NCBI RefSeq assembly: GCF_025917315.1
Contig: NZ_CP080627.1
Coordinates: 1,922,001-1,986,000 of the forward strand
DNA length: 64,000 bases
Source of the DNA: Halomonas qaidamensis
Lineage (GTDB): Bacteria; Pseudomonadota; Gammaproteobacteria; Pseudomonadales; Halomonadaceae
Direction of reading: 5' to 3'
Shown here piece by piece: positions 1 through 64,000 of this stretch (position 1 is the stretch's first letter; each line of letters starts with the position of its first letter). A program made the translations under genes and the position numbers. Under the pieces are notes generated by a model. It saw nothing but the letters and a program-made list of their open reading frames with translations. It searched no databases and was not told the DNA's origin.

Positions 1-24
1 TTGCGTCAGCTTTTGGCACAGTAA
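1..24 (+). CDS. 3' end of an upstream gene, possibly coaE (partial)
   Basis: The first 24 bases can be read as seven codons (L R Q L L A Q) ending in TAA, about 30 bases before yacG. In many gammaproteobacteria yacG follows coaE (dephospho-CoA kinase) directly, so this may be the coaE C-terminus. Seven residues cannot confirm a family, and another frame stays open through this stretch. The assignment rests on position alone. Confidence 0.3.
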   Translation: MRQLLAQ

Positions 25-53
25 TAATAGTAGCTTTAAAATAGGAGTATTAA

Positions 54-287
54 ATGCCTATACCGGCAAACGATTCACCGCTTGAGGTTGCTTGCCCTCA
101 ATGCGGCAAAAAAATCATCTGGGGGCCAGAAAGCACCTATCGCCCTTTTTGTAGCAAGCGCTGCCAACTGCTTGATTTAGGTGCTTGGGCGGAAGAGTCG
201 CATCGCATTGCAGGTGAATCTGCCATGGACGAAGCAGACTTGGATACTCTGCTTGCTCAAGCGGATAGAGATGCGCCACTTTCTTAA
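54..287 (+). CDS. yacG: DNA gyrase inhibitor YacG (zinc-binding)
   Basis: This is a 77-residue protein, near the usual size for YacG. It has a four-cysteine zinc site: C14-x2-C17 and C33-x3-C37, followed by the family signature around residues 38-50 ([10 protein letters not shown]). In E. coli YacG binds GyrB and inhibits gyrase; the in vivo role is less clear. The start is supported by a ribosome-binding site (AGGAGT) 7 bases upstream. The C-terminal third is acidic, as in the family. The gene probably belongs to the operon ending just upstream (coaE/pil genes in relatives). Identification is confident; a role in this organism is inferred. Confidence 0.93.
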
Positions 288-290
288 AGA

Positions 291-369
291 ATGACTTAGG
301 TATTAAGTATCATCTTAGCGCTTAACTAACGTCCTAGGGCTTAAGGAACGTCTTAGGTAACAGCATAAG
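291..369. repeat. Degenerate ~20-bp tandem repeats between yacG and tus
   Basis: Four imperfect units of 19-21 bases lie head to tail (291-311, 312-331, 332-350, 351-369). They share a core like CTTAGG/CTTAGC followed by a TTAA or TAAC element. They sit just upstream of the Ter-like site and the tus gene. The function is unknown; they could be a binding array or a remnant of slippage. Confidence 0.5.
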
Positions 370-409
370 TGCTTTATTATTGATACCTTAACTTCCTTTA
401 GCGGTGATC

Positions 410-432
410 AGAAAGAGTGTTGCTGATAAAGT
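410..432 (+). promoter_or_regulatory. Ter-like site (candidate Tus-binding site) upstream of tus
   Basis: Bases 414-431 read AGAGTGTTGCTGATAAAG. Over 23 bases (410-432) this matches the E. coli TerB sequence, as I recall it, at 15 positions. The matches include the GTGTTG/TGTTG block, with the G pairing with the flipped cytosine, and the TAAAGT end. It lies 42 bases before the tus start codon, in the same orientation as TerB relative to E. coli tus, where the site overlaps the tus promoter and mediates autoregulation. A second, weaker copy with a 14-base period follows (431-445, GTGGTGCTGATAGAG). The similarity is seen directly; binding is inferred. Confidence 0.55.
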
Positions 433-474
433 GGTGCTGATAGAGTGTCACTTTACTCGCATTAAGGCCCGCCC

Positions 475-1347
475 ATGACTGATGCTCCGCTGTCTTTGTA
501 TCACCTACTCCATGAGCTTGATACACACTTTGACCAACTGGTGGCCACTATTGAGCAGGCCGCAGCGCTGTATGAAGCTCACCAACCGCCTACCTGGCGA
601 TTTCAGCATGCCTCTAGCAACTCTTTTTGGCTGCGTGAAGCACTGCTAGATATGTGGCATCAGCAAGGTCAAGATGGACGCGAAACACGTAATTATATAG
701 CTGTTATTGCCGCTGATACTGCATTAATTGATGCGTGTCATCATATTAACCATGCAAAAGCGCGCATCAGCGATCTGCTTGCTCATATTAAACAAGCTCA
801 CCCAAATGCATTGAATGATGCCAAATCGCGCCTGCCCCATCGCCACCCACATATTAATGATGTACTGCGTAAAAGCGGTTTTGCAAGGCTCCATCTAAAG
901 CAGTGCTGGCGGCAACTCCCTATTGCCCCTGCGCCTGTGTCCAGAGTTAGGCTGGCGTGGTATAGCAGCGGTCGCTCAATTAAAAGAATAAGCGTTCAGG
1001 AAGCAGAACAAAAGTTATTGCAACTTGATAGCGACGCACCCCATATTCGTATACAGCTACGCAAGCTCGCCAATCTTCCAAGTGCAGAAATATTGGCACA
1101 GGTACAACCTCAGGCACCATTAATGCGCGCTAATCTGTTTTTTGTGGAGCCCCTGGATGATGGACACACGCGACGAGCGCTTAATATTGCCATGCCGTTG
1201 ATAGTGCCTGCCAATGAAGGGCGGTTGCCGCACCTCAAAGCACCTGCCGAAACGCCTCCAACAACGCGAACTAGAGCCAAGCGGCGTGACGAAAAATTAG
1301 AAGAAAACGTTTACTTACCAAGTCTAAGAGTCTTTCGCTATCGCTAG
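475..1347 (+). CDS. tus: DNA replication terminus site-binding protein, Tus family
   Basis: This 290-residue protein (E. coli Tus is 309) is divergent but recognisable. Tus binds Ter DNA as a monomer and blocks the DnaB helicase from one side. Aligned segments include residues 89-107 (HHINHAKARISDLLAHIK, like SHIQHINKLKTTFEHI), the HRH at 122-124 (matching H144-R-H of the E. coli fork-blocking face), 158-172 (a VRLAW...SIKRI strand region, like LRFGW...IIKNL), and the C-terminal strand LPSLRVFRYR (like IPRLHLYVAD). Many Arg, Lys and His residues suit DNA binding. The ATG follows AAGG about 7 bases upstream. It stands alone between yacG and a convergent small gene and is preceded by a Ter-like site, suggesting autoregulation. 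The family call is from recalled E. coli sequence. Confidence 0.82.
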   Translation: MTDAPLSLYHLLHELDTHFDQLVATIEQAAALYEAHQPPTWRFQHASSNSFWLREALLDMWHQQGQDGRETRNYIAVIAADTALIDACHHINHAKARISDLLAHIKQAHPNALNDAKSRLPHRHPHINDVLRKSGFARLHLKQCWRQLPIAPAPVSRVRLAWYSSGRSIKRISVQEAEQKLLQLDSDAPHIRIQLRKLANLPSAEILAQVQPQAPLMRANLFFVEPLDDGHTRRALNIAMPLIVPANEGRLPHLKAPAETPPTTRTRAKRRDEKLEENVYLPSLRVFRYR

Positions 1348-1363
1348 GTAGCCATATATCTAC

Positions 1364-1699
1364 CTAGTGAGTTGCTACTGGTGTCTTATCAAGCTCCCAT
1401 AGCTGATAGTCAACGAGGATCTGAATGACCTCACTGACATCTCGCTCAGATAAACCATACTCTTCAATCAGTGCTTTTAGACGTTGATTAAATAAGCGAT
1501 CCTGCTCACTCGCGCGTGCAGCTTGATCGTCAGCTTCTAATGCTGCAATTGAGCGTACTGGCGGTCCTGTGGGAATATCGAAACCGCTATTGGGATCTTC
1601 TAACTGACGCAACGCCTGAGCGAAGGCATCATCCAACTCACGAAACTTACGAAGCTTTTCACGCTCATCGAGCTGTTTTTGAACCTTTTGATATTTCAT
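1364..1699 (-). CDS. Small protein with an MvaT-like core, no DNA-binding domain
   Basis: This is a 111-residue protein I cannot name with certainty. The N-terminal 35 residues are charged and helix-forming (possible coiled coil), then come a proline/glycine linker (about 38-50) and a second helical part. Residues about 72-92 (F-x2-RLKALIEEYG-x4-DV) resemble residues about 37-56 of the MvaT protein encoded 1 kb away (F-x2-KLEALMNEFG-x4-DV), which lie in the oligomerisation region. The MvaT DNA-binding segment with the KNPHTGE motif is absent. It could be an MvaT partner or antagonist without DNA binding, by analogy with truncated H-NS-type modulators; that role is inference. It converges on tus with 16 bases between. 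The ribosome-binding site is weak. Confidence 0.6.
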   Translation of the reverse strand: MKYQKVQKQLDEREKLRKFRELDDAFAQALRQLEDPNSGFDIPTGPPVRSIAALEADDQAARASEQDRLFNQRLKALIEEYGLSERDVSEVIQILVDYQLWELDKTPVATH

Positions 1700-2714
1700 T
1701 GATGTTTCATTTACACCTTACTTGAAATGGACGACAAGCCTGCTGGTTAGGCCCTTTCCAGAGAGCTATGGTCAAACGCATAAAATCTTCGGGTAAACGT
1801 GACGTTGCTCTCTTCTCTCCGAAAAAAACAGCCAATCAACTCTCTTAATCGATTCTCTCAACCAACTATCTCAACCAACTATCTCAACCAACTATCTCAA
1901 TCGACTATCTCTCATAGTGGGCGAGCATCTTGCTAGCAAATCAAACAGCAACTCACAATCACCATTCTCTAATATCACCGGACAGTGGTCTTATAGGTGA
2001 TACACATAGGAGGCACTGGTGCTTTCTAAAAACGATACACATACATCGCTAATTGCAGTGTAGGCTAGGCAAACCAGCACAAGTAGAGGCGATAAGCCAC
2101 TTGATCACCCTGGACACTGTTTAGTGCCGTACGGCCTTCACTGCTAGAACATCCTAAAGCAGCTCTATCTTCACTCAATTTACCAAATATAGCGCAAATT
2201 GCTGTTTGGTGCGGAGATAAATCCTAAAGCCGCGGGCGGGTAAAAAAGTACGCCTGGACAATAGATGCTAGGCCAGCCACATCGCACATTATCTAACGAG
2301 ACGTTATCGTGCAGCCAGGACCTAAAGTTCACTTACGAACAGCCTGTGTTAAACAATGCGAAAATTCCCTTAAGGCTGCCTCTCGTCAAAAAGCTACTCA
2401 TCATAAGCAGACCTTCAAAAAATCGCCTATCAAAACACGGGGCATGGCCAAAGGATTAACACCGCTTTCACTATCCATCATTAGGGTGCTAAGCCGTCAC
2501 ACTAATCTGCAAAATATCGATAAAATTTTGTAGAAGTCTTATACAACAGCCATAACATCAATAAACGGATGAATAAGTACTCAATAGCAGCGATTCATCG
2601 TAAATACGATAGCAGTGAATACGACGGCTATAAATACTATGATATCGAAAATATTCGCAATGTGTCATTTTCATCAGTCAGTCCAGCACGGCTACTAGAC
2701 TAACTATCCAAACT
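1700..2714. other. About 1 kb without a convincing gene
   Basis: Between the small MvaT-like gene and the mvaT terminator there is no reading frame with recognisable protein features. Short overlapping frames at 2265-2533 have no good ribosome-binding site and no recognisable composition. The stretch contains the 13-bp tandem repeat at 1835-1912 and an AT-rich part at about 2480-2710 with short degenerate direct repeats (variants of AATACGA and ATAAATAC at 2609-2640). No tRNA or clear small-RNA terminator was seen. Confidence 0.5.
1835..1912. repeat. 13-bp tandem repeat, six units
   Basis: Six head-to-tail 13-base units occupy this stretch. Units 3 to 5 (1861-1899) are identical (ACCAACTATCTCA); units 1, 2 and 6 (1835-1847, 1848-1860, 1900-1912) differ at a few bases (for example ATCGATTCTCTCA). 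The period is not a multiple of three and no gene covers it. It may be a variable-number repeat or a protein-binding array. Confidence 0.85.
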
Positions 2715-2745
2715 AAAACCGGCACTTCTAATTAGAAATGCCGGC
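2715..2745 (-). terminator. Rho-independent terminator of mvaT
   Basis: On the minus strand a stem CCGGCATTTCTA / TAGAAGTGCCGG with one mismatch is followed by TTTTAGTTT. It sits about 10 bases after the mvaT stop codon. Confidence 0.8.
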
Positions 2746-2754
2746 CCCGATTAC

Positions 2755-3129
2755 TCAGTCTTCCATACGCTCAAGCCAAGATTCAACGGCTTCATCACCA
2801 TGCTCGTCTTTCCAGCTACGCAAGCCTTTATGGTTACCGCCACGAGTTTCAATGACTTCGCCAGTATGTGGATTTTTATAAATTTTCAAGCGGCGTTTAC
2901 GACGTGTTGAAGCCACTGCTGTGCCTTTAGAGCCGCGTTGTTCCGCGTTAGGGTCAAGCAATGCGATAACATCAGCAGGACGCTTACCAAACTCATTCAT
3001 TAGTGCTTCAAGCTTAGCTTTAAACTCAAGCTCGCCTTTCAGGCGCTGGTCGCTTTCCAAACGCTGCAAATCTTCTTGCAGTTGTTTTAACTGCTGTTCC
3101 TTTTGAATATACTCATTTAATAGCGACAT
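2755..3129 (-). CDS. mvaT: MvaT/MvaU-family nucleoid-associated protein
   Basis: This 124-residue protein closely matches Pseudomonas MvaT. It has an N-terminal coiled-coil dimerisation region (residues 1-60, MSLLNEYIQKEQQLKQLQED), a variable basic linker (about 65-82), and a C-terminal DNA-binding part with YKNPHTGEVIETRGGNHK (about 84-101) and an ESW tail. MvaT is the functional counterpart of H-NS in pseudomonads: it forms filaments on AT-rich DNA and silences foreign genes. It is transcribed alone, with its own terminator and a 290-base upstream region. It lies downstream of rpsA, where many gammaproteobacteria carry ihfB. Identification is confident. Confidence 0.95.
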   Translation of the reverse strand: MSLLNEYIQKEQQLKQLQEDLQRLESDQRLKGELEFKAKLEALMNEFGKRPADVIALLDPNAEQRGSKGTAVASTRRKRRLKIYKNPHTGEVIETRGGNHKGLRSWKDEHGDEAVESWLERMED

Positions 3130-3368
3130 ACTAATTCCTTTTTAGAGTAGGTTTAGCTGTGTGAGTTATTCGATTGACCAACTCAACACGCACAAGTTCA
3201 GGATGCGCATATATTATTGCTGTAAATGAGCTAACTGACAATAGTCTAGTTGATTTTGGCTTAATTACTAATCGATTTTATAGCTTAGGCTTAGTCATTA
3301 CTAAAAGGGCAAGCTTTACACTCAGCCAAAACAATTACTAATCTCTGTTTAAAATCATACATATTTAT

Positions 3369-3400
3369 AAAAAACGCCGCCCATTAGGGCGGCGTTTTTA
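3369..3400 (-). terminator. Rho-independent terminator of rpsA
   Basis: A perfect GC-rich stem (AAAACGCCGCCC / GGGCGGCGTTTT) with a four-base loop lies about 20 bases past the rpsA stop codon. It carries a T-run on the minus-strand side and could work in both directions. Confidence 0.9.
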
Positions 3401-3419
3401 TAGGCTATCGACTAATTTA

Positions 3420-5096
3420 TTAGTCTTGACCCATTTGCTGCTTGATCAAATCACCGATGGTGGTTGGACCACCCACTTCCGGCTCTTGGTCACGCAGTTT
3501 CTTCAGGTTTTGGCGAGTATCGTCTTGCTCTTTCGCTTTAACCGACAGATTAATCTGGCGGCTCTTACGATCGACGCTAACAATACGAGCTTCAACGCTG
3601 TCGCCTTCATTCAGCACATTGCGTGCGTCTTCAATGCGATCAGCACTGATTTCAGACGCTTTGAGGATAGCGATAACATCAGTCGCCAGCTCGACATGTG
3701 CTTCTTTAGCGTCTACTTCGACAATACGACCAGTAACGATGCTTCCTTTGTCATTTACTGACAGGTATTCAGCAACCGGATCAGAATCCATTTGCTTAAT
3801 ACCTAAGGAGATACGCTCACGCTCAGGGTCGATTGAAAGAATAACGGCTTCAGCTTCGTCACCCTTCTTGAAGTTACGAACCGCTTCTTCACCGGTTTCT
3901 GTCCAAGAGATATCAGACAGATGAACCAGACCATCAATACCGCCTTCAAGGCCGATAAAGATACCAAAGTCAGTGATTGACTTAATGGTACCGGAAACAC
4001 GGTCGCCCTTGTTGTATTCAGCGTTGAATGTTTCCCATGGGTTAGCAGTGCACTGCTTGATACCCAGAGAAATACGACGACGCTCTTCGTCGATATCAAG
4101 AACCATAACGTCAACATCGTCGCCCACTTGGACAACTTTAGACGGATGGATATTCTTGTTAGTCCAGTCCATTTCTGAAACGTGAACCAGACCTTCAACG
4201 CCCTCTTCCAGCTCAGCAAAGCAGCCGTAGTCAGTCAGGTTAGTGACGACTGCGTGTACTTTGGTGCCTTCCGGGTAACGGTCTTTGATGTTGACCCAAG
4301 GATCTTCACCCAGCTGCTTAAGACCTAGCGATACGCGGTTACGCTCACGGTCAAACTTCAGTACTTTGACGTTGATCTCGTCGCCAACAGCAACGATTTC
4401 AGACGGATGCTTGATACGCTTCCACGCCATGTCGGTGATGTGAAGCAGACCATCAACGCCGCCTAAATCAACAAAAGCACCGTAATCAGTCAGGTTCTTA
4501 ACGATACCTTTGATTTGCTGACCTTCCTGCAAGGTCGCCAGCAGTGCTTCGCGCTCAGCGCTGTTTTCTGCTTCTAGCACGGCACGACGCGAAACAACAA
4601 CGTTGTTGCGCTTCGGATCAAGCTTGATAACTTTAAAATCTAGCTCTTTGTTCTCTAGGTGCGCAGTGTCGCGAACAGGGCGAACATCTACCAAAGAACC
4701 CGGCAAGAAGGCACGGATAGAGTCGACGTCGACAGTGAAGCCGCCTTTGACCTTACCGTTGATCACGCCCTTGATAACTTCATCTTTCTCGAAGGCCGCT
4801 TCCAGAATCTTCCAAGCTTCTGCGCGCTTGGCTTTTTCACGGGACAGACGCGTTTCACCGAAGCCATCTTCTACAGCTTCTAGAGCAACGTGTACGTCAT
4901 CACCGATAGCGATGGTCAGTTCACCATTCTCATCGCGGAATTGTGATGCAGGGATCTGACCTTCAGATTTCAGACCAGCGTTAACGGTAACCCAGTCACC
5001 GTCAATGTCGACAACTTGAGCCGCGACAATAGCGCCTGGCTCCATGTTGATGTCGTTAAGAGACTGTTCAAACAGTTCAGCAAAGCTTTCGCTCAT
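3420..5096 (-). CDS. rpsA: 30S ribosomal protein S1
   Basis: This 558-residue protein has the standard length and six S1 (OB-fold) repeats. The first two, about residues 20-85 and 105-170, bind the ribosome; four more regular repeats follow from about 190 to 525, each with the GxVxxxTDYGxF(V/I) pattern, for example [21 protein letters not shown]1 unwinds mRNA and helps initiation on structured or leaderless-like leaders. The ATG is followed by [13 protein letters not shown], the conserved N-terminus. It follows cmk at 184 bases on the same strand, the usual cmk-rpsA order, and ends in its own terminator. Confidence 0.98.
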
Positions 5097-5280
5097 GGTT
5101 TTCCTACGTGATCAACGTTGTTGAGGCATAACTGCCTTCTCCGCACCACCAGCAAGTACGGGCCTAATGTCATTCAGCTTTTGGAGGTGTTAGCGCTGGT
5201 TAGACCTGACCGGGCTCTCTGATATGGAGTAGTCGCCCTGCCACGTCGTGACACCTTTCCAAAAACGCCGCAAGGGGGAA

Positions 5281-5970
5281 TCAAATGCCGTTTGCCATTC
5301 CACGCTGGATTAGCAATTCGGTCAGCTGATCTACCACTTCCGGTATGCTCAGGCGTGTGGTATCAAGCGTTATGGCATCATCTGCCGGCTTGAGAGGAGC
5401 CACACTGCGCTGCGTATCGCGTGCATCGCGTGCCTGAATCTCCTTTAAAAGACTCGATAGACTAGCACCCACCCCTGCTTCCTGCAACTGTAGATACCGT
5501 CTCCGTGCCCGTTCTTCGGCACTGGCGGTTAGAAAAATTTTCAATGGTGCTTCCGGAAACACCACGGTTCCCATATCGCGACCATCGGCCACCAAGCCAG
5601 GCGATCGCCGAAAATCTTGCTGACGCTGAAGCAACGCCTTACGAACCTGTGGTAGCGCTGCTACACGAGAAGCACGCTCCCCAGCGTGCTCTGTGCGTAT
5701 TTCCCGAGAAACATCTTCACCTTCTAAAAGTGTCCGAGGCTGACCATCCTTAACGGGGAAAGCAACGTCAAGTTGGCTTGCGAGCGATGCTAACGATGCC
5801 TCATCATCTAAGGCTACGTTATGTTTTAAGGCTGCCTGGGCGGTAAGCCGATATAACGCCCCGCTATCTAATAGGTGCCACCCCAAGCGCTCAGCCACCA
5901 ACCCACTAATGGTGCCTTTACCAGCCCCACCTGGGCCATCGATCGTTAGCACGGGGACATTAAGCGTCAT
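5281..5970 (-). CDS. cmk: Cytidylate kinase
   Basis: CMP/dCMP kinase (ATP + CMP to ADP + CDP) of pyrimidine salvage. About 229 residues from the chosen ATG at 5970. The P-loop GPGGAGKGT lies at about residues 10-18; later [11 protein letters not shown] and ARRRYLQLQ match the family core and lid. An in-frame start 30 bases upstream exists, but 5970 has GGAGG eight bases upstream and gives the conserved N-terminus [15 protein letters not shown]. The start codon overlaps the end of tyrA-aroA by 11 bases, indicating translational coupling. rpsA follows. Confidence 0.96.
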
Positions 5971-8266
5971 TAGCACCCTCCACGCTGACACGCATGCCAA
6001 TGTGTTGTGCTAGGGCCACGAAGTCAGGGAAAGAAGTTGCCACATTGGCACAGTCATCGATAATGATTTCTTCATTCGCGCGCAATGAGGCAATTGCAAA
6101 GGCCATGGCAATACGGTGGTCGCCTAAACTATCAATACGTCCGCCGCCGTAGCTAGCAACGTTATCGTCAGCATTGCCAATGATATCTATACCGTCTTCA
6201 ACCACTGTATGTTCAACGCCTAGTATCGCTAGCCCATCGGCCATTGCTTGAATCCGGTCAGACTCTTTGACCCGCAGCTCCTCAGCGCCGCGCAAGCGTG
6301 TTTTACCCTGCGCATTGGCAGCGGCAATAAACAGTGCGGGAAATTCATCTATCGCCAGCGGCACCTGCTCAACAGGAATATCAATACCCTTCAACGGCGT
6401 GTAACGAATGCGGATATCCGCCACTGGCTCACCACCAACCTCATGCTCATTTTCAAGTGTTAAATCAGCACCCATCAAACTGAGAATATTAATCACGCCA
6501 ATACGCGTAGGATTAATGCCTACGTGTTCAAGGGTAATATCTGCCCCTGGTGTAATAGCTGCTGCCACTAAAAAGAACGTTGCCGACGAGATATCCGAAG
6601 GCACGTCAATCGGTCCTGCCGTTAGCTTACCGCCACCTTGCAACCAGCAGGTATCACCCTCGCGTGAGACGCTATAGCCAAAGCCATTGAGCATGCGTTC
6701 AGTGTGATCGCGAGTAGGCGCTGGCTCACGCACGCGCGTTTCACCTTCGGCGTACATGCCGGCTAACAGCAAGCAGGATTTCACCTGCGCACTGGCCATG
6801 GGCATGTCGTAATTGATTCCCTTGAGCGCAGCACCACCTTTAATCCTGAGCGGCGGTCGACCGCCCTCAGCGGTGTCGATAGTGGCGCCCATCAAACGCA
6901 ATGGGTCAGCAACACGTCCCATTGGCCGTTTGGTTAACGACTCATCACCAGTTAGCTCGCTGTCAAATGCCTGACCAGCCAATAGCCCAGCAAACAAACG
7001 CATGGCAGTGCCAGAGTTACCCACATAAAGCGGGCCTGCTGGGGCTTTCAGTCCATGCATGCCCACGCCGTGAATAGTAACCCGCCCCTGATGAGGCCCT
7101 TCAATGGCGACACCCATTTCACGGAAGGACTGCAAAGTCGCGAGGCTATCCTCACCCTCTAAAAACCCTTTAACTTCGGTAACACCCTCTGCCAAGGCGC
7201 CCAGCATAATTGAACGATGGGACATTGATTTGTCCCCTGGCACGCGAAGACGACCTTGCGCCTGGCCGCCGGGCTGCACCCGATAAGTCACTTTACCGTG
7301 TGGTTGCATATGATATTCCGCCTGATAGCTGGTTTTATTCAATAACGTATCAAAATAATGGCGTGCATGACTGGCACGATCAAACGTTGCAATGAGGGTG
7401 TCGCTATCGCCGCTTTCTACCGCCTGCCGTAACCTTGCAAGGCCTGCTTCGAAATCATCTAACGATGACAAGACGGCATCGCGGTTGGCAATAAAGATAT
7501 CTCGCCACATCACAGGGTCGCTGCCAGCAATCCGGGTAAAATCACGAAACCCACCGGCAGCATAGCGAAAAATTTCTAACCGCTCGTCTTGGCGCGCCAG
7601 CGTGTCGACCAACGAAAATGCTAGTAAATGCGGCAAATGACTAGTGCGCGCCAGCACTTGGTCATGCCGCTCTACACTCATTTGCAGTACGTCTGCGCCA
7701 GCAGCGCGCCACAGCGCCTCAACCCGCGTAAGCGCGTCTGAATCTGTCGTAGGCTCGGGGGTCAAAATCACTTTATGATTGATATAAAGCGCTGCATTAG
7801 CGGCTGCAACACCACTTTTTTCAGAACCAGCAATCGGATGGCCCAGCACCATTGCAGGGGGCATTTCACCAAAGGTACGCACAGCACAGTCACGGATTGT
7901 CGCTTTCGTACTGCCTACGTCAGTGATGACCACGTGCTCAGACGCACGGTGAAGAGCCGCCGACAACGTCGACATTACGCTCTCCATGGCTAAGACCGGC
8001 ACGGCCAGCACCACCATAGAGACACCGTCCAGCAGCTCTGTTAATTGTGATCCGCCGCTATCTATTAACCCTAAATTTATCCCCAAGGCGATTTCTGACG
8101 GGCTGGGGTCACACGCTGAAATGCGGCCTTTGAAGCCTGATTGCCGCAGTGCGGCAGCCAGCGACCCCCCAATCAAACCAAGGCCAACAATCAGTAGATG
8201 TGACTCTTGACATGGCGGCCAAACGTCAGCGCTAGCTTCCAACGCCTCAAAGGTACACGCCGTCAC
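5960..8266 (-). CDS. tyrA-aroA: Fused prephenate/cyclohexadienyl dehydrogenase and EPSP synthase (TyrA-AroA)
   Basis: 768 residues with two full domains. Residues about 22-310 form TyrA, with the nucleotide-binding loop GLGLIGGSL (about 28-36) and the [11 protein letters not shown] motif. TyrA oxidises prephenate or arogenate on the way to tyrosine. Residues about 330-765 form AroA, with [17 protein letters not shown] and GNSGTAMRL. AroA makes 5-enolpyruvylshikimate-3-phosphate from shikimate-3-phosphate and PEP. Both are near normal length, so this is a true fusion rather than a frame error; the same fusion is known in pseudomonads and relatives. It overlaps pheA by four bases (ATGA) and cmk by 11, so the block is coupled. 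Confidence 0.95.
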
Positions 8267-9354
8267 AGCACGCCTAACGGATAGGAGCCAAGCACACGCA
8301 ACTCAGAAGCGCGTAGCCTGACTTCTTCAAGCACAGCTGCCACCTGAGGCTCATCACGATGCCCTTTAAAATCAATAAAGAACACGTAGTTCCAAACACC
8401 CGTACGTGAAGGACGTGTTTCGATCCGCGTTAAGTCAATACGGTGACGATGAAACGGTTCTAATAAGTCATGCAGCGCCCCAGGCTGGTTGCGCATAGCA
8501 ACAACAATGGAGGTTTTATCCTCGCCTGATAGTGGCACATCTTGATTACCAATAATCAGAAAACGCGTTGAGTTATCAGGCCGATCTTCGATCTTGTCAG
8601 CTATACGTTCTAAACCATACAGCTTTGCCGCCATATCACCTGCAATTGCCGCGCTGTGCCACTCGGTTTTTACCAGTTTGGCTGCTTCTGCGTTAGAAGA
8701 AACAGGCACTCTCTCAGCATGAGGGTAATGGGCATCAAGCCATTTACGGCATTGACCAAATGACTGCGGATGAGAATAAATCCGCGAGACCTTATCGCGC
8801 CGCGTGGTTTCGCTAATTAGCAGATGATGATGAATACGCAGAACCACTTCACCGCAGATTTTGATCGACGAGTCCATAAAGGTGTCGAGCGTGTGATTAA
8901 CAACGCCTTCGGTAGAGTTCTCTACCGGCACCACCCCGTAATGAACGGCGCCCGCCTCAACTTCACGAAAGACTTCGTCAATTGCCGCCATCGGCAAGCT
9001 AACAGCGCTCTCACCAAAGTGTTTAAGTGCCGCCTGCTGGGTAAATGTACCCTCTGGCCCCAAGTAAGCAACTTTGACAGGCTGCTCCAGCGCAAGGCAC
9101 GCTGACATAATTTCACGGAACAGCCTTGCCATTTCCTCTGAATCTAGCGGGCCTTGGTTCAACGACATAATCCGGCGCAACACCTGCGCCTCCCGCTCAG
9201 GACGATAAAATATGGCGTCTTTATCTTGAGCAAGTTTAACGTGTGCCACCTGCTGGGCGCAGTTGGCGCGCTCACTAATCAAGCGCAGAATATCGCCATC
9301 CAACTGGTCGATACGTTGACGTAAGTCGTCTAAATTAATCGGCGTATCGGACAT
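8263..9354 (-). CDS. pheA: Bifunctional chorismate mutase/prephenate dehydratase (P-protein)
   Basis: A 363-residue protein of normal P-protein length. Residues 5-90 are an AroQ-type chorismate mutase (LDDLRQRIDQLDGDILRLIS). Residues about 93-275 are the prephenate dehydratase, with YLGPEGTFTQQAA and the PVENSTEGVVN motif. A C-terminal ACT domain (about 280-360, with ETRPSRTGVWNY) is the phenylalanine-sensing part. It converts chorismate via prephenate to phenylpyruvate. It lies 5 bases after serC and overlaps tyrA-aroA by 4, so serC-pheA-tyrA/aroA-cmk probably form one transcript; this order is known in Pseudomonas. Confidence 0.96.
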   Translation of the reverse strand: MSDTPINLDDLRQRIDQLDGDILRLISERANCAQQVAHVKLAQDKDAIFYRPEREAQVLRRIMSLNQGPLDSEEMARLFREIMSACLALEQPVKVAYLGPEGTFTQQAALKHFGESAVSLPMAAIDEVFREVEAGAVHYGVVPVENSTEGVVNHTLDTFMDSSIKICGEVVLRIHHHLLISETTRRDKVSRIYSHPQSFGQCRKWLDAHYPHAERVPVSSNAEAAKLVKTEWHSAAIAGDMAAKLYGLERIADKIEDRPDNSTRFLIIGNQDVPLSGEDKTSIVVAMRNQPGALHDLLEPFHRHRIDLTRIETRPSRTGVWNYVFFIDFKGHRDEPQVAAVLEEVRLRASELRVLGSYPLGVL

Positions 9355-9359
9355 GATGG

Positions 9360-10463
9360 TTAGCCTCTTCGTTGTTCAAAATCAGCCATAAAGGCGATTA
9401 GCGCATCAACGGCCTCTTCAGGCACCGCGTTATATAAACTCGCACGCATGCCGCCAACACTACGATGCCCCTTCAGGTTAAGAAGCCCCGCCTCGTCAGC
9501 TTCTTGCAGGAATACGTTGTCTAAACCACTATCGGCTAACACAAACGGAACATTCATGCGGGACCGGTTACGGCTGGCAATGGGATTGCTATAGAAATCA
9601 CTGGCATCAATAGCAGCATAAAGCTTCTGCGCTTTGCGCTGGTTTATGTCATCCATCGCCTCTAAACCACCGATGTCATCCTTTAACCACTGGAAAACAA
9701 GGCCTGCCAAGTACCATGCAAAGGTTGGCGGCGTATTTACCATAGAACCGGCATCGGCAAGCATTTGATAGTCAAACAGTGACGGAATGGAGCTAGGCGC
9801 TTTGCCAAGCAAGTCATCACGGACAGCGACCAACGTTAAGCCAGCTGGGCCAATGTTTTTCTGAGCTCCCGCGTAAATCACTCCAAACTGCGCCACATCG
9901 ATAGGACCGGATAGAATGTTCGAAGACATATCGCAAACCAGCGGTATGTTTATGCCATCAGCGCGCTGAACCCTTGGCGTATAGTCGAACTCTAGACCAC
10001 CGATGGTTTCATTTGAGGTGTAATGCAAATAGGCGGCATCGCTACTTACTGCCAGCGCTTCTGCTTCAGGCACCGCTGTATGGCCATTGCTTTCGCTACT
10101 CGCCGCTACATGACAGTTAAACCCTAATCGCCGCGCTTCACTGATCGCCTTTTTACCCCAAATACCCGTTTGGATAAAATTGGCGCTACCCCCCTGCCCA
10201 AGCAAGTTCATCGGCAACATCGCAAACTGCATGCTGGCCCCGCCCTGCAAGAAAAGCACTTTGTAGTTACTTGGAATATCCAGCAACTGGCGCAGGTCGG
10301 CTTCAGCGCGATCCGCAATAGCGACAAACTCGTCGCTACGGTGGCTCATCTCCATAACAGACAGGCCACGCCCTTGAAAATCCAGCAGTTCGCTGCGCGC
10401 ACGTTCAAGCACTGCGACAGGCAGGGCCGCTGGCCCTGCACAAAAATTATAATGACGTGTCAT
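9360..10463 (-). CDS. serC: Phosphoserine aminotransferase
   Basis: PLP enzyme making 3-phosphoserine from 3-phosphohydroxypyruvate, and acting in pyridoxal phosphate synthesis. 367 residues from the chosen start; the N-terminus [15 protein letters not shown] is typical, and the PLP-binding lysine lies in [14 protein letters not shown] longer in-frame extension of 46 residues reads back into gyrA and has no family similarity, so it was dropped. The start at 10463 lies inside the last codons of gyrA (17-base overlap) with GGGA upstream. The neighbouring pheA and tyrA-aroA fit an amino acid operon. Confidence 0.95.
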
Positions 10464-13206
10464 CGGTTCCCGGTTCCTGTTCGCCATTGTCAGTGTTGGC
10501 TGACTCACCCGTATCAACGGTATCTGTATCGACCGTGTCCGTGCTATGAACGTCTGTATCTGAAATGTCTGATTCAAATACATCAATTTCTGCAGGCTCA
10601 TCCACGCGGACAGTTTTGACTAGTTTTTCTTCTTTACCCAGGCGAATCAGCATAACCCCTTGGGTATTACGTGAGGTCGTTGATACCTCTTCGACTCGGG
10701 TACGAACTAAGGTGCCTCGGTCGGTGATCAGCATCATTTCGTCACTGTCGTAAACCTGCATTGCCGCCACCAAAGCGCCGTTACGCTCGCTGGTTTGCAT
10801 GGCAATTACGCCTTGCCCACCACGGCCGCGCAGCGGAAATTCTTCCAGGCGCGTGCGCTTACCATAGCCATTCTCACTGGCCGTGAGAATATAGATCTGA
10901 CCTTCCGCTTGAGCATTCTCGGCCGCAACAACTTGGGTATCCGCATCTACGTCAGCGTCATCTTCAGCGTCAATTTGCTGGCTCTTAGGAATGATCAAGC
11001 TAATAACTTCAGCGGCACCTGCCAGACGCATACCACGCACACCACGCGCGGTACGGCCCATCGCTCGCACATTGCCTTCTTCGAAGCGAATAGCCTTACC
11101 GTTAGAGGAAAGCAGCATGGCGTGATCAGAGCCAGACGTAATAGCAGCCCCCACCAAACGATCGCCCTCTTCCAAATCAATAGCAATCAAACCAACACTA
11201 CGTGGACGAGAGAACTGCTCAAGACTGGTACGTTTTACGGTGCCTTTCGCCGTTGCAAAGAATATGTAGTGCTCAGGATCGTAGTCACGCACCGGCAAAA
11301 TGGCATTAACTGCTTCACCTTCTTCTAGCGGTAGCATGTTGACCAGCGGCTTGCCCCGAGAGCCACGACTGGCATTTGGCATCTCGTACACTTTCAGCCA
11401 ATACACCTTGCCACGGTTAGAGAACAGCAGCACGGTGTCATGGGTAGACGCCACCAGCAGGTGCTCAATAACATCTTCATCTTTCATCGCGGTGGCTGAC
11501 TTACCGCGTCCACCACGGCGTTGAGCCTGATAATCAGACAACGGCTGTGTCTTGGCGTAGCCAGAGCGGGAGACAGTCACCACCATATCTTCTTCAGCGA
11601 TTAGATCTTCAATCGACAGATCAAGGTGGCTCGCCTGAATTTCCGTACGACGGTCATCGCCATACTGGTCACGTACGGCATGCAGCTCTTCTCGAATCAC
11701 TTCCATCAGACGATCTGGGGACGCCAAAATAGTCGTGAACTCGGCTATCTTTTCAAGAATCGACAGGTATTCGTCTAATAGCTTCTCGGTTTCAAGACCC
11801 GTTAGGCGATGCAAGCGAAGCTCAAGAATTGCCTGAGCCTGCGCGGGCGACAGCCGATACTCTGTTGCCGCCGTATTTAGACCAAACCCTTCATCTAGCT
11901 CTTCAGGCTTACATGAAGTTGCGCCCGCGCGCTCCAGCATCGCGGTCACCTGACCAGGCTTCCACGTTTTCGCCAATAACTTTTCGCGCGCCTCAGCAGC
12001 ATTGGGAGATGCTTTGATCAGCTCGATAACGTCATCAATGTTGGAGATGGCAACTGCCAAACCTTCCAACAGATGTCCACGCTCACGGGCTTTCTTTAGT
12101 TCATATAAAGTTCGGCGAGTAACAACTTCACGGCGGTGGCGAATAAACGCCTCTAGCATCTCTTTAATATTCAGAGTGCGCGGCTGGCCGTTTTCCAGTG
12201 CCACCATGTTGATGCCAAACACATTCTGCAGCTGTGTTTGTGCAAATAGGTTGTTGACAACAACATCACCCGATTCACCACGCTTGATCTCGATTACCAC
12301 ACGCAGACCATCTTTATCCGACTCATCGCGGAGTTCTGCAATACCTTCGATTTTCTTCTCTTTTACCAGCTCAGCGATCTTCTCGATCAATCGCGCTTTA
12401 TTCACCTGGTAAGGCAGCTCAGTGATGATAATGTGATCTCGACCACTCTTATCATCATGCTCAATCGTGTGGCAGGCACGCACGTAGATGCGCCCACGCC
12501 CAGTGCGATAAGCGTCTAAAATACCCGCACGACCATTGATAATACCGCCGGTAGGGAAATCCGGTCCTGGAATGTACTGCATGAGGTCATCGACGGTGAG
12601 CGTGTAGTCATCAATTAACGCCAGACAACCATCAATTATTTCCCGCATATTATGGGGCGGGATATTGGTAGCCATGCCCACTGCAATCCCTGATGACCCA
12701 TTGATCAACAGGTTAGGAACTTTGGTTGGCAGCACAGCCGGAATGCGCTCAGTGCCGTCGTAGTTATCGACCCAATCGACGGTGTCTTTTTCCAGGTCAG
12801 CTAACAGCTCGTGGGCAAGGCGTGCCATGCGCACTTCGGTGTAACGCATGGCAGCCGCGTTATCACCATCAATGGAACCAAAGTTACCCTGACCATCCAC
12901 CAGTACGTGACGCATGGAAAAGTGCTGGGCCATACGAACGATAGTGTCATAAACCGCACTGTCACCGTGCGGATGGTATTTACCGATGACATCGCCGACG
13001 ACACGCGCCGACTTCTTGTACGGTTTATTCCAATCGTTGCTCAGCTCGTGCATGGCAAAAAGCACACGCCGGTGAACAGGCTTGAGGCCGTCACGCACAT
13101 CGGGAAGAGCGCGACCGATAATGACACTCATCGCGTAGTCGAGGTACGACTGTTTAAGCTCGTCTTCAATATTGACGGGCAAGATTTCTCTGGCGATGTC
13201 ACCCAT
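10447..13206 (-). CDS. gyrA: DNA gyrase subunit A
   Basis: 919 residues, a little longer than E. coli GyrA (875). The N-terminal breakage-reunion domain has the catalytic tyrosine in AMRYTEVRM (about 122) and the quinolone-resistance region [10 protein letters not shown], with S83 and D87 both wild type. The GyrA-box QRRGGRGKS at about 560 marks the wrapping C-terminal domain. Two acidic stretches stand out: an insert at about 755-775 ([15 protein letters not shown]) and a tail of about 45 residues rich in D, T, E and S with repeated DTVDT. The tail fits a halophile-type acidic bias. serC begins within its final codons. The start is the conserved [18 protein letters not shown]. Confidence 0.97.
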
Positions 13207-13256
13207 GAAAGTCAGATCCTTTGCACTGCATTGGCACTGCGAGAGTTAAAAGCGCT

Positions 13257-13291
13257 TAAAAAGCCGCCCTTGATACCACAACAAGGCGGCG
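13257..13291 (-). terminator. Terminator after the thioesterase gene
   Basis: On the minus strand the stem GCCGCCTTG ... CAAGGGCGGC (one bulged base) is followed by TTTTT. It lies about 70 bases past the stop codon of the thioesterase gene and before gyrA, suggesting gyrA has its own promoter. Confidence 0.75.
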
Positions 13292-13358
13292 CGCAGAGTC
13301 AGCACCATCATACCACTGCATAAGCACCATGGGCAGTCAGTGGCAGCGGCATTACGAT

Positions 13359-13793
13359 TTACGCTAAAAAGGTCGATTTATCGACTACAAGGCCATTAAG
13401 CACCTCTCGCACGTCTCCCTCGATAGGAGCCGCTTTATTAGCCTTCATATCCAGCAGTACAAAGGTCAAATCTGCTTGAGCAACGAGTACGCCGTCTTGT
13501 CGCACAATTCGATGATGACAAATCGCACTACGTTCCCCCACATCGACAATACCGGTCATAATCCGCAAATCATCGTTTTGTACGGCAGCAGCTCGATAAT
13601 CAATATTTAAATTGACCACGACAAAAGCTCGTCCGGCCTTATGAAGTTGATTGATCAGACGCGGGTGATCATCAAAAAAAGCCCAACGTCCTTCTTCCAT
13701 AAATTCAAGATAACGTGCGTTGTTGACGTGACCATAGCCATCTAGATGGTAACCACGTACACGAAGCGAAACGCTGGAAATCGATGTAGACAT
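13359..13793 (-). CDS. Acyl-CoA thioesterase, hot-dog fold (4HBT/YbgC type)
   Basis: About 144 residues. The motif DGYGHVNNARYLEFMEEGRW (starting near residue 19) is the 4-hydroxybenzoyl-CoA-thioesterase signature, with the catalytic Asp in the usual position (here DGYGHVNN). Such enzymes hydrolyse acyl-CoA thioesters; the substrate cannot be told. Two ATGs are close together; the second (13793) has AGGA five bases upstream, while the first abuts the site, so the second is chosen. It stands alone between gyrA and the divergent rdgC. Confidence 0.85.
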   Translation of the reverse strand: MSTSISSVSLRVRGYHLDGYGHVNNARYLEFMEEGRWAFFDDHPRLINQLHKAGRAFVVVNLNIDYRAAAVQNDDLRIMTGIVDVGERSAICHHRIVRQDGVLVAQADLTFVLLDMKANKAAPIEGDVREVLNGLVVDKSTFLA

Positions 13794-13971
13794 AACCATC
13801 CTTTATTCAAAATTCATTAGCGTCTAATTTTAAATTCCGTGAACTAGACAAAGCCTCTCAAATCAAACACAAGTTTTAAACTAGCACAACAACCAGGTTA
13901 ACCCCCTAAGGCGCTGGTAGGAAGGGCTTGGTTTCGCCATAATGTGCCACCTTTTAAATAGGATCGGTGAC

Positions 13972-14910
13972 ATGTGGTTTAAGCACCTACATTTATATCG
14001 CCTTCATGGCGCCCCTGAACTAGATAGCGCGACACTAGAGGATGCGTTAAACGAGTTTGCAGCCAAACCGCTAGGAAGCGCCGACGCGCGTCGTTTAGGG
14101 TGGACAGCCCCCGCAGGCAGATTAGGTAGTGGCCAGCGACTACACGAACTCCAGGGCCATCGGCTACTTTCTGCCCTACGCCAGGAGCGCCTACTGCCTG
14201 CTTCTGTAGTTAAAGAGGAAGTGGACGAAAAAGTCGCTGATATCGAAGCTAGCGAAGGACGAAAAGTCACCCGCAAAGAAAAAACAGCGCTAAAAGAGCA
14301 GGTCACAGAGGAACTAATGCCCCGGGCATTTGTTCGCAGTCAGAAAATCGATTTATGGTGGGACACGCGTCACCAGTTAATCGGTATCAATGCAAGCTCC
14401 CGCACACGCGCTGAAGATGTGCTGGACCTATTACGCGAAACACTGGGTAGCTTGAAAGTCACGCCACTCACATCGCAAACCCTGCCGATACGCGCGATGA
14501 CTCAATGGTTGGGCGAAGCGGCTAGCCGCCCTGCTGATCTTCAATTAGGGGATCAAGTTGAGTTAAAAGCGAAAGGCGATGACGGCGTGCTACGTGCTCG
14601 CCAGGTTGACCTGGACAGTGACGAGATCCAGCAATTACTGGAAAGTGGACGGCAAGCCAGTAAGCTCGCGATTAGCTTGGAGGGCCGTTTAAGCTTTGTT
14701 CTGCATGATGACTTGGCGCTGAAATCACTGCGCTTTGGCGATGCATTAATTGAAGAAGCCGATCACGCAGACGATGGCGATGATGCGCTTGCCCGCTTAG
14801 AAACTGATTTTATTTTGATGGCGCAGGCACTGTCGGAGGATATTCCTCGCCTAATCGAGTGGCTAGGTGGGGAAGCTCAGCGCGAAGCTGTCACGCAGCC
14901 AGACGCTTAA
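13972..14910 (+). CDS. rdgC: Recombination-associated protein RdgC
   Basis: 312 residues; E. coli RdgC is 303. The N-terminus MWFKHLHLYRLHG and the later RRLGWTAP and LLPASVVKEEVDEKVADIE segments are family hallmarks. RdgC is a ring-shaped dimer on duplex DNA that modulates RecA. A start 30 bases upstream is open but gives residues foreign to the family; the chosen ATG has AGGA about 10 bases upstream. Unaccompanied by recombination genes; the next gene is an acyltransferase. Confidence 0.94.
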   Translation: MWFKHLHLYRLHGAPELDSATLEDALNEFAAKPLGSADARRLGWTAPAGRLGSGQRLHELQGHRLLSALRQERLLPASVVKEEVDEKVADIEASEGRKVTRKEKTALKEQVTEELMPRAFVRSQKIDLWWDTRHQLIGINASSRTRAEDVLDLLRETLGSLKVTPLTSQTLPIRAMTQWLGEAASRPADLQLGDQVELKAKGDDGVLRARQVDLDSDEIQQLLESGRQASKLAISLEGRLSFVLHDDLALKSLRFGDALIEEADHADDGDDALARLETDFILMAQALSEDIPRLIEWLGGEAQREAVTQPDA

Positions 14911-14968
14911 TTTAGCCTTCAGCCTGCTGATGTAAACTGTTTATATTTGCCTATATCCAACGGATCGC

Positions 14969-16150
14969 ATGACTCATCACAACAACGCACTTAACGCTGA
15001 CAACGCCAACGACCCCTGGGCTGACATTCGTCCCTATATGGATCATGAAGTGGCCAATGTTCTTGAGCGTCTATCGCACGATAGCGAGCTTTTAAACGCA
15101 TTGACCCGCTTCAGGCTACCGCGCATGGCCAAATGGGCGCCTCCCGTTGCCCGCGCTCTGGCGGGCTATGCGATACGTCGTGAAGTAAAGGGCGTTACCT
15201 CTGTCTACGACTTCCAAATGCGTATCGCAAGCTACATGGAGCGCATGACCCGCACCACCACGGATGCTTTCGAGGTCTCCGGGCTTGATAAGCTCGACAA
15301 CGACAGCGCTTATCTGTTTATAGGCAATCATCGCGATATATCGCTAGATCCTGCATTTGTGAACTACGCGCTTTACCAAGCTGGCCGCGATACGGTTCGT
15401 ATCGCGATCGGAGACAACTTACTTAAAAAGCCCTACGTCACTGATCTGATGCGGCTAAACAAAAGCTTTATCGTACCGCGCAGCGCCCGCGGCAAGCGTG
15501 CCATGCTGGCGGCCTATCAGCAGCTATCGGCCTATATTCGCCACTCAATCACCGTTGACCAACACTCTATTTGGATGGCGCAACGCGAGGGACGCGCGAA
15601 AAATGGCATTGATCGAACTGACCCCGCTATCATTAAAATGCTAACCATGGCCAGACGGAACGCAGAGCGAGATATGGTGTTTGGTGACGCCATCGCCGAG
15701 TTAAAATTAGTGCCGGTATCAATTAGTTATGAATACGATCCGTGTGATCGGCAAAAAGCTCAGGAACTTCATGATATTGCGACTGAAGGCAGCTACGCGA
15801 AAAGCGAATTCGAAGATATTAGCTCTATTGTGTCAGGCATCACTGGCTCTAAAGGGCGGGTTCAGCTGCGTTTTGGAAGCCCGGTAGGTGCTGATATGGC
15901 GACACCTGATGAAGTAGCAGCAGAAATTGACCGTCAAGTGATCGGCGGCTACCGCTTATTTCCTAGCCACTATTTAGCTCTAGAAGCGCTTGGCGAGTCA
16001 CCAGAACTCATCGCCCGCAAAACGATCACCCGTCAAGACAGAGAACGCTTTAACGCACGGCTAGCCAGCATACCTGAAGCGTTGCAGCCTTATTGGTTGG
16101 AACAGTACGCCAATCCGGTCAAACATAAGGCAGGCCGTTTGAGTTTATAA
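14969..16150 (+). CDS. Glycerolipid acyltransferase (PlsC/PlsB-related)
   Basis: 393 residues. Residues about 113-125 (FIGNHRDISLDPA) form the acyltransferase block I, in the HRDIxxD form rather than the classical H-x4-D of PlsC. Block III-like PRSARGKRAM follows at about 168, then a WMAQREGRAKNG stretch (about 205) that replaces the usual FPEGTRS. Distant relatives carrying NHRDI are annotated as 1-acylglycerol-3-phosphate acyltransferases. No clear membrane segment is visible, so it may be peripheral. The likely reaction is acyl transfer to glycerol-3-phosphate or lysophosphatidate; substrate is inferred. Confidence 0.8.
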   Translation: MTHHNNALNADNANDPWADIRPYMDHEVANVLERLSHDSELLNALTRFRLPRMAKWAPPVARALAGYAIRREVKGVTSVYDFQMRIASYMERMTRTTTDAFEVSGLDKLDNDSAYLFIGNHRDISLDPAFVNYALYQAGRDTVRIAIGDNLLKKPYVTDLMRLNKSFIVPRSARGKRAMLAAYQQLSAYIRHSITVDQHSIWMAQREGRAKNGIDRTDPAIIKMLTMARRNAERDMVFGDAIAELKLVPVSISYEYDPCDRQKAQELHDIATEGSYAKSEFEDISSIVSGITGSKGRVQLRFGSPVGADMATPDEVAAEIDRQVIGGYRLFPSHYLALEALGESPELIARKTITRQDRERFNARLASIPEALQPYWLEQYANPVKHKAGRLSL

Positions 16151-16320
16151 ACCTTGCCTTGGTGGAAGCGCTGTGGCACCAGAGTGCTATTAGAATTGGC
16201 AATAAACGGTGCCCAATACCTACTAGGAACCGATGCTCAGCGGTAAAAAAAGTGCTATGGTCAAAGCATTCATTGGTCTCGCTTGAATATTCCTCAAGCG
16301 CGGTCTTAAGGAGAACTCCA

Positions 16321-16602
16321 ATGTCCGCATCAGAAATTCAAAAAACCCGCATTATTAACGAACTGCGTGGTTTTATTCGCAAGCTGCTTCAAGATCCAAA
16401 AATTTTGGAACAATCGCTGACGATTGCACGGCAACAGCTGCTTGAAGGCAACAGCCCTGCTGTAATGGCCAAAATTGCCAACGAAATCTCCGATACTACT
16501 AGCGTTCATATTCCCGAAGACCCCGCTGAGCACTCTGAAGCGGATAAGCTGTTTTTAGAGCTTCTGCGGGAAGTAGTTCAGGAAGAACAGGCTCTCTACT
16601 AG
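16321..16602 (+). CDS. Small conserved-looking protein of unknown function
   Basis: 93 residues, mostly predicted helix (EIQKTRIINELRGFIRKLLQ at the start), acidic toward the C-terminus, no cysteine and no membrane segment. I do not recognise a family. The start is well supported by AAGGAG eight bases upstream; a longer in-frame reading back to 16159 has no such site and an unusual composition. It lies between the acyltransferase and metG and ends in a hairpin at 16653-16685. Confidence 0.65.
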   Translation: MSASEIQKTRIINELRGFIRKLLQDPKILEQSLTIARQQLLEGNSPAVMAKIANEISDTTSVHIPEDPAEHSEADKLFLELLREVVQEEQALY

Positions 16603-16652
16603 CCGATGAGCAGCTTGCGAAAAAGAAATATTCAGTAACTTATTGTCGTTAC

Positions 16653-16685
16653 CGGCGAAGCGCACGCCTACTTCGCCGTCTTTAT
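16653..16685 (+). terminator. Weak terminator between the small gene and metG
   Basis: An 8-bp stem CGGCGAAG / CTTCGCCG with a 10-base loop is followed by TCTTTATTT. The T-run is interrupted, so efficiency is uncertain. Confidence 0.55.
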
Positions 16686-16716
16686 TTGCCCTGCCTAACC
16701 GGAATTATCATTCACC

Positions 16717-18753
16717 ATGTCAAATACTGCTCCGCGCAACATTTTGGTGACAAGCGCGCTTCCTTATGCCAACGGCGCCATTCACTTGGGACACCTTCTT
16801 GAGTACATCCAAACCGACATTTGGGTGCGTTTTCAAAAAAGTCGTGGCCAGCAGTGCTACTACGTATGTGCCGATGATGCCCATGGCACTGCCATTATGC
16901 TACGCGCCGAGCAGGAAGGTATTACGCCCGAGGCTTTAATTGAACGTGTTTCCCAAGATCATCAAGAAGATTTCGCCCGTTTTGGCGTTGAGTTTGATAA
17001 CTATCACTCCACGCACTCTGACGAAAACCGTTACTTCAGCGAACTGATTTACACCCGCTTACGTGATAAAGGCCATATTGCCACCCGCGATATTGAGCAA
17101 ATGTTTGATCCGCAAAAAGGCCTGTTCTTAGCTGACCGCTTTATTAAGGGAACGTGCCCTAAGTGCGGCGCCGATGATCAATATGGCGATAACTGTGAAA
17201 AGTGTGGCGCTACTTACACGCCTGCTGACTTAATCAATCCCGTTTCTGCTATTTCAGGGGCAACGCCTGAAGTACGCAGCTCAACTCATTACTTTTTCAA
17301 GCTGCCAGATTTTGCTGAGTTTCTTCAGCAGTGGATTAATGACGACCATGTCCAGCCGCAAATTCGCAACAAGCTAATGGAGTGGTTCGAGTCAGGCTTC
17401 AATGAGTGGGACATCTCTCGAGATGCACCCTACTTTGGCTTTGAAATTCCTGATGCGCCTGGCAAATACTTCTATGTCTGGCTAGATGCCCCTATTGGCT
17501 ACCTAGCAAGCTTCAAACACCTGTGTGACCGGAAGGGCATCGACTTCGATACTTTTTGGAAAAAGGATTCGGACGCAGAGGTTTACCACTTCATTGGCAA
17601 AGATATCGTCTATTTCCATGCCCTATTTTGGCCTGCCATGTTGCATGGTGCAGACCTTCGAACGCCTACTGCGGTTAACTGTCACGGTTTCCTAACGGTT
17701 GACGGTGCCAAAATGTCTAAATCGCGTGGCACTTTTATCAAAGCAGCAACTTATGCTGAACATTTAAATCCAGAGTACTTACGCTACTATTTTGCCGCTA
17801 AATTAACGTCCAAAGTAGATGACTTGGATCTCAACCTCGACGATTTTTCTGCACGGGTTAACTCTGATCTGGTAGGAAAAGTTGTCAATATCGCCAGCCG
17901 TTGCGCCGGTTTTGTGAAAAAACTGGGCGGCGGTAAGCTAGCTGGTCATTGCGCCGAGCCACAAATGGTTGCGCGTTTTATTGCTGCTGGCGACCAAATT
18001 GCTGACGATTTTGAGGCACGTGAATTTAGCCGGGCCATGCGCAAAATCATGGAATTGGCCGATGAAGCCAATACCTATATTGCTGATAAGGCCCCCTGGG
18101 CACTGGCTAAACAAGGTGGTCAGGATACCGAGGTACTGGAAATCTGTTCAGTCGGTATCAACTTGTTCCGGCAACTGATGGTCTATCTTGCGCCCGTGGT
18201 GCCCGTTATGGCTGAGCAGGCGCGCGACTTTTTAAATATTGAGTCACTCGACTGGAACAGCCGTGGTGACGTGCTGGTCAATCACCCAATCAACAAATTT
18301 AAGCCACTGATGACTCGGGTTGAGCGAGATAAAATTGACGCTATGATTGAGGCATCCAAGGAGGATTTAGTGGAAGAACAGAAGCTAAAAAACACGCCCA
18401 AAGGCCCTCTGTCGGAAGAGCCAATTGCCGATGAAATCAGCTTTGACGATTTTGCTAAAGTTGATTTACGCATTGCCCGTATCGCCAAAGCGCAGTACGT
18501 TGAAGGTGCAGATAAACTGCTTCAGCTTACGCTGGACCTAGGCGGTGAAACACGTAATGTCTTTTCAGGCATTCGTACGGCTTATTCACCAGAAGCCCTA
18601 GAAGGCCGTTTGACTATCATGGTGGCTAATTTAGCCCCTCGCAAAATGCGTTTCGGCTTGTCGGAAGGTATGGTGTTAGCATCGGCCAATAAAGATGGGA
18701 TTTACTTGCTCTCCCCCGACGCAGGCGCGGAACCAGGGCAGCGCGTTACTTAA
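16717..18753 (+). CDS. metG: Methionyl-tRNA synthetase
   Basis: 678 residues, the long class I form. The HIGH-like motif HLGH is at about 23-26, the zinc knuckle [18 protein letters not shown] at about 147-164, the KMSKS signature at about 333-337, and the C-terminal tRNA-binding EMAP-like domain from about residue 575 ([13 protein letters not shown]). It charges tRNA-Met with methionine. It has its own start at 16717 and a strong terminator. The rsx operon lies downstream, as in many gammaproteobacteria. Confidence 0.97.
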
Positions 18754-18770
18754 TTAGGTATAGGTTGGCG

Positions 18771-18803
18771 AAGGGGCTGAGTGAGCAACCTCAGCCCTTT
18801 TTT
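18771..18803 (+). terminator. Rho-independent terminator of metG
   Basis: The stem AAGGGGCTGAG / CTCAGCCCTT with a 7-8 base loop is followed by TTTTT, 17 bases after the metG stop. Confidence 0.9.
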
Positions 18804-18844
18804 ATGAGTCTACGCTAATATTTTAACCCTACTGAGTTTGCTAT

Positions 18845-20446
18845 ATGCACCAGCGTATCCCACGCTCATTGCGTTTTCGTTTTTTTGTTGCACTTGGCGG
18901 ATTACTTCTATGTGCAATAGCCTCGCTGGCGGCTATCAGCGCATGGCTTATCTTTCCGACATTACAAGCAGAAGAGCGCGCAACGGTCAAACGGGAGCTG
19001 GATCGTGTTGAACGTAGTTTTAAACTAGATCAACAACAGCTGCATGCCCAGGTAAGGGACTGGGCTCACTGGGATGACACTTATCAGTTTATACGGGGTG
19101 ATTATCCACGTTACGCAGACGTCAATTTCAGTCAAGAAATGTTTGAAGATATGCGTTATCAGTTCATGGCGTTTTTCACTAGCAGCGGAGAGGTCCACTT
19201 TCTAGCTGGCATTAACCCTGAGACAGGTAGTTATCAAACCTGCAGAGCTACCATTGGTGACTGCAGCTGGATGACGCCATGGGTAAACAGCATGCAGGCC
19301 GCCATTGAAGATAATAGAACCGATCAAATTAGCATCTACGCTAACCACCCCCCAGCCATCGTTGCTTCCAGCCCCGTATTACGTACTGACAAAAGTGGCG
19401 TATCACCCGGATGGTTGTTTAAGACGCGCACACTAAATAGCGAATGGCTAAGTTTTATGGAGGTTTATACAGGCCTACCAATCAGCCTTAGCCTCAGTCA
19501 TGAGTCAGCGCCTCTCAGCGACTCTTTTAGCTTCTCAGGCAACACGGTAGTTGCTGAACGTTACTTCCCCGTTTCAGGCTCGCCGACGCCTATGTCGTTA
19601 AGTATTGGTATAGAACTTAATCGCACGAGCTATTTGACCAGTTTAACCACCTTTCGTTATGTACTGCTATGGACAGCGGGCTTGATGATCATGGTCATTG
19701 CTTTGGTGCTATTGCTACTTGAGAAAATTGTGCTTAAGCCGCTGCGGTTATTAACCCAATTTACCCAGCAAGTAGGAACAGATGGGACAGATACCTATGG
19801 ACTTACCAAGCGCAATGATGAGATTGGCTTGCTGTCACGTACGTTTCAAGAGCAGTTCGCCTGCCAGCAGCAACTCAATGCTGAGCTACTAAAGCTATCT
19901 ACCCATGACGCTCTAACAGGGCTACCTAATCGTCGGCTTTTTGATCAACGCCTGGAAACAGCTTTTGCAGAGGCAGTCTCAGCACCCAATGCTTTAGCGG
20001 TGATGATGTTAGATATCGATCACTTTAAGCTATATAACGATCACTATGGTCACCAATGTGGCGATGAATGCTTGCAGCAAGTGGCGGGTGCCTTTAATAG
20101 CATCGCCACCGCATTTAATTTCTTAATTGCCAGAACGGGAGGAGAAGAATTCAGTGCCATCTTGCCCGGTGTTTCCCCAGAGTCTGCCAAAGAAATTGGC
20201 GAGCAGCTAACCCAAGCCATCGACCACCTACAGTTGCCCCACGCGACGTCTCCTGTGAAGCCTTATGTAACAGTAAGCGTTGGCATTGCTATGCTGAAAG
20301 ACAGCAAATCGCCTTCAGCAAGCGCAGTAATGAGCGCTGCCGACCAAGCCCTCTATCTTGCTAAGGCAGCCGGGCGGCACCAAGTTGTGCTATTCAAACC
20401 ACCCCTAGCCAACACTACGTTTTCTGCGCACAATACGCCGCTATGA
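18845..20446 (+). CDS. Membrane diguanylate cyclase, CHASE4-like sensor plus GGDEF
   Basis: 533 residues. Membrane helix 1 is at about 12-37; a periplasmic domain of about 230 residues follows, with the CHASE4-like [12 protein letters not shown] near 69-80; helix 2 is at about 268-292; then a HAMP-like linker and a GGDEF domain from about 350. The active-site loop is G432-G-E-E-F436, an active-type variant. The inhibitory RxxD site upstream is replaced by AFNF, so product inhibition at that site is not expected. It should make cyclic di-GMP in response to an external signal. Its stop overlaps the rsxA start (ATGA), indicating translational coupling to the Rnf operon, which is unusual. Confidence 0.88.
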
Positions 20447-21024
20447 ATGAACTTTTTCTAATTTTGATTAGCACTGCGCTGGTCAATAACTTTGTATTGG
20501 TGCAGTTTTTAGGGCTTTGCCCATTTATGGGGGTTTCAAATAAACTGGAATCCGCCATGGGCATGTCTCTGGCGACCACGTTCGTACTCACACTGGCATC
20601 TGCCGCTAGTTATGTGGTCTATCATGGCTTACTTGTGCCCTTGGATGTTACCTATCTGCGCACCATCAGTTTTATCGTTGTTATTGCCGCTGTCGTGCAA
20701 TTTACCGAAATTATGGTGCGCCAACTAAGCCCCCTATTGCATCAAGTGCTGGGGATTTTTCTACCGCTGATTACCACTAACTGTGCGGTACTTGGTGTCG
20801 CCCTGTTATCGCTTAACCGCGAGCTGAGTTTCTTTCATACTACCCTTTATGGGCTGGGTGCAGCGCTTGGTTTTTCGATGATTTTGGTGCTGTTCGCAGC
20901 GATGCGCGAGCGATTGACCAATGCTGATATACCAACTCCTTTTAGAGGTGCCGCCATTGCTATGGTCACAGCGAGCCTTATGTCACTGGCCTTTCTCGGT
21001 TTTTCAGGATTAGCGCAGGGGTAA
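20443..21024 (+). CDS. rsxA: Rnf/Rsx electron transport complex subunit A
   Basis: 193-residue membrane protein with six predicted helices; the sequence [18 protein letters not shown] at 15-32 is diagnostic for RnfA/RsxA. Together with RsxE it forms the membrane core holding a [2Fe-2S] cluster and takes part in ion movement. The complex passes electrons between NADH and ferredoxin coupled to Na+ or H+; in E. coli it also reduces SoxR. First gene of six, coupled upstream to the GGDEF gene and followed 5 bases later by rsxB. Confidence 0.96.
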
Positions 21025-21029
21025 CCGCC

Positions 21030-21632
21030 ATGGGAGATATATTTTCTTGGTGGAGCATTCTCAGTGCAGTGGGTGTGTTGACCGGAATTGGAATAACGTT
21101 TGGAGCACTACTGGGTATGGCCAGTGTGCGCTTCAAAGGAGAAGATAATCCGTTAGTAGAGCAGATTGATGCACTATTACCACAAACCCAATGTGGCCAG
21201 TGCGGTTACCCAGGCTGTCGGCCGTATGCGGAAGCTATCAATCAGGGTGATGCGTTGAATAAGTGCCCGCCTGGCGGCGAAGCGACTATTCACGCATTAG
21301 CAGACTTATTAGGCCGAGAGCCTGTGCCACTAGATGGCGAAGCAGCTACTGAAGACACTGTCGCGTTTATTCGTGAAGCTGAATGCATTGGCTGTACTAA
21401 GTGCATTCAAGCATGCCCGGTGGATGCCATTATTGGCGCTGCAAAGCAAATGCATACGGTGATAGAAGATGAATGCACCGGCTGCGATTTGTGCGTTGCT
21501 CCCTGCCCCGTCGACTGTATTGATATGTTGCCTCGAAGCAAGCCTCTCAACCAATGGCAACCTGTGGTCACCATCGCACCTTTAATCGCCAGCGATCGAC
21601 AGCCAACTAGGAGTCAGCATGCCAGCCTATAA
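21030..21632 (+). CDS. rsxB: Rnf/Rsx electron transport complex subunit B (ferredoxin type)
   Basis: 200 residues. An N-terminal membrane anchor (about 5-28) is followed by a four-Cys cluster motif [13 protein letters not shown] (about 56-68). Two [4Fe-4S] ferredoxin motifs follow: [12 protein letters not shown] (about 118-129) and [12 protein letters not shown] (about 148-159). It relays electrons within the complex. It overlaps rsxC by 14 bases. Confidence 0.96.
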
Positions 21633-23298
21633 ATTCCCAGGTGGCATTACTCCGCCAGAACGTAAAGATCGTTCGAATCAATTACCGCTTCGAAACGCGA
21701 TTCTGCCTACCCAAGTAACACTTCCGCTCAAACAACACTCAGGTAATCCTGCGATCCCCTGTGTTGATATCGGTGATGCAGTTCAGGTGGGTAGCCTAAT
21801 TGCCGAGCGAGACGGCATGGTGTCGGCCAACTTGCACGCCAGTATTAGCGGGACAGTGACTCAGATTAGTGATAACGCCATCACCATAGATGCTGATGGA
21901 TTGGACCACTGGCAAGTGCTGCCCTCACTTGATTGGCGAGCCGATAACCACCAAACGATCATTGATCGGCTCGACAGCTGCGGCCTAGTAGGCCTTGGTG
22001 GTGCCGGCTTTCCCGCTTATATCAAAGCCCAAATAGCGGATCATCATCGGATTGATACACTCGTTGTTAATGCCGCCGAATGCGAGCCATATATCACAGC
22101 AGACGACTTGGCTCTTCGCCATTATCCAACCGAGATACTGGAAAGTGCGCAAATGGTCGCTAAGCTCTGCGGCGCCCGTCAGATTGTAGTGGGTATTGAA
22201 GATAATAAGCCCGAAGCGATCCATGGATTAAAAAAGGCACTCTCTCACTTTCAACCGCCTGACCACCAGCAATCAGTAGGCATAACCATCAAGGTCATCG
22301 AGACCCGTTATCCCAGCGGTGGTGAGCGCCAATTGATCAAGAAATTGCTCAACCTTGATGTACCCAGTGGCGGCCTTCCTGCCGATGTCGGTGTTCTCTG
22401 CCACAACCCCGGCACGCTGCTGGCAGCGCTATACGCAGTACGTGATGGTAAACCTTTAGTCGAGCGAATCGTCACCTTGACGGGAGACGCCATCAGCAAG
22501 CCAGGCAACTACTGGGTGCGCCTTGGCACATCTGTTGAAACGCTGCTTCAGCAGGTAGGAGTAGCAAACCAACAACTTCATCAAGTCATTGTGGGCGGCC
22601 CAATGATGGGGACACCTCTCCCAATACTTAATACGCCGGTGATCAAAACGACAAACTGTTTAATTGCTGCCACTCGTGAAGAGCTGCCCCCTCTTCCCGA
22701 GGAGTCTCCTTGTATTCGCTGTGGTGCTTGTGAAAGCGTGTGCCCGGTCCAGCTGCTTCCGCAACAGCTGCATTGGTATGCCCGTGCGGAGAACGACGAT
22801 ACATTGGAAAAGCTTAACTTATTTGACTGTATTGAGTGCGGTGCCTGCAGCTATGTTTGCCCAAGTTATATTCCATTAGTGCAGGATTATCGCTTAGCAA
22901 AACAGCGTATTCGCATTAAACGTATTGAGACCGCTAAAGCCGATCACGCTAAGCATCGATTTGAATTTCGTCAGGCTCGGCTGGCGCGCGAGGATGCAGA
23001 GAAGCAAGCTCGCCGCCAAGCCAGACAAGCACAAAGCCGTCAGACGTCAGATAGCTCAAAGGTAGCCGACAGTGCCACACCAGTGGTTGATTTGCGCAGT
23101 TTGCGCATTGCTCAGACCGCCGCTAAAGCAGCAGTGAGAAAAGCTGAAAAAACCCTCGCAAGGGCCGCAGCACAAGACCCAAGCCAGCGCCACGATGATT
23201 TAGAAACTCAACTGGCCACCGCCCAGGAAAATCTTAAGGCAGCTGATACTCGGCTGGCTGAAGCTCGCGCCACAATGGCACAACAGGAATCGCCATGA
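21619..23298 (+). CDS. rsxC: Rnf/Rsx electron transport complex subunit C
   Basis: 559 residues. The N-terminal part resembles NuoF-like flavin/NADH-binding subunits ([12 protein letters not shown] at about 116-127; [13 protein letters not shown]). Two ferredoxin motifs follow: [12 protein letters not shown] (about 365-376) and [12 protein letters not shown] (about 404-415). The C-terminal tail of about 130 residues is a charged, alanine-rich helical stretch typical of RsxC and variable in length; here it is moderate. It is the NADH-side subunit. It overlaps rsxB and rsxD. Confidence 0.95.
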
Positions 23299-24344
23299 GC
23301 ATGATGCACGCCTCGCAGCGAACGACTGAATCATTCAATACGATGCCACCCACCGCCTATTTAATGCGTTGGGTGATTGTCGCTACCGTGCCTGGACTTG
23401 GCGCGATGACGTTTTACTTCGGCCTGGGCATTATTAGCAATGTGCTTTTAGCCGCCCTGTTTGCACTCGGCGCAGAAGCGCTGGTGTTAAAACTGCGCCA
23501 GCGCCCGTTACGGCCTGCACTGAGAGATTCAAGTGCGTTATTAACCGGCGTACTGTTAGGTGCATCGCTACCACCTGCTAGCCCCTGGTGGCTCATAGGG
23601 ATAGGTGTTATTACCGCTGTTGTAGTTGCTAAACAACTGTATGGCGGTCTAGGCCAGAATCCTTTCAACCCCGCTATGGTAGGCTATGCCCTGCTACTCA
23701 TATCATTTCCCACTCACATGACGTTATGGTCACCTCCACAGCCTCTTATCTCCGACAATTTATGGGCCCAGATCAGCGGCATTTTACCGGCTTCCACGCT
23801 TGATGCGCTAAGTGGGGCTACGCCGCTAGATGCCTTTAAACATAAAGGTGAAACGGTGCTGGCCAGCGAATTTTGGGCTAGTCAACCGTTACCTGAAGGC
23901 GCATTGAACGCTTGGCGCAACGTAGCGCTGGCTTGGTTAGCAGGTGGGGTGTTGCTAATTGCGAAACGAATTATCAGCTGGCACATTCCTGTTTCAATGC
24001 TTGTTAGCATGGCAGTGCTTGCCACACTTTTTTATGCCAGCGACCCAAGCCACTTTGCTTCACCGCTGTTTCACCTAACCACAGGTGCAGCCATATTCGG
24101 GGCCTTTTTCATTGCCACTGATCCTGTTTCAGCAGCGACTAGCCGCCGAGGAAAACTTATTTTTGGCGCTGGGGTTGGCGCGTTGGTCATGATTATTCGC
24201 ACGTTTGGCGGCTACCCCGATGCAGTAGCATTTGCCGTTTTACTAATGAACTTATGTGTACCGCTACTGGATATTTATACCGTGCCACGCCCTACAGGCC
24301 AGCCTAAAACACAGCAACATGCAAAGCACGGTGACTCAACATGA
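23295..24344 (+). CDS. rsxD: Rnf/Rsx electron transport complex subunit D
   Basis: 349-residue membrane protein with nine to ten predicted helices. The SGAT motif in LSGATPLDAF (about residue 174) is the covalent FMN attachment site through threonine, as in NqrB. Segments LGQNPFNPAMVGYALLL and ATDPVSAATSRRGKL are family signatures. It overlaps rsxC by four bases and rsxG by four. The first few residues before MRWVIVATVPG are variable; an ATG nine bases downstream is also possible. Confidence 0.95.
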   Translation: MSMMHASQRTTESFNTMPPTAYLMRWVIVATVPGLGAMTFYFGLGIISNVLLAALFALGAEALVLKLRQRPLRPALRDSSALLTGVLLGASLPPASPWWLIGIGVITAVVVAKQLYGGLGQNPFNPAMVGYALLLISFPTHMTLWSPPQPLISDNLWAQISGILPASTLDALSGATPLDAFKHKGETVLASEFWASQPLPEGALNAWRNVALAWLAGGVLLIAKRIISWHIPVSMLVSMAVLATLFYASDPSHFASPLFHLTTGAAIFGAFFIATDPVSAATSRRGKLIFGAGVGALVMIIRTFGGYPDAVAFAVLLMNLCVPLLDIYTVPRPTGQPKTQQHAKHGDST

Positions 24345-25000
24345 CACCCCGCCAAGCCATGCTTCGCGGCGCTTTCGCCTTAGGAATGTTCTCTCTAGTC
24401 ACCGCAGGCAGCGTTGCGTTGACTCGGGCGGTAACTGCCGAGCGTATCGATGATCATCAGCGAGCCTATCAACACCGCCAACTTCAGGAGGTATTACCAG
24501 CCGTTTTGAAAGATATAGCGGTTCAAACGGTCTTAGACAGCGCATTTCAATTACCCAACTCAGAACAGCTGGGCCATCGCGAACCTCAATATGGGTGGCA
24601 CGTTGAACACGATCATCAGCAGGTCGTTATTCTGCCGGTCGTTACTCGTCAAGGGTACAATGGCGAAATTCGGCTACTGGTGGGCATTGATCAGCAGCAA
24701 CGCATTACCGGTGTACGCGTTACCCAACACCAAGAAACGCCTGGGCTTGGCGATGACATTGAGCGCCAGCGAAGTGACTGGATAACCGAGTTTAATGGCT
24801 TGAGTTTAAACAGCCTGCCGCCGGGTGGATGGGCAGTACGTAAAGATGGCGGCCACTTTGACGCTTTTACAGGCGCCACCATTACGCCACGTGCAGTCGT
24901 CAACGCCGTCCAGCGTGCACTGAGCTATGTCACCGAACATGTCACCGAAAACGCCGCTGAAACAGAACTCCCTATCACTTTTGAAGAGACCACCCAATGA
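24341..25000 (+). CDS. rsxG: Rnf/Rsx electron transport complex subunit G
   Basis: 219 residues with one N-terminal membrane helix (about 8-28) and a periplasmic FMN-binding domain. The attachment motif is FTGATIT (about 173-179), with threonine as the FMN site. The sequence [15 protein letters not shown] is typical of RnfG. It overlaps rsxD and rsxE by four bases each. Confidence 0.95.
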
Positions 25001-25698
25001 GTCAGTGGCGCGAACTAGCCCGAAACGGTCTATGGTCGAATAATCCTGCTCTCGTACAGTTACTGGGGCTATGCCCCTTACTGGCCGTCAGTGGTAGCGT
25101 TGTCAATGCACTGGGGTTAGCATTCGCCACCCTGCTTGTCATGGTGGGCGCTAGCACTACTATTTCACTGATTCGCCATCAGGTTCCCAGCGCAGTAAGA
25201 CTACCCGCCTTTGTCATGGTGATTGCTGCCTTTGTTACCTGTGCTGAGCTTTTAATGGCTGCATTTGCCTATTCGCTTTACCAAGTATTGGGAATTTTTA
25301 TTCCGCTGATTGTCACTAATTGCGCCATTTTAGGCCGTGCTGATGCGTTCGCTTCCCGCCAGCCAGTATTACCGGCTGCCATCGATGGATTTATGATGGG
25401 CCTAGGATTCGGTGCCGTATTGGTTCTGCTAGGAGCTCTACGCGAGCTGCTTGGGCAAGGCACACTGTTTAGCGATATGACGCTGCTATTTGGGCCTATT
25501 GCCACCAACTGGCAAATCACGTTCGTAGATGATTATCAGTTTTTGTTTTTCGTGCTGCCTCCTGGGGCTTTTTTCGTTGCGGGGCTATTGATTGCGTTAA
25601 AGAATGTACTTGATCAACGCCGTAGCGCTCACGCGCAACCTGCTAATACAGCGCCCCGAATAGATCGTCGAGTACGTGTTACCGGTACCATCAAATAA
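24997..25698 (+). CDS. rsxE: Rnf/Rsx electron transport complex subunit E
   Basis: 233-residue membrane protein, paralogue of RsxA, with [20 protein letters not shown] at about 12-31 and [21 protein letters not shown] in the middle. It pairs with RsxA in the membrane core. A short basic tail follows the last helix. It is the last rsx gene; nth starts 15 bases later and probably shares the transcript. Confidence 0.95.
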
Positions 25699-25713
25699 CC
25701 AAGAGAGCATCCT

Positions 25714-26352
25714 ATGAATGCCCAAAAGCGTCATGAAATTTTTGCTCGTCTACAGGCAGAGAATCCGCATCCCACGACTGAGCTAAACTGGAGCACGCCG
25801 TTTGAACTGTTGGCCGCTGTGCTGCTATCTGCTCAAGCGACAGACGTAGGTGTTAATAAGGCCACTGACAAGCTCTTCCCTGTGGCCAATACGCCCCAAG
25901 GAATTATTGATCTAGGTATCGATGGGCTAAAGAGTTACATTAAAACCATCGGACTATTTAACACGAAAGCCGAAAACCTGATGAAAACCTGTCACTTGCT
26001 GATCAATCAACATGATGGCGAGGTGCCACAAACACGTCAGGCGCTGGAAGCCTTACCGGGTGTAGGAAGAAAGACCGCCAATGTGATTCTCAATACTGCC
26101 TTTGGTCAACCCACCATTGCCGTGGACACGCATATTTTTCGAGTATCTAACCGCACGGGTATCGCCAAAGGCAAAGATGTCGTTGAGGTTGAGCAAAAGC
26201 TACTGCGTCATATTCCTAGTGCTTTTAAACAGGATGCTCACCACTGGCTGATTCTGCATGGGCGCTATACCTGCATTGCCCGCAAGCCACGCTGCGGTAG
26301 CTGTATTATTGAAGACTTATGCGACTATAAAGATAAAACCGAACTTGCCTAA
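25714..26352 (+). CDS. nth: Endonuclease III (DNA glycosylase/AP lyase)
   Basis: 212 residues, the standard length. The helix-hairpin-helix LPGVGRKTANVIL is at about 114-126 and includes the catalytic lysine; the catalytic aspartate is in VDTHIFRVSNR (about 139). The [4Fe-4S] loop C-x6-C-x2-C-x5-C closes the protein (CIARKPRCGSCIIEDLC). It removes oxidised pyrimidines. The rsx-nth order is conserved in gammaproteobacteria. The start has AGAGAG upstream. Confidence 0.97.
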   Translation: MNAQKRHEIFARLQAENPHPTTELNWSTPFELLAAVLLSAQATDVGVNKATDKLFPVANTPQGIIDLGIDGLKSYIKTIGLFNTKAENLMKTCHLLINQHDGEVPQTRQALEALPGVGRKTANVILNTAFGQPTIAVDTHIFRVSNRTGIAKGKDVVEVEQKLLRHIPSAFKQDAHHWLILHGRYTCIARKPRCGSCIIEDLCDYKDKTELA

Positions 26353-26382
26353 GGGCGCTGGTTGTTAACGCGAGAAAACAAG

Positions 26383-27453
26383 ATGCCAACCCCAGCCAAG
26401 CTTCTTCATGACCAGCCCATTGCCCAACGTATTGATGCGCTATTGGATCTCTCCAAACAGCACGCTGAGCATTTTTGTAGCCCTGGTGCGTGGCTGGCAC
26501 GGCAACGCTACAGAGCACAGCACCCTACCTCAATCGTCGTGATGAAGTGCATGGATGGTCGTATTCATATTCCACACGCCACCCGCACTCCTCTGGGCAT
26601 TATTACTCCATTTAGGAACTTAGGGGGTATTTTTGATTTAGGCTGGCCCTATTTAGGGGAACTGCTAACCGATGCTGTCATAGACGCTGCAAGCGTGGGT
26701 CACGCTACCCTCATGCTGATTACCTACCACTTTTCAAGCGGCCATCAGGCCCGCGGCTGTGCAGGGTTTGATTGTGACACTGAAGCCGCCAAAGCCCATG
26801 CCTACGCAATCGCTAAACAGGCAGGCCAGCTATTCGGCAATGACTATCAGCAGGTTTATCCGTTAGTGTGTGGCTTTGAGACCGACAGCGATGCGCTGAT
26901 TATTCACGGCCACCATAATGAAGTACTTGATATACGCGACTGGCGAAACCAGCCTGTTGAAGACTTAGCCGTAGCGCTTGCCAGTGTATGTCCCGATATG
27001 CCTAAAGAAATCCAACGGGATTTACTGCCATTACTTAAGGGTAACCTAGCGCATATCTCTGATTTGCAGAGTGCTGAGCGGGTATTGGATATTGAACATC
27101 GCGAATGGGTGATTTGCATAGGTCGTGGGTTTGACTTTCTACACCTTCCCAACACCGCGCTAATTATTGGCCCTTACGGCCCCAATTTAGCGGAACCTAT
27201 TGGCACTGCCGCCGCCATCATTGATGCGAACATGCGCGCAGGGAGAATCCCTGACGATGGCTTTATGCTGCTTGCCTCAACGCCCTATCAGCATAGCGGC
27301 GTGGATCGGGCACGCGCCGAGCTGAAATCGCGCTTTTTATCCGACTTCGCCGAACACGTTATTCAGCGCGAACACCCTGCTCTGGCTAAAAAAATGCGCC
27401 GCCATACGGCGGTAGTACACTGGCCCACTAGGCGATTGGATTCACTAACGTGA
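26383..27453 (+). CDS. Beta-carbonic-anhydrase-like protein of unknown role
   Basis: 356 residues from the ATG at 26383; a TTG start 21 bases upstream is also possible. Beta-carbonic-anhydrase features are visible: C56-M-D58-G-R60 (the CxDxR zinc/active-site motif), FRNLGG at 77-82 (like VRNAGG), and H121-x4-C126 in place of the usual HxxC ligands. The spacing between the first ligand and the histidine (65 residues) is near normal. The remaining 200 residues are unlike typical beta-CAs, which have about 200-230 residues in total. It might hydrate CO2 or do something else with a similar zinc site. It follows nth by 30 bases. The family resemblance is mine; the function is not established. Confidence 0.6.
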   Translation: MPTPAKLLHDQPIAQRIDALLDLSKQHAEHFCSPGAWLARQRYRAQHPTSIVVMKCMDGRIHIPHATRTPLGIITPFRNLGGIFDLGWPYLGELLTDAVIDAASVGHATLMLITYHFSSGHQARGCAGFDCDTEAAKAHAYAIAKQAGQLFGNDYQQVYPLVCGFETDSDALIIHGHHNEVLDIRDWRNQPVEDLAVALASVCPDMPKEIQRDLLPLLKGNLAHISDLQSAERVLDIEHREWVICIGRGFDFLHLPNTALIIGPYGPNLAEPIGTAAAIIDANMRAGRIPDDGFMLLASTPYQHSGVDRARAELKSRFLSDFAEHVIQREHPALAKKMRRHTAVVHWPTRRLDSLT

Positions 27454-27465
27454 GTCTCAAGTGGT

Positions 27466-28524
27466 TCAATGCTCCATCAACAACGCACGATAAGCGCCAC
27501 GCCATTCAGGCCACTGCCATTGCTCGGTAGCCAACAGTGATGGTTGGCTAACGGGGTCGATTAGCCACGCGCGCAACCGCTGATAAAGCCCCTCTTGCGT
27601 ACCATCAAAACGATACTCATTCGGGTACAGCTCAGGGAAACACAGCCTGTCAGGCACCAGCGGAATCGCGCCCCGCTGGGCGGCTTCCATAATGGCTAGC
27701 CCTTGGAACTCGTGCCAGGTAGTGGAGACCACAATGCCACCGCCCATTAGCAATGCTCGGTACTCCGCTTCTGGCTGTGGCCCCCAGCAAATCGTGTGCG
27801 CCGTCAAGCGCTCTTCTGCCTCAGCAAAAATGGCGGGGACATCCCTAAAGCGCTGGCCTAGCACTGCTAGTTCAAAAGGCACCTGCTGCTCACTCAGCTT
27901 GAACAGCACGGCAAAAAAATCCTCAGGATTTTTATCGTACTCCCAGCGATGATTCCAAATAATGCGTCGTGGGTGGGTGTTAGCGTGGGGAGTCTCACCC
28001 AGCGGCATGATTGGCACGGGCAATACTTTTGCCTGCTGGCGTAAGCGCTCTAACGGTTTGGCTGCTGGCAGGTTTTCAGGCAATTTTTTTAAAAACTGCC
28101 GCGCGCCGTCGAAAAAAGAATCACGGTTGTAGGTGGTATTAAACACCAACGTATCCGCCGCCAAAGCCGCGTACAAATTAACCATTTTGGCCTCTACTTG
28201 GGAAATTTGATCGCTAGATTCTGGATAGGCAAACTGGTTTTCATGGAAGTAAATAATCTTTCTAGCTCGTCCTAAGTGGGGAAATAAGCCAACGAGCGTG
28301 GCAATATCCACCATCGAAGTAGCTAGCACAACCTCATAAGATTCACTAAGGGTTTCGTACTCTTTTAACCACCAACTCAATGGATTACCACGAATTCGCC
28401 ATGAAAAGTGACGTGGCGGCAAGCTAAGTAGTGTCCACGACACATCATCAACTTCGGCCATCAAGCTTTGTGCCCAATAGCGATGACTAACAGCCTCATA
28501 AGCAGACAACAATAAAACGCGCAT
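27466..28524 (-). CDS. tRNA-queuosine mannosyltransferase homologue (GTDC1/DUF3524 type)
   Basis: 352 residues. The N-terminal domain (DUF3524) has RHFSWRIRGNPLSWW (about 38-52), YFHENQFAYP (92-101) and VFNTTYNRDSF (about 127-137). These are the same blocks as in animal GTDC1, the enzyme adding mannose to queuosine in tRNA-Asp. The C-terminal half is a GT-B glycosyltransferase type, with WNHRWEYDKNPEDFF at about 196-210 and a STTWHEFQGLAIMEA nucleotide-sugar site. The start at 28524 has AAGG upstream and gives the conserved N-terminus. It is convergent with the beta-CA-like gene. Modification of bacterial tRNA is inferred, not shown. Confidence 0.85.
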   Translation of the reverse strand: MRVLLLSAYEAVSHRYWAQSLMAEVDDVSWTLLSLPPRHFSWRIRGNPLSWWLKEYETLSESYEVVLATSMVDIATLVGLFPHLGRARKIIYFHENQFAYPESSDQISQVEAKMVNLYAALAADTLVFNTTYNRDSFFDGARQFLKKLPENLPAAKPLERLRQQAKVLPVPIMPLGETPHANTHPRRIIWNHRWEYDKNPEDFFAVLFKLSEQQVPFELAVLGQRFRDVPAIFAEAEERLTAHTICWGPQPEAEYRALLMGGGIVVSTTWHEFQGLAIMEAAQRGAIPLVPDRLCFPELYPNEYRFDGTQEGLYQRLRAWLIDPVSQPSLLATEQWQWPEWRGAYRALLMEH

Positions 28525-28689
28525 AAACACCTTACTTAAAAGTCCATTAAGCTTGAATTCAGCTAAGCAAAAGCAGCCGGTTGCTACGGTACTTTGCGAG
28601 CATTCGGCCAAGGTCGTCTTGGCCTAACCTGCCGCGCTACATACACTCTAATTAAATACCTAACAACGACACCTTTGGGGAGGGGCATC

Positions 28690-29064
28690 ATGGCCAAAGT
28701 ACTCGTGGTCGACGACGAGCCCAACATTGTACTGTCTCTGGAATTTTTAATGGAGCAGGCAGGCTTTCAAGTCGTCACTGCTTATGATGGCGAGGCCGCA
28801 CTTGAACGCATCAATGATTCAGCCCCTGACCTGCTGCTGCTTGATATCAGCCTGCCAGGCATCAGCGGTTTTGATGTACTCGAACACCTTCGCCATTCAG
28901 AAGCGACTGCCCAGCTGCCCGTTATTATGCTGACAGCACATGGGCGAGATATTGAACGCGAGAAAGGCCTAGCGCTAGGGGCTGATGACTACATCACCAA
29001 GCCTTTTTCGACCCAGTCGTTAATAGAGAAAGTTAAATCACTGCTAAAGGGTAACTCGCAATGA
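28690..29064 (+). CDS. Single-domain response regulator (CheY-like)
   Basis: 124 residues, a receiver domain with no output domain. Acidic pocket D8-D9, phosphoacceptor D52 ([10 protein letters not shown]), T82 and K104 are all present. The start is set by a strong GGGGAGGGG site seven bases upstream; a longer in-frame reading back to 28594 overlaps the divergent gene. The stop overlaps the next start (ATGA). The likely partner is the symporter-type histidine kinase three genes downstream, which has no receiver of its own. Output is probably through protein contact. Confidence 0.93.
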
Positions 29065-31121
29065 CCCGTGACGGGCTCCCTAAACGTCAGCGACTCATTG
29101 GCCTATGGCTGTTACTAAGTGGTATCAGCCTACTGGGGGGCGCTATTTTTGCTGCCTGGCTGGATGCTCAGCTTTCGCCTACGGGCATTACCCGGGTAGC
29201 ACTCTGGCTGGGCAGTTTTTCCGGCGGTGCAACGATATTTTTAGTTGGCCTGCTACTAGAACGCATGCTGTTCACTCCCCTGCGTCATTTACAGGTACAG
29301 CTGGCCAGATTAGTAGCTAACCCAGATGCCCGTGATGAGCACCCGCCCGAGGGTTGGCTGAAAGGGCTTGGGCCTGACCTGCGCAGAGTGCGTGAAAGTT
29401 GGCGCGTTGACCGCAACCAACTGGCTACCGCTCACGCAGATGGTGCACGCAGTGCCGCCAAAATTCGTCGTGAATTAGAAACGCTACTGCAAGTACTCGA
29501 AACCCCCTTGTTACTATGTGACCACCATCGCCGTTTAATGCTATTCAATCAGGCTGCGGAAGACTTTTTCGTCGATAACACGGCGTTAGGCTTGGGTAAA
29601 CGCCTAGAAGCGCTACTGCCCGTTGCCAGCCTGCAACAAGCTCTTAGCCAGCTACCAGCGGATGGTTCACCTCGCGAGCTGCTTGCTCCCTGTGATAACC
29701 GCTGGTTAAAAGTTGTGTTACGCCGTGTGCCAGGCAGTGACGGCGAAACACTGCTAACGTTTAGCGATGCGACTGCATCCTGGTCAAATGAAATGGGGGT
29801 TCGAGCGGAACTTGCTACTAAGCTCCCCCTCTTACGCCAACATACGGCAAGCCTAACCAGCGCTGCGGATGCACTGATACAGCTGCGCCATAATGGCTCG
29901 GATAACCCTACATTACGCCAGCGGTTTGAACAGGTGATTCAAGAAGAGAGTGCCACTCTGGGGAATAATGTTGGTCAAATCGGGCAGCTATTGGACGATT
30001 TACAACATCAAGGTGAACGCCTGACCCCCATGTGGTCGAATGATTTCTGGCAAGCTTTAGATGAACGCTTAGATCCAGCACACCGGCTAATCACCCCCGT
30101 CGGTATGCCTGCATGGTTTAAAGGCGATGCACCGGCACTGATTGTTCTTTTTGATTCCTTAGTGAAACATCTTAATTCTCATCTTCCGGTTAGCCATTTT
30201 GAAGGTGAAATATGCCTTGGTAACAAGCGAGTTTATTTGGACTTAATTTGGCAAGGCAGCCCCTTACCAGAGCATGAGCTAGCGAAATGGCGGCGTCAGC
30301 CTCTGCCGTCGCTACCGCTTAATCCGCTGGTATCTGATGTGTTGCGCCAACATGCCAGCGATATTTGGAGCCTGGCTGACGATGATGCTGTTCATGCGCG
30401 CCTGCGTCTGCCGCTACCAGCCATGGATCGCGTTGGGGCACCACGAGAAACAGCACCTCCGCGCCCAGAGTTCCATGACTTCGGCATTGCTGACCTGCCT
30501 CCACCCGATGAAGAATTGGCTAACCGCACGTTACGTAGTCTTGAGGTAGTTGCATTTGATACCGAAACCACCGGCCTTGAGCTGCGCCGAGGGGATACGG
30601 TGATTAGTCTAGGGGCTTGTCGGGTGGTTAACGCACGTCTACTAGCCAGTGAAGTCTTTGATCAAAAAGTAGATCCAAAACGTCCCATACCTCCTAACAG
30701 TACGGCGATACACGGTTTAACTGATGCTGATGTAGCCGGTGCACCGCCCCTTGACATTGTTCTAACGCGCTTTCGAGATTACGTCGGTGAAGCGGTTCTA
30801 TTAGCGCATAATGCCGCGTTTGATATGCTCGCCATTACTAACAAGGGGGTTGTATTTGATCTGCCTGTCATTGATACCTTATTGATATCAAGAGCATTAG
30901 ACGAAGCATTAGATGGGCATGATTTAGATACGTTGGCCCAACGATACGACCTTACGTTTCCACCTGGCACTCGCCACACGGCGCTTGGGGACGCCCGTGT
31001 AACCGCTGAATTATGGCTAGCGTTGTTACCCCGGCTTGAAGCACGTGGCGTGGACACGTTAGAGCAGTTGCTAGCTCTGCAGGCCAATGCATTTGATCGC
31101 CAGGATGCCAGCGCCTCATGA
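29061..31121 (+). CDS. Membrane protein with PAS-like region and DnaQ-type 3'-5' exonuclease
   Basis: 686 residues. Two N-terminal helices (about 12-33 and 45-67) precede a HAMP-like linker. A PAS-like segment at about 140-230 ([21 protein letters not shown]) and a helical region resembling a degenerate histidine kinase follow. The C-terminal 190 residues are a DEDDh exonuclease like DNA polymerase III epsilon: D500-T-E502-TTGLE, HNAAFDM, and a final H-x4-D in [11 protein letters not shown]. No histidine-kinase H-box is visible. Such genes occur beside symporter-type kinases and DUF294 proteins in acetate-switch loci of other gammaproteobacteria. It is coupled at both ends by ATGA overlaps. 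The nucleic-acid target is unknown. Confidence 0.85.
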
Positions 31122-31321
31122 AACAACCAGGCTCACGCAAACTAGAGCGTCTAATCGCGCTATTCGCAGTAGCTATCTTACTGTTCAGCCCCCCGCTGAT
31201 TATCATGGTTGACCAGCTCTCCTCTTTGCGTATGAGCTGGCTGCCGCTTTATCTCTTTATTGCTTGGGGCACAGTGATTGGCCTCACCGCATGGTTAATG
31301 GAACAACGGTCGGGTCGCTGA
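31118..31321 (+). CDS. 67-residue membrane protein of unknown function
   Basis: Two predicted membrane helices (about 12-32 and 41-59) with a basic N-terminus and a short basic tail, so both ends are probably cytoplasmic. It overlaps the exonuclease gene by four bases and ends two bases before the symporter-kinase gene. The position suggests it is an accessory subunit of that kinase. No family recognised. Confidence 0.75.
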   Translation: MKQPGSRKLERLIALFAVAILLFSPPLIIMVDQLSSLRMSWLPLYLFIAWGTVIGLTAWLMEQRSGR

Positions 31322-31323
31322 TC

Positions 31324-34080
31324 ATGCGCACAGATGCAGTTATCCTAGGAACAGCATTTGGCTATTTAGCGCTGCTATTTGTAGTCGCTGCCTGGGGTGA
31401 TCGTCGTGCCGAGCAAGGTCGATCATTAATTGGCTCACCTACGGTATATGCACTATCAATTGCAGTGTACTGCACTGCCTGGACGTTCTACGGAAGCGTA
31501 GGACGCGCAGCTGAGCATGGTCCCAGTTTCCTGCTTATTTATCTTGGGCCCACGCTGGCGATGCTCCTCGCCCCTGTCGTCATTCGTAAAATGGTCCGCA
31601 TTGCCGCCCGCCAGCGTATTACCTCCATCGCTGACTTTATTAGTGCTCGCTATGGCAAGAGCACCAGCTTAGGCGCTCTTGTCGCTCTGATGGCGCTTAT
31701 TTGTATAACGCCTTACATTGCCCTGCAGTTAAAAGCGATCACTGTTAGCCATGCGGTGCTAGTCAACTACCCCAATACAGCGGATACCACGCTAGTGGAT
31801 GAGCGTTTCTGGCTGGATAAATCGCTTTGGGTCGCTTTAGTACTTGCGGTATTTATTATTCTCTTCGGCACTCGCCATCTCGATGCAAGTGAGCGGCATG
31901 AGGGAATGGTCGCTGCCATTGCCTTAGAATCACTGGTGAAGCTAATTGCGTTCATGGCCGTCGGTATTTTTGTAGTATTTATGCTGTATGAAGGCCCCAG
32001 TGCATTATTTACCAGCGTTGCTACGATGCCTGACGTGGCAGAAAAAATGGGGCTAAGCAGTGTGCCAGGCGGCGCCACTGGCTGGGTCGGAATGCTAATC
32101 CTGGCCTTTTTAGCTTTTTTAACCCTGCCTCGTCAGTTCCAGGTGTTGGTGGTCGAAAATGTCGATGAACAGCATTTAGCCAGAGCGAGCTGGTTATTTC
32201 CGCTTTATATGCTGCTTATCAACCTGTTTGTTATTCCTATCGCCTTTGCTGGCCTTATGTTGGGTGCTAGCGCGGGTGATTCTGATAGCTTTGTGCTAAC
32301 CCTGCCCCTGTCTGCAGGGCTTGAAGGGTTACCCTTACTGGTATTTATCGGCGGTCTGTCAGCCGCCACTGGCATGGTGATTGTTGAAACAATTGCACTT
32401 TCTACCATGGTGAGTAATCAACTCGTCATGCCCTTACTACTTAGAACACAACGCCTTCACCTGAGCACGTCCGGCGAGCTGGCAGGCTGGCTGTTGGGTA
32501 TTCGCCGCATTGCTATTGTGCTGATTCTGCTGCTTGGCTATCTGTATCACGCGCTGATCGGGGACTCCTACAGTCTTGTTACTATCGGGCTTGTCTCGTT
32601 TGCGGGAGTGGCTCAATTCGCTCCTGCCCTGTTAATTGGCCTTTACTGGCGTAGCGCGACTCGCCAAGGGGCCACCGCTGGCTTAATTGCAGGCTTTTTA
32701 GTCTGGTGCTATACCTTACTGCTGCCAGGCTTTGCTCAATCTGGCTGGTTAGATGCAAGCTTTCTTACACAGGGGCCGTGGGGCATTTCATGGCTAATGC
32801 CTTACCGCCTATTTGGTCTGGAAGATTGGGATATTTATTCACACGCCCTGCTATGGAGCATGCTAGCGAATGTCGGTTTGCTGATTGGCGTGTCACTTTT
32901 TACCCGCCCTACGCCTCTCGAACAAACCCAAGCCGCCCTTTTCACTGAGGCGCTACACCCTAACTTGCAAACGACTTCTCTATGGAAGGGACAGACAACC
33001 CAAGGTGCCTTGAAAGAATTACTTATTCGCTATCTTGGTAACCAAGTCACACAACGCGTGTTTAATCAAAGCATTAATAAAAACGACTATCGCTCAGACG
33101 AACCAGCAACAGCCGATCTAATTACCCGTTCAGAGCAGGCGCTTGCAGGCTCTCTTGGCAGTGCATCAGCGCGCGTACTGATCAACTCAGTGGTCCGTGG
33201 AGAAGCACTAGACCTTGAGTCGATTTTAAGTATTTTAGACACCACCTCTCAAACTCTAGAATACAATCGTCGGCTCGAGCAAAAATCTCAAGAACTCTTA
33301 GCAGTGAGTGACGAGCTACGCAGTGCCAATGAGCAGCTACGCGAGCTAGATCGCTTGAAAGATGAGTTTGTCGCCATGGTGAGTCATGAGCTGCGAACCC
33401 CGCTCACGTCAATACGGGCCTTTGCTGAAATATTACGCGATAGCGAACAACTACCCGATGAAAAACGCCAACATTTTCTGGGAGTTATTGTCCATGAGAG
33501 CCAGCGCCTTTCGCGCCTGATCGAAGAAATTCTTGACCTGGCGCGTTTAGAGAGCGGTCGCTTGACGCTTCACCCTGTCACCCTTGACCTGGCTGCCCTA
33601 GCGAGGCAAAGCATCGATGCAGTTGCCCGCTTACATGAAGATCGAGGTATTACCCTTGATATCAGTTTAGAGGCTGACCCTGCCATGGTGGTCGGTGACC
33701 AGGACCGCTTGGAGCAAGTCATTATTAATTTGCTGGATAACGCCAGTAAATTTGCCGACCGACAGCAACCTCAAGTGCGGCTGGCACTTTATCGGCACCG
33801 TAATCATTTTCGATTAAGCGTTGAAGATAACGGGCCGGGTATCAGCGCTGACGAACGTGAGCGCGTGTTTGAGAAATTTCATCAAATACAGCAAAGCGGT
33901 GAGACTCCGCGCGGACGACCCAAAGGTAGCGGGCTAGGCTTACCTATTAGTCGCGGTATTATTGCTCACCTTGGTGGAAGACTTTGGGTGGAAGACGCTA
34001 AAACTCTCGGTGGTGCCTGCTTAACCCTAGAACTGCCAGCAGCGCCCAGCGAGTCTACTCCGCAAACAGCCCCGGAATAA
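31324..34080 (+). CDS. Sodium/solute symporter-type sensor histidine kinase (CrbS/CbrA-like)
   Basis: 918 residues. The first ~590 form a sodium:solute symporter domain with about 13 helices. A coiled-coil linker (about 640-680) leads to a histidine kinase with H688 in the H-box (SHELRTPLTSIR), an N-box (QVIINLLDNASKFA), G1 (DNGPGIS) and G2 (GSGLGLPISRG). No receiver domain is present; a stand-alone receiver is encoded first in the operon. Relatives (CbrA, CrbS/MxtR) link substrate transport or acetate sensing to gene control. The N-terminus starts at MRTDAVILGTAFGYL; an upstream in-frame reading was dropped as it overlaps the previous gene. Substrate is inferred only by family. Confidence 0.92.
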   Translation: MRTDAVILGTAFGYLALLFVVAAWGDRRAEQGRSLIGSPTVYALSIAVYCTAWTFYGSVGRAAEHGPSFLLIYLGPTLAMLLAPVVIRKMVRIAARQRITSIADFISARYGKSTSLGALVALMALICITPYIALQLKAITVSHAVLVNYPNTADTTLVDERFWLDKSLWVALVLAVFIILFGTRHLDASERHEGMVAAIALESLVKLIAFMAVGIFVVFMLYEGPSALFTSVATMPDVAEKMGLSSVPGGATGWVGMLILAFLAFLTLPRQFQVLVVENVDEQHLARASWLFPLYMLLINLFVIPIAFAGLMLGASAGDSDSFVLTLPLSAGLEGLPLLVFIGGLSAATGMVIVETIALSTMVSNQLVMPLLLRTQRLHLSTSGELAGWLLGIRRIAIVLILLLGYLYHALIGDSYSLVTIGLVSFAGVAQFAPALLIGLYWRSATRQGATAGLIAGFLVWCYTLLLPGFAQSGWLDASFLTQGPWGISWLMPYRLFGLEDWDIYSHALLWSMLANVGLLIGVSLFTRPTPLEQTQAALFTEALHPNLQTTSLWKGQTTQGALKELLIRYLGNQVTQRVFNQSINKNDYRSDEPATADLITRSEQALAGSLGSASARVLINSVVRGEALDLESILSILDTTSQTLEYNRRLEQKSQELLAVSDELRSANEQLRELDRLKDEFVAMVSHELRTPLTSIRAFAEILRDSEQLPDEKRQHFLGVIVHESQRLSRLIEEILDLARLESGRLTLHPVTLDLAALARQSIDAVARLHEDRGITLDISLEADPAMVVGDQDRLEQVIINLLDNASKFADRQQPQVRLALYRHRNHFRLSVEDNGPGISADERERVFEKFHQIQQSGETPRGRPKGSGLGLPISRGIIAHLGGRLWVEDAKTLGGACLTLELPAAPSESTPQTAPE

Positions 34081-34083
34081 TCG

Positions 34084-35211
34084 CTATAAACGCTTTACCT
34101 GATTAACAAACGCCTTGATCTGCTGCAAATCAAACTTCAGTAGTAGTCGTTCATCATCACGAAGACGACGCAGATCCACCCAGCCGTCGGCTGTCTGCCC
34201 GTGCGACTTATTATGGCGTTGTTGCTCTAGAAGCAAGTGCTGCATCCGATTAAAAGCAGCTAACAGTAAGGCAGATTGCTCCTTCGTCAATGCACGAGTG
34301 AAATGGGCGAGTGCCGTTAGCCGTTCACGTGTGCCTATCTCACTTCGCTGGTAGCGAACACAGAGTAAACGGGCAGCGCTAATTAAGGGCATCAATCCTT
34401 GGTGCTTAAGATCGATTGCTTGGTCATAAGGAGCAGCTAATCCAGGATGTGAGGCAATGCGTCCAAACCGATCAAGCGCTACCGGCAACTCATCTAGCAA
34501 TGCCACCATTTCATTCATAAACAAGGGGGCGCTTGAGAGAGTTGAACGCACCTGCTGGCCTAACGCTTCAGCAAGCTCAGCATTCCCTGCCACAGGATAA
34601 AAATCGAGCCATATATTGGTTTGCTGCACTCGCTTAACCTGTCGGTCAGCACTCCAAATTTCAAATTGTTGCTGCCATTCGCTCAAGCGCTTGCGCCACA
34701 TTGGCCAACGCGCCATGACATGACCACGGCAAAGGGGAATGCCTGCTGCATCAAGATGCTGTGTAAAACGTTCACCTAGCGCCTGAAAATAACCATCAAC
34801 TTCAACATGTCGAGCGTCAGGGTAGTCGTCAATAATCAGCGCATTGTCTTGATCAGGACCCAATAAGCTTTCAAAGCGAGCCGCCGAACCAAGCGTGAGC
34901 ACACAAAAATCTACTGGCGGCTTCCCCCATCCTTGCGCCTGCATCTCATCCAGTGCCATTGCAATCGATTGGCGATAAAGCCAAGCGATGTGGTCACTAA
35001 TGAGTTCGCTAATACGCCAAGCAGGCAAGTCATAACGCACTAGCGTCTCAACAAAAGAGAGCTGTGCGGCATAGGCGTCAGATAAGGATGGACTGAAGAT
35101 AGTGGCATTCGCGCGAAAATCGCGAAGTGAAGCAGTTAGCGCCGATGTATCCAATAAGCCATCATCACTAACTAAGGAGCGCCAAGGTGAAGCCCGGTAT
35201 ACGATGCGCAT
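34084..35211 (-). CDS. DUF294-type putative nucleotidyltransferase
   Basis: 375 residues. The motif LTLGSAARFESLLGPDQDNALIID (about residues 105-127) is the nucleotidyltransferase-like signature G-S-x-x-R-x-E...D-Q-D-N seen in DUF294 proteins, usually next to CBS and cyclic-nucleotide-binding domains; those domains are missing here. A second DUF294 part follows (about 240-360). It faces the symporter-kinase gene end to end, three bases apart, a common pairing near acetate-regulatory kinases. It could transfer a nucleotide to a protein, but the target is unknown. Confidence 0.85.
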   Translation of the reverse strand: MRIVYRASPWRSLVSDDGLLDTSALTASLRDFRANATIFSPSLSDAYAAQLSFVETLVRYDLPAWRISELISDHIAWLYRQSIAMALDEMQAQGWGKPPVDFCVLTLGSAARFESLLGPDQDNALIIDDYPDARHVEVDGYFQALGERFTQHLDAAGIPLCRGHVMARWPMWRKRLSEWQQQFEIWSADRQVKRVQQTNIWLDFYPVAGNAELAEALGQQVRSTLSSAPLFMNEMVALLDELPVALDRFGRIASHPGLAAPYDQAIDLKHQGLMPLISAARLLCVRYQRSEIGTRERLTALAHFTRALTKEQSALLLAAFNRMQHLLLEQQRHNKSHGQTADGWVDLRRLRDDERLLLKFDLQQIKAFVNQVKRL

Positions 35212-35245
35212 ACGCTACTCCTTAACGAAACGTAAAGCAGACTGG

Positions 35246-35572
35246 CTAGGCTTCGCTAGCGTTACGAGGATCCGGTGCAAACATCTCCTCACCCACCTCG
35301 TCAATAAAGCGCTGCGCCTTAGCAATCATCATCGCATCGCAAGCGTCTCGACCCGGCAGCATATCAGAACGTTCGAAGCGATGTTCATGGGTTACCCCCT
35401 CGCTATCTATCTTACGAATCCAGCCACTCACCCGAAATTGTCCACTCTGATTATCAGGCTGAGACACAATTAAATAATCTTTATATTCAACCGGCTCAGC
35501 TGCTTTGGTGTTTCCTTCCGTGACATCCTTATCGGCGCCACCCAACAGGCCAGAAAATAGTTTTTTAAACAT
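35246..35572 (-). CDS. HlyU-family protein
   Basis: 108 residues. The pattern PVEYKDYLI...GQFRVSGWI...HEHRFERSDMLPGRDACDAM is typical of HlyU-like proteins, annotated as transcriptional regulators after an unrelated-looking Vibrio name. No helix-turn-helix is obvious, so the regulator label may be misleading. The start at MFKKLFSGLLGG has GGGAGAG upstream; a longer reading extends over the argG terminator and was rejected. It follows argG and is separated from it by a terminator. Confidence 0.85.
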   Translation of the reverse strand: MFKKLFSGLLGGADKDVTEGNTKAAEPVEYKDYLIVSQPDNQSGQFRVSGWIRKIDSEGVTHEHRFERSDMLPGRDACDAMMIAKAQRFIDEVGEEMFAPDPRNASEA

Positions 35573-35587
35573 TCGCTCTCCCTCAAC

Positions 35588-35618
35588 GTAAAAGCGGCCA
35601 GGATAGACCTGACCGCTT
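35588..35618 (-). terminator. Terminator of argG
   Basis: On the minus strand AAGCGGTCAGG / CCTGGCCGCTT (one mismatch) with a five-base loop is followed by TTTACG. It lies about 10 bases after the argG stop. Confidence 0.7.
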
Positions 35619-35625
35619 AACATGC

Positions 35626-36846
35626 TTAGCTCTGTTGACGACCTTTACCGGCAGCAATCCGCAGACGCAATGCGTTCAGCTTGATAAAGCCTTCTGCGTC
35701 TTTTTGATCGTAGGCACCTGCATCATCTTCAAACGTTGCAATCGACTCATCAAACAACGACTGTTCAGACTTGCGTCCCACAACCGTTGCATTGCCTTTA
35801 TAGAGCTTCATGCGCACAACGCCCGCGACGTTTTTCTGTGTTTCATCGATCGCCGCTTGCAGCATACGACGCTCGGGGCTCCACCAATAACCGTTATAGA
35901 TCACTTCTGCATACTTGGGCATTAGCTGATCTTTCAGGTGCGCTTCTTCACGGTCAAGGGTCAGCGACTCAATGGCGCGGTGAGCGCGAAGCATTATTGT
36001 GCCACCAGGCGTTTCGTAACAACCACGTGACTTCATACCGACATAGCGGTTTTCAACGATATCTAGACGGCCAATACCGTTATCGCCACCCAGCTTGTTG
36101 AGCTTTTCCAGCACTTCATGAGGCTTGAGCGCTTCGCCGTCGATGGCCACAATATCGCCATTCTCAAACGTCAGCTCTACGTAAGTCGGCTGCTCAGGTG
36201 CGGCTTCAGGAGAAACGCTCCAACGCCACATATCTTCTTCTGCTTCGGCCCATGGATCTTCCAAAATGCCGCCTTCATAAGAAATATGCAGCAGGTTGGC
36301 ATCCATAGAGTACGGAGATTTTTTCTTTTTATTAGAAAAATCAACAGGAATTTTGTGCTCTTCACAGTAGGCCATCAACTTCTCACGAGAAGTCAAATCC
36401 CACAAACGCCAAGGAGCAATAACCTTTACGCCAGGTTTGAGCGCGTAGCCACCCAATTCAAAACGAACCTGATCATTACCTTTGCCCGTTGCACCGTGAG
36501 AAATGGCATCAGCGCCCGTCTCATTAGCAATTTCAATCAAGCGCTTGGCAATTAAAGGGCGCGCAATAGACGTACCTAGTAAGTACTCGCCTTCATAAAT
36601 GGTGTTCGCCCGAAACATGGGGAAAACATAGTCACGAACAAACTCTTCGCGAAGGTCTTCAATATAGATCTCTTTAACACCCAGTGCTTGAGCCTTGGCG
36701 CGTGCGGGCTCGACTTCTTCACCTTGACCGATGTCGGCTGTAAAGGTCACTACCTCGCAGTTGTAGGTCTCTTGCAACCACTTAACGATAACGGATGTGT
36801 CCAGGCCGCCTGAATACGCCAGCACAACCTTTTTGACATCGGACAT
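35626..36846 (-). CDS. argG: Argininosuccinate synthase
   Basis: 406 residues, the standard length. The ATP-pyrophosphatase loop [10 protein letters not shown] is at about 10-19, followed by [13 protein letters not shown] (about 116-128). It joins citrulline and aspartate in arginine synthesis. The chosen ATG (36846) has AAGGAG upstream; an in-frame extension of 37 residues is rejected. Codons and sequence are unremarkable. It is monocistronic by its terminator, and transcribed away from rnt. Confidence 0.97.
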
Positions 36847-37055
36847 TCTTTGCTCCTTGTTTATGAAAAGTAGTTCACCAAACAACACCGCGCTGGGCGC
36901 AGTGCAATAACATAAACTACGAGTATAGCGCTCTCGATGCTCAGCGAATACCGTCAACGACGCCTTAGGGGTAAAGCTGCTAGAATCATACCCAGCAAAG
37001 GGGTTGCTTAAACCGCTTATTCTGACTAATTACTCGCTTTACTAAGGAGAGCTGC

Positions 37056-37724
37056 ATGAGCGAGGCATTTGCCCGCGAATTGATGGCACAACGTTTTCGC
37101 AGTTATCTGCCGGTTGTCATCGATTTAGAAACGGGAGGGTTTAACGCCCAAAGTGACGCAGTACTTGAAATTGCCGCGGTGACGCTCACTATGGATCCTG
37201 ACGGTAATTTATTACCTGACGCCACTTATGCGTACCATATTCACCCGTTTGAAGGCGCAAACGTTGAACAGTCTGCCCTCGATTTCACAGGCATTAATCT
37301 TGACGATCCACTGCGTCGTCAAGTGGCGCTAAGTGAATCTGAAGCGCTAGGTGAAATTTTTCGCCCTATCAGAAAATCAATCAAAGCACACGGCTGCTCA
37401 CGGGCAATACTTGTTGGTCATAATGCCGCCTTTGATCAGGGTTTTCTCAACGCGGCAGCGAATCGCTGTAACGTAAAACGCAACCCATTCCACCCTTTTT
37501 CCAGCTTTGATACTGCAACCTTGGCGGGCTTTGTATACGGTCAAACCGTACTTGCTCGTGCGTGCCGTGCAGCAGGTATTGAATTTGATAACAAATCTGC
37601 CCACTCCGCCCGCTATGATACCGAACGCACAGCTGAACTCTTTTGTGCCATGGTTAACCGCTATAAAGACTTAGGCGGGTGGCGATTAGCCCAGCAGGAG
37701 CAAGAGCTGGACGATACCGAGTAG
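37056..37724 (+). CDS. rnt: Ribonuclease T
   Basis: 222 residues. DEDDh exonuclease: IDLETGGFN (D and E at about 23 and 25), [16 protein letters not shown], and [10 protein letters not shown] near the end. It trims 3' ends of tRNA and other stable RNAs. The start has AAGGAG upstream. It lies between divergent argG and the pfp gene, with a hairpin past its stop. Confidence 0.95.
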
Positions 37725-37807
37725 CATGCTACCAAGATGCACCTGCAGTGGCTTTGCGCTAAACTTCGCGGCAGCTACATGTTATGCGGTGTACGCAGTT
37801 AATTTGT

Positions 37808-37834
37808 AAACGCGTGTCTGAAAGACACGCGTTT
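37808..37834 (+). terminator. Perfect 12-bp hairpin between rnt and pfp (candidate rnt terminator)
   Basis: The stem AAACGCGTGTCT / AGACACGCGTTT has a three-base loop. The T-run is only three, so it may work as a terminator or as a structured leader element. Confidence 0.55.
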
Positions 37835-37855
37835 CAACACGCACCACGATCACTA

Positions 37856-37886
37856 CAAGCAAAGGAAAGTCATTTTCCTTTGCTTG
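37856..37886 (+). promoter_or_regulatory. Perfect 13-bp hairpin 44 bases upstream of pfp
   Basis: The stem CAAGCAAAGGAAA / TTTCCTTTGCTTG closes a five-base loop. It follows the previous hairpin by 21 bases and precedes the pfp start. Lacking a T-run, it looks like a leader or operator structure rather than a terminator. Confidence 0.5.
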
Positions 37887-37929
37887 AATACTGTTTTAAC
37901 TACCCGTTTTCAGGAGATGAGACGTTTCC

Positions 37930-39189
37930 ATGGCCCAGCATAATGCCTTTTACGCCCAGTCCGGTGGCGTTACCGCCGTCATCAATGCCAGCGCCTGCGG
38001 CGTTATCGAAGCTTGCAGGCAAGCGCCCGACCAGATTGGCAAGGTCTATGCCGGTCATAACGGCATTATCGGTGCCTTGACAGAAGATCTCATCGATGTG
38101 ACCCAAGAGAGCGATGAATCCATCGCTGCCTTGCGCCATACACCTGGCGGTGCGTTTGGCTCCTGCCGTTATAAGTTGAAAGATATTGATACTCACCGTG
38201 CCCAATATGAGCGCTTGATCGAGGTCTTTAAAGCCCACGATATTCGTTACTTCTTTTATAATGGCGGCGGCGATAGCGCAGACACCTGCCTTAAAGTGTC
38301 CCAACTTTCAGAAAAGCTAGGCTACCCGTTAACAGCAATCCATGTACCGAAAACTGTTGATAATGACCTGCCTATTACCGATAACAGCCCCGGGTTTGGT
38401 AGCGTTGCCAAATATATTGCTACCTCTACACTTGAAGCTTCGCTAGATATTGCGTCCATGTGTGCCACATCTACTAAGGTATTCGTCCTTGAAGTGATGG
38501 GTCGTCATGCTGGCTGGATTGCAGCGGCGGGCGGTTTAGCGGGAGAAAGTGAAGGCGAGCCACCACACTTGATTATCTTCCCTGAGGTTTCTTTTGATCG
38601 GAAAGCGGTCATGGCCCGCGTTGAAGAGTGCGTCCAGAAGTATGGTTATTGTGTCATCGTTGTTTCTGAAGGTGCGCGCTATGAAGATGGCACCTTCCTT
38701 GCTGATGCGGGCAATACCGATGCCTTTGGCCACCGCCAACTAGGTGGCGTGGCACCAACGCTTGCGGGCATGGTGAAGCAAGACCTTGGTTATAAGTACC
38801 ACTGGGCAGTGGCCGATTATTTGCAGCGTGCGGCGCGGCACCTAGCGTCTAAAACCGACGTTGAGCAAGCCTATGCCGTAGGCCGCGAGGCAGTCACCTT
38901 AGCGCTTGCTGGCAAAAATGCCATGATGCCCGCCATACGCCGTATTTCACAGTCTCCCTATCAGTGGGACGTGATCTCGGCCCCGCTGTCACAAGTGGCT
39001 AACCAAGAAAAGTTCATGCCGCGGGATTTTATCAGCGAAAACGGCTTTGCAATCACACCCGCCTGCCGAGACTACCTCTCTCCGCTTATTCAGGGTGAAG
39101 ATTTCCCACCGTTCGAAAATGGCCTACCCAAAGTAGCTAAACTGAAGCTTGCAAAAGTGGAACGAAAGCTGCCTACCTTCACGCTATAG
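37930..39189 (+). CDS. pfp: Pyrophosphate-dependent 6-phosphofructokinase
   Basis: 419 residues. The donor-site motif N-G-G-G-D-S (111-116) has Asp where ATP-dependent enzymes have Gly, and PKTVDND (140-146) has Lys in place of Gly in PGTIDND; both features mark PPi specificity. The substrate motif MGRHAGWIAAAGGLA is present. The reaction, fructose-6-phosphate + PPi to fructose-1,6-bisphosphate + Pi, is reversible, so it can also run toward gluconeogenesis. GAGATGAGACG precedes the ATG. The presence of an inorganic pyrophosphatase 2 kb away would compete for PPi. Confidence 0.92.
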   Translation: MAQHNAFYAQSGGVTAVINASACGVIEACRQAPDQIGKVYAGHNGIIGALTEDLIDVTQESDESIAALRHTPGGAFGSCRYKLKDIDTHRAQYERLIEVFKAHDIRYFFYNGGGDSADTCLKVSQLSEKLGYPLTAIHVPKTVDNDLPITDNSPGFGSVAKYIATSTLEASLDIASMCATSTKVFVLEVMGRHAGWIAAAGGLAGESEGEPPHLIIFPEVSFDRKAVMARVEECVQKYGYCVIVVSEGARYEDGTFLADAGNTDAFGHRQLGGVAPTLAGMVKQDLGYKYHWAVADYLQRAARHLASKTDVEQAYAVGREAVTLALAGKNAMMPAIRRISQSPYQWDVISAPLSQVANQEKFMPRDFISENGFAITPACRDYLSPLIQGEDFPPFENGLPKVAKLKLAKVERKLPTFTL

Positions 39190-39205
39190 GCGTTTAGCGT
39201 GCTGC

Positions 39206-39245
39206 AAAAACGCGGCGATGAAATTATTCATCGCCGCGTTTTTAA
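39206..39245 (+). terminator. Terminator of pfp (works both ways)
   Basis: A 16-bp stem (AAAAACGCGGCGATGA / TCATCGCCGCGTTTTT) closes a short AT loop, 16 bases past the pfp stop and before the convergent phosphatase-kinase gene. Confidence 0.9.
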
Positions 39246-39277
39246 TGGCTGTCGTTTAGTAATTGAACAACCTTTAT

Positions 39278-40993
39278 TTACCGCAGTAGCCAGGAAAGCA
39301 CCAGAAGCAGAAGTAGAATACCTGCCACGCCCTGCCAAAAACGCCTTGATTCTTGGCGCGGCTCCTCGCGGCTAGGCGCTCGTCCTAGGGGCACTTTTAA
39401 TGCGTGTAGAAATTCAGACAATCTTCTATAGCGCAACGCACGCTGGGGATCCAACGCGCGCCGCAGTGCATCGTCAAGTTCAGGCGATATCTCTGGATTC
39501 GTCGTGCGGGCACTGCGGTAGCTGAGCTCTTCGAGGTCGGTGTGGCTGCGCAGCCGATTAGGGGTTAACGTATAGGGCAACGCCCCCGTCAATAACCAGT
39601 AGACCGTTGATGCCAGTGAGTACTGGTCACTACGTCGCCCAACGCTATCACCCAGTGCGTATTCAGGAGCGGTGTGCTCATTAAAGCCAATTTGACGAAG
39701 TAACTCGCCAGAGTGACGGTGCCCATCTACCTCGCGCATATGACAGGCGCTGAAATCAGCTAATACCAGTTTGCCATGGGTATCAATTAATACGTTATCA
39801 GGGGTGATCTGTTGATGAATAATATCCCTGTTGTGTAATGCTTTAACTGCTTTACCTAGTTGATTGGCAATCTCTAAACGCTGAACCAAGCTAGCTTGCG
39901 GATGCCTTTCTGCCCACTGCCTTAACGTTTCACCTTCAATGTGCTGCATTAAGTAATACAAGTAACGTCGTGGTCGCGACGACTCCATCACCTTGACGAC
40001 AAAGGGTGAGTTTACCCGCTCGACTACCCACTGCTGGAGTAGAAAGTGCTCTAGATAAGCATTACGAAGTGATAGCTCAGGGCTTGGAGCTTTCATCACC
40101 ATTTCACGTTCTGAATAGACATCACGGACGCGATAAACTCTAGATTGCGCGTTTCGCGATAGTACGGCCAGTATTTCAAGCCCATCAAACCGCTCTCCTG
40201 GTGACAGCTCTGGGGGTATAGGCAGATCACCATAGATAAGCCCTGGGTGGTCTTCTGACTCTTCCGGTAGCTCATCAATACGCAGCAGTTGGAAGCAAAA
40301 CTGATCGCCACCATATCCCCTGTCTTGCGCGCGCTGCTTTGCTTCGCTTGCCAAACATTCACAAGCAGTATCTAGATCACTGGCATTTTGACGAATAAGA
40401 CGCACGTAATCCGATGGCATCAAAGTGCCACGCACACCCTGGGTAGTGAAAACGAAAAAATCGCCCTGTTTAAGTGGTAGGTGGGTATAGTCGATATCCA
40501 CACTACCATCCATTCCTAAAGCGCGAGATGGATAACGATAGCCGCCAACATCAGTAATATGGTCGCGGGTAAGCTGTTCAAATTCAGCCCCCCGCAAGCG
40601 GAATACTAATGTGTCCCCCATATGAAAAAGATGCGCTTCACGCTCACGAAATACCATTGCTGATAGCGAAGAAACGAAACTTCCTTCTTTAACATGCTGG
40701 CTTTGGCTATAGCACCAGCTGTTAAGCGCCCTAAGCACTCGGGTAGCCGACGTTTTCGTATCCCAGTGATCAGGCGTAGAGTAATAATCAGCCAAAAAAC
40801 CCCGTACGCTTAAATCACCCGCCTGCTTGGCCATGGTGTTACGGGAAATCGAGTCACTAATAACCGCACAGCCCCCTTTTACTTTCAATAGAGGCGCATC
40901 AGGCAGCCGTACCGACATAGAACTACGGTGCAAACGCCGATTAGGGGCCACAAAGGCTTGACCATAGCTGATTAGTAACTGGGCGTGCGCCAA
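39278..40993 (-). CDS. PP2C-kinase fusion with degenerate catalytic sites
   Basis: 571 residues. Residues 1-240 follow a PP2C phosphatase pattern and 265-535 a Ser/Thr kinase; a tail helix (about 553-570) anchors the end in the membrane. Both sites look altered. In the phosphatase, the first Asp-rich block is replaced by NRRLHRSS, DG becomes DS (47-48), and the T-D-G block becomes T-Q-G (184-186). In the kinase, K301 and N400 remain, but the catalytic Asp is Gln (H393-Q-Q395) and DFG is DFS (413-415). The start is TTG, set by GGAGGA four bases upstream. Relatives near nitrate-assimilation genes are active bifunctional enzymes; none are here. It may be a scaffold or sensor. Confidence 0.82.
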   Translation of the reverse strand: MAHAQLLISYGQAFVAPNRRLHRSSMSVRLPDAPLLKVKGGCAVISDSISRNTMAKQAGDLSVRGFLADYYSTPDHWDTKTSATRVLRALNSWCYSQSQHVKEGSFVSSLSAMVFREREAHLFHMGDTLVFRLRGAEFEQLTRDHITDVGGYRYPSRALGMDGSVDIDYTHLPLKQGDFFVFTTQGVRGTLMPSDYVRLIRQNASDLDTACECLASEAKQRAQDRGYGGDQFCFQLLRIDELPEESEDHPGLIYGDLPIPPELSPGERFDGLEILAVLSRNAQSRVYRVRDVYSEREMVMKAPSPELSLRNAYLEHFLLQQWVVERVNSPFVVKVMESSRPRRYLYYLMQHIEGETLRQWAERHPQASLVQRLEIANQLGKAVKALHNRDIIHQQITPDNVLIDTHGKLVLADFSACHMREVDGHRHSGELLRQIGFNEHTAPEYALGDSVGRRSDQYSLASTVYWLLTGALPYTLTPNRLRSHTDLEELSYRSARTTNPEISPELDDALRRALDPQRALRYRRLSEFLHALKVPLGRAPSREEPRQESRRFWQGVAGILLLLLVLSWLLR

Positions 40994-41257
40994 CTCATCC
41001 TCCTAGGCTTTAGGCTCTTCATGGGAACCACACAGCGGTTATGATACACGCTGAACAATAGAAACGATGCCCGCCAAACGTCGCGAAGGTGAAAAACGAG
41101 GGGTATTTTGAAATTAACAACCATTGTTAGTGGCACACACCTATGTCGCATTGGTAATCCACTAGCCAACTTCGTATAATTCTTCGCATTAATGCAATGC
41201 ATCAACTGCTTAGTGATCGCACTACATAAGCACATAAGCCAAGCCAAGGAATAGACG

Positions 41258-41788
41258 ATGAACTTCGATAACATCCCCGCTGGAAAGGATCTGCCCAACG
41301 ACATTTACGTGGCGATCGAAATTCCCGCTAATCACGCGCCGATTAAGTATGAAATCGACAAAGACATGGGCGCTCTTCTAGTTGACCGCTTCATGGCGAC
41401 CCCCATGTTCTATCCGGCTAACTACGGCTTCATCCCCCACACCCTGGCCGATGATGGTGACCCATTGGACGCGCTGGTTGTCACCCCGCACCCGGTAGCT
41501 CCTGGTAGCATTATCCGTGCTCGCCCTGTTGGCATTTTGAACATGACCGACGAAGCAGGCGAAGACGCAAAATTGGTCTGTGTCCCTCACCCCAAATTGA
41601 GCACTCTGTACGATGACGTTCAAGAAGTGACAGACCTTCCTGAACTGCTGCGTCAGCAGATCGCTCACTTTTTCGAGAACTATAAAGATCTCGAAAAAGG
41701 CAAATGGGTAAAAGTAGAATCTTGGGAAGGTGTTGAAGCAGCACGCAAAGCAATTGAAAAATCAGTCGCAGCTTACCAAAAAGCGTAA
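41258..41788 (+). CDS. ppa: Inorganic pyrophosphatase
   Basis: 176 residues, standard for the soluble family I enzyme. The active-site run [17 protein letters not shown] and [10 protein letters not shown] (Asp ligands for magnesium) are intact. It hydrolyses PPi to phosphate, which drives biosynthetic reactions. It starts with [18 protein letters not shown]. It is monocistronic with a strong terminator. Confidence 0.97.
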
Positions 41789-41814
41789 CCGACTGGGTTA
41801 GGCCATGAAGCCAA

Positions 41815-41846
41815 TCCCCAGTCACTATCATCCCCAGTCACTATCA
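41815..41846. repeat. 16-bp direct repeat after ppa
   Basis: TCCCCAGTCACTATCA occurs twice in tandem between the ppa stop and its terminator. It is likely a local duplication. Confidence 0.8.
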
Positions 41847-41872
41847 AAGGCTGCCTACGGGCAGCCTTTTCT
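41846..41872 (+). terminator. Terminator of ppa
   Basis: The stem AAAGGCTGCC / GGCAGCCTTT with a four-base loop is followed by TCTATT. Confidence 0.9.
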
Positions 41873-42021
41873 ATTATTAGCCGTTAAAATTCTAAAAGTT
41901 ACGTTTTAACATTAACGCAGCATGAACAAGCGCGTCACGTCACCGCAGCATCTACGCTGCTATCTTCAGGTAGGATATGCTGTTTCAACATTTCCCCGAT
42001 ACGTCTGCGTAAGGATACTTC

Positions 42022-43905
42022 GTGTTGTCTTTTAAGCGTTTAAGCCTGTTACTTTTACTCTGCTGGCTCCCCCTGCTAGCCCATGCCCAATGGTTTTCTT
42101 CTTCCAGTAATCAAAGCGAATTTTTGCCGGTTTTGGAAGCATTCCAGCCCGCTGCTTGGCATGATGGCAACGCCGTTTATATTGGTATCGATATTGCTGA
42201 CGACTATTATTTGTACCGCCACCAATTTAGCGTTAGCAGCAAAACGGAAGCCGTGACGCTGAATAATCCCCGGCTTCCTGAAGGGACGTTTACCAATGAT
42301 GAATTTATGGGTGATGTCTATATTTTTCGTGACAAACTAGTCTTTGAAACTCCATTTTCACCCTCCTACAGTGGCCCAATTGATATTGAATTGACGTTCC
42401 AGGGTTGCGCTGATGCAGGGCTTTGTTATCCCCCAGAAACCATTTTGCTTGAAGCATCAGAGTCGTCACCCCCTAACGCCTTTGCAGACTGGTCGGCTGA
42501 AGACCAAGCTTTATCCACGGAGCAACAAAGCAACAATTCGCAACCATCTAAACAAGCCACCGGGGTAAATGACAGCCCTGAATTTTCAGCGCCGCAAAGC
42601 GAAGACAGCCGCTTTAGCGCGTTACTTGGCGATACCAGCCTACCTCTCGCATTAGGGTTATTTTTTATCGCTGGTTTGGGGCTAACGTTTACACCCTGCG
42701 TGCTACCGATGATCCCCATTTTATCGTCTATTGTGGTTGGGCAAAAACCAACCAAGCCTCGTGCGTTTGTACTCTCGGCTAGCTATGTTTTGGGCATGGC
42801 GTCAACCTATGCGCTAGTCGGTGTTTTAATGGGTCTGTTTGGCGCAGGCTTAAATCTTCAGGCTCATCTGCAATCAGCACCGGTGCTGATTACCTTTGCT
42901 GTTCTCTTCAGCTTATTTGCCTTAGCTATGTTTGGGGCGTTTGATTTACGGGTTTCACCACGCCTAGCGTCTAAAGTTGATGGCTGGCAAGCACGTGCCC
43001 AGCAAAGTGGCCCTGCAGGCTTAGCCATCGCAGGTGCACTATCAGTATTAGTAGTTTCCCCTTGTGTAACAGCTCCGCTTGCAGGTGCCTTGGTATTTAT
43101 TTCCTCAACGGGAGACGCCGCCATGGGGGGCGCAGTTTTATTTGCGTTAGGTTTAGGCATGGGGGTGCCACTACTATTGGTTGGCACCTTTGGGGCAACG
43201 TTGCTACCCCGCTCCGGCGCTTGGATGAACGGGGTCAAAATTGCTTTCGGATTACTGCTATTGGGCGTTGCCATTTGGATGATTGAGCGTCTAGTTCCAC
43301 CATCGCTAGCACTATTACTCTGGGCTGGGCTGGCGATAGGCAGCGCGCTGGTACTGGGGGCTTTAAATATGAATCAACCCCAAGGCTGGCCTAAAGCACG
43401 ACAAACGTTAGGGTTGATGTTACTGGCATGGGGCGTTGCTCTTGTCATTGGCGCTGCCCAGGGCGGCAGCAACCCACTGCGCCCCTTGTCGGTATCAAGT
43501 TCCTCAACGGTCAGTGGAGCGTCGCAGGCCACACTCGCTTTTCAGAAAGTTGATGAACTGAGTGCGCTTGAAACGGCACTCTCTGAAGCCGCGAACGCCC
43601 AACAACCTGCCTTTGTCAACTTCACGGCTGATTGGTGCATCTCTTGTAAGTTAATGGAACGTGATGTCTTTCCTGATCCAAATGTAGTCGCCGCACTGAA
43701 CGATTTTCACCTAATTGAGGTCGATGTTACGAATACAGATGCTCAAAGTCGGGAACTGCTCAACCGGTTCAACTTATTTGGGCCTCCAAGCTTACTTTTT
43801 TTTAGCCAAGGTGAAGAAGTCCGTGATGCACGTATTCAAGGTGAAATTACAGCTGCCGGGTTGACTCAACATCTGCAAACGTTACGGCGCTGGCAACAAG
43901 GCTGA
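42022..43905 (+). CDS. dsbD: Thiol:disulfide interchange protein DsbD
   Basis: 627 residues. A signal peptide (1-22, MLSFKRLSLLLLLCWLPLLAHA) leads to the periplasmic alpha domain with its reactive pair in FQGCADAGLCYPP (about 129-141). Eight helices of the beta domain follow (about 205-485) with conserved cysteines in TPCVLPMIP and VVSPCVTAPL. The C-terminal thioredoxin-like gamma domain has DWCISCK. It carries reducing electrons from cytoplasmic thioredoxin to the periplasm. The start is GTG with AAGGAT upstream. Confidence 0.95.
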   Translation: MLSFKRLSLLLLLCWLPLLAHAQWFSSSSNQSEFLPVLEAFQPAAWHDGNAVYIGIDIADDYYLYRHQFSVSSKTEAVTLNNPRLPEGTFTNDEFMGDVYIFRDKLVFETPFSPSYSGPIDIELTFQGCADAGLCYPPETILLEASESSPPNAFADWSAEDQALSTEQQSNNSQPSKQATGVNDSPEFSAPQSEDSRFSALLGDTSLPLALGLFFIAGLGLTFTPCVLPMIPILSSIVVGQKPTKPRAFVLSASYVLGMASTYALVGVLMGLFGAGLNLQAHLQSAPVLITFAVLFSLFALAMFGAFDLRVSPRLASKVDGWQARAQQSGPAGLAIAGALSVLVVSPCVTAPLAGALVFISSTGDAAMGGAVLFALGLGMGVPLLLVGTFGATLLPRSGAWMNGVKIAFGLLLLGVAIWMIERLVPPSLALLLWAGLAIGSALVLGALNMNQPQGWPKARQTLGLMLLAWGVALVIGAAQGGSNPLRPLSVSSSSTVSGASQATLAFQKVDELSALETALSEAANAQQPAFVNFTADWCISCKLMERDVFPDPNVVAALNDFHLIEVDVTNTDAQSRELLNRFNLFGPPSLLFFSQGEEVRDARIQGEITAAGLTQHLQTLRRWQQG

Positions 43906-44201
43906 CCAGATGCCTATAGCAGCCTTGTGTCGCGATCTTCGTCAAACGGTTGTTTAAACAGCGATGAACAAGCATCTATTAGCCGCGACTAGACATGCCC
44001 GTACTTTTTCGGCAAACTTCGCAGCCATATTAGCTAAAATCCTCATTTTTTAGGACTTAGCACCGGGTAACGTTCAACATCGTGCAGCGTTCTCTGCATT
44101 TTCAATCAAGGTTTACTGCGCTAGAGCAGCGGCCAATGCTTGTTGGCAACACACGCCTTACAGCATTGCGATTAACTTTCATCACATTTGGGGCGACAGG
44201 T

Positions 44202-44663
44202 ATGGATATTCGTAAAGTCAAAAAATTGATTGAGCTTCTCGAAGAATCAAATATTAGTGAGATTGAAATTCAGGAAGGTGAAGAATCTGTCCGGATCAGC
44301 CGCCACCCTAATGGTGCAACATGGCAGCCACAAGCCATGCCTCAGTATAATATGCCTCCTATGCAACAGGCACCTGCTCCGGCGACTGCTCCTGCAGCTA
44401 ACGCAGAGCCACAAGGTGTAAGCTACCAAGGTGAAGCCGTTAACTCACCGATGGTAGGTACGTTCTACCGTAGCCCAGCTCCGGGCGCGAAATCGTTTGT
44501 GGAAGTGGGCGATACAGTTAAGCAAGGCGATACGGTATGTATCGTTGAAGCAATGAAAATGATGAACCAAATTGAAGCCGATCGCGACGGCGTGGTTGAG
44601 GCCATCCTAGTGGAAGACGGCGAGCCGGTAGAGTTCGATCAGCCTATGATCGTCATCGCTTAA
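44202..44663 (+). CDS. accB: Biotin carboxyl carrier protein of acetyl-CoA carboxylase
   Basis: 153 residues. The N-terminus [16 protein letters not shown], a Pro/Ala-rich linker (about 50-75), and the biotin domain with EAMKMMN (biotin lysine at about 119) are all present. The start at 44202 has GGGGCGACAGG upstream; an in-frame extension of 40 residues is rejected. It carries CO2 between AccC and the transferase in fatty acid synthesis. accC starts 30 bases after its stop. aroQ, which often precedes accB, is not here. Confidence 0.96.
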
Positions 44664-44693
44664 TCTTTCAAATCAACACGGGTGGATACTCCC

Positions 44694-46034
44694 ATGCTGG
44701 ACAAGGTACTTATCGCAAACCGCGGCGAGATTGCCCTTCGCATTCTTCGGGCCTGCAAAGAGCTAGGGATTAAAACCGTTGCGGTTCACTCCAAAGCTGA
44801 CCGTGAGTTAATGCATGTTCGCTTAGCCGACGAGGCGGTATGTATTGGCCCGGCCTCCTCAGCTCAGTCGTACTTAAACATTCCGGCCTTAATCAGCGCT
44901 GCCGAAGTGACGGATTCTAGCGCTATTCATCCTGGCTATGGTTTTCTTTCAGAAAACGCTAATTTTGCAGAACAGGTGGAGCGCTCTGGCTTTACCTTTA
45001 TTGGCCCACGTGCGGAAACCATTCGCTTAATGGGGGATAAAGTTAGCGCCATTGAAGCAATGAAGATAGCTGGCGTTCCTACCGTGCCTGGTTCGGATGG
45101 TCCGTTAGGAGATGATGATGCCACTAACCTAGCCACTGCACGCCGCATTGGTTATCCGGTTATTATCAAAGCCGCTGCCGGTGGTGGTGGCCGCGGCATG
45201 CGGGTAGTGCACACGGAAGGTCATCTGCTTTCAGCCATTACGGTTACTCGGACAGAGGCGCATTCAGCGTTTGGCGACGGCACGGTTTACATGGAAAAAT
45301 TCCTTGAAAAACCCCGCCATGTAGAAGTCCAGGTACTCGCTGATGGCCAAGGCAATGCTATCCATCTTTATGATCGTGACTGCTCGTTGCAGCGTCGTCA
45401 CCAAAAGGTATTGGAAGAAGCGCCTGCCCCTGGTATTGACCCAGAAGCGCGTGCGAAGGTATTAGAAGCCTGTCGCCAAGCGTGTCTCGAAATTAACTAT
45501 CGTGGCGCGGGCACTTTTGAATTTCTTTATGAAGACGGCGACTTCTTCTTTATAGAGATGAACACACGTGTACAGGTAGAACACCCGGTTACCGAGATGG
45601 TAACCGGTGTTGATATTGTCAAAGAGCAGCTGCGCATCGCCTCCGGCTTACCGCTATCTATTCGTCAGGAAGACGTAAAAATTAGCGGCCATGCCTTTGA
45701 GTGCAGGATCAACGCAGAAGACGCACGTACGTTCATGCCTTCTCCGGGCAAAGTCACACTGTTCCATGCACCAGGTGGTCTTGGAGTGCGTATGGATTCT
45801 CACCTATACACTGGCTACACCGTACCGCCACATTACGACTCACTTATCGGCAAGCTGATTACCTGGGGGGCAGACCGGGAAATTGCGCTGACGCGCATGC
45901 GCAATGCCCTAGATGAGCTTCTAGTCGAGGGGATCAAAACCAACATTGATCTGCAAAAAGACTTGGTGAGGGACAGTTATTTCCGCCAAGGCGGTGTCAA
46001 TATCCACTATCTTGAAAAGAAACTCAGTAGCTAA
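44694..46034 (+). CDS. accC: Biotin carboxylase subunit of acetyl-CoA carboxylase
   Basis: 446 residues. The N-terminus [20 protein letters not shown], the ATP-grasp glycine loop [12 protein letters not shown] (about 159-170), and [17 protein letters not shown] are diagnostic. It carboxylates biotin on AccB using ATP and bicarbonate. GTG 12 bases upstream is in frame, but the ATG with GGTGGA at the right distance fits better. Transcribed with accB. Confidence 0.97.
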
Positions 46035-46157
46035 TATCAGAAATTAATAGCTGTAAAAGCGCTGAATAGATAGCTGATAATACTCAACGGGGTGGCCATA
46101 GCCACCCCGTTATTGTTTTACCTTTGCGTGAATGCACTTACGCCGTGGAGATTGCTG

Positions 46158-47069
46158 ATGCCCTGGCTCCAACTCAAAGCCCATGTTGCTCCAGAACAAG
46201 CCGAACTGCTAGAAGATTTACTGTTAGAGGAAGGTGCGACAGCCATTGGCCTTCAAGATGCCCACGATGATCCTGTTTTCGAACCTGAGCGGGGTACTAC
46301 ACCGCTTTGGCAGGACACTATTCTGACAGGGCTCTATGACGACTTAGATGGAATCGACGCCATGCTTGAACGTATTCGAGCAGCCTGGTCTGAGCGAATG
46401 CCCGACGAACCCTGCCCAGTGATTGAGTATGAACTATTAGCTGATCGAGATTGGGAAAGGGAGTGGATGGATGATTTTACACCGCTACGGATGGGACAAC
46501 GACTATGGATTGTGCCTAGCTGGCACGAACCACCAGAGGCAAATGCCGTTAATCTGATACTCGACCCTGGCCTAGCATTTGGCACCGGCACCCACCCAAC
46601 GACAGCGCTTTGTTTGGAATGGCTAGATAGCTTGGCGGTTAACGGTGGATTAGAAAATAAACACGTTCTGGATGTTGGGTGTGGCTCAGGCATCCTGGCT
46701 ATTGCCGCTTTAAAGCTAGGGGCAACTCGCGCGGATGGTACTGATATCGACCCCCAGGCACTACAAGCAAGCCGTGATAATGCCGCACGGAATGACATTA
46801 ACGAAGCGCAATTGTCACTCTACTATCCTGAGCAGTTAGCCAACGGCCTATATCCGATCGTCACGGCCAATATTTTAGCAGGCCCACTGGTTGAACTGGC
46901 CTCAATGATTGCAGGTCATGTAGCGTCGGGCGGGCAGATAGCACTATCTGGCATTTTAGCGAACCAGGCAGATGAGGTGTTACAGGCCTACGAGTTACAG
47001 GGTCTGATAATGGAAGAACCCACAATTCGTGAAGGATGGGTCCGTCTATCAGGCTACCGGCCCGTTTAA
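46158..47069 (+). CDS. prmA: Ribosomal protein L11 methyltransferase
   Basis: 303 residues. The N-terminal substrate-binding part (MPWLQLKAHVAPEQAELLED) is followed by the SAM-binding class I methyltransferase fold with VLDVGCGSGILAIAALKLGA (about 170-189) and the NILAGPL motif (about 238). It trimethylates L11. The start has GTGGAG upstream; an extension of 22 residues is rejected. The accBC-prmA-dusB-fis order is common in Pseudomonas and relatives. Confidence 0.95.
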   Translation: MPWLQLKAHVAPEQAELLEDLLLEEGATAIGLQDAHDDPVFEPERGTTPLWQDTILTGLYDDLDGIDAMLERIRAAWSERMPDEPCPVIEYELLADRDWEREWMDDFTPLRMGQRLWIVPSWHEPPEANAVNLILDPGLAFGTGTHPTTALCLEWLDSLAVNGGLENKHVLDVGCGSGILAIAALKLGATRADGTDIDPQALQASRDNAARNDINEAQLSLYYPEQLANGLYPIVTANILAGPLVELASMIAGHVASGGQIALSGILANQADEVLQAYELQGLIMEEPTIREGWVRLSGYRPV

Positions 47070-47167
47070 TCTAGCCTTCGGCCTTCACCCCATCGCCGAG
47101 TAGGCGTATCATACGCCCCCTCTAAACGCCTACTCGGCGACGTTTATCGGTACTACAGCGCAGCATA

Positions 47168-48208
47168 ATGACCACACAAAACTTTCAGCCACCCAAGGTT
47201 GGGCCTTACCAGTTACCTAACCACGTTATTTTGGCGCCGATGGCAGGCGTTACCGACCGCCCATTTCGCCAACTTTGTCGACGTTTGGGGGCTGGCTGGG
47301 TGGTTGGTGAAATGGTCACCGCCGATCCTTCTCTTTGGCACACCCGAAAATCCAAGCTGCGCATGGATCATGAAGGTGAACCCGACCCACGGGTTGTGCA
47401 AATTGCCGGGGGCGATGCTGAGATGCTGGCGAATGCTGCGCGCCTGAATGCAGAACTTGGCGCTCAAGTGATTGATATCAACATGGGCTGTCCGGCAAAA
47501 AAGGTCTGCAATAAGGCCGCTGGCTCTGCCCTAATGCGTGATGAAGCACTAGTCGCTGAGATTCTCGATGCTGTTGTAAAAGCCGTTGATATACCCGTTA
47601 CTTTAAAAATTCGCACTGGCTGGTCTGCTGACGCCAACAACGGTTTACGCATTGCTAAACTTGCAGAATCAGCAGGCATTCAGGCCTTGGCAGTACATGG
47701 ACGTCATCGAGAGCAGCGCTATACTGGATGGGCTGAGTACGACACTATTGCCGACATTAAATCGCGTTTGACAATCCCGGTGGTCGCTAATGGGGATATT
47801 ACCAGCCCACAAAAAGCCAAAGAGGTATTGTCATATACAGGCGCCGATGCAGTAATGATTGGTCGTGGAGCGCAAGGTAATCCGTGGATCTTTCAGCAAA
47901 TCACACACTATCTTACCCATGGGGAATTGTTAGCACCGCCTACTCTTAGTGAGCGGCGCCAGGTTCTCGAAGCGCATTTAAGGGCTCTACACGCTTTTTA
48001 TGGCGAGACTATGGGGGTGCGAATAGCACGCAAACATCTAGGGTGGTATTTAGCTGAAGATCCGCGCTTCAATGAAAAACAACATTATCTGTTAAAGCAG
48101 CAATTTAATGCGCTTGCTACACCAGAATCACAATTCGATTGGATTAATGATGCCATGACGCAAGACGCTGCAGGGCGTCTGCTAGCCAAAGGAAGCCATG
48201 CTGCATGA
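47168..48208 (+). CDS. dusB: tRNA-dihydrouridine synthase B
   Basis: 346 residues, a TIM-barrel FMN enzyme with LAPMAGVTDRPFR (about 22-34), NMGCPAKKVCNKAAGSALM (catalytic Cys) and NGDITSPQKA. DusB reduces U17 in tRNA. Its ATGA overlap with fis matches the conserved dusB-fis operon. Confidence 0.96.
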   Translation: MTTQNFQPPKVGPYQLPNHVILAPMAGVTDRPFRQLCRRLGAGWVVGEMVTADPSLWHTRKSKLRMDHEGEPDPRVVQIAGGDAEMLANAARLNAELGAQVIDINMGCPAKKVCNKAAGSALMRDEALVAEILDAVVKAVDIPVTLKIRTGWSADANNGLRIAKLAESAGIQALAVHGRHREQRYTGWAEYDTIADIKSRLTIPVVANGDITSPQKAKEVLSYTGADAVMIGRGAQGNPWIFQQITHYLTHGELLAPPTLSERRQVLEAHLRALHAFYGETMGVRIARKHLGWYLAEDPRFNEKQHYLLKQQFNALATPESQFDWINDAMTQDAAGRLLAKGSHAA

Positions 48209-48528
48209 CTGAACGCGACCTGCTTTCGAACGAGCTCTCTCACCGCCTTTCCGGGACACTCGCAGACCCCGCCGCGAGTGCCCCGCCGCAACCATTAAGG
48301 GAAGCAGTTGAGACAGCAATACGCCGTTACTTCGAGCATCTCGATGGCAGCCAGGCAACCGATCTCTACACGATGGTGATGGCCGAAGTGGAAGCACCGT
48401 TACTTAGCTGTGTAATGGAGCACACCGAGGGCAACCAAACCCGTGCCGCGGATGTATTAGGCTTAAATCGTGGCACATTGCGCAAAAAACTTAAGCTATA
48501 TGGCTTGATTGAAGGTGACGCCCCATAA
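48205..48528 (+). CDS. fis: Fis nucleoid-associated protein
   Basis: 107 residues, slightly longer than E. coli Fis (98), with an N-terminal extension of about 10. The C-terminal helix-turn-helix (NQTRAADVLGLNRGTLRKKLKLYG, about 79-102) is intact, including the Fis-type arginine and lysine residues. Fis bends DNA and activates rRNA promoters. Translational coupling to dusB is the usual arrangement. Confidence 0.96.
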   Translation: MTERDLLSNELSHRLSGTLADPAASAPPQPLREAVETAIRRYFEHLDGSQATDLYTMVMAEVEAPLLSCVMEHTEGNQTRAADVLGLNRGTLRKKLKLYGLIEGDAP

Positions 48529-48588
48529 GGGGCGTTATTGTTTGTAATTTTCGACGTTAACTCCTTGACTCTGCACACGAGCACTCTA

Positions 48589-50169
48589 ATGGCTGATAGC
48601 ACTGCTACCCCCGTCCGTCGCGCCCTTTTGAGCGTATCCGATAAAACTGGCATTGTTGAATTCGCCCGCGGTTTGAGCCAGCACGGCGTGGAACTCCTCT
48701 CGACTGGCGGCACCTTCCGTTTACTTCAAGAAAATGCCATTCCTGTTAAAGAAGTTTCTGAGCACACCGGGTTTCCCGAAATCATGGATGGTCGTGTGAA
48801 AACACTGCACCCGAAGATCCATGGCGGTATTCTAGCGCGCCGCGGCCAGGATGATGCCGTAATGGCCGAGAACGACATTACCCCTATCGACATGGTGGTG
48901 GTTAATCTTTATCCCTTTGCCGCCACCGTTGCCAACCCGGACTGCACCCTAGAAGACGCCATTGAAAATATTGATATCGGTGGACCGACCATGGTGCGGG
49001 CATGCGCAAAAAATCACGCCTACACCACTATTGTGGTAAATGCTGAAGACTATGCCCGAGTGTTAGGAGAGCTGGCAGCGCAAGACGGTCAAGTAAGCGC
49101 TGCGACCCGCTTTGATTTGGCAGTAAAAGCGTTTGAACACACCGCTGGTTATGATGGTGCTATTGCCAATTATCTTGGTCGCAAAGTCACCAGCGAAGAC
49201 TCAACGTTCGCCCGCACCTTTAACCTGCAATTAGCTAAAAAGCAGGACATGCGATACGGTGAAAACCCGCATCAGCAAGCAGCATTTTACGTAGACCCAA
49301 TGGCCAACGAGCCAAGTGTTGCTACAGCCAAAACCCTACAAGGCAAGCCACTTTCTTTTAATAATGTGGCTGATACAGACGCAGCATTTGAATGCGTTAA
49401 AGCGTTTGATGAAACGGCTTGTGTGATCGTGAAACATGCCAATCCTTGCGGGGTAGCCATTGGCACTACTGCGCTTGAGGCATATGAAAAAGCCTTTGCT
49501 ACCGATCCGACGAGTGCTTTTGGCGGCATTATTGCATTTAACGTAACGCTGGATACTGAAACAGCCCGTGCCATTATCGACCGCCAGTTTGTAGAAGTTA
49601 TTATTGCCCCGGGTGTAAGTGATGAGGCAGCTGCCATCATTGCAGAAAAACAGAATGTTCGCCTGCTTGATGTCAGCGCCCACTGGCCTGGCGAAGCACA
49701 ACCAGCGTTTGACTTTAAACGGGTTAACGGTGGGCTGTTAGTACAAGAGCGTGACCAGGGCATGGTAACGCGGGAAGAACTGACCGTGGTTAGCGACCGC
49801 TCACCGTCAGAACAAGAACTGCGTGATCTAGGCTTTGCTTGGAGAGTCGCTAAATTTGTTAAATCGAACGCCATTGTATATGCCAAAGAAGGGCAAACCA
49901 TTGGCGTTGGCGCTGGTCAAATGAGTCGAGTTTACTCGGCCAAAATTGCAGGTATTAAAGCAGCCGATGAGGGCCTTTCCGTGCCTGGCTCAGTAATGGC
50001 ATCGGATGCCTTCTTCCCCTTCCGTGATGGCATTGATGCCGCTGCAGCCGCAGGCATTACCGCGGTAATTCAGCCAGGCGGTTCAATGCGTGACCAGGAA
50101 GTGATTGATGCTGCTAACGAAGCAGGCATTGCTATGGTATTTACGGGCATGCGCCACTTCCGCCATTAA
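48589..50169 (+). CDS. purH: Bifunctional AICAR transformylase/IMP cyclohydrolase
   Basis: 526 residues. The N-terminal IMP cyclohydrolase (about 1-200) and C-terminal AICAR transformylase (about 210-526) contain [12 protein letters not shown] and the K-H substrate pair in [10 protein letters not shown]. It performs the last two steps of IMP synthesis. The start at 48589 gives the family N-terminus ([17 protein letters not shown]); an in-frame extension lacks a site. A long hairpin follows. Confidence 0.97.
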
Positions 50170-50182
50170 TCATCTGGCCATA

Positions 50183-50223
50183 AAAGCAGGCCCCCACTGG
50201 TTTTCCGGTGGGGGCCTGCTTGC
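50183..50223. terminator. Bidirectional terminator between purH and the aldehyde dehydrogenase
   Basis: A 14-bp perfect stem (AAGCAGGCCCCCAC / GTGGGGGCCTGCTT) extends by two more pairs to a TTTT loop. The T-run is better on the minus strand, so it serves the convergent gabD-like gene at least as well as purH. Confidence 0.85.
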
Positions 50224-50276
50224 TGATAGCGCTATTTATTAGTAATGCTATTTATTAGTAGTAATTGTGCCTGCGC

Positions 50277-51734
50277 TTAACCGAGATCAATGCATAGATA
50301 TTTTGTCTCAAGGTACTCTTCCAAGCCTTGATGCCCACCTTCTCGCCCAAGGCCAGATGCTTTTACGCCACCAAAGGGGGCAGCTGCATTAGAAATAAGA
50401 CCGGTATTAACTCCTACCATGCCGTACTCAAGTGCATCAGCAACACGCCAGACGCGACCCAGATCTCGCGAATAGAAATAAGAGGCTAAGCCATACTCGG
50501 TGTCATTAGCCATCTCAATGGCCGTTTCCTCATCATCGAAGGGAAAGACCGCTGCTAATGGCCCAAACGTTTCTTCCTGAGCAACTTTCATTTTATCCGT
50601 TGCAAAACTGATCAATGTGGGCGTAAAAAAGTTTCCACCCAACGGGTGCGGATGACCACCTAATAGCAGCTCAGCCCCTTTATCGACTGCATCTTGCACG
50701 TGCTCACTCACCTTTTTGACCGCGTCACTGTCGATAAGCGGCCCAATGTTGATGTTGGGCTCGGTGCCATTGCCCACATACAACTCACTATTCATAGCAA
50801 CTGCCAACTTCTCACAGAAAGCATTGATAACACTGGACTGCACCAAAAACCGATTAGTACAGACACATGTCTGGCCCGCATTACGAAACTTAGCCGCCAT
50901 GGCACCCTCAACAGCGGCATCAAGGTCTGCATCTTCAAAAACGATGAAAGGCGCATTACCCCCTAACTCAAGAGAGATTTTTTGGACATGCTCAGCCGCT
51001 TGGGCCATAAGCTTACGCCCAACTTCCGTCGATCCTGTAAAGGTGATTTTGCGCACTTTGGGAGATTGGGTAAGCGCCTTAGCGATATCCGCCGCACTGC
51101 CGGGGACTACATTGAATACGCCACGGGGTATACCTGCTCTTTCTGCCAACATAGCAAGCGCAGTGGCAGAAAAAGGCGTTTGGCTAGCAGGCTTAACAAC
51201 AATCGTACAACCTGCTGCTAACGCAGCACCCGCTTTACGGGTAATCATGGCAGCTGGGAAATTCCAAGGAGTAATAGCCCCCACAACCCCAACTGGCTGC
51301 TTTGTTACCACGATGCGCTGGTTAGCTTTAGCGGCAGGAATCGTCTCGCCGTAGACACGACGCGCCTCTTCTGCAAACCAACGCAAGAAGCTTGCGGCAT
51401 AAACAATTTCGCCTTCGGCCTCTTTTACCGGCTTGCCTTGCTCATAGGTCATAAGCAAAGCAAGATCATGTTTATGTTCCAGCATGAGATCATGCCACTT
51501 CAGCAACAGATCAGCTCGTTCCTGAGCGGTCAAAGCACGCCAAGCGGGTAAGGCAGCATCCGCTGCATCAATAGCACGCTCAGTTTCAGCCTTGCCCAGC
51601 CGGGGCATGTCGCCAACAGGCTCGCCCGTAGCTGGGTTTAAGACATTAATTTGCTCGCCGCTGTCGGCGGCAACCCAACTGCCATCAATATAGGCAAACG
51701 GGCAATATAGCTGTGTTTCTTTCAGCGCTTCCAT
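50277..51734 (-). CDS. gabD: Succinate-semialdehyde dehydrogenase (NAD(P)+)
   Basis: 485 residues, a class of aldehyde dehydrogenase matching GabD length. The catalytic cysteine is in GQTCVCTNR (about 287) and the general-base glutamate in LELGGNAPFIVF. PWNFPAAMITRKAGAALAAG is also present. It oxidises succinic semialdehyde to succinate, but other semialdehydes are possible. The start at 51734 has AGGAGT upstream. It is alone, without gabT nearby, so the physiological substrate is not fixed. Confidence 0.85.
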   Translation of the reverse strand: MEALKETQLYCPFAYIDGSWVAADSGEQINVLNPATGEPVGDMPRLGKAETERAIDAADAALPAWRALTAQERADLLLKWHDLMLEHKHDLALLMTYEQGKPVKEAEGEIVYAASFLRWFAEEARRVYGETIPAAKANQRIVVTKQPVGVVGAITPWNFPAAMITRKAGAALAAGCTIVVKPASQTPFSATALAMLAERAGIPRGVFNVVPGSAADIAKALTQSPKVRKITFTGSTEVGRKLMAQAAEHVQKISLELGGNAPFIVFEDADLDAAVEGAMAAKFRNAGQTCVCTNRFLVQSSVINAFCEKLAVAMNSELYVGNGTEPNINIGPLIDSDAVKKVSEHVQDAVDKGAELLLGGHPHPLGGNFFTPTLISFATDKMKVAQEETFGPLAAVFPFDDEETAIEMANDTEYGLASYFYSRDLGRVWRVADALEYGMVGVNTGLISNAAAPFGGVKASGLGREGGHQGLEEYLETKYLCIDLG

Positions 51735-51853
51735 GACAGACTCCTGACCAAAATTTGGCCTCACGGGCTCATTGACCTGTTCATGCTAAGACGAAACCGC
51801 GTAATTAACCAAATCTTTGCGATGAAATCTGCCAAAGGTTTTCTGCCAACGCC

Positions 51854-52405
51854 TCAGCTGATAAGCGTTAAAAACTCCTGCCTTGTCGCCTGGTTAGTGC
51901 GGAAACCACCCAACATCACAGAAGACGTCATACTTGAATTTTGCTTTTCCACACCGCGCATCATCATGCAAAGATGGCGTGCTTCAATCACCACTGCGAC
52001 ACCTCTTGACTGGGTCACTTGCTGCACTGCCTCAGCAATCTCACGGGTCAAATTTTCTTGAATTTGCATACGCCTAGCGTACATATCAACAATACGGGCA
52101 AATTTTGACAAACCTAATACTTTACCGCTGGGAAGATAGGCAATATGACATTTACCAATAAATGGCAGCAGGTGGTGCTCACACATCGAGTACATCTCAA
52201 TGTCTTTTACCAGTACCATTTCATCTGTTTGTGACTCAAATACCGCCCCATTGACAATTTCTTCAAGCGATTGCTGATAACCAGCATTCAAGAACTGCAT
52301 AGCTTTTGCAGCTCTTTTAGGCGTGTCGCGCAGCCCCTCGCGATCAGGGTTTTCGCCAATTGCTGAAATAATATGGCGGTAGTGCTGAGCAATGTCGTCG
52401 GTCAT
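51854..52405 (-). CDS. folE: GTP cyclohydrolase I
   Basis: 183 residues, type IA enzyme. Zinc ligands lie in MCEHHLLPF (Cys, His) and HLCMMMRGV (second Cys). It makes dihydroneopterin triphosphate for folate; in many bacteria it also feeds queuosine synthesis. The start is the ATG of MTDDIAQHY with GAGG upstream; longer readings begin with TTG and lack a site. The preceding 260 bases are AT-rich and hold its promoter region. Confidence 0.95.
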
Positions 52406-52627
52406 TTGTAGCCTCATCAAAACTGTACGTACCAGCAATTAGATAAACGCATGAAATACAAGAGCGTTTTATCGCCAGCGAAAATATAGATACTTTCAAT
52501 AGCTTGAACTGTGCATCAATAATGTACAAAAAATATACTTGAAACAACTTTTGCACAATAAAAAACACGGTAGATCACTATTTTAACGCACCTAACTCTG
52601 CTGTGGCAGAGTGCCGCGCTCCCCCCT

Positions 52628-52654
52628 TTGAGACTATTTAAGCTGTGCTATCAT
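52628..52654 (+). promoter_or_regulatory. Candidate sigma-70 promoter of the secreted unknown gene
   Basis: TTGAGA (52628-52633) and TATCAT (52649-52654) are 15 bases apart, with TG two bases before the -10 element (extended -10). It lies about 48 bases before the start codon. The spacing is short, so this is tentative. Confidence 0.35.
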
Positions 52655-52702
52655 TCATCTAACTAGTCAGCTTAATTCGTAGTGCTCATCTGAGAGTTTC
52701 TT

Positions 52703-53296
52703 ATGTCATTCAAACCTGCATCATTTTTCTTAACCGCCCTACTCGGAACTGCATTGGCCACCCCTTCACTGGCCGCCGAGCAAACATTAACCCTACCCAG
52801 TGGGGCGAGTGTCGGCGTTGAAGTCACCGAAGAATTTACTTTTACCGACAGCAAATCGCGCCATGAGGAGATCTTACTTCACCCTACCCAAGCTGAGGGT
52901 GCTTCCCATGAGTTGCCTGAATATTGTGTGCTCGTCGCCAATGCTCAGCTTTCCAGTGGACGAATTCGTATCACGACACAAGACGCAACCTGTATTGAGA
53001 CAAACGACGCTGAAAGCGCTATTTTCACAGGGTCATTTAGTGCAAGTGCATATGCGCAAGATGGTCAGTATGGGCTTGCCTGCGACGATGCTTCGTGCAC
53101 CTTATCGCCAGGTCAATCGTTTGTAGTTACGCTAGACAAAGATATCGACATAAACGCGCAAGATAATCCTTCAGCAGAGATTAACGCGGCTCGGCGACAA
53201 GCGGATGGAGAGGGCGTCGCCAACCCCATCCCATCGGATCAGCCTGACCCCGATGAGAGCGCTGAAAACCCACGCTCTGTTAACCAACCTGAATAG
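52703..53296 (+). CDS. Secreted protein of unknown function
   Basis: 197 residues. A signal peptide (MSFKPASFFLTALLGTALATPSLAA, cleaving after A25) is clear. Mature part: mainly short beta strands with several cysteines (about residues 74, 96, 125 and 130) that could form disulfides, and a proline/acid-rich tail. I do not recognise a family. It probably resides in the periplasm. It lies between folE and srkA on a strand of its own. Confidence 0.7.
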   Translation: MSFKPASFFLTALLGTALATPSLAAEQTLTLPSGASVGVEVTEEFTFTDSKSRHEEILLHPTQAEGASHELPEYCVLVANAQLSSGRIRITTQDATCIETNDAESAIFTGSFSASAYAQDGQYGLACDDASCTLSPGQSFVVTLDKDIDINAQDNPSAEINAARRQADGEGVANPIPSDQPDPDESAENPRSVNQPE

Positions 53297-53317
53297 TCCC
53301 TCACTTCACTAGCAGGC

Positions 53318-53354
53318 AATGGCTGCATGACTTTAACCATTGTCATGCTAGCCA
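53318..53354. terminator. Bulged hairpin between the secreted gene and srkA
   Basis: TGGCTGCATGAC pairs with GTCATGCTAGCCA across a 10-base loop with one bulge. It overlaps the srkA stop and has no T-run, so a terminator role is uncertain. Confidence 0.3.
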
Positions 53355-54317
53355 AATAGGCCTCTCAAGCTGTAATAGTTGCTGCTCAAGCTGGCGGATG
53401 TGCTGGTCCCAATAACCGCGCTCTGCCAGCCATGGAAAAGCACGCGGAAAGGCAGGGTCTTCCCAGCGAGAAACCAGCCATGCGGTATAACGGATAAGGC
53501 GATAAGCCCTTAGTGGCTCAATTAATGAAAGCTGGTCATGCGGAAAGGCCCGTTCTTCCTCATATCCTTCAACAATTTCACTTAACTGTGCTCGCCAACT
53601 AGAGGGGTCACCCTCGGGGAGCAGCATCCAAATATCTTGTATTGCAGGCGCCATAAGACAATCATCAAAATCTACTAAGGTGAATGCCTCGTCTCTTCCT
53701 AGCACATTGCCTAAATGACAATCGCCATGCGTTCGAATCAGCCGGTTGTGGGCAAGGGGATAGTTATCTAACTGGCCAAGAATTTTTTGAACGACATTTC
53801 TATAAGCACGCTGCTGATGCTTGCTTAGTCTTTCGCTTTTGATAACACGAGCTTCTGCATCATTAATATCGCTTTGCCAATCAAGTGTTGGCCGGTGGTG
53901 AAATGCCTGTCGAGCGGATACCGCATGCAGCCGCCCTATTACGTTACCGAGTGCAAAAAGATGCGCGGGATTGTCTAATTCAGGCGCTTGGCCACTACAC
54001 TGAGGATAAAGCGTGAAGCGAAACTGCTGATAGGTATGGAGTGATTCACCACACTGATCTCGCCAGGGCGCGATAACAGGCACGTCGGCATTAGCCAACT
54101 CTTGAAGAAAATCATGCTCTTCCTGAATAACGCTATCCGCCCAACGACCAGGACGATAAAATTTCACGACCCAACGCTCACCGTCCTCGTCGCGAAACAT
54201 CAATACGCGATTTTCATAGCTGTTCAGTGCAAACGGCTCACCAGCTGGCCAAATGCCTACCGATTCCGCAGCAGACATCACTAAATCGGGAGAAAGCGTG
54301 CTAAACGGGTGTGGCAT
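53343..54317 (-). CDS. srkA: Stress response kinase A (SrkA/YihE)
   Basis: 324 residues. Aminoglycoside-phosphotransferase-like kinase fold: VVKFYRPGRW (ATP lysine, about 49), HGDCHLGNVL (catalytic loop, about 200-209) and LVDFDDCLMAP (metal Asp). SrkA is a Ser/Thr protein kinase that protects against stress-induced death in E. coli. In E. coli it is linked with dsbA; that neighbour is absent here. The 5' end is close to comF, both minus strand. Confidence 0.93.
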   Translation of the reverse strand: MPHPFSTLSPDLVMSAAESVGIWPAGEPFALNSYENRVLMFRDEDGERWVVKFYRPGRWADSVIQEEHDFLQELANADVPVIAPWRDQCGESLHTYQQFRFTLYPQCSGQAPELDNPAHLFALGNVIGRLHAVSARQAFHHRPTLDWQSDINDAEARVIKSERLSKHQQRAYRNVVQKILGQLDNYPLAHNRLIRTHGDCHLGNVLGRDEAFTLVDFDDCLMAPAIQDIWMLLPEGDPSSWRAQLSEIVEGYEEERAFPHDQLSLIEPLRAYRLIRYTAWLVSRWEDPAFPRAFPWLAERGYWDQHIRQLEQQLLQLERPIWLA

Positions 54318-54350
54318 AAACCGCTCCTATCCAATAAAGCCTGCATTCTA

Positions 54351-55067
54351 TCAATTATGTATCAGCGGTGTTCGCGCAACCGCCCAAATATCGACCCGCT
54401 GAGCACCGGCACGGAGTGCTTCTCTTGCGAGCGCATGGCCAGTTGCTCCGGTGGTCACAACATCGTCAATAATTGTGAGATGTTTGGGAAGTGGACCATT
54501 AATACGAAAAGCGCCCATTAAATTGTGCATGCGCTCGTTCCTATTTAATGTACGCTGAGAAGGCTGTTGCTTGAGGCATTCCGCTTTTATAACGGGCAAT
54601 TCGACCTGCCTTCCTAGCTGCGTAGCCAACCAATAAGACTGATTAAAACCACGCTTTCGGGCTCGAACAGTGTGCATAGGGACAGGCAAAAGAGCGCTAC
54701 CTAACTCGTTAGGTACATTCGCCATCATCAGCTCTACTAACAACATACCCGCACGCGGTGACGCATTGAATTTAAAGTCATGAACTAACGCTCGTATAGG
54801 ACCTTCAAATAACAGCTCCACCGTCGCGGCGGTAAATGCTGGCGGTTGCTCTCGGCAGTGACCACAAACAGCTTGAACGGACGCCACGCACCCAGCATCC
54901 AAGGGCTCTTTACAGCGAAAGCAGCCACTATCGTTCCATGGCAACTGCATAAAACACTCCTGGCACCAACTGGCCCGACTCTCAGGAGAAAGACAAAACG
55001 CGCAATAACCTGGCAACCCTTTCTTGGCCCACGTACTGGCGTAATGCGCTAGCCGCGTAAAAATCAT
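54351..55067 (-). CDS. ComF-family phosphoribosyltransferase-like protein
   Basis: 238 residues. An N-terminal zinc finger with cysteine pairs (YCAFC, WCQEC, CFRC, CGHC; about 21-75) precedes a phosphoribosyltransferase-like domain with the PRPP loop LTIIDDVVTTGATGHAL (about 195-211). The RKRGFNQSYWLA motif is typical. Gram-positive ComFC assists DNA uptake; in proteobacteria relatives (GntX, ComF) the role is less clear. Confidence 0.9.
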   Translation of the reverse strand: MIFTRLAHYASTWAKKGLPGYCAFCLSPESRASWCQECFMQLPWNDSGCFRCKEPLDAGCVASVQAVCGHCREQPPAFTAATVELLFEGPIRALVHDFKFNASPRAGMLLVELMMANVPNELGSALLPVPMHTVRARKRGFNQSYWLATQLGRQVELPVIKAECLKQQPSQRTLNRNERMHNLMGAFRINGPLPKHLTIIDDVVTTGATGHALAREALRAGAQRVDIWAVARTPLIHN

Positions 55068-55112
55068 CTACCCCCCCTCACACGCCAATTTTATATTTTT
55101 CATAACACAGCG

Positions 55113-55140
55113 TTGACATTTACAAGGATGCTGTTAATAT
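55113..55140 (+). promoter_or_regulatory. Sigma-70 promoter of tRNA-Leu
   Basis: TTGACA (55113-55118) and TAATAT (55135-55140) are spaced by 16 bases, 15 bases before the mature 5' end of the tRNA. Confidence 0.7.
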
Positions 55141-55154
55141 ACGCCTCGTCTTCA

Positions 55155-55239
55155 GCGGATGTGGTGGAATTGGTAGACACGCTAGATTTAGGTTCTAGTG
55201 CCGTAAGGTGTGGGAGTTCGAGTCTCCCCATCCGCACCA
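55155..55239 (+). tRNA. tRNA-Leu (anticodon UAG)
   Basis: 85 bases with an encoded CCA. The acceptor stem GCGGATG pairs with CATCCGC. The anticodon stem CTAGA/TCTAG closes the loop TTTAGGT with anticodon TAG, reading CUA and related leucine codons. A long variable arm (class II) follows, and the T-arm contains GTTCGAGTC. Confidence 0.97.
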
Positions 55240-55280
55240 ATTAAAAAGTACTTACCTTACTCAAGGTGCTTACTTCCAAG

Positions 55281-55318
55281 AAAATTCGGTAGCCTTGAGC
55301 TAACCGAATTTTTTTGTT
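55281..55318 (+). terminator. Terminator after tRNA-Leu
   Basis: AATTCGGTAGC pairs with GCTAACCGAATT (one bulge) and is followed by TTTTTTGTTTT. Confidence 0.85.
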
Positions 55319-55415
55319 TTAAGACTCTGCATAACCCGACTAGCTGACCTCAACTCATTTTTGCGCTACGTTAGCAGTTATCCATACCACTTTGATTTGA
55401 GAAGGATCTCAACCT

Positions 55416-56045
55416 ATGGAATGGCTTAACGATAACGCCCAAGCAATATCTGCCATCGCCAGCATTTGCACTCTGTTCGTATGGGTGTTTTATGCCCAAC
55501 TGCTTTATAACGGCTATGTCCGCCAGCGCCGCCCTAGGATTATTGTCAACCGTGGCAAGGGCGTAGGTAAAGACGCATTGTGCTTAATAAGCAATATGAG
55601 TAGTGAAGCTATTTATATTCAACATTTAGTCGCTGTACTGCACACAGATGAGCACTGCTATGAACTTGATGTAGTCGAGTATCAGCAACAAAGCGCTGAC
55701 GATGAAAGCGAGCGTTACCGCACACACCAAGGTCCCCTAGCATCAGGCGATTATCTCCATATACAATCCTTTGGCACAATCGTCGAGCAGCTCATCAGCC
55801 ATTATAATATTGATGAACAGTCATTAAGACAGCAAAAACCTCAGCTTGAAATACGTGTTATTGCTATCTATGGCTCTGAAGATATGCCGATTGGCGCATC
55901 GCGGCACTTTAAATTAGACCTTTCTGCCGACTCACTGCACCAACTCAACCCGCTGCAGGTCGACACAAAACGCATGACCAGCCGCCAAGAACGCAAGCGC
56001 GTCTTACAATGGGCTAAAGATATTGAAATGTACAAAGCAAAATAA
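55416..56045 (+). CDS. Membrane-anchored protein of unknown function
   Basis: 209 residues. One N-terminal helix (about 10-32, AISAIASICTLFVWVFYAQLLY) followed by a basic RQRRPR stop and a cytoplasmic domain of about 165 residues, rich in beta strand with a charged C-terminal helix. I do not recognise the family. AGAAGGA precedes the start. It is followed at 39 bases by the envelope protein gene and may share its transcript. Confidence 0.7.
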   Translation: MEWLNDNAQAISAIASICTLFVWVFYAQLLYNGYVRQRRPRIIVNRGKGVGKDALCLISNMSSEAIYIQHLVAVLHTDEHCYELDVVEYQQQSADDESERYRTHQGPLASGDYLHIQSFGTIVEQLISHYNIDEQSLRQQKPQLEIRVIAIYGSEDMPIGASRHFKLDLSADSLHQLNPLQVDTKRMTSRQERKRVLQWAKDIEMYKAK

Positions 56046-56084
56046 CATGCCATCTTCGGGCAATATTTTTCTAGGAACTCTTCG

Positions 56085-57158
56085 ATGAAACCAGTGCTCG
56101 CGGTCGTTTGTCTAGGCATACTTTGTGCACTGTCTCCAGACGTCTATGCTGCCAATAGCAACGCGGATCAGAGCTATGAAACTGAGAGCTATGAAACTGA
56201 GAGCTATGAAACTGGCACCTATGAAACTGAAGAAGATAGCGACAGCGACTTACCTGAATGGGCTGAAACACACGTTGAGCCATTTCGAGCACGCATCGGC
56301 AACTGGGTAGATAATACCTCACGAAATATTGACTCTTTTTTTGGCGGCGACCAATCCTCTTCTGCCGATAACAGATCTTACCTTCGTCTTGGCCAAGAGA
56401 TTGATTGGATGGAAGGTGAAGGCACAAGTGGCGATATTAGCGTACGTTATCGCATTGACCTTCCCACTACAGAAGATCGCCTTCGCCTAATTATCGAGAG
56501 CGATCCAGAAGAATCGCAGGGTACGCTAGCCGAACAAGGCTCTGGGCGACTCTACAACGACCAGCGCGATCGCCGAACATCAACCTTTGGTCTTGATTGG
56601 TTAGAAAGTAGAGACAAACGCGAGAACTGGAGCAATCGCTTTGGCGCAGGCGTTCGTCTACGCCTTCCACTTGATCCCTATGTACGCTTTACCAGCGAAC
56701 GTCTGTGGGATTTTAAGGATAGCCCCTGGCAGCTCGAATCATTCAATCGACTATCTTGGTTTAACAACTCCGGGTATTCAGCACGTACTGAGTGGGATAT
56801 TGGACGTCCGCTTTCTACCAATCGCCACCTGAGATTTATCACCAATGTGCAATGGCGTGAAGAGGAAGACACGCTTGAGTACAGTGAGATAGTGCAGTTA
56901 AACCAACGCTTAAATAGCCGTAGCGCGCTGCGTTATTCGGCTATTGCCATTGGTGAAAGCCTATCTAATCCTCGAATGACAAACTACTATTTGCAAACTC
57001 GCTACCGCAGAGATATCCATAAAGGGATACTATTTGCAGATGTCATCCCAGAACTACATTTTCAACGCGAGGTCAGCTATGACCCACGATGGGCAATGAC
57101 ACTACGCGTGGAAATGTATTTCCAACGCGAAATACAGCGGGATTATTTTCACTTCTAG
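56085..57158 (+). CDS. Probable outer-membrane protein with N-terminal SYETE repeats
   Basis: 357 residues. A signal peptide ends near A22. Residues 30-49 hold four copies of a five-residue repeat (SYETE, SYETE, SYETG, TYETE), then an acidic stretch. From about 95 onward alternating beta-strand patterns with many aromatics, charged turns and a final Phe (RDYFHF) suggest an outer-membrane beta-barrel; that is inference. No family name is offered. The upstream gene encodes a membrane-anchored unknown. Confidence 0.65.
   Translation: MKPVLAVVCLGILCALSPDVYAANSNADQSYETESYETESYETGTYETEEDSDSDLPEWAETHVEPFRARIGNWVDNTSRNIDSFFGGDQSSSADNRSYLRLGQEIDWMEGEGTSGDISVRYRIDLPTTEDRLRLIIESDPEESQGTLAEQGSGRLYNDQRDRRTSTFGLDWLESRDKRENWSNRFGAGVRLRLPLDPYVRFTSERLWDFKDSPWQLESFNRLSWFNNSGYSARTEWDIGRPLSTNRHLRFITNVQWREEEDTLEYSEIVQLNQRLNSRSALRYSAIAIGESLSNPRMTNYYLQTRYRRDIHKGILFADVIPELHFQREVSYDPRWAMTLRVEMYFQREIQRDYFHF
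56172..56231 (+). repeat. 15-bp tandem repeat inside the envelope protein gene
   Basis: Four 15-base units (variants of AGCTATGAAACTGAG) encode the SYETE repeats. Period 15 keeps the frame, so copy number may vary without a frameshift. Confidence 0.85.
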
Positions 57159-57244
57159 TTGCGAACACTCTTTACTAAGACTGCATCAATTGAAACGTAC
57201 TACAAGGCACTGGCACGGCTACCAGCGCCCCGTCTGTTAACCGA

Positions 57245-58006
57245 TTAAAGCCGCAACCCACCATCACACTCAATAATTCGCGCGGTAAAGTAATCGTTTT
57301 CAAAAATGAAAGCGACGCTTTGTGCGATGTTATCGGGATGGCCCAACTGCTTAAGTGGAACACTAGAGGCGATTCTTTCTAGCATATCTGGGCGCATGGC
57401 AGCGGTCATTTCGGTTTCAATAAACCCTGGCGCTACGGTTCCTGTACGAATCCCGTAACGGGCAAGTTCCTTACCCCAAGTCACTGTTAACGCATGCACA
57501 CCCGCTTTGGCGGCTGCATAATTGCTTTGGCCCATATTACCAGCGCGAGAAATACTCGAAATATTAACAATAACGCCTTGATGCCCAGCTTCTACCATCT
57601 GCGTTGCGGCTTCGCGTCCACATAGAAAAACGCCTGTTAAATTCACATCAAGCACTTTTTGCCATGACGCTAACGACATACGTTTTTCAACCACACCTTC
57701 CTTCGCTTTAATCAAGAGACCGTCGTCAGTGATACCAGCATTATTGACACAACCGCCAACCGGACCCATGCGCGATGCAATGTCAGCAAATGCCTGCTGT
57801 ACAGATTGCTCATCAGCCACATTCGTTACAAATGCTTTTGCTTGGATATCGTGGGATTCCAACACTGATACAGCGTCATCCAATGCTTCGGCACTCATAT
57901 CCAAAAGTGCCAGTCGTGCGCCCTGCTTACCTAAACGCTGCGCTATAGCAAAGCCTAGACCGCGAGCACCACCCGTAATGGCAATTACTTTATTCGTCAG
58001 GTTCAT
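57245..58006 (-). CDS. fabG: 3-oxoacyl-ACP reductase-like short-chain dehydrogenase (FabG type)
   Basis: 253 residues. NAD(P)-binding [12 protein letters not shown] (about 11-22), NNAGIT, and the catalytic set S (about 154) and Y-x3-K in SNYAAAKAG. FabG-type enzymes reduce 3-oxoacyl groups; single copies outside the fab operon may serve other substrates, for example PHA-related acetoacetyl-CoA. The start has AAGGAG upstream. The symbol is by similarity; the substrate is not fixed. Confidence 0.8.
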
Positions 58007-58234
58007 GTGATTCTCCTTAGATCAACACTTCGTAAATGCACCAATGCATAATAATTAGCATCGTGATACGTCAACGCCTCTATTGTGCATTGCAGCATAG
58101 AAGTTTCAGCGCAAAATATCGAGTTTTAGAATAGCTAAGAGAGTAGCTAAGACAGCATCCACCCACTGGCAAGCTGCTTGTTTTTTCAATTTCTGTCACC
58201 ATATTCACCGATTACGCCTGTCATGGAGTTTGTC

Positions 58235-58702
58235 ATGCCCCTTCTTCTTTTTATATCGTTGTTTACGTTAGTTGATTTTGTACTGTTGTTTTCAATTGGT
58301 AGCCAAATCGGTTTATTAACCACCCTGCTACTGGTGCTAGGCACTGGTTTTATTGGGCTGCACCTAATTCGCAAAGAGGGCGTTTCCACCTTGGCGCGCG
58401 CGCGACAACGTATGCAGGTAGGCGAAATTCCTTCTCAAGAACTATTTACCGGAGCGGCACTAATTTTTGGCGGCGCTCTGTTATTAGCACCTGGTTTTTT
58501 GTCCGACGCGCTAGGCATTGCCTGCCTGCTACCTAACGCTCGACAACTAATGTTCAAGGTGCTCACCTGGCTAGGCTTAAAAAGCACCGGTAGCCAGCAG
58601 CAGGCAAGCTATGAGCAGGGCAATACATCACGATCAAACGATCAACAAGGGCCGATTGAAGGTGAATTCATTAGTCGAGATGAAACCGCAAGACGGCGCT
58701 GA
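58235..58702 (+). CDS. fxsA: FxsA membrane protein
   Basis: 155 residues. Two to three membrane helices and the repeated core GLHLIRKEGVSTLARARQRMQVGEIPSQEL are typical. In E. coli overproduction relieves T7 exclusion by the F plasmid. The start at MPLLLFISLF has GGAG six bases upstream; an in-frame extension begins at 58178 with no site. The fxsA-groES order is conserved. Confidence 0.93.
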   Translation: MPLLLFISLFTLVDFVLLFSIGSQIGLLTTLLLVLGTGFIGLHLIRKEGVSTLARARQRMQVGEIPSQELFTGAALIFGGALLLAPGFLSDALGIACLLPNARQLMFKVLTWLGLKSTGSQQQASYEQGNTSRSNDQQGPIEGEFISRDETARRR

Positions 58703-58753
58703 AGCCTCATTCAAGAAGAATGTCACAAAACCACATTTTTTTATCACTTACCC

Positions 58754-58781
58754 CTTGAAAGGTTCTCGCCAGCCCCCACTT
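58754..58781 (+). promoter_or_regulatory. Sigma-32 (heat-shock) promoter of groESL
   Basis: CTTGAAA (58754-58760) and CCCCACTT (58774-58781) are separated by 13 bases, matching the E. coli RpoH consensus CTTGAAA-N11-16-CCCCATNT. It lies about 150 bases before groES. Confidence 0.85.
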
Positions 58782-58931
58782 TTGAGTCAGCATACAAATT
58801 CGGCGAAGGCTTTAGCATTCGCCATTAACATGAAGGTGTTTAACCTTCACTTTTCGCGGGCTGCTGCCCACGAAAATCTCATTTAGCTAACCGCCCTAAT
58901 GGGCTCAGACGATACTCAGGAGAACGTGAGC

Positions 58932-59225
58932 ATGAATATCCGTCCTTTGCACGATCGCGTCGTTGTTCGTCGCGTGGAAGAAGAGCAGAAAACCGCTGGC
59001 GGCATCGTGCTACCGGGCAATGCCCAGGAAAAACCCACCCGTGGCGAAATCCTGGCAGCTGGTAATGGCCGTATTCTAGATAACGGCGACGTTCGCCCGC
59101 TGGACGTAAAAGTTGGCGACACAGTGATTTTCAAAGACGGTTTCGGCGTTGAGAAGCAAAAAATCAATGGCGAAGAAGTTCTGATCATGAGCGAAGCCGA
59201 TATTTTGGCGGTTGTCGAAGGCTAA
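58932..59225 (+). CDS. groES: Co-chaperonin GroES
   Basis: 97 residues, beginning [14 protein letters not shown], with the mobile loop [19 protein letters not shown] (about 18-36). It caps the GroEL ring. GGAGAACGTGAGC precedes the ATG. An in-frame 11-residue extension is rejected. Confidence 0.98.
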
Positions 59226-59271
59226 TCAGCGCCTCGACCACTCACTTTTCCTTTTAAATTTCACTGTTTAG

Positions 59272-60927
<1,656 letters not shown>

Positions 60928-60966
60928 TCCACCCCTGAGCCTATCGCTCTGACGTTTAACGTCGCT

Positions 60967-60998
60967 AAGAACCCCGCCATGTGCGGGGTTCTTTTATT
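60967..60998 (+). terminator. Terminator of groESL
   Basis: AAGAACCCCGC pairs with GCGGGGTTCTT over a four-to-five-base loop, followed by TTATTT. Confidence 0.9.
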
Positions 60999-61088
60999 TA
61001 AAGACGCCCCACCTTCCTGCCTCTGACGATAGTTAAAAGCATGCTACCATCAGCGCCTTTATCCGGCAGCTTGTAGGTCTTCATTACC

Positions 61089-61823
61089 GTGCTCTCCAAT
61101 ATTCGCATCGTACTAGTGCAAACCTTCCACCCAGGCAACATTGGCGCTACCGCTCGCGCGATGAAAACCATGGGCTTATCTGAGCTCATCTTGGTTAATC
61201 CCCGGGCGTTTCCTGATGACGAAGCAACTCGCATGGCCGCAGGTGCAACGGATGTGCTTGAACATGCCCGTTGTGTAAGCAGCCTTGAAGAGGCAGTTAG
61301 TGATTGCGTACAAGTGGTGGGGGCGAGTGCAAGGCTCCGCAGCCTGCCGCTCCCGCATTTTGATGAACCCGATGACATGGCGCAGCAAGTGATTGAGAAC
61401 GCCACACAAGCGCCGGTTGCGCTGGTGTTCGGACGCGAGCGTTCAGGCCTCACTAACGATGAGATACGCTGCTGCACACACCAGGTAAGTATCCCAGCCA
61501 ACCCTGAATACGGTATTTTAAATCTCTCCCAGGCGGTACAAATTTTAGCCTATGAAGTGCACCGCGCTTGGCGTAGGCGCGACGATAGCGCCTTCATTTA
61601 TCAACGCCCGATTGAAGCTACGCCACCTAGCCGCGAGCAGTTTTTACACTTTCAAGACCACCTTGGACGTTTGATGCAGCAAAGTGGCTTTCTAACTCAG
61701 CCTCATGCTCGCACGGAAGAGCAGCTTCAGGCGCTGTTTGCTCGCGCACAGCCCAGCCGTAAGGAACTCTCCTTACTTCGTGGCCTGCTCAGCGCTTTTG
61801 AAACGCATTTACCTAAGCAGTAG
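61089..61823 (+). CDS. trmJ: tRNA (cytidine/uridine-2'-O-)-methyltransferase TrmJ
   Basis: 244 residues. SPOUT fold: NIRIVLVQTFHPGNIGATARAM (start), VFGRERSGL (motif 2), and ILNLSQAVQILAYEV (trefoil-knot motif 3). It methylates position 32 in the anticodon loop. TrmJ often precedes suhB or cysE/iscR, which are not seen. It ends in a shared hairpin with the antiporter gene. Confidence 0.95.
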   Translation: MLSNIRIVLVQTFHPGNIGATARAMKTMGLSELILVNPRAFPDDEATRMAAGATDVLEHARCVSSLEEAVSDCVQVVGASARLRSLPLPHFDEPDDMAQQVIENATQAPVALVFGRERSGLTNDEIRCCTHQVSIPANPEYGILNLSQAVQILAYEVHRAWRRRDDSAFIYQRPIEATPPSREQFLHFQDHLGRLMQQSGFLTQPHARTEEQLQALFARAQPSRKELSLLRGLLSAFETHLPKQ

Positions 61824-61840
61824 TTACAGTTTTAACGTAA

Positions 61841-61867
61841 AGAAGGGCAGCTCATAGCTGCCCTTCT
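61841..61867. terminator. Bidirectional terminator between trmJ and the antiporter gene
   Basis: AGAAGGGCAGCT pairs perfectly with AGCTGCCCTTCT over a three-base loop. Confidence 0.85.
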
Positions 61868-61898
61868 GTTGGTCTGCAAGAAAACTGTGAAAAAGCGC

Positions 61899-63245
61899 CT
61901 ATAGCGACATTGCTGCCAGCCACCCAAATGCAATCAGCGGTACGTTGTAATGCAAAAAGGTAGGCACCACGCTGTCCCACATATGATCATGCTGGCCGTC
62001 CACATTTAACCCAGACGTGGGCCCCAGCGTAGAATCAGACGCTGGCGAGCCAGCGTCGCCCAGTGCAGCTGCAGTACCTACTAGCACCACCGTTGCCATC
62101 GGCGAGAAGCCAAACTGTACCGCTAATGGAACAAAAATCGCCGCGATAATAGGAATGGTCGAAAACGATGAGCCAATTCCTAGGGTAATAAACAAGCCCA
62201 CTAGCAGCATCACGAGCGCCGCCAAACCGCGGTTATCACCAAATAGTTCAAACGCACCTGCCACTAGCGAGTCAATGGCCCCTGTCGCCTTCATGACTTC
62301 TGCAAAACCAGCTGCTGAAATCATAATAAAGCCGATCAACGCCATCATGCGCATACCGCTGGTAAAGAGATCATCCGCTTCACGCCACTTAAAAATACCG
62401 CCCAGCGACAGCAAGCCAATCCCCACTAGCCCACCCACAATCATAGAACCGGTATAAAGCTGCAGCCCTAGTGCGGCTACAATCGCCACACCCGACATCA
62501 CAAGCCCAAATGTATGAGGCTTTGCAGGCGTGTGGCCTTGGTGAGCATTCGTCGCCACAAGGTCTTTACTGGTGTATTCGCGCTGTCCACGGTAGCTGAA
62601 AAAAAGTGCTACGAGTAAGCCAATCGCCATGCCACCTACCGGAATAGCCATTGCCATGGGCACCATGCCCCGGGTAATTTCCAAGCCTAGCGACTCGCCA
62701 GCGCTATTTAAATTCGCCAGCAGAATATCATTTAGAAAGATCGCGCCGAATCCTACTGGTAGTAGCATATAGGGGGCAGTTAACCCAAAGGTGAGCGCAC
62801 AAGCCACGGCGCGCCGATCAAGCTGAAGGCGATTCATCACCACTAATAGCGGTGGTATCAGTACGGGGATAAACGCAATATGCACAGGAATGGCATTTTG
62901 CGATGAAATAGCCACCAAGAGCACAGCAACAAGCAAAAACACTTTTACTCTCGCTTGATGTGCTGCGGTGGCTTCTTTCCCCAGCATCGTAATTAGCCGA
63001 TTTGCCAGCATATCGGGAAGCCCCGAACGGGAAATAGCCACCGCAAAGGCTCCAAGAGTGGCATAAGCAAGGGCTACTTGCGCGCCTCCACCAACACCAT
63101 CATTGAAAGCACTAAGCGTTTCATCCAGTGATAAACCGCCAACTAATCCCCCTACTAACGCCCCAACAACAAGCGCAAATACCACGGATACCCGAGCAAG
63201 CGAAAGTGCCACCATGACTAGCACAGCAAGAATTACCGCGTTCAT
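61899..63245 (-). CDS. Na+/H+ antiporter-family permease
   Basis: 448-residue membrane protein with 11-12 predicted helices. It has the pattern of the Na_H_antiporter family, with two inverted halves, for example [11 protein letters not shown] and [24 protein letters not shown] (about 395-418). Relatives are annotated as sodium/proton antiporters or amino acid permeases (YuiF-like); the substrate cannot be told. In a halophile a sodium role is plausible, but that is inference. It reads away from ackA. Confidence 0.8.
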
Positions 63246-63398
63246 GAAAATTCCCAGTAAGATAAGTGAGTGAGCTTACAAAAGCTGGGGATTCTATCAG
63301 ATCAGTGGTTTCTCGGTAGCGGTAATCACTATAGAAATAGCAACAATCACAATGTCTAACGTCGCACGTGTCGCCTCTGACACCAGGGGACTGGCTGG

Positions 63399-64000
63399 TT
63401 AATCTGCTTTGTTAAGAAGCGTTAGGCAATCAATGGCAATCACGCGCTCTTCATCCGTTGGTATCACCCAAACACCGACACCACTGTCCGCTGCAGAAAT
63501 ACAAATAGCATTATGATGATTCGCCTGCTCATCAAGCTGCATGTCAAGCCACTCACACTGCGCCACAATACGCGCACGCACAGCGGCGGCATGTTCGCCA
63601 ATCCCCGCCGTAAACACTAATTGGTCAAGCCCACCAAGCGCCCCAGCTAAGCTGGCAATTTCCCGCGCGGCTCGATAGCAATAAAGCTCAACAGCTTCTT
63701 CAGCCTCGGGAGCATCACTTGCAAGTAACTCGCGCATATCACTACTGATACCTGAAACACCCAACAGGCCTGATTGCTTATATAAGAGTGACGACACTTC
63801 CTCGACACTCATTTTTTCCTGACCAATTAAGTGCAGCACCAACCCAGGATCCAACGTACCGGAACGTGTGCCCATCGGCAGACCATCAAGTGCAGTAAAG
63901 CCCATAGTTGAAGCGATACTGACGCCATCACGGATAGCGCACAGACTGGCACCATTACCCAAGTGCGCAACGATCACTCGCGAACGAGGTGCATTTTTAG
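63399..64000 (-). CDS. ackA: Acetate kinase, C-terminal part (5' end beyond the window)
   Basis: About 200 C-terminal residues are present; the reading frame stays open to the right edge, so the gene starts outside the window. HLGNGAS (phosphate-binding), GTRSGTLDPGL, and VFTAGIGEHAAAVR are ackA signatures. A GTG at 63977 inside the frame would cut the family core and is not the start. It converts acetate and ATP to acetyl phosphate. pta often neighbours it, but is not visible here. Confidence 0.95.
   Translation of the reverse strand, partial: KNAPRSRVIVAHLGNGASLCAIRDGVSIASTMGFTALDGLPMGTRSGTLDPGLVLHLIGQEKMSVEEVSSLLYKQSGLLGVSGISSDMRELLASDAPEAEEAVELYCYRAAREIASLAGALGGLDQLVFTAGIGEHAAAVRARIVAQCEWLDMQLDEQANHHNAICISAADSGVGVWVIPTDEERVIAIDCLTLLNKAD

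Follow-up and report, generated by a model that had tools for sequence, protein, structure and literature searches.

Introduction

The closest described system is Tus-Ter of Escherichia coli (a PF05472 protein with the sites TerA-J); in MG1655, dif is on the minus strand, and TerB and tus are on the plus strand about 93 kb to the right. Type I traps, with few sites in a narrow region around dif, are described for Enterobacterales outside Enterobacteriaceae (Edwardsiella tarda, Dickeya); the Ter pair of E. tarda is 56 kb apart, and the tus-vicinal Ter of these traps is an innermost site and 74-83% identical to TerB (PMC8707476). Outside Enterobacterales, tus is carried on the Pseudoalteromonas chromid, near the origin of this second replicon, with Ter sites missed by searches using the E. 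coli consensus (PMC6549158, PMC7858055). A published survey relying on PF05472 recognised just three clades with a resident tus (PMC6549158), and this picture is repeated in a review (PMC10331603).

The window analysed here is a stretch of 64 kb (C1:1922001-1986000) of the 3.77-Mb chromosome of Halomonas qaidamensis. Its gene at 475-1347 very probably encodes a divergent Tus, which most likely binds the word AGATAACGGTATA, and the outward-facing copies of this word around dif would form a fork trap. The system resembles that of E. coli in the predicted protein fold, in repeated non-palindromic sites of opposite orientation on both sides of dif, in a sense-strand copy shortly before tus (here in sister genera), and in the placement of tus with respect to dif (same side and strand, 101 kb away in Halomonas and about 93 kb in E. 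coli). It differs in that the Halomonas protein is, by structural alignment, 15-18% identical to E. coli Tus and is not matched by PF05472, the core is AGATAACGGTATA and not the E. coli consensus, tus in this genus lies behind yacG without a promoter site, and about 58 kb separate the innermost sites. The type I traps likewise have few sites and are narrow, but the Halomonas tus lies outside the inner sites and its candidate Ter is unlike TerB. As in Pseudoalteromonas, tus occurs outside Enterobacterales and Ter escapes a search with the E. coli consensus, whereas the Halomonas tus is on the main chromosome near dif.

A probable divergent Tus encoded behind yacG

The gene at 475..1347 (plus strand, about 101 kb from dif) codes for a protein of 290 aa, and a protein 100% identical to it is encoded by the genome of Halomonas alkaliantarctica. 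The first-pass annotation had assigned it to the Tus family, and by its predicted fold it is a relative of Tus: structure comparison identified the predicted fold as that of Tus, with 15-18% identity to the E. coli protein in the structural alignment (pLDDT below 50 in region 132-141 of the model). No match to PF05472 was obtained for this protein or elsewhere in its own genome, single-protein searches gave no Pfam or NCBIfam family, and their PDB rows were at chance level. PDB searches with profile A1 and with the relatives L142 and L138 also missed Tus, so that, as far as the PDB is concerned, the relationship is shown by the fold comparison only. Among the relatives, L142 (19% identical) scored 25.6 bits against PF05472, above the cut-off of 22 bits, and L138 (41% identical) scored 20 bits. 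Profile A2, built without L142, aligned with L142 at an hhalign probability of 98.4% (E 9e-15), which indicates homology to a bona fide PF05472 member, since L142 itself exceeds the cut-off; profile A1 aligned directly with E. coli Tus at a probability of only 31% (E 5e-4).

The gene upstream of tus, at 54..287 on the plus strand, is yacG (77 aa; Pfam YacG, 82.7 bits). Among 49 named loci whose yacG end could be recognised, 47 have the two genes separated by just 0-52 bp; the exceptions are the window species (about 187-188 bp) and V. andesensis (339 bp). The yacG end was recognised by a pattern, which matched in 49 of 80 named loci; at least some of the other 31 loci carry yacG with another C-terminus. 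From the short gaps of the relatives, yacG and tus are probably co-transcribed in most of Vreelandella, and therefore any self-control of tus must differ there. The gap in the window contains a degenerate direct repeat (290..356, plus strand; three copies, 19-nt spacing) and AGGTAACAGCATA (355..367, plus strand), which stands 107 bp before tus on its strand, agrees with the candidate Ter at 10 of 13 positions, and is possibly a decayed promoter Ter or a chance likeness.

Outward-facing sites around dif

Words that switch strand at dif were searched for in 168-200 kb around dif of seven genomes. The word AGATAACGGTATA was found as single scattered copies, 24 of them outward and none inward, against a mean of 0.035 hits for 200 permutations of the word. 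Several others equalled or exceeded its score; the four of these that were checked were bunched to varying degree and were set aside, three of them piling up in single 2-kb bins (in the own genome, G000, and in G011) and the fourth reaching three per bin.

Copies at +30 to +33 kb and at +33 to +36 kb from dif are present in all seven genomes, one of the two right-arm copies having a changed first base in G027 and in G001. On the left arm, the copy stands at about -25 kb in five genomes, at -32 kb in G006 and at -52 kb in G009, and some of the seven carry more copies further out. The three single-mismatch copies in the seven stretches differ in the first base only. At the +30 to +33 kb place the 12-mer is kept in all seven genomes and the flanks vary; the rows of the codon comparison were picked by exact core, and its row for G036 represents the intergenic site, and hence they cannot alone show conservation at third codon positions. 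The profile of the sites, aAGATAACGGTATAaawtt, is non-palindromic.

On the chromosome of the window species, dif is located at C1:1821080 on the minus strand, at the sign change of the GC skew, and the plus-strand tus follows 101 kb to the right. Exact outward copies of the word stand at C1:1712852 and C1:1796138 on the minus strand and at C1:1853915, C1:1856854 and C1:2146548 on the plus strand, together with an outward variant changed in the first base, CGATAACGGTATA, at C1:2116983 on the plus strand. One site is within a DsrC-family gene, one within a gene for a PLD-domain protein and one within another ORF, one is between two genes beside fumarase, and one is in no ORF of 100 aa; the position of several own sites within coding sequence counts against their reading as Ter. 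The 64-kb window itself holds no copy of AGATAACGGTATA, the best match (at 36073) having two mismatches; a similar copy with similar flanks is present in G011. On the own 45.9-kb plasmid, CGATAACGGTATA is found at G000:C2:21586-21597, about 0.9 kb past a gene for a ParA/MinD-type ATPase. Plasmid R1 is a known carrier of a fork trap (PMC10331603).

Distribution of the sites and of tus

The exact 13-mer was detected in 60 of the 61 genomes of the genus, and the control with the reversed pattern gave 0. Of 155 sites listed, 116 share a contig with dif (32 genomes); all 116 are outward, and 100 of them lie within 100 kb of dif. In 11 further genomes, including other genera and families, the 53 listed sites on the dif contig are likewise all outward (8 of 61 listed sites being off that contig). 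The resulting 169 outward sites are those among the matches listed, and represent fewer independent events owing to shared ancestry. When compared over 48 bp, 65 distinct sites collapse by likeness to 52; since its members were chosen for an exact core, this set is silent on how far the core may vary. A dif match was absent in 8 of 20 genomes, and these were not used for polarity, nor was G138, in which dif and the listed sites are on different contigs. Four of these genomes (G108, G170, G041, G197) still show one strand switch among the listed sites on one contig. The dif of G162 carries three mismatches.

In a sample of 244 genomes of the order, the gene was found in 63 and the word in 52. 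At least two copies of the word are present in 33 of the 63 genomes with tus versus 1 of the 181 without, and at least one copy in 39 of 63 versus 13 of 181. The word is present in every tus-positive genome (34/34) of six families; in the remaining families (f8, f16, f29 and others), 5 of 29 tus-positive genomes have one copy and none has two, which is close to chance. Both tus-positive genomes of family f37 have at least two copies, and one of its seven genomes without a tus match has a single copy. G171 has no tus match, yet contains two copies of the word.

For families such as f8 and f16, nothing clear was found as own sites near dif; for two f8 genomes, a blind search yielded ambiguous words only. 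In five genomes of one f16 genus (L248-L251, L140), GATAACGRYTTATTAAG precedes the tus match by 49-200 bp, in one of them with a mismatch, and is perhaps a further Ter sequence. In G286, the 100 kb to either side of dif contained no copy of its shorter form, nor did a polar set emerge near dif.

A class-wide scan detected a relative in 19 of 274 genomes, and a scan of viral contigs detected none. Plasmid-borne relatives, 28-47% identical, are present in Halomonas KO116 (L157), I5-271120 (L158) and Vibrio vulnificus FORC_036 (L159), the last with a copy of the word with one mismatch 3.2 kb past the tus start; two plasmid homologues are already named as Tus in the record annotation. One member of the genus has a second tus copy, 41% identical (G007:C3:120191-121054). 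In two genomes, tus is seemingly interrupted or contains stops (G012:C1:2495539-2498735, G096:C1:3012232-3013068) and the polar sites remain; these are possible natural losses of Tus.

Sites in front of tus in sister genera

In at least nine genomes of the order, the word is located 0-31 bp before the tus match on the tus strand, and two more genomes have it just upstream of the tus start (two of the eight upstream stretches read, from four families). In seven of the 80 named loci, 16-44 bp separate the end of the 12-mer, whose first neighbour varies, from the tus match; Salinicola and Modicisalibacter are among them, and in these two genera the gene upstream of tus is not yacG. No such promoter word occurs in the window or in any of the 49 named loci where tus follows a yacG that was recognised. 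The word thus takes the place and strand of TerB before tus, which ties it to tus and also suggests the polarity, the AGAT end being turned towards dif like the blocking end of TerB. By analogy with E. coli TerB, the promoter copy in the sister genera would imply autoregulation. The TerB-like placement that suggests autoregulation, a point raised in the first-pass annotation, is seen in the sister genera, with the candidate Ter word, and not in the window species.

The proposed fork trap and alternative readings

In the model, Tus would bind AGATAACGGTATA as a non-palindromic site. Located at the outward sites, it would let forks from the origin enter the terminus and would stop forks running out past dif, the innermost sites of the trap being about 58 kb apart. 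In the sister genera the promoter copy would allow Tus to repress its own gene, and in this genus, with tus behind yacG, this copy would have been lost. The sequence itself shows where the sites lie, how they are oriented, that they accompany tus and that some stand in its promoter, and the fold comes from prediction; binding, polar fork arrest, autoregulation and transcription together with yacG are deduced from these.

Tus might instead bind its sites mainly as a repressor or a plasmid-maintenance factor, with forks not truly arrested at the terminus of the chromosome. The promoter copies of sister genera and the plasmid-borne homologues are consistent with such a role, as is the reported finding that only six Ter sites of E. 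coli are significantly bound by Tus (PMC8707476), but all 169 listed sites, on either arm, face outward, an arrangement of no obvious benefit to a repressor, and we consider this explanation unlikely. Somewhat less likely still, the polar word might serve another terminus or segregation protein with which Tus merely co-occurs. The word is indeed terminus-centred (100 of the 116 listed dif-contig sites within 100 kb of dif), and its binding by Tus is itself deduced from sequence; against this, the word stands directly upstream of tus on the same strand in several genera, and in family f37 it follows the presence of tus. KOPS, matS and SlmA sites are not known to resemble the candidate Ter word, which also speaks against another protein.

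The TerB-like stretch upstream of tus

The site first named as Ter was a different one, AGAAAGAGTGTTGCTGATAAAGT (410..432, plus strand), on the strength of its likeness to TerB. With the TerB sequence re-read from MG1655, the identity of 15 of 23 positions was confirmed, the TGTTG and TAAAGT blocks are both present, and the stretch lies on the tus strand 42 bp before tus; in MG1655, TerB is on the sense strand of tus, 10 bp ahead of its ATG. The copy noticed at a 14-base period also exists, as part of a degenerate 14-nt direct repeat on the plus strand with three copies (411-424, 425-438, 439-452); this local tandem repeat contains most of the TerB-like stretch. Four consecutive mismatches of the stretch, however, sit in the Ter core (TerB positions 14-17). 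When the mononucleotides of the 187-bp gap were shuffled, 51 of 2000 shuffles had a best plus-strand match of at least 15 of 23. The TGTTG block is absent at the corresponding place in V. andesensis, and nothing within five mismatches of AGATAACGGTATA is present in 405-450. A scan for further copies gave no Ter of the E. coli type (AGNATGTTGTAACTAAA) with up to two mismatches in the 404 kb surrounding the terminus of the window species, nor in 200-kb terminus stretches of six other genomes; the polar set flanking dif consists of a different word. That 410-432 is the working Ter of the window Tus, like TerB in E. coli, is very improbable despite its 15/23 match and its correct strand and place ahead of tus, since its core is mismatched, it lies inside a tandem repeat, it is missing from close relatives, the terminus has no further E. 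coli-like copies at up to two mismatches, and another word, AGATAACGGTATA, shows the distribution expected of Ter; the likeness is judged a coincidence. The broader proposal of a Tus-Ter trap outside Enterobacterales is nevertheless well supported, through these other sites.

Implications

A literature search, with most subscription journals beyond its reach, retrieved no paper treating a Halomonas Ter, and a text search found the 12-mer and three other strings in none of the papers covered. We consider it likely that a resident chromosomal Tus-Ter trap with its own Ter spans Halomonadaceae together with five or more further families of this order, and that it has escaped notice because its proteins go undetected by PF05472. 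In that case, resident tus would extend beyond Enterobacterales, Aeromonadales and the Pseudoalteromonas chromid, recent domestication from plasmids would not be the whole story, and the Ter sequence would have been rewritten within the Tus family. Fork traps are regarded as rare, and there is debate over what they are used for. Another trap of divergent sequence from a separate order, its sites retained by 60 of the 61 genus members, would show lasting selection for the trap; a second Tus-Ter code would allow comparison with the first, and a culturable host would be offered for asking what the trap is for.
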